Source of the DNA: Candidatus Iainarchaeum sp. | Lineage (GTDB): Archaea; Iainarchaeota; Iainarchaeia; JAADDC01 | Assembly (NCBI GenBank): GCA_030445695.1 | Contig: JASUTF010000029.1 | Location: 1-5,164, forward strand | DNA length: 5,164 bases | Direction of reading: 5' to 3' | Part shown: positions 1 through 5,164 of the stretch, piece after piece | Layout: each line of letters begins with the position of its first letter | How positions within the stretch are numbered: the stretch's first letter is position 1 | Notes under the pieces: generated by a model | Databases searched by the model: none | What the model saw: only the letters and a program-made list of their open reading frames with translations | What the model was told of the DNA's origin: nothing | Position numbers and translations under genes: made by a program

Positions 1-219
1 GACAACGTCCACCGGTTCCTCGGGCTTGAACCGAAGTTAAAGGAGCTGAGAAAGCGGCCAATAACCAGCAGGGAAGAGGCCATGAGAATTCACGACGACC
101 TTGTACGCCACCTGACGACGTGGGAGATGCCGGGAACAATGGCTACAAAGGAACCGTTCGTGAGAAGGGAGAGAACGAAGAACATGCTAAAGGCAATAGT
201 GGAAAGGCACTACCGTTAG
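1..219 (+). CDS. C-terminal 72 residues of an unrecognised protein (5' end outside window)
   Basis: Frame 1 is open from the first base to a TAG at 217-219. It reads from DNVHRFLGLEPKLKEL at the window edge to IVERHYR at the C-terminus. The segment is rich in Arg, Lys and Glu and should be mostly helical, with a break around TWEMPGTMATKEP. It has no cysteine and no membrane segment. I do not recognise the family. A transposase or integrase tail is conceivable because a toxin-antitoxin cassette follows, but no DDE or Tyr-recombinase signature is visible and I do not claim it. AGG/AGA arginine use matches the other genes in the window, which supports real coding. A shorter overlapping frame at 120-305 is taken as its shadow. 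Confidence 0.6.
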   Translation, partial: DNVHRFLGLEPKLKELRKRPITSREEAMRIHDDLVRHLTTWEMPGTMATKEPFVRRERTKNMLKAIVERHYR

Positions 220-280
220 CAGCCAATGGCATCGCAGTTAGAGAGCAGGACAACATCAACGGCCTTCATATTTTTACATT

Positions 281-313
281 AACGTCGGGGAGTATAAAAA
301 GGTGAAGGGTTAA
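281..313 (+). repeat. 33-bp direct repeat, copy 1 (upstream of relBE)
   Basis: This matches 802-834 at 31 of 33 positions, in the same orientation; the differences are at repeat positions 6 (C/T) and 16 (A/G). The copy contains the relBE TATA box and ends 25 nt before the antitoxin ATG. Its partner begins 2 nt after the toxin stop, so the two copies bracket the toxin-antitoxin cassette with a period of 521 bp. Confidence 0.85.
291..300 (+). promoter_or_regulatory. TATA box, promoter of relBE
   Basis: AGTATAAAAA is a good archaeal TATA element. Its centre (about 296) predicts transcription starting near 320-322, giving a leader of roughly 17-20 nt before the ATG at 339. RelB/RelE complexes usually repress their own promoters, so the surrounding repeat may also contain the operator; that is inference. 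The equivalent position in repeat copy 2 reads AGTATGAAAA, a weakened box. Confidence 0.6.
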
Positions 314-338
314 AGGAAGGGAAGGGCTAATTCTATAC

Positions 339-530
339 ATGGGCGAGAGCATAACGGTGGATGAGATACGACAGGTAGTGAGGGAGGTCGTGCGAGACGA
401 ACTGACAAAACTGTATCTTGCGCTGACCCCTGAAGTTAGCGAGGAAGAGATGAGAGAAATTAGGAAACTTTTGAGGGAGAAAGACGAGGGGAAGGAAGAG
501 ACAGAGGGGTTGTCGTGGCTTGGAGAATAG
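339..530 (+). CDS. RelB-type antitoxin, 63 residues
   Basis: This is a small acidic, helical protein immediately upstream of, and overlapping, a RelE-type toxin. Residues 5-30 (ITVDEIRQVVREVVRDELTKL) form an amphipathic helix suited to dimerisation. Residues 35-48 (SEEEMREIRKLLRE) form a second helix, followed by an acidic tail (KDEGKEETEG). In known archaeal RelB proteins the long helical chain wraps around the toxin and masks its basic active site; the size and charge here fit that role. The sequence is too short and variable for family assignment on its own, so the call rests largely on the partner. The ATG at 339 follows a purine-rich stretch (GGAAGGGAAGGG) about 13 nt upstream, a weak ribosome site. 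It overlaps the toxin gene by 16 nt, which suggests translational coupling. Confidence 0.75.
   Translation: MGESITVDEIRQVVREVVRDELTKLYLALTPEVSEEEMREIRKLLREKDEGKEETEGLSWLGE
504..510 (+). promoter_or_regulatory. Ribosome binding site of relE
   Basis: GAGGGGT lies 4 nt before the GTG at 515, inside the antitoxin gene. It selects GTG 515 as the toxin start; no other start codon near it in that frame has a comparable site. Confidence 0.55.
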
Positions 531-799
531 TGTTCAGGGCACAGGCCAGGAAGTTTCTGGAAAAGCTTGGAAGGGAAGAACAGAAAAGAGTGAAGATAAA
601 GCTAACGGCGCTTCTAAATGCTCTAGAAAACGCAATTCCGCCATATACAGTGCCGGGGCTTGATTTCAAGAAACTGAGAGGGTATGATAACCTTTTCAGA
701 ATAAGGGTTGGAGAGCTACGAATAATTATGGAAATTAACGTGGATCAGAAGGTGATTCGTGTCATACGGGCAGGTAAGAGGGAGAACGTATATCAGTGA
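515..799 (+). CDS. relE: RelE/ParE-superfamily toxin, 94 residues
   Basis: This is a small basic toxin of the RelE fold. RelE members are ribosome-dependent mRNA endonucleases, whereas ParE relatives poison gyrase, and the sequence alone does not fully separate them. Family landmarks in order are: an N-terminal strand (WRIVFRAQARKFLEKL), a helix with EEQKRVKIKL (residues 21-30), the DFKKLRGYDNLFRIRVGELRII block (50-71) with Lys52/Lys53, Arg55, Arg62, Arg64 and Arg69, and the C-terminal IRVIRAGKRENVY (81-93) with Arg85, Lys88, Arg89 and Tyr93. These basic residues are where archaeal RelE toxins place their functional arginines. Length is typical (about 90 residues) and no catalytic region is missing, so it is probably intact. 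Translation starts at GTG 515 within the antitoxin gene. Downstream, 31 nt separate it from the end of the convergent membrane-protein gene. Confidence 0.88.
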   Translation: MAWRIVFRAQARKFLEKLGREEQKRVKIKLTALLNALENAIPPYTVPGLDFKKLRGYDNLFRIRVGELRIIMEINVDQKVIRVIRAGKRENVYQ

Positions 800-801
800 G
801 C

Positions 802-834
802 AACGTTGGGGAGTATGAAAAGGTGAAGGGTTAA
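802..834 (+). repeat. 33-bp direct repeat, copy 2 (downstream of relBE)
   Basis: This is the second copy of the sequence at 281-313 (31/33 identical), starting 2 nt after the toxin stop. Its TATA core is degraded (TATGAAAA instead of TATAAAAA). No further toxin-antitoxin genes follow. Its last bases (TTAA, 831-834) supply the TAA stop of the leftward gene ending at 831, so the repeat has reached, or been built into, that gene's end. Confidence 0.85.
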
Positions 835-1232
835 GAAGATGGGCAGACGGAGACGGCAAGGTCTGTCCTGCCGAAGCCCTGCCAGTAGACGGGACGGCGG
901 AGCGTGAAGTCGTATTCCCCCTCGGGACCCGCACAGATCCCGTCGCAGCACACACGGGCGGAAAAACCGCGGGAGGCGAAGCGGGAATACGCTTCCGGAA
1001 GCTTGGAACAATCCACCGCCCCGTATACGAGAACGTCAGACCGAACAACGGGGATGCCATCCCTCGTATGCAGGAAGAAGTCAGAGTAGCGCAGGGCCTT
1101 GGAAACGCATATGAGGTAGCGGGCCCCAGCCCAGTAGATCTCGGAATACGTGGTTATGGCGTAGAGGGAGATGCCAAGTATTGTGGCCAGAACGAGGGAA
1201 GCGAGGAGGACGTCCATGCTAACGGCCGCCAT
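831..1232 (-). CDS. Small membrane-anchored, six-cysteine protein with class III (prepilin-like) N-terminus
   Basis: The protein has 133 residues. It begins MAAVSMDVLLASLVLATILG: a three-residue cytoplasmic stub, then one hydrophobic helix (about 8-26). The V-S-M-D-V-L-L-A pattern resembles the archaeal class III signal motif Q-x-S-x-E-x-x-x-L, with Ala for Gln and Asp for Glu, so processing by a prepilin-type peptidase is possible but unproven. The remaining ~105 residues carry Cys42, Cys75, Cys95, Cys96, Cys100 and Cys130, including a CCDGIC cluster, and could hold disulfides, a metal or modified cysteines. I do not recognise a named family for this part. The ATG at 1232 is chosen over the Met at residue 6 because AGGTGG lies 4 nt upstream of it and no such site precedes the second Met. 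The start lies inside the end of the radical SAM gene (14-nt overlap), so the pair should be co-translated. The TAA stop lies in the 33-bp repeat. Confidence 0.72.
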   Translation of the reverse strand: MAAVSMDVLLASLVLATILGISLYAITTYSEIYWAGARYLICVSKALRYSDFFLHTRDGIPVVRSDVLVYGAVDCSKLPEAYSRFASRGFSARVCCDGICAGPEGEYDFTLRRPVYWQGFGRTDLAVSVCPSS

Positions 1233-2424
1233 CTAACCACCTGCAGTCGGGGGCAGGGACGTTCAGATCTCCGTGGACGAGGTATGCACGGGCAGGACAA
1301 CCACCACGGCAGGACGGGAAAAGCGGGCAGGAGTCGCAGGGCGTCCCTGAAAGGTTCCGCTTCAGTTTTTTCCAGTCATCCTTATTCCAGATGGACAGGA
1401 GATCCTCGGAACGGACATTACCGAAGACGTAACCGGGGAAGCGGAAGATGGGGCAGGGGTAGACGTCACCCGTGGACGATACAAACATCTGGGAGACGCC
1501 GGCGGGACAGGTATAGACGGAGGATGGATCCACGGGTAGCTCTTCGTTCGAACCGTAGGCAACGGGAACGCCAACATCTCCCTGCTCGTGCCGGAGCGCC
1601 TCAACAAGGTCAAGGAACGATGAAAAGGGAACAGAACGCTGGAGACGGCCGAGAGCAACGCCCCAAGCAACGCGGAAGGACCTCACGGGGAGGCCAGAGA
1701 ACGAGCGGTAGAGTTCCCGGATGCTGTCCCTGTTCTCGGGAATGACCGTGACTGCGATATCCACGGGGTAGCCGCGCTCGAGGGCAGCTCTTATACCCTC
1801 TATGGCGCGATCAAAGGATCCTTCACCGCGGATGGAGTCATGGACGTCCCGCGGACCGTCAAGGGACACCTGGAACGAGTCCAAGCGGGGGTCAAGGAGA
1901 CCAGAAAGTTCAGATATGCGTTCGGAAAGGAGCGTTCCGTTTGTAAGTATGCGGATGGCAAGGTTGTGCTTCTTGGCCTCCGCGAGGATGTCCAGAAATC
2001 CGGGGTGGACGAGGGGCTCACCGCCGGTCAGCGTGATCTGGACTGCAAAATCGCCGGCGGACTGAACAAGACGAACCCATTCCTCTGTGGACAGCTCGTG
2101 AGGAAGCGGCTCACCGGCGGAGACGTAGCAGTGGGTGCACCGAAGGTTGCAGGCGGTGGTTAACTCCAGAATGATGTTTATCGGATACGTTAAACGGTCG
2201 TGGAGGATGCCTATGGACGTGAGGTGGCCGATGAAGTCGGAGACGCTGCGGTGCGGGCCGGAATAGGATCGCATTTCATCGAGCAAATGGCGATACGCGC
2301 CGGGGGGTTCCTTTCTGACGAGTATCTCGTACTCATCGGGCATGAGCTCAAAGATCCCCCCGGATCGAGGGTCGTAAGCGTAGGCTCTGCCCACCTTCGG
2401 CTCGAAGTAGGAGAGGGGTGGCAC
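1219..2424 (-). CDS. Radical SAM/SPASM enzyme with PqqD-like N-terminal region, peptide/protein maturase-like
   Basis: The protein has 401 residues. Residues 1-76 look like the PqqD/RRE-type winged-helix region that binds peptide substrates in RiPP maturases (GRAYAYDPRSGGIFELMPDEYEIL, then SDFIGHLTSIGILHD). The radical SAM core has CNLRCTHC (Cys92, Cys96, Cys99) for the SAM-binding 4Fe-4S cluster, TGGEP (133-137) and SLDG (187-190). The C-terminus is a complete SPASM domain: Cys306-x12-Gly-x4-Cys324, then Cys363-x2-Cys366-x5-Cys372-x3-Cys376, then Cys394, enough for two auxiliary clusters. SPASM enzymes such as AlbA and PqqE modify peptides; anSME modifies protein, and heme enzymes (AhbD, NirJ) share the layout, so the substrate is inferred. 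The overlapping downstream six-cysteine protein is the obvious candidate. Start: GTG 2424 follows a TATA-like box by about 25 nt with no ribosome site, which suggests a leaderless transcript. Confidence 0.9.
   Translation of the reverse strand: MPPLSYFEPKVGRAYAYDPRSGGIFELMPDEYEILVRKEPPGAYRHLLDEMRSYSGPHRSVSDFIGHLTSIGILHDRLTYPINIILELTTACNLRCTHCYVSAGEPLPHELSTEEWVRLVQSAGDFAVQITLTGGEPLVHPGFLDILAEAKKHNLAIRILTNGTLLSERISELSGLLDPRLDSFQVSLDGPRDVHDSIRGEGSFDRAIEGIRAALERGYPVDIAVTVIPENRDSIRELYRSFSGLPVRSFRVAWGVALGRLQRSVPFSSFLDLVEALRHEQGDVGVPVAYGSNEELPVDPSSVYTCPAGVSQMFVSSTGDVYPCPIFRFPGYVFGNVRSEDLLSIWNKDDWKKLKRNLSGTPCDSCPLFPSCRGGCPARAYLVHGDLNVPAPDCRWLDGGR
1237..1242 (-). promoter_or_regulatory. Ribosome binding site for the six-cysteine protein
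   Basis: Read on the minus strand, AGGTGG lies 4 nt before ATG 1232, inside the last codons of the radical SAM gene. This is one of the few clear Shine-Dalgarno-like sites in the window. It marks an internal cistron, in contrast to the first genes of transcripts, which lack one. Confidence 0.6.
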
Positions 2425-2443
2425 GGAAGAAGATGTGCAGTGG

Positions 2444-2453
2444 AAAATAAAAA
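2444..2453 (-). promoter_or_regulatory. TATA-like box of the radical SAM operon
   Basis: On the minus strand this reads TTTTTATTTT, centred near 2449, about 25 nt before the GTG at 2424. That spacing puts the transcription start at or within a base or two of the start codon, and no ribosome site is visible between them. Confidence 0.5.
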
Positions 2454-2483
2454 CGGTCTTTTACTCCTGAAGGTGAAAACAAG

Positions 2484-2492
2484 CATTAAAAT
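2484..2492 (+). promoter_or_regulatory. TATA-like box upstream of the structured RNA region
   Basis: ATTAAAATA on the plus strand predicts transcription starting near 2513-2516, just before the first hairpin arm at 2524. No convincing coding frame follows before speD, so this box would drive a non-coding transcript or a long-leader speD mRNA. The site is AT-rich by nature, so chance occurrence is possible. Confidence 0.4.
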
Positions 2493-2523
2493 AGGGGACC
2501 GAACGAATGATATGTGCAATGCA

Positions 2524-2592
2524 GCGGACAGCCCATAAGCGTTGGATGCGTTGGTCTAATACACTTCTTCTAGCATGAAGTGGGCTGTCCGC
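2524..2592 (+). repeat. Inverted repeat A (12-bp perfect stem, 45-nt loop)
   Basis: Arm GCGGACAGCCCA (2524-2535) pairs with TGGGCTGTCCGC (2581-2592). The loop contains a 7-base direct repeat GCGTTGG at 2539-2545 and 2548-2554, and a small CTTC/GAAG stem (2567-2570 with 2577-2580) abutting the long one. Confidence 0.85.
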
Positions 2593-2625
2593 ACGGTTGA
2601 GCTCTTTTCTGCAAAACCGTGCGGA
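2588..2625 (+). repeat. Inverted repeat B (11-bp perfect stem, 16-nt loop), alternative to A and C
   Basis: Arm TCCGCACGGTT (2588-2598) pairs with AACCGTGCGGA (2615-2625). It shares 2588-2592 with the 3' arm of A and 2615-2625 with the loop and 3' arm of C, so B cannot form fully when A and C are complete. Confidence 0.85.
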
Positions 2626-2631
2626 AAAGAG
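2602..2631 (+). repeat. Inverted repeat C (12-bp stem with one G-U, 6-nt loop)
   Basis: Arm CTCTTTTCTGCA (2602-2613) pairs with TGCGGAAAAGAG (2620-2631), with loop AAACCG. All pairs are Watson-Crick except U2610-G2623. Compatible with A and D, incompatible with B. Confidence 0.8.
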
Positions 2632-2643
2632 GGGGTGTAGGCC

Positions 2644-2664
2644 GGCGGGGCTCCACGCCCCGCC
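2644..2664 (+). repeat. GC-rich hairpin D (8-bp perfect stem, 5-nt loop)
   Basis: GGCGGGGC and GCCCCGCC flank the loop TCCAC. It ends 19 nt before the speD TATA box. It could end or stabilise the upstream RNA. It is not a canonical terminator, because the sequence after it (TCCCATTCC) has no T run. Confidence 0.8.
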
Positions 2665-2683
2665 TCCCATTCCAAGTATTAAC

Positions 2684-2691
2684 CTTATAAG
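2684..2691 (+). promoter_or_regulatory. TATA box of speD (palindromic)
   Basis: CTTATAAG is centred 27 nt before the speD ATG at 2715, so the transcript is probably leaderless; no ribosome site precedes the ATG. The box is a perfect palindrome, so by itself it does not set direction and could also fire leftward into the hairpin region. Confidence 0.6.
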
Positions 2692-2714
2692 CGTATCCAT
2701 TCCTGAATTGGAAT

Positions 2715-3140
2715 ATGGAGCCGGTTGTAGGAACGGAGGGGACGCACTTCGTCGTAGAGGCGTCGGGATGCTCCGAGGAGATCCTTTCAGACCCGAAGAG
2801 AATAGAGCAGATCTTCAAGGAGGCGGCAAGAGCCGCTAAAATGACCGTAAAGGCATCTCACTTCTTCCGTTTCAGCCCGAAAGGTGTGTCCGGCGCGGTG
2901 ATCGTTGCCGAGTCACACATATCCATACACACGTGGCCGGAACTGGGATATGCGGCCATTGACGTGTACACGTGTGGCGATTCAGACCCGGAGAAGGCGG
3001 TTGACTACATACTGAAAGCGTTCGGGGCGAAGTATGCGCACGTCTCCGAGATCCACAGGGGGATAAGGGAGGAGGACGGCACATTCACGCACACGATCCT
3101 CACCTGGGAGGAAACAGAGGAGGAGATACGGGAGGGTTAG
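2715..3140 (+). CDS. speD: S-adenosylmethionine decarboxylase proenzyme (prokaryotic class 1B type)
   Basis: This is a pyruvoyl-dependent decarboxylase. SpeD makes decarboxylated SAM, the aminopropyl donor for spermidine and longer polyamines. The 141 residues match the usual short archaeal/bacterial form. The self-processing site is AESHISIHTWPE: cleavage is expected between Glu66 and Ser67, turning Ser67 into the pyruvoyl group; His72 is the processing histidine. YTCG gives the catalytic Cys87. HFVVEASGC near the start and AHVSEIHRGI (108-117) are further family blocks. The start at 2715 fits the homologous N-terminus and the TATA spacing. Some archaeal members of this fold decarboxylate arginine instead, and recent work on SpeD-like proteins shows further substrate changes, so the substrate is inferred from closeness to typical SpeD. 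No spermidine synthase is in the window. Confidence 0.95.
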   Translation: MEPVVGTEGTHFVVEASGCSEEILSDPKRIEQIFKEAARAAKMTVKASHFFRFSPKGVSGAVIVAESHISIHTWPELGYAAIDVYTCGDSDPEKAVDYILKAFGAKYAHVSEIHRGIREEDGTFTHTILTWEETEEEIREG

Positions 3141-3193
3141 CCACCCCATAGATGTTTTTCTTTACGAGTACCCAAATGATATATGTGAGCGAA

Positions 3194-4054
3194 ATGCCCG
3201 AAATACTCAGAGAATTGAGAACCCGATTGTGGGCGAAAAAGGAGACGGCAAAGGCACGGCTGAAGAGGGCGCACGTGATCATCGTGGGGGAAACCCACTT
3301 CGGTGCCGACCATGATATACTGGAAAGGGAGCTCATAAAGCACGCAAGGCCAACAATAATAGCATCGGAGGCACTGGTGGAAAGGGAGGTTCCGGCCGAG
3401 GGACTACGACGCGTCGCGAGGAACTTTGAAGCACTGGAAAGCAAAATAAAAGAGGCGGAAAAACGCTACGGTGTGAGAACTGGCTTCAGAGGGTTCGGTG
3501 CCGTGGGTGAAAAAAATGCGAGAAAGATCCTTGAGAGAATGGGCACCCTGTTAAAGGGCATACACAGAGAGATGGAGCTCGCCGCCTCAAGAGGTGATGA
3601 AAAAGCCGTTAAAGAGCACAGTAAAATGGCAAACGCCGTCCTTCTGGCGATGAACGCAATAGCTGAGAAGGTGAGTAATCCTGCCGTCGCCACAGCATCA
3701 AAGGAGGCACTGAACTACAGTATGGCGCCCGTTGTGGGGATTGACTCCCAGAAAAAGTTAAAGCAGGTAGAGGCAGCCAGAAAGGGCAACATGAAGGAAT
3801 TCCGCAAGTACCAGGTAATCAGAAACCGAACAATGGCCAAAAACTTGGAAGAGCTCGTGAAAAGAGGCCACAGACCGGTCGCAATAGTTGGGAGAGACCA
3901 CGCGGTAGAGATAGCGAAAGAGCTTGAGAAAAAAGGCATCAGGACTCACGTCGTTCTCCTGCCAGCACCACTTGAGAGTGCCAAGAGCGTGGAAGAACTC
4001 GTTAGAAAAATGGCAAGGGCTCAGGAATACGAAAAATACGTCCTCAAAGAATAG
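3194..4054 (+). CDS. TraB/ChaN (TIKI-like) superfamily protein, soluble
   Basis: The protein is about 286 residues from this start. Two conserved blocks of the TraB/PrgY, ChaN, EreA and TIKI superfamily are visible. Near the N-terminus is HVIIVGETHFGADHDILE (about 27-44), with the GE-x-H signature. Near the C-terminus are RNRTMAKNLEEL (about 210-221) and VAIVGRDHAVEIAKEL (about 229-244), with the G-x-x-H motif. The family is thought to use conserved Glu/His residues in metal-dependent hydrolysis, but the substrate here is unknown. The middle (about 70-185) is a long charged helical stretch. There is no membrane segment, unlike many archaeal TraB proteins. The frame is open to an ATG at 3152, but 3152-3184 is T-rich and promoter-like, so 3176, GTG 3185 or 3194 is likelier. 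I chose 3194, the first ATG after it. The gene follows speD closely and may be co-transcribed. Confidence 0.78.
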   Translation: MPEILRELRTRLWAKKETAKARLKRAHVIIVGETHFGADHDILERELIKHARPTIIASEALVEREVPAEGLRRVARNFEALESKIKEAEKRYGVRTGFRGFGAVGEKNARKILERMGTLLKGIHREMELAASRGDEKAVKEHSKMANAVLLAMNAIAEKVSNPAVATASKEALNYSMAPVVGIDSQKKLKQVEAARKGNMKEFRKYQVIRNRTMAKNLEELVKRGHRPVAIVGRDHAVEIAKELEKKGIRTHVVLLPAPLESAKSVEELVRKMARAQEYEKYVLKE

Positions 4055-4115
4055 CACGGTTGATACGGCTTAGGAAAAGGAGTTGGGCAACCACACAAGT
4101 GGCCAGGTGAGAAAG
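4055..4115. other. Intergenic spacer, no strong signal
   Basis: Only very short inverted repeats are present (GTTGGGCAAC at 4082-4091 and CCAC/GTGG at 4091-4102). No T run that would serve as an archaeal terminator was found after the TraB-like gene. Confidence 0.4.
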
Positions 4116-4124
4116 GTTATATAC
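4116..4124 (+). promoter_or_regulatory. TATA box of the helical-repeat protein gene
   Basis: GTTATATAC, preceded by a purine-rich GAAAG suited to a TFB recognition element, is centred 25 nt before ATG 4145. This is the best promoter in the window and predicts an essentially leaderless mRNA. No ribosome site precedes the ATG; the interval is C-rich. Confidence 0.75.
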
Positions 4125-4144
4125 CACCACCCCCTTCTTATCAC

Positions 4145-5086
4145 ATGCCACGGCTCAGAGAGGTTGCCCGTGCTGTGAGGGAACGGGCCGCCCCGAAAGT
4201 GTCAGGGAGCATCGCGTTTCTCCACGAGGAAGCGAAAAGAAGTGTTCTGCCGAAGATGGAGAAAAGTGGAACAAAGCTGCTCGCATTCACGAGGGAAAAG
4301 CTGGTTCCCAAGACCGTGCACGCCGGCAAGATCGCGGCTCAGTATGCAAATGATTACATCGCCCCAAAGGCCCAGAGATCACTGGCAGTTGCGTTTGCAG
4401 CGTTCGTGAGGGCAAATAAGAAGTCCGCTGACGTGACGAAGAGGTGGATCCTCCCCGCCGCGAAGAGAGCGGGCAAATACGCCATGGAAAGAGGAATCCC
4501 CCTCGCAAAAAGAGCCGGCAAGGAAGTGGTAAGAGTAACACGGGAAAGGGTACTGCCCGGGAGCCGGGCAGTGGCGAATACGCTCCTGGAGAAGACGATC
4601 ACCACGGTGGATCGCCTCGGCACGAAAAGCAGATGGGAGAGAGACGTTGCAAAGCTCTCGAGGAAGTCGGGCGTGGACAGAGAGACATTAGCACGTATTC
4701 TGCACGCATTTGTTAAAGAAGGAAAGGTAACGCTGTCGGGTGCCCGCTCTGCACTGTGGAATATGCATGAACACGCAAAAGGCAACAAGGAACTGTCGAG
4801 ATGGGCATTCCTCAGAGTCCATGAGGATGTAAGGAACGGGATAAACCCGCTCGTCACCTACAGGGCGATGCTGGACACGCTGAGAGAGGTTCAAAGGAAC
4901 CCCGAGCTGGCAAGAAATGCAACGCCGGAAAAGCTTGAAGCGGTATATCAGAAGATGCGTTCCAGGCATTTCCTGCAGAGCGCCGAGCCACCTACAATGG
5001 AAGAGATCCTTGAGAAGATGAGAATGACTGAGTTGAAGGACCTGCTTATGTCACAGCACCCGCAACTACCCCGACATGGCAGTTAA
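4145..5086 (+). CDS. Basic helical protein with 19-residue proline-spaced repeats, unknown function
   Basis: The protein has 313 residues, no cysteine, no signal peptide and no clear membrane span. I do not recognise the family. The N-terminal half (about 10-145) is built of amphipathic helical units ending in a [R/K]-x-h-h-P-[K/A] corner: RERAAPK (Pro17), KRSVLPK (Pro36), REKLVPK (Pro55), NDYIAPK (Pro74), KRWILPA (Pro104), ERGIPLA (Pro119) and RERVLPG (Pro138). Spacings are 19, 19, 19, 30, 15 and 19; the 30 equals 19 plus 11, i.e. helical periods. AKRAGK occurs twice, 15 residues apart. The C-terminal half (about 155-305) is helical without such repeats and ends in an acidic-basic helix (TMEEILEKMRMTELKDLL). 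Periodic prolines between amphipathic basic helices recall lipid- or polyanion-binding proteins, but membrane, DNA or RNA association is only inference. It has its own strong promoter and stands alone. Confidence 0.85.
   Translation: MPRLREVARAVRERAAPKVSGSIAFLHEEAKRSVLPKMEKSGTKLLAFTREKLVPKTVHAGKIAAQYANDYIAPKAQRSLAVAFAAFVRANKKSADVTKRWILPAAKRAGKYAMERGIPLAKRAGKEVVRVTRERVLPGSRAVANTLLEKTITTVDRLGTKSRWERDVAKLSRKSGVDRETLARILHAFVKEGKVTLSGARSALWNMHEHAKGNKELSRWAFLRVHEDVRNGINPLVTYRAMLDTLREVQRNPELARNATPEKLEAVYQKMRSRHFLQSAEPPTMEEILEKMRMTELKDLLMSQHPQLPRHGS
4178..4567 (+). repeat. Region encoding the 19-residue proline-punctuated protein repeats
   Basis: This spans residues about 12-141 and contains Pro17, 36, 55, 74, 104, 119 and 138. 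The codons of the units are well diverged (for example, the two AKRAGK copies differ at most third positions), so the repeat is old and kept at protein level. It is not a recent DNA duplication. Confidence 0.7.
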
Positions 5087-5106
5087 AGAGGCAGCGTAAC
5101 CGCAAC

Positions 5107-5115
5107 CTTTTTATT
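5107..5115 (+). promoter_or_regulatory. TATA-like box of the gene entering the right edge
   Basis: CTTTTTATT is centred about 26 nt before ATG 5138, the same spacing as the other leaderless starts here. It lies 20 nt after the stop of the preceding gene, so it could instead be a T-rich termination signal for that gene, or serve both roles. Confidence 0.5.
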
Positions 5116-5137
5116 CTCCTTAACTCCGATGGTAGGG

Positions 5138-5164
5138 ATGAGGAGGGATCGGCAAACAGTACGG
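5138..5164 (+). CDS. Start of an unidentified gene (3' end outside window)
   Basis: Nine codons are visible, reading MRRDRQTVR and open to the window edge. The call rests on the TATA-like box at 5107-5115 at leaderless spacing and on AGG codon use. An in-frame ATG at 5129 would add three residues but lies only about 17 nt from the box, too close for a leaderless start. Too short to assign a family. Confidence 0.35.

Follow-up and report, generated by a model that had tools for sequence, protein, structure and literature searches.

A candidate small RNA gene with a putative short ORF upstream of speD in Candidatus Iainarchaeum

The 290 nt that separate a divergent radical SAM gene from speD in the uncultivated archaeon Candidatus Iainarchaeum sp. 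contain an element made of several long hairpins. Do these hairpins act as a leader of speD, or do they belong to an RNA gene of their own? The original prediction left both answers standing, a new small RNA or a leader that switches between two structures. The window, i.e. the whole stretch of 5,164 nt analyzed here, corresponds to contig C25 in an archaeal genome of 664 kb (G000; congeners G001 to G004), of which 20 stretches covering 287 kb were examined. All statements on promoters and ORFs are computational. Table 1 gives the location of the element and of its neighbors.

Table 1. Location of the element, its parts and the neighboring genes in the window
Feature	Position	Strand	Remarks
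ParE-like toxin gene	515-799
133-aa ORF	831-1232	minus
Radical SAM/SPASM gene	1219-2424	minus
TATA-like box of the element (GCATTAAAAT)	2483-2492	plus	5.89 on the promoter matrix; 0.15% of genome positions score as high
Short ORF (MQRTAHKRWMRWSNTLLLA-stop)	2519-2578	plus	further in-frame ATG at 2507
Hairpin A, 5′ arm	2524-2535	plus	inside the short ORF; kept in G004 and G001
Hairpin A, 3′ arm	2581-2592	plus	begins 2 nt past the stop codon
Stem B, 5′ arm	2588-2598	plus	overlaps A; identical in G004, not formed in G001
Stem B, 3′ arm	2615-2625	plus	overlaps C and the shared motif
Stem C, 5′ arm	2602-2613	plus	pairing not kept in G004 or G001
Stem C, 3′ arm	2620-2631	plus
Shared motif (AACCGTGCGGA-n-GAGGGGGTGTAGGCC)	2615-2643	plus	core TGCGGACGGAGGGG(G)
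GC hairpin D (GGCGGGGC / GCCCCGCC)	2644-2664	plus	arms 2644-2651/2657-2664
TATA-like box of speD (ACCTTATAAG)	2682-2691	plus	score 6.4; 33 nt before the ATG
speD, S-adenosylmethionine decarboxylase	2715-3140	plus	neighbor, outside the element
ChaN-like gene	3′ of speD

Hairpins and promoter-like boxes

The stems are present as originally described, with 12 of 12 pairs in A, 11 of 11 in B, 11 Watson-Crick pairs and one G-U in C, as well as hairpin D. That they exceed chance was borne out by 3000 dinucleotide shuffles, in which any perfect 11-bp stem appeared in 0.13% of cases and three 11-bp seeds in none. Against dinucleotide shuffles, the folding z score is −5.68 for positions 2500-2715 and −5.1 for positions 2515-2668, and 80 random genome windows used as a control gave a mean of −0.04 (sd 1.13). 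The plus-strand direction, initially deduced from the single G-U pair of C, agrees both with G-U pairs favoring plus-strand RNA and with the better folding of the plus strand in all three homologues (z scores of −5.1, −5.5 and −2.0 versus −4.2, −3.2 and −1.8 for the minus strand in G000, G004 and G001, respectively), the margin in G001 being slight. A+C+D (−73.3 kcal/mol at 37 °C) and B (−71.9 kcal/mol) are mutually exclusive and nearly isoenergetic with a gap of 1.4 kcal/mol, A+C being ahead by 2.9 kcal/mol at 75 °C. Neither a terminator-like U-run nor a concealed speD start is seen at D, which gives way to UCCCAUUCC, the start of speD lying 50 nt further on.

An Rfam covariance search of the element returned no match at E values up to 5, SAM riboswitches, archaeal SRP RNA and RNase P RNA included. 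We discarded the idea of a fragment of a permuted or split SRP RNA, an intact SRP RNA being encoded on another contig (C13), as well as that of a divergent RNase P RNA; Rfam finds RNase P RNA in the four congeners, and none was found in the incomplete G000. Pairing of the A loop with the motif tail as a conserved pseudoknot was likewise rejected, as it stands above shuffles in G000 only (p = 0.009; 0.46 in G004 and 0.69 in G001).

Promoter-like sites were scored using a matrix trained on regions preceding long ORFs in the examined G000 stretches (53 of 236 such regions), the start being taken as the first ATG in frame; the TATA-like sites mostly lie 29 to 34 nt before this ATG. Just two positions between 2430 and 2715 pass the 0.3% level: 2483, located 36 nt before the short ORF, and 2682, upstream of speD. 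The first is the box that had been noted about 30 nt upstream of the element, while the second, like the short ORF itself, was absent from the original prediction. Both boxes also occur in G004 and G001, though further sites pass in those copies; the counterparts of the element box score 9.95 and 7.61, respectively. The TATA-like box of speD is found 33 to 34 nt before the ATG in G000, G001, G004 and the second speD copy of G000, and G003 has only a weak T-rich site. Because the element and speD have separate boxes, speD probably has a nearly leaderless transcript of its own, and the element would form a separate unit. Judged in silico from the TATA-like box in three genomes, the element would thus have its own promoter.

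Homologues of the element and its short ORF

Two of the four congeners carry the element in front of speD. A homologue in G004 (contig C68) was detected by blastn (87% over 92 columns, E value of 1.8e-22), and a third, diverged copy was found in G001 by reading the DNA upstream of speD, its homology being deduced from its position, from hairpins A and D and from 14 matching nt of the motif. No element precedes speD in G002 or G003, nor the second speD copy of G000 (C9:3360-3767, L028), which encodes a protein 84% identical to the first. A covariance model built from G000 and G004 retrieved no further member within the family and missed the copy of G001.

In G001, A consists of GCGGGCC/GGCCCGC and, beyond a 2-nt bulge, 5 outer bp (GCGGACAGCCC/GGGCTGTCCGC in G000) and D of GCGGGGGC / GCCCCCGC. 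Both hairpins thus occupy the same positions with a different sequence and two compensated pairs each, as read from three homologues of which two are close. B has the same sequence in G000 and G004, so that this pair carries no information, and cannot form in G001, while the pairing of C is conserved in neither congener. Mutually exclusive hairpins are not conserved among the homologues. The predicted switch between A+C and B is possible in G000, but C is not kept elsewhere and B is missing from G001.

ORFs of 19 to 23 codons occur at the same place in all three genomes (MTSVRTALKKWLCSYRYLVIA in G004 and MLARAIKKRRRGFLNTRRLLMHW in G001). Each ends 3 to 4 nt before the 3′ arm of A and starts near the transcription start predicted from the TATA-like box. 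Simulations with an equal number of substitutions attain the in-frame similarity score of the G000 and G004 peptides in 0.25% of cases (p ~0.0025). No excess of third-position substitutions is observed between these two genomes (7, 7 and 9), and the similarity of the G001 peptide is at chance level (p = 0.2 and 0.46). The coding signal is suggestive only. Pfam and NCBIfam contain no family for the short peptides; the G001 peptide alone gave a sub-threshold match to 4PPT_N (E value of 0.05).

Related loci carrying the G-rich motif

Positions 2614-2643 are identical at 27 of 30 letters (90%) to G000:C2:45467-45495, and the core UGCGGACGGAGGGG(G) recurs in other intergenic loci of the genus that are preceded by a TATA-like box. 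At the C2 locus (L002, minus strand, about 1485-1560), a short TATA-preceded hairpin carrying the motif lies upstream of a type IV pilin-like gene, and the same motif hairpin is found at G001:C11:29894 (L187, near 1500), also upstream of a pilin-like gene.

A further putative RNA of approximately 140 nt, TATA-preceded and without a match in Rfam, lies between an M50 protease gene and a gene coding for a coiled-coil membrane protein (G000:C28:10774-10916; L171:1501-1640). It occurs in each of the five genomes of the genus with an invariant 5′ UGCGGACGGAGGGGGU and a long helix in which 11 pairs are changed on both sides (further loci L162, L168, L155 and L165; L233, L234, L235 and L236), and model R2 of this RNA gives weaker matches in the sister genus. 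It resembles the element by its UGCGGA(C)GGAGGGGG motif, its preceding TATA-like box, its structure and its absence from Rfam, but differs from it by its other helices, by the lack of a conserved ORF and by its distribution. Among other motif hits, one in IMG/VR (L152) was rejected as a fortuitous match within a gene of a bacterial phage, and copies of CGCGGACGGAGGGGGTT (L188, L193 and L195) were discarded as coding because their near-identical long contexts, judged by eye, are typical of a protein gene.

Candidate readings of the element

Considering the stems, the homologues, the ORFs, the TATA-like boxes and the shared motif observed here, the reading we favor, tentatively and at somewhat less than even confidence, is an independent small RNA gene with a probable ORF within hairpin A, in which the ribosome and hairpin A would be mutually exclusive. 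It is possibly a dual-function RNA gene. The ‘new small RNA’ of the original prediction is thereby supported in silico, by a TATA-like box of its own, by the retention of the element in three genomes and by the absence of an Rfam match. A transcription unit of about 150 nt would start from the box at 2483 and end near hairpin D, and would encode a peptide of about 20 residues, most likely from the nearly leaderless start at 2519. The 5′ arm of A would then correspond to codons 2 to 6, its 3′ arm beginning just past the stop codon. Without a ribosome, A would be closed and the early codons hidden, the motif being within C or open. A ribosome on the ORF would open A, and in G000 and G004 the released 3′ arm may pair as B, thereby covering the motif, to which a common factor or RNA probably binds.

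A comparable organization is offered by sRNA154 of Methanosarcina mazei, an archaeal small RNA known experimentally as a nitrogen regulator, in which a leaderless 20-aa ORF was found and for which a dual function was proposed (PMC11456600). The likeness is that of an archaeal small RNA with an ORF of about 20 aa, both the RNA and its translation being predicted in the case of the element. If transcribed, the element would be among the few small structured RNAs described in small-genome (DPANN) archaea, and possibly also a gene for a 20-residue peptide. The motif through which it was found is also borne by a covarying, unlisted RNA that occurs throughout the family.

A non-coding small RNA expressed from the same promoter, in which A, D and the motif are functional and the ORF is accidental, follows close behind as a possible explanation, to which we give roughly one chance in three. 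The strong stems, the shared motif and the weakness of the coding signal are all compatible with it, as are related motif loci, such as the covarying RNA next to the M50 protease gene, that have no conserved ORF. It leaves unaccounted for the presence of an ORF in three of three genomes, with its start and stop fixed relative to the TATA-like box and hairpin A.

We consider it improbable that the element is a leader of speD, in which transcripts reading through into speD would include the ORF and the hairpins, and these would attenuate polyamine synthesis through coupling to translation. Such an arrangement would be analogous to speFL of E. coli, a short ORF in a structured RNA on the same mRNA as speF, where ornithine stalls the ribosome just before the stop codon (PMC7815308). 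The resemblance lies in a short ORF within a structured RNA that precedes a gene for polyamine synthesis, and is reinforced by the position upstream of speD in three genomes and by the exclusive, nearly equal-energy stems A and B. However, speFL shares its mRNA with speF whereas speD appears to have its own promoter, and it is the recurrence of this box before speD, second copy included, that makes a leader unlikely. The absence of the element before speD in two congeners and before the second copy, the lack of a U-run after D and the unconserved C also argue against the switching leader originally envisaged. Control of speD does not have to involve a leader switch in this lineage.

Still less probable is a decaying or selfish hairpin element devoid of cell function, which would fit the patchy distribution within the genus and the partial copy elsewhere in the genome, but not the compensated pairs in A and D, the conserved promoter-like boxes and the same position in three species.

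The motif also resembles the 3′ end of 16S rRNA (GGGGAACCTGCGGACGGATCACCTCCT in G000, L238:2085-2124). AACC(g)TGCGGACGGA is common to this end and to the C2 locus, and the first 10 to 14 letters of the motif equal the 16S 3′ end before diverging into a G-run. Alignment scores as high as those of the C2 locus, the family-wide RNA and the window were reached in 0.06%, 0.2% and 4.5% of random 52-nt windows, respectively, these values being post hoc and uncorrected. It is a long shot, the least probable of the readings given here, that unlisted small RNAs across this DPANN family form a set that includes the element, and that their motif would copy the 16S 3′ end (the helix 45 strand and GGA: AACC-UGCGGACGGA), with a G-rich tail replacing the anti-Shine-Dalgarno, and would bind factors for recognition or maturation of that end. 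Antisense guidance by the motif was rejected for 16S rRNA, the only target tried, the pairing energies being no better than those of shuffled queries. Hairpin D of G001 and a hairpin located just downstream of 16S are alike at 17 of 19 letters.

Several features of the surroundings were also recorded. The radical SAM/SPASM protein scores under every NCBIfam equivalog cut-off shown, and the adjoining 133-aa ORF has a hydrophobic start. The radical SAM/SPASM gene was found in four of five congeners and was undetected in the incomplete G004; as it is missing at the G004 locus, its link to the element is not strict. A 33-nt direct repeat with a TATA-like core (94%; positions 281-313 and 802-834) brackets the ParE-like toxin cassette (339-799), and an inverted likeness of the core of this repeat is located at positions 5105-5119.
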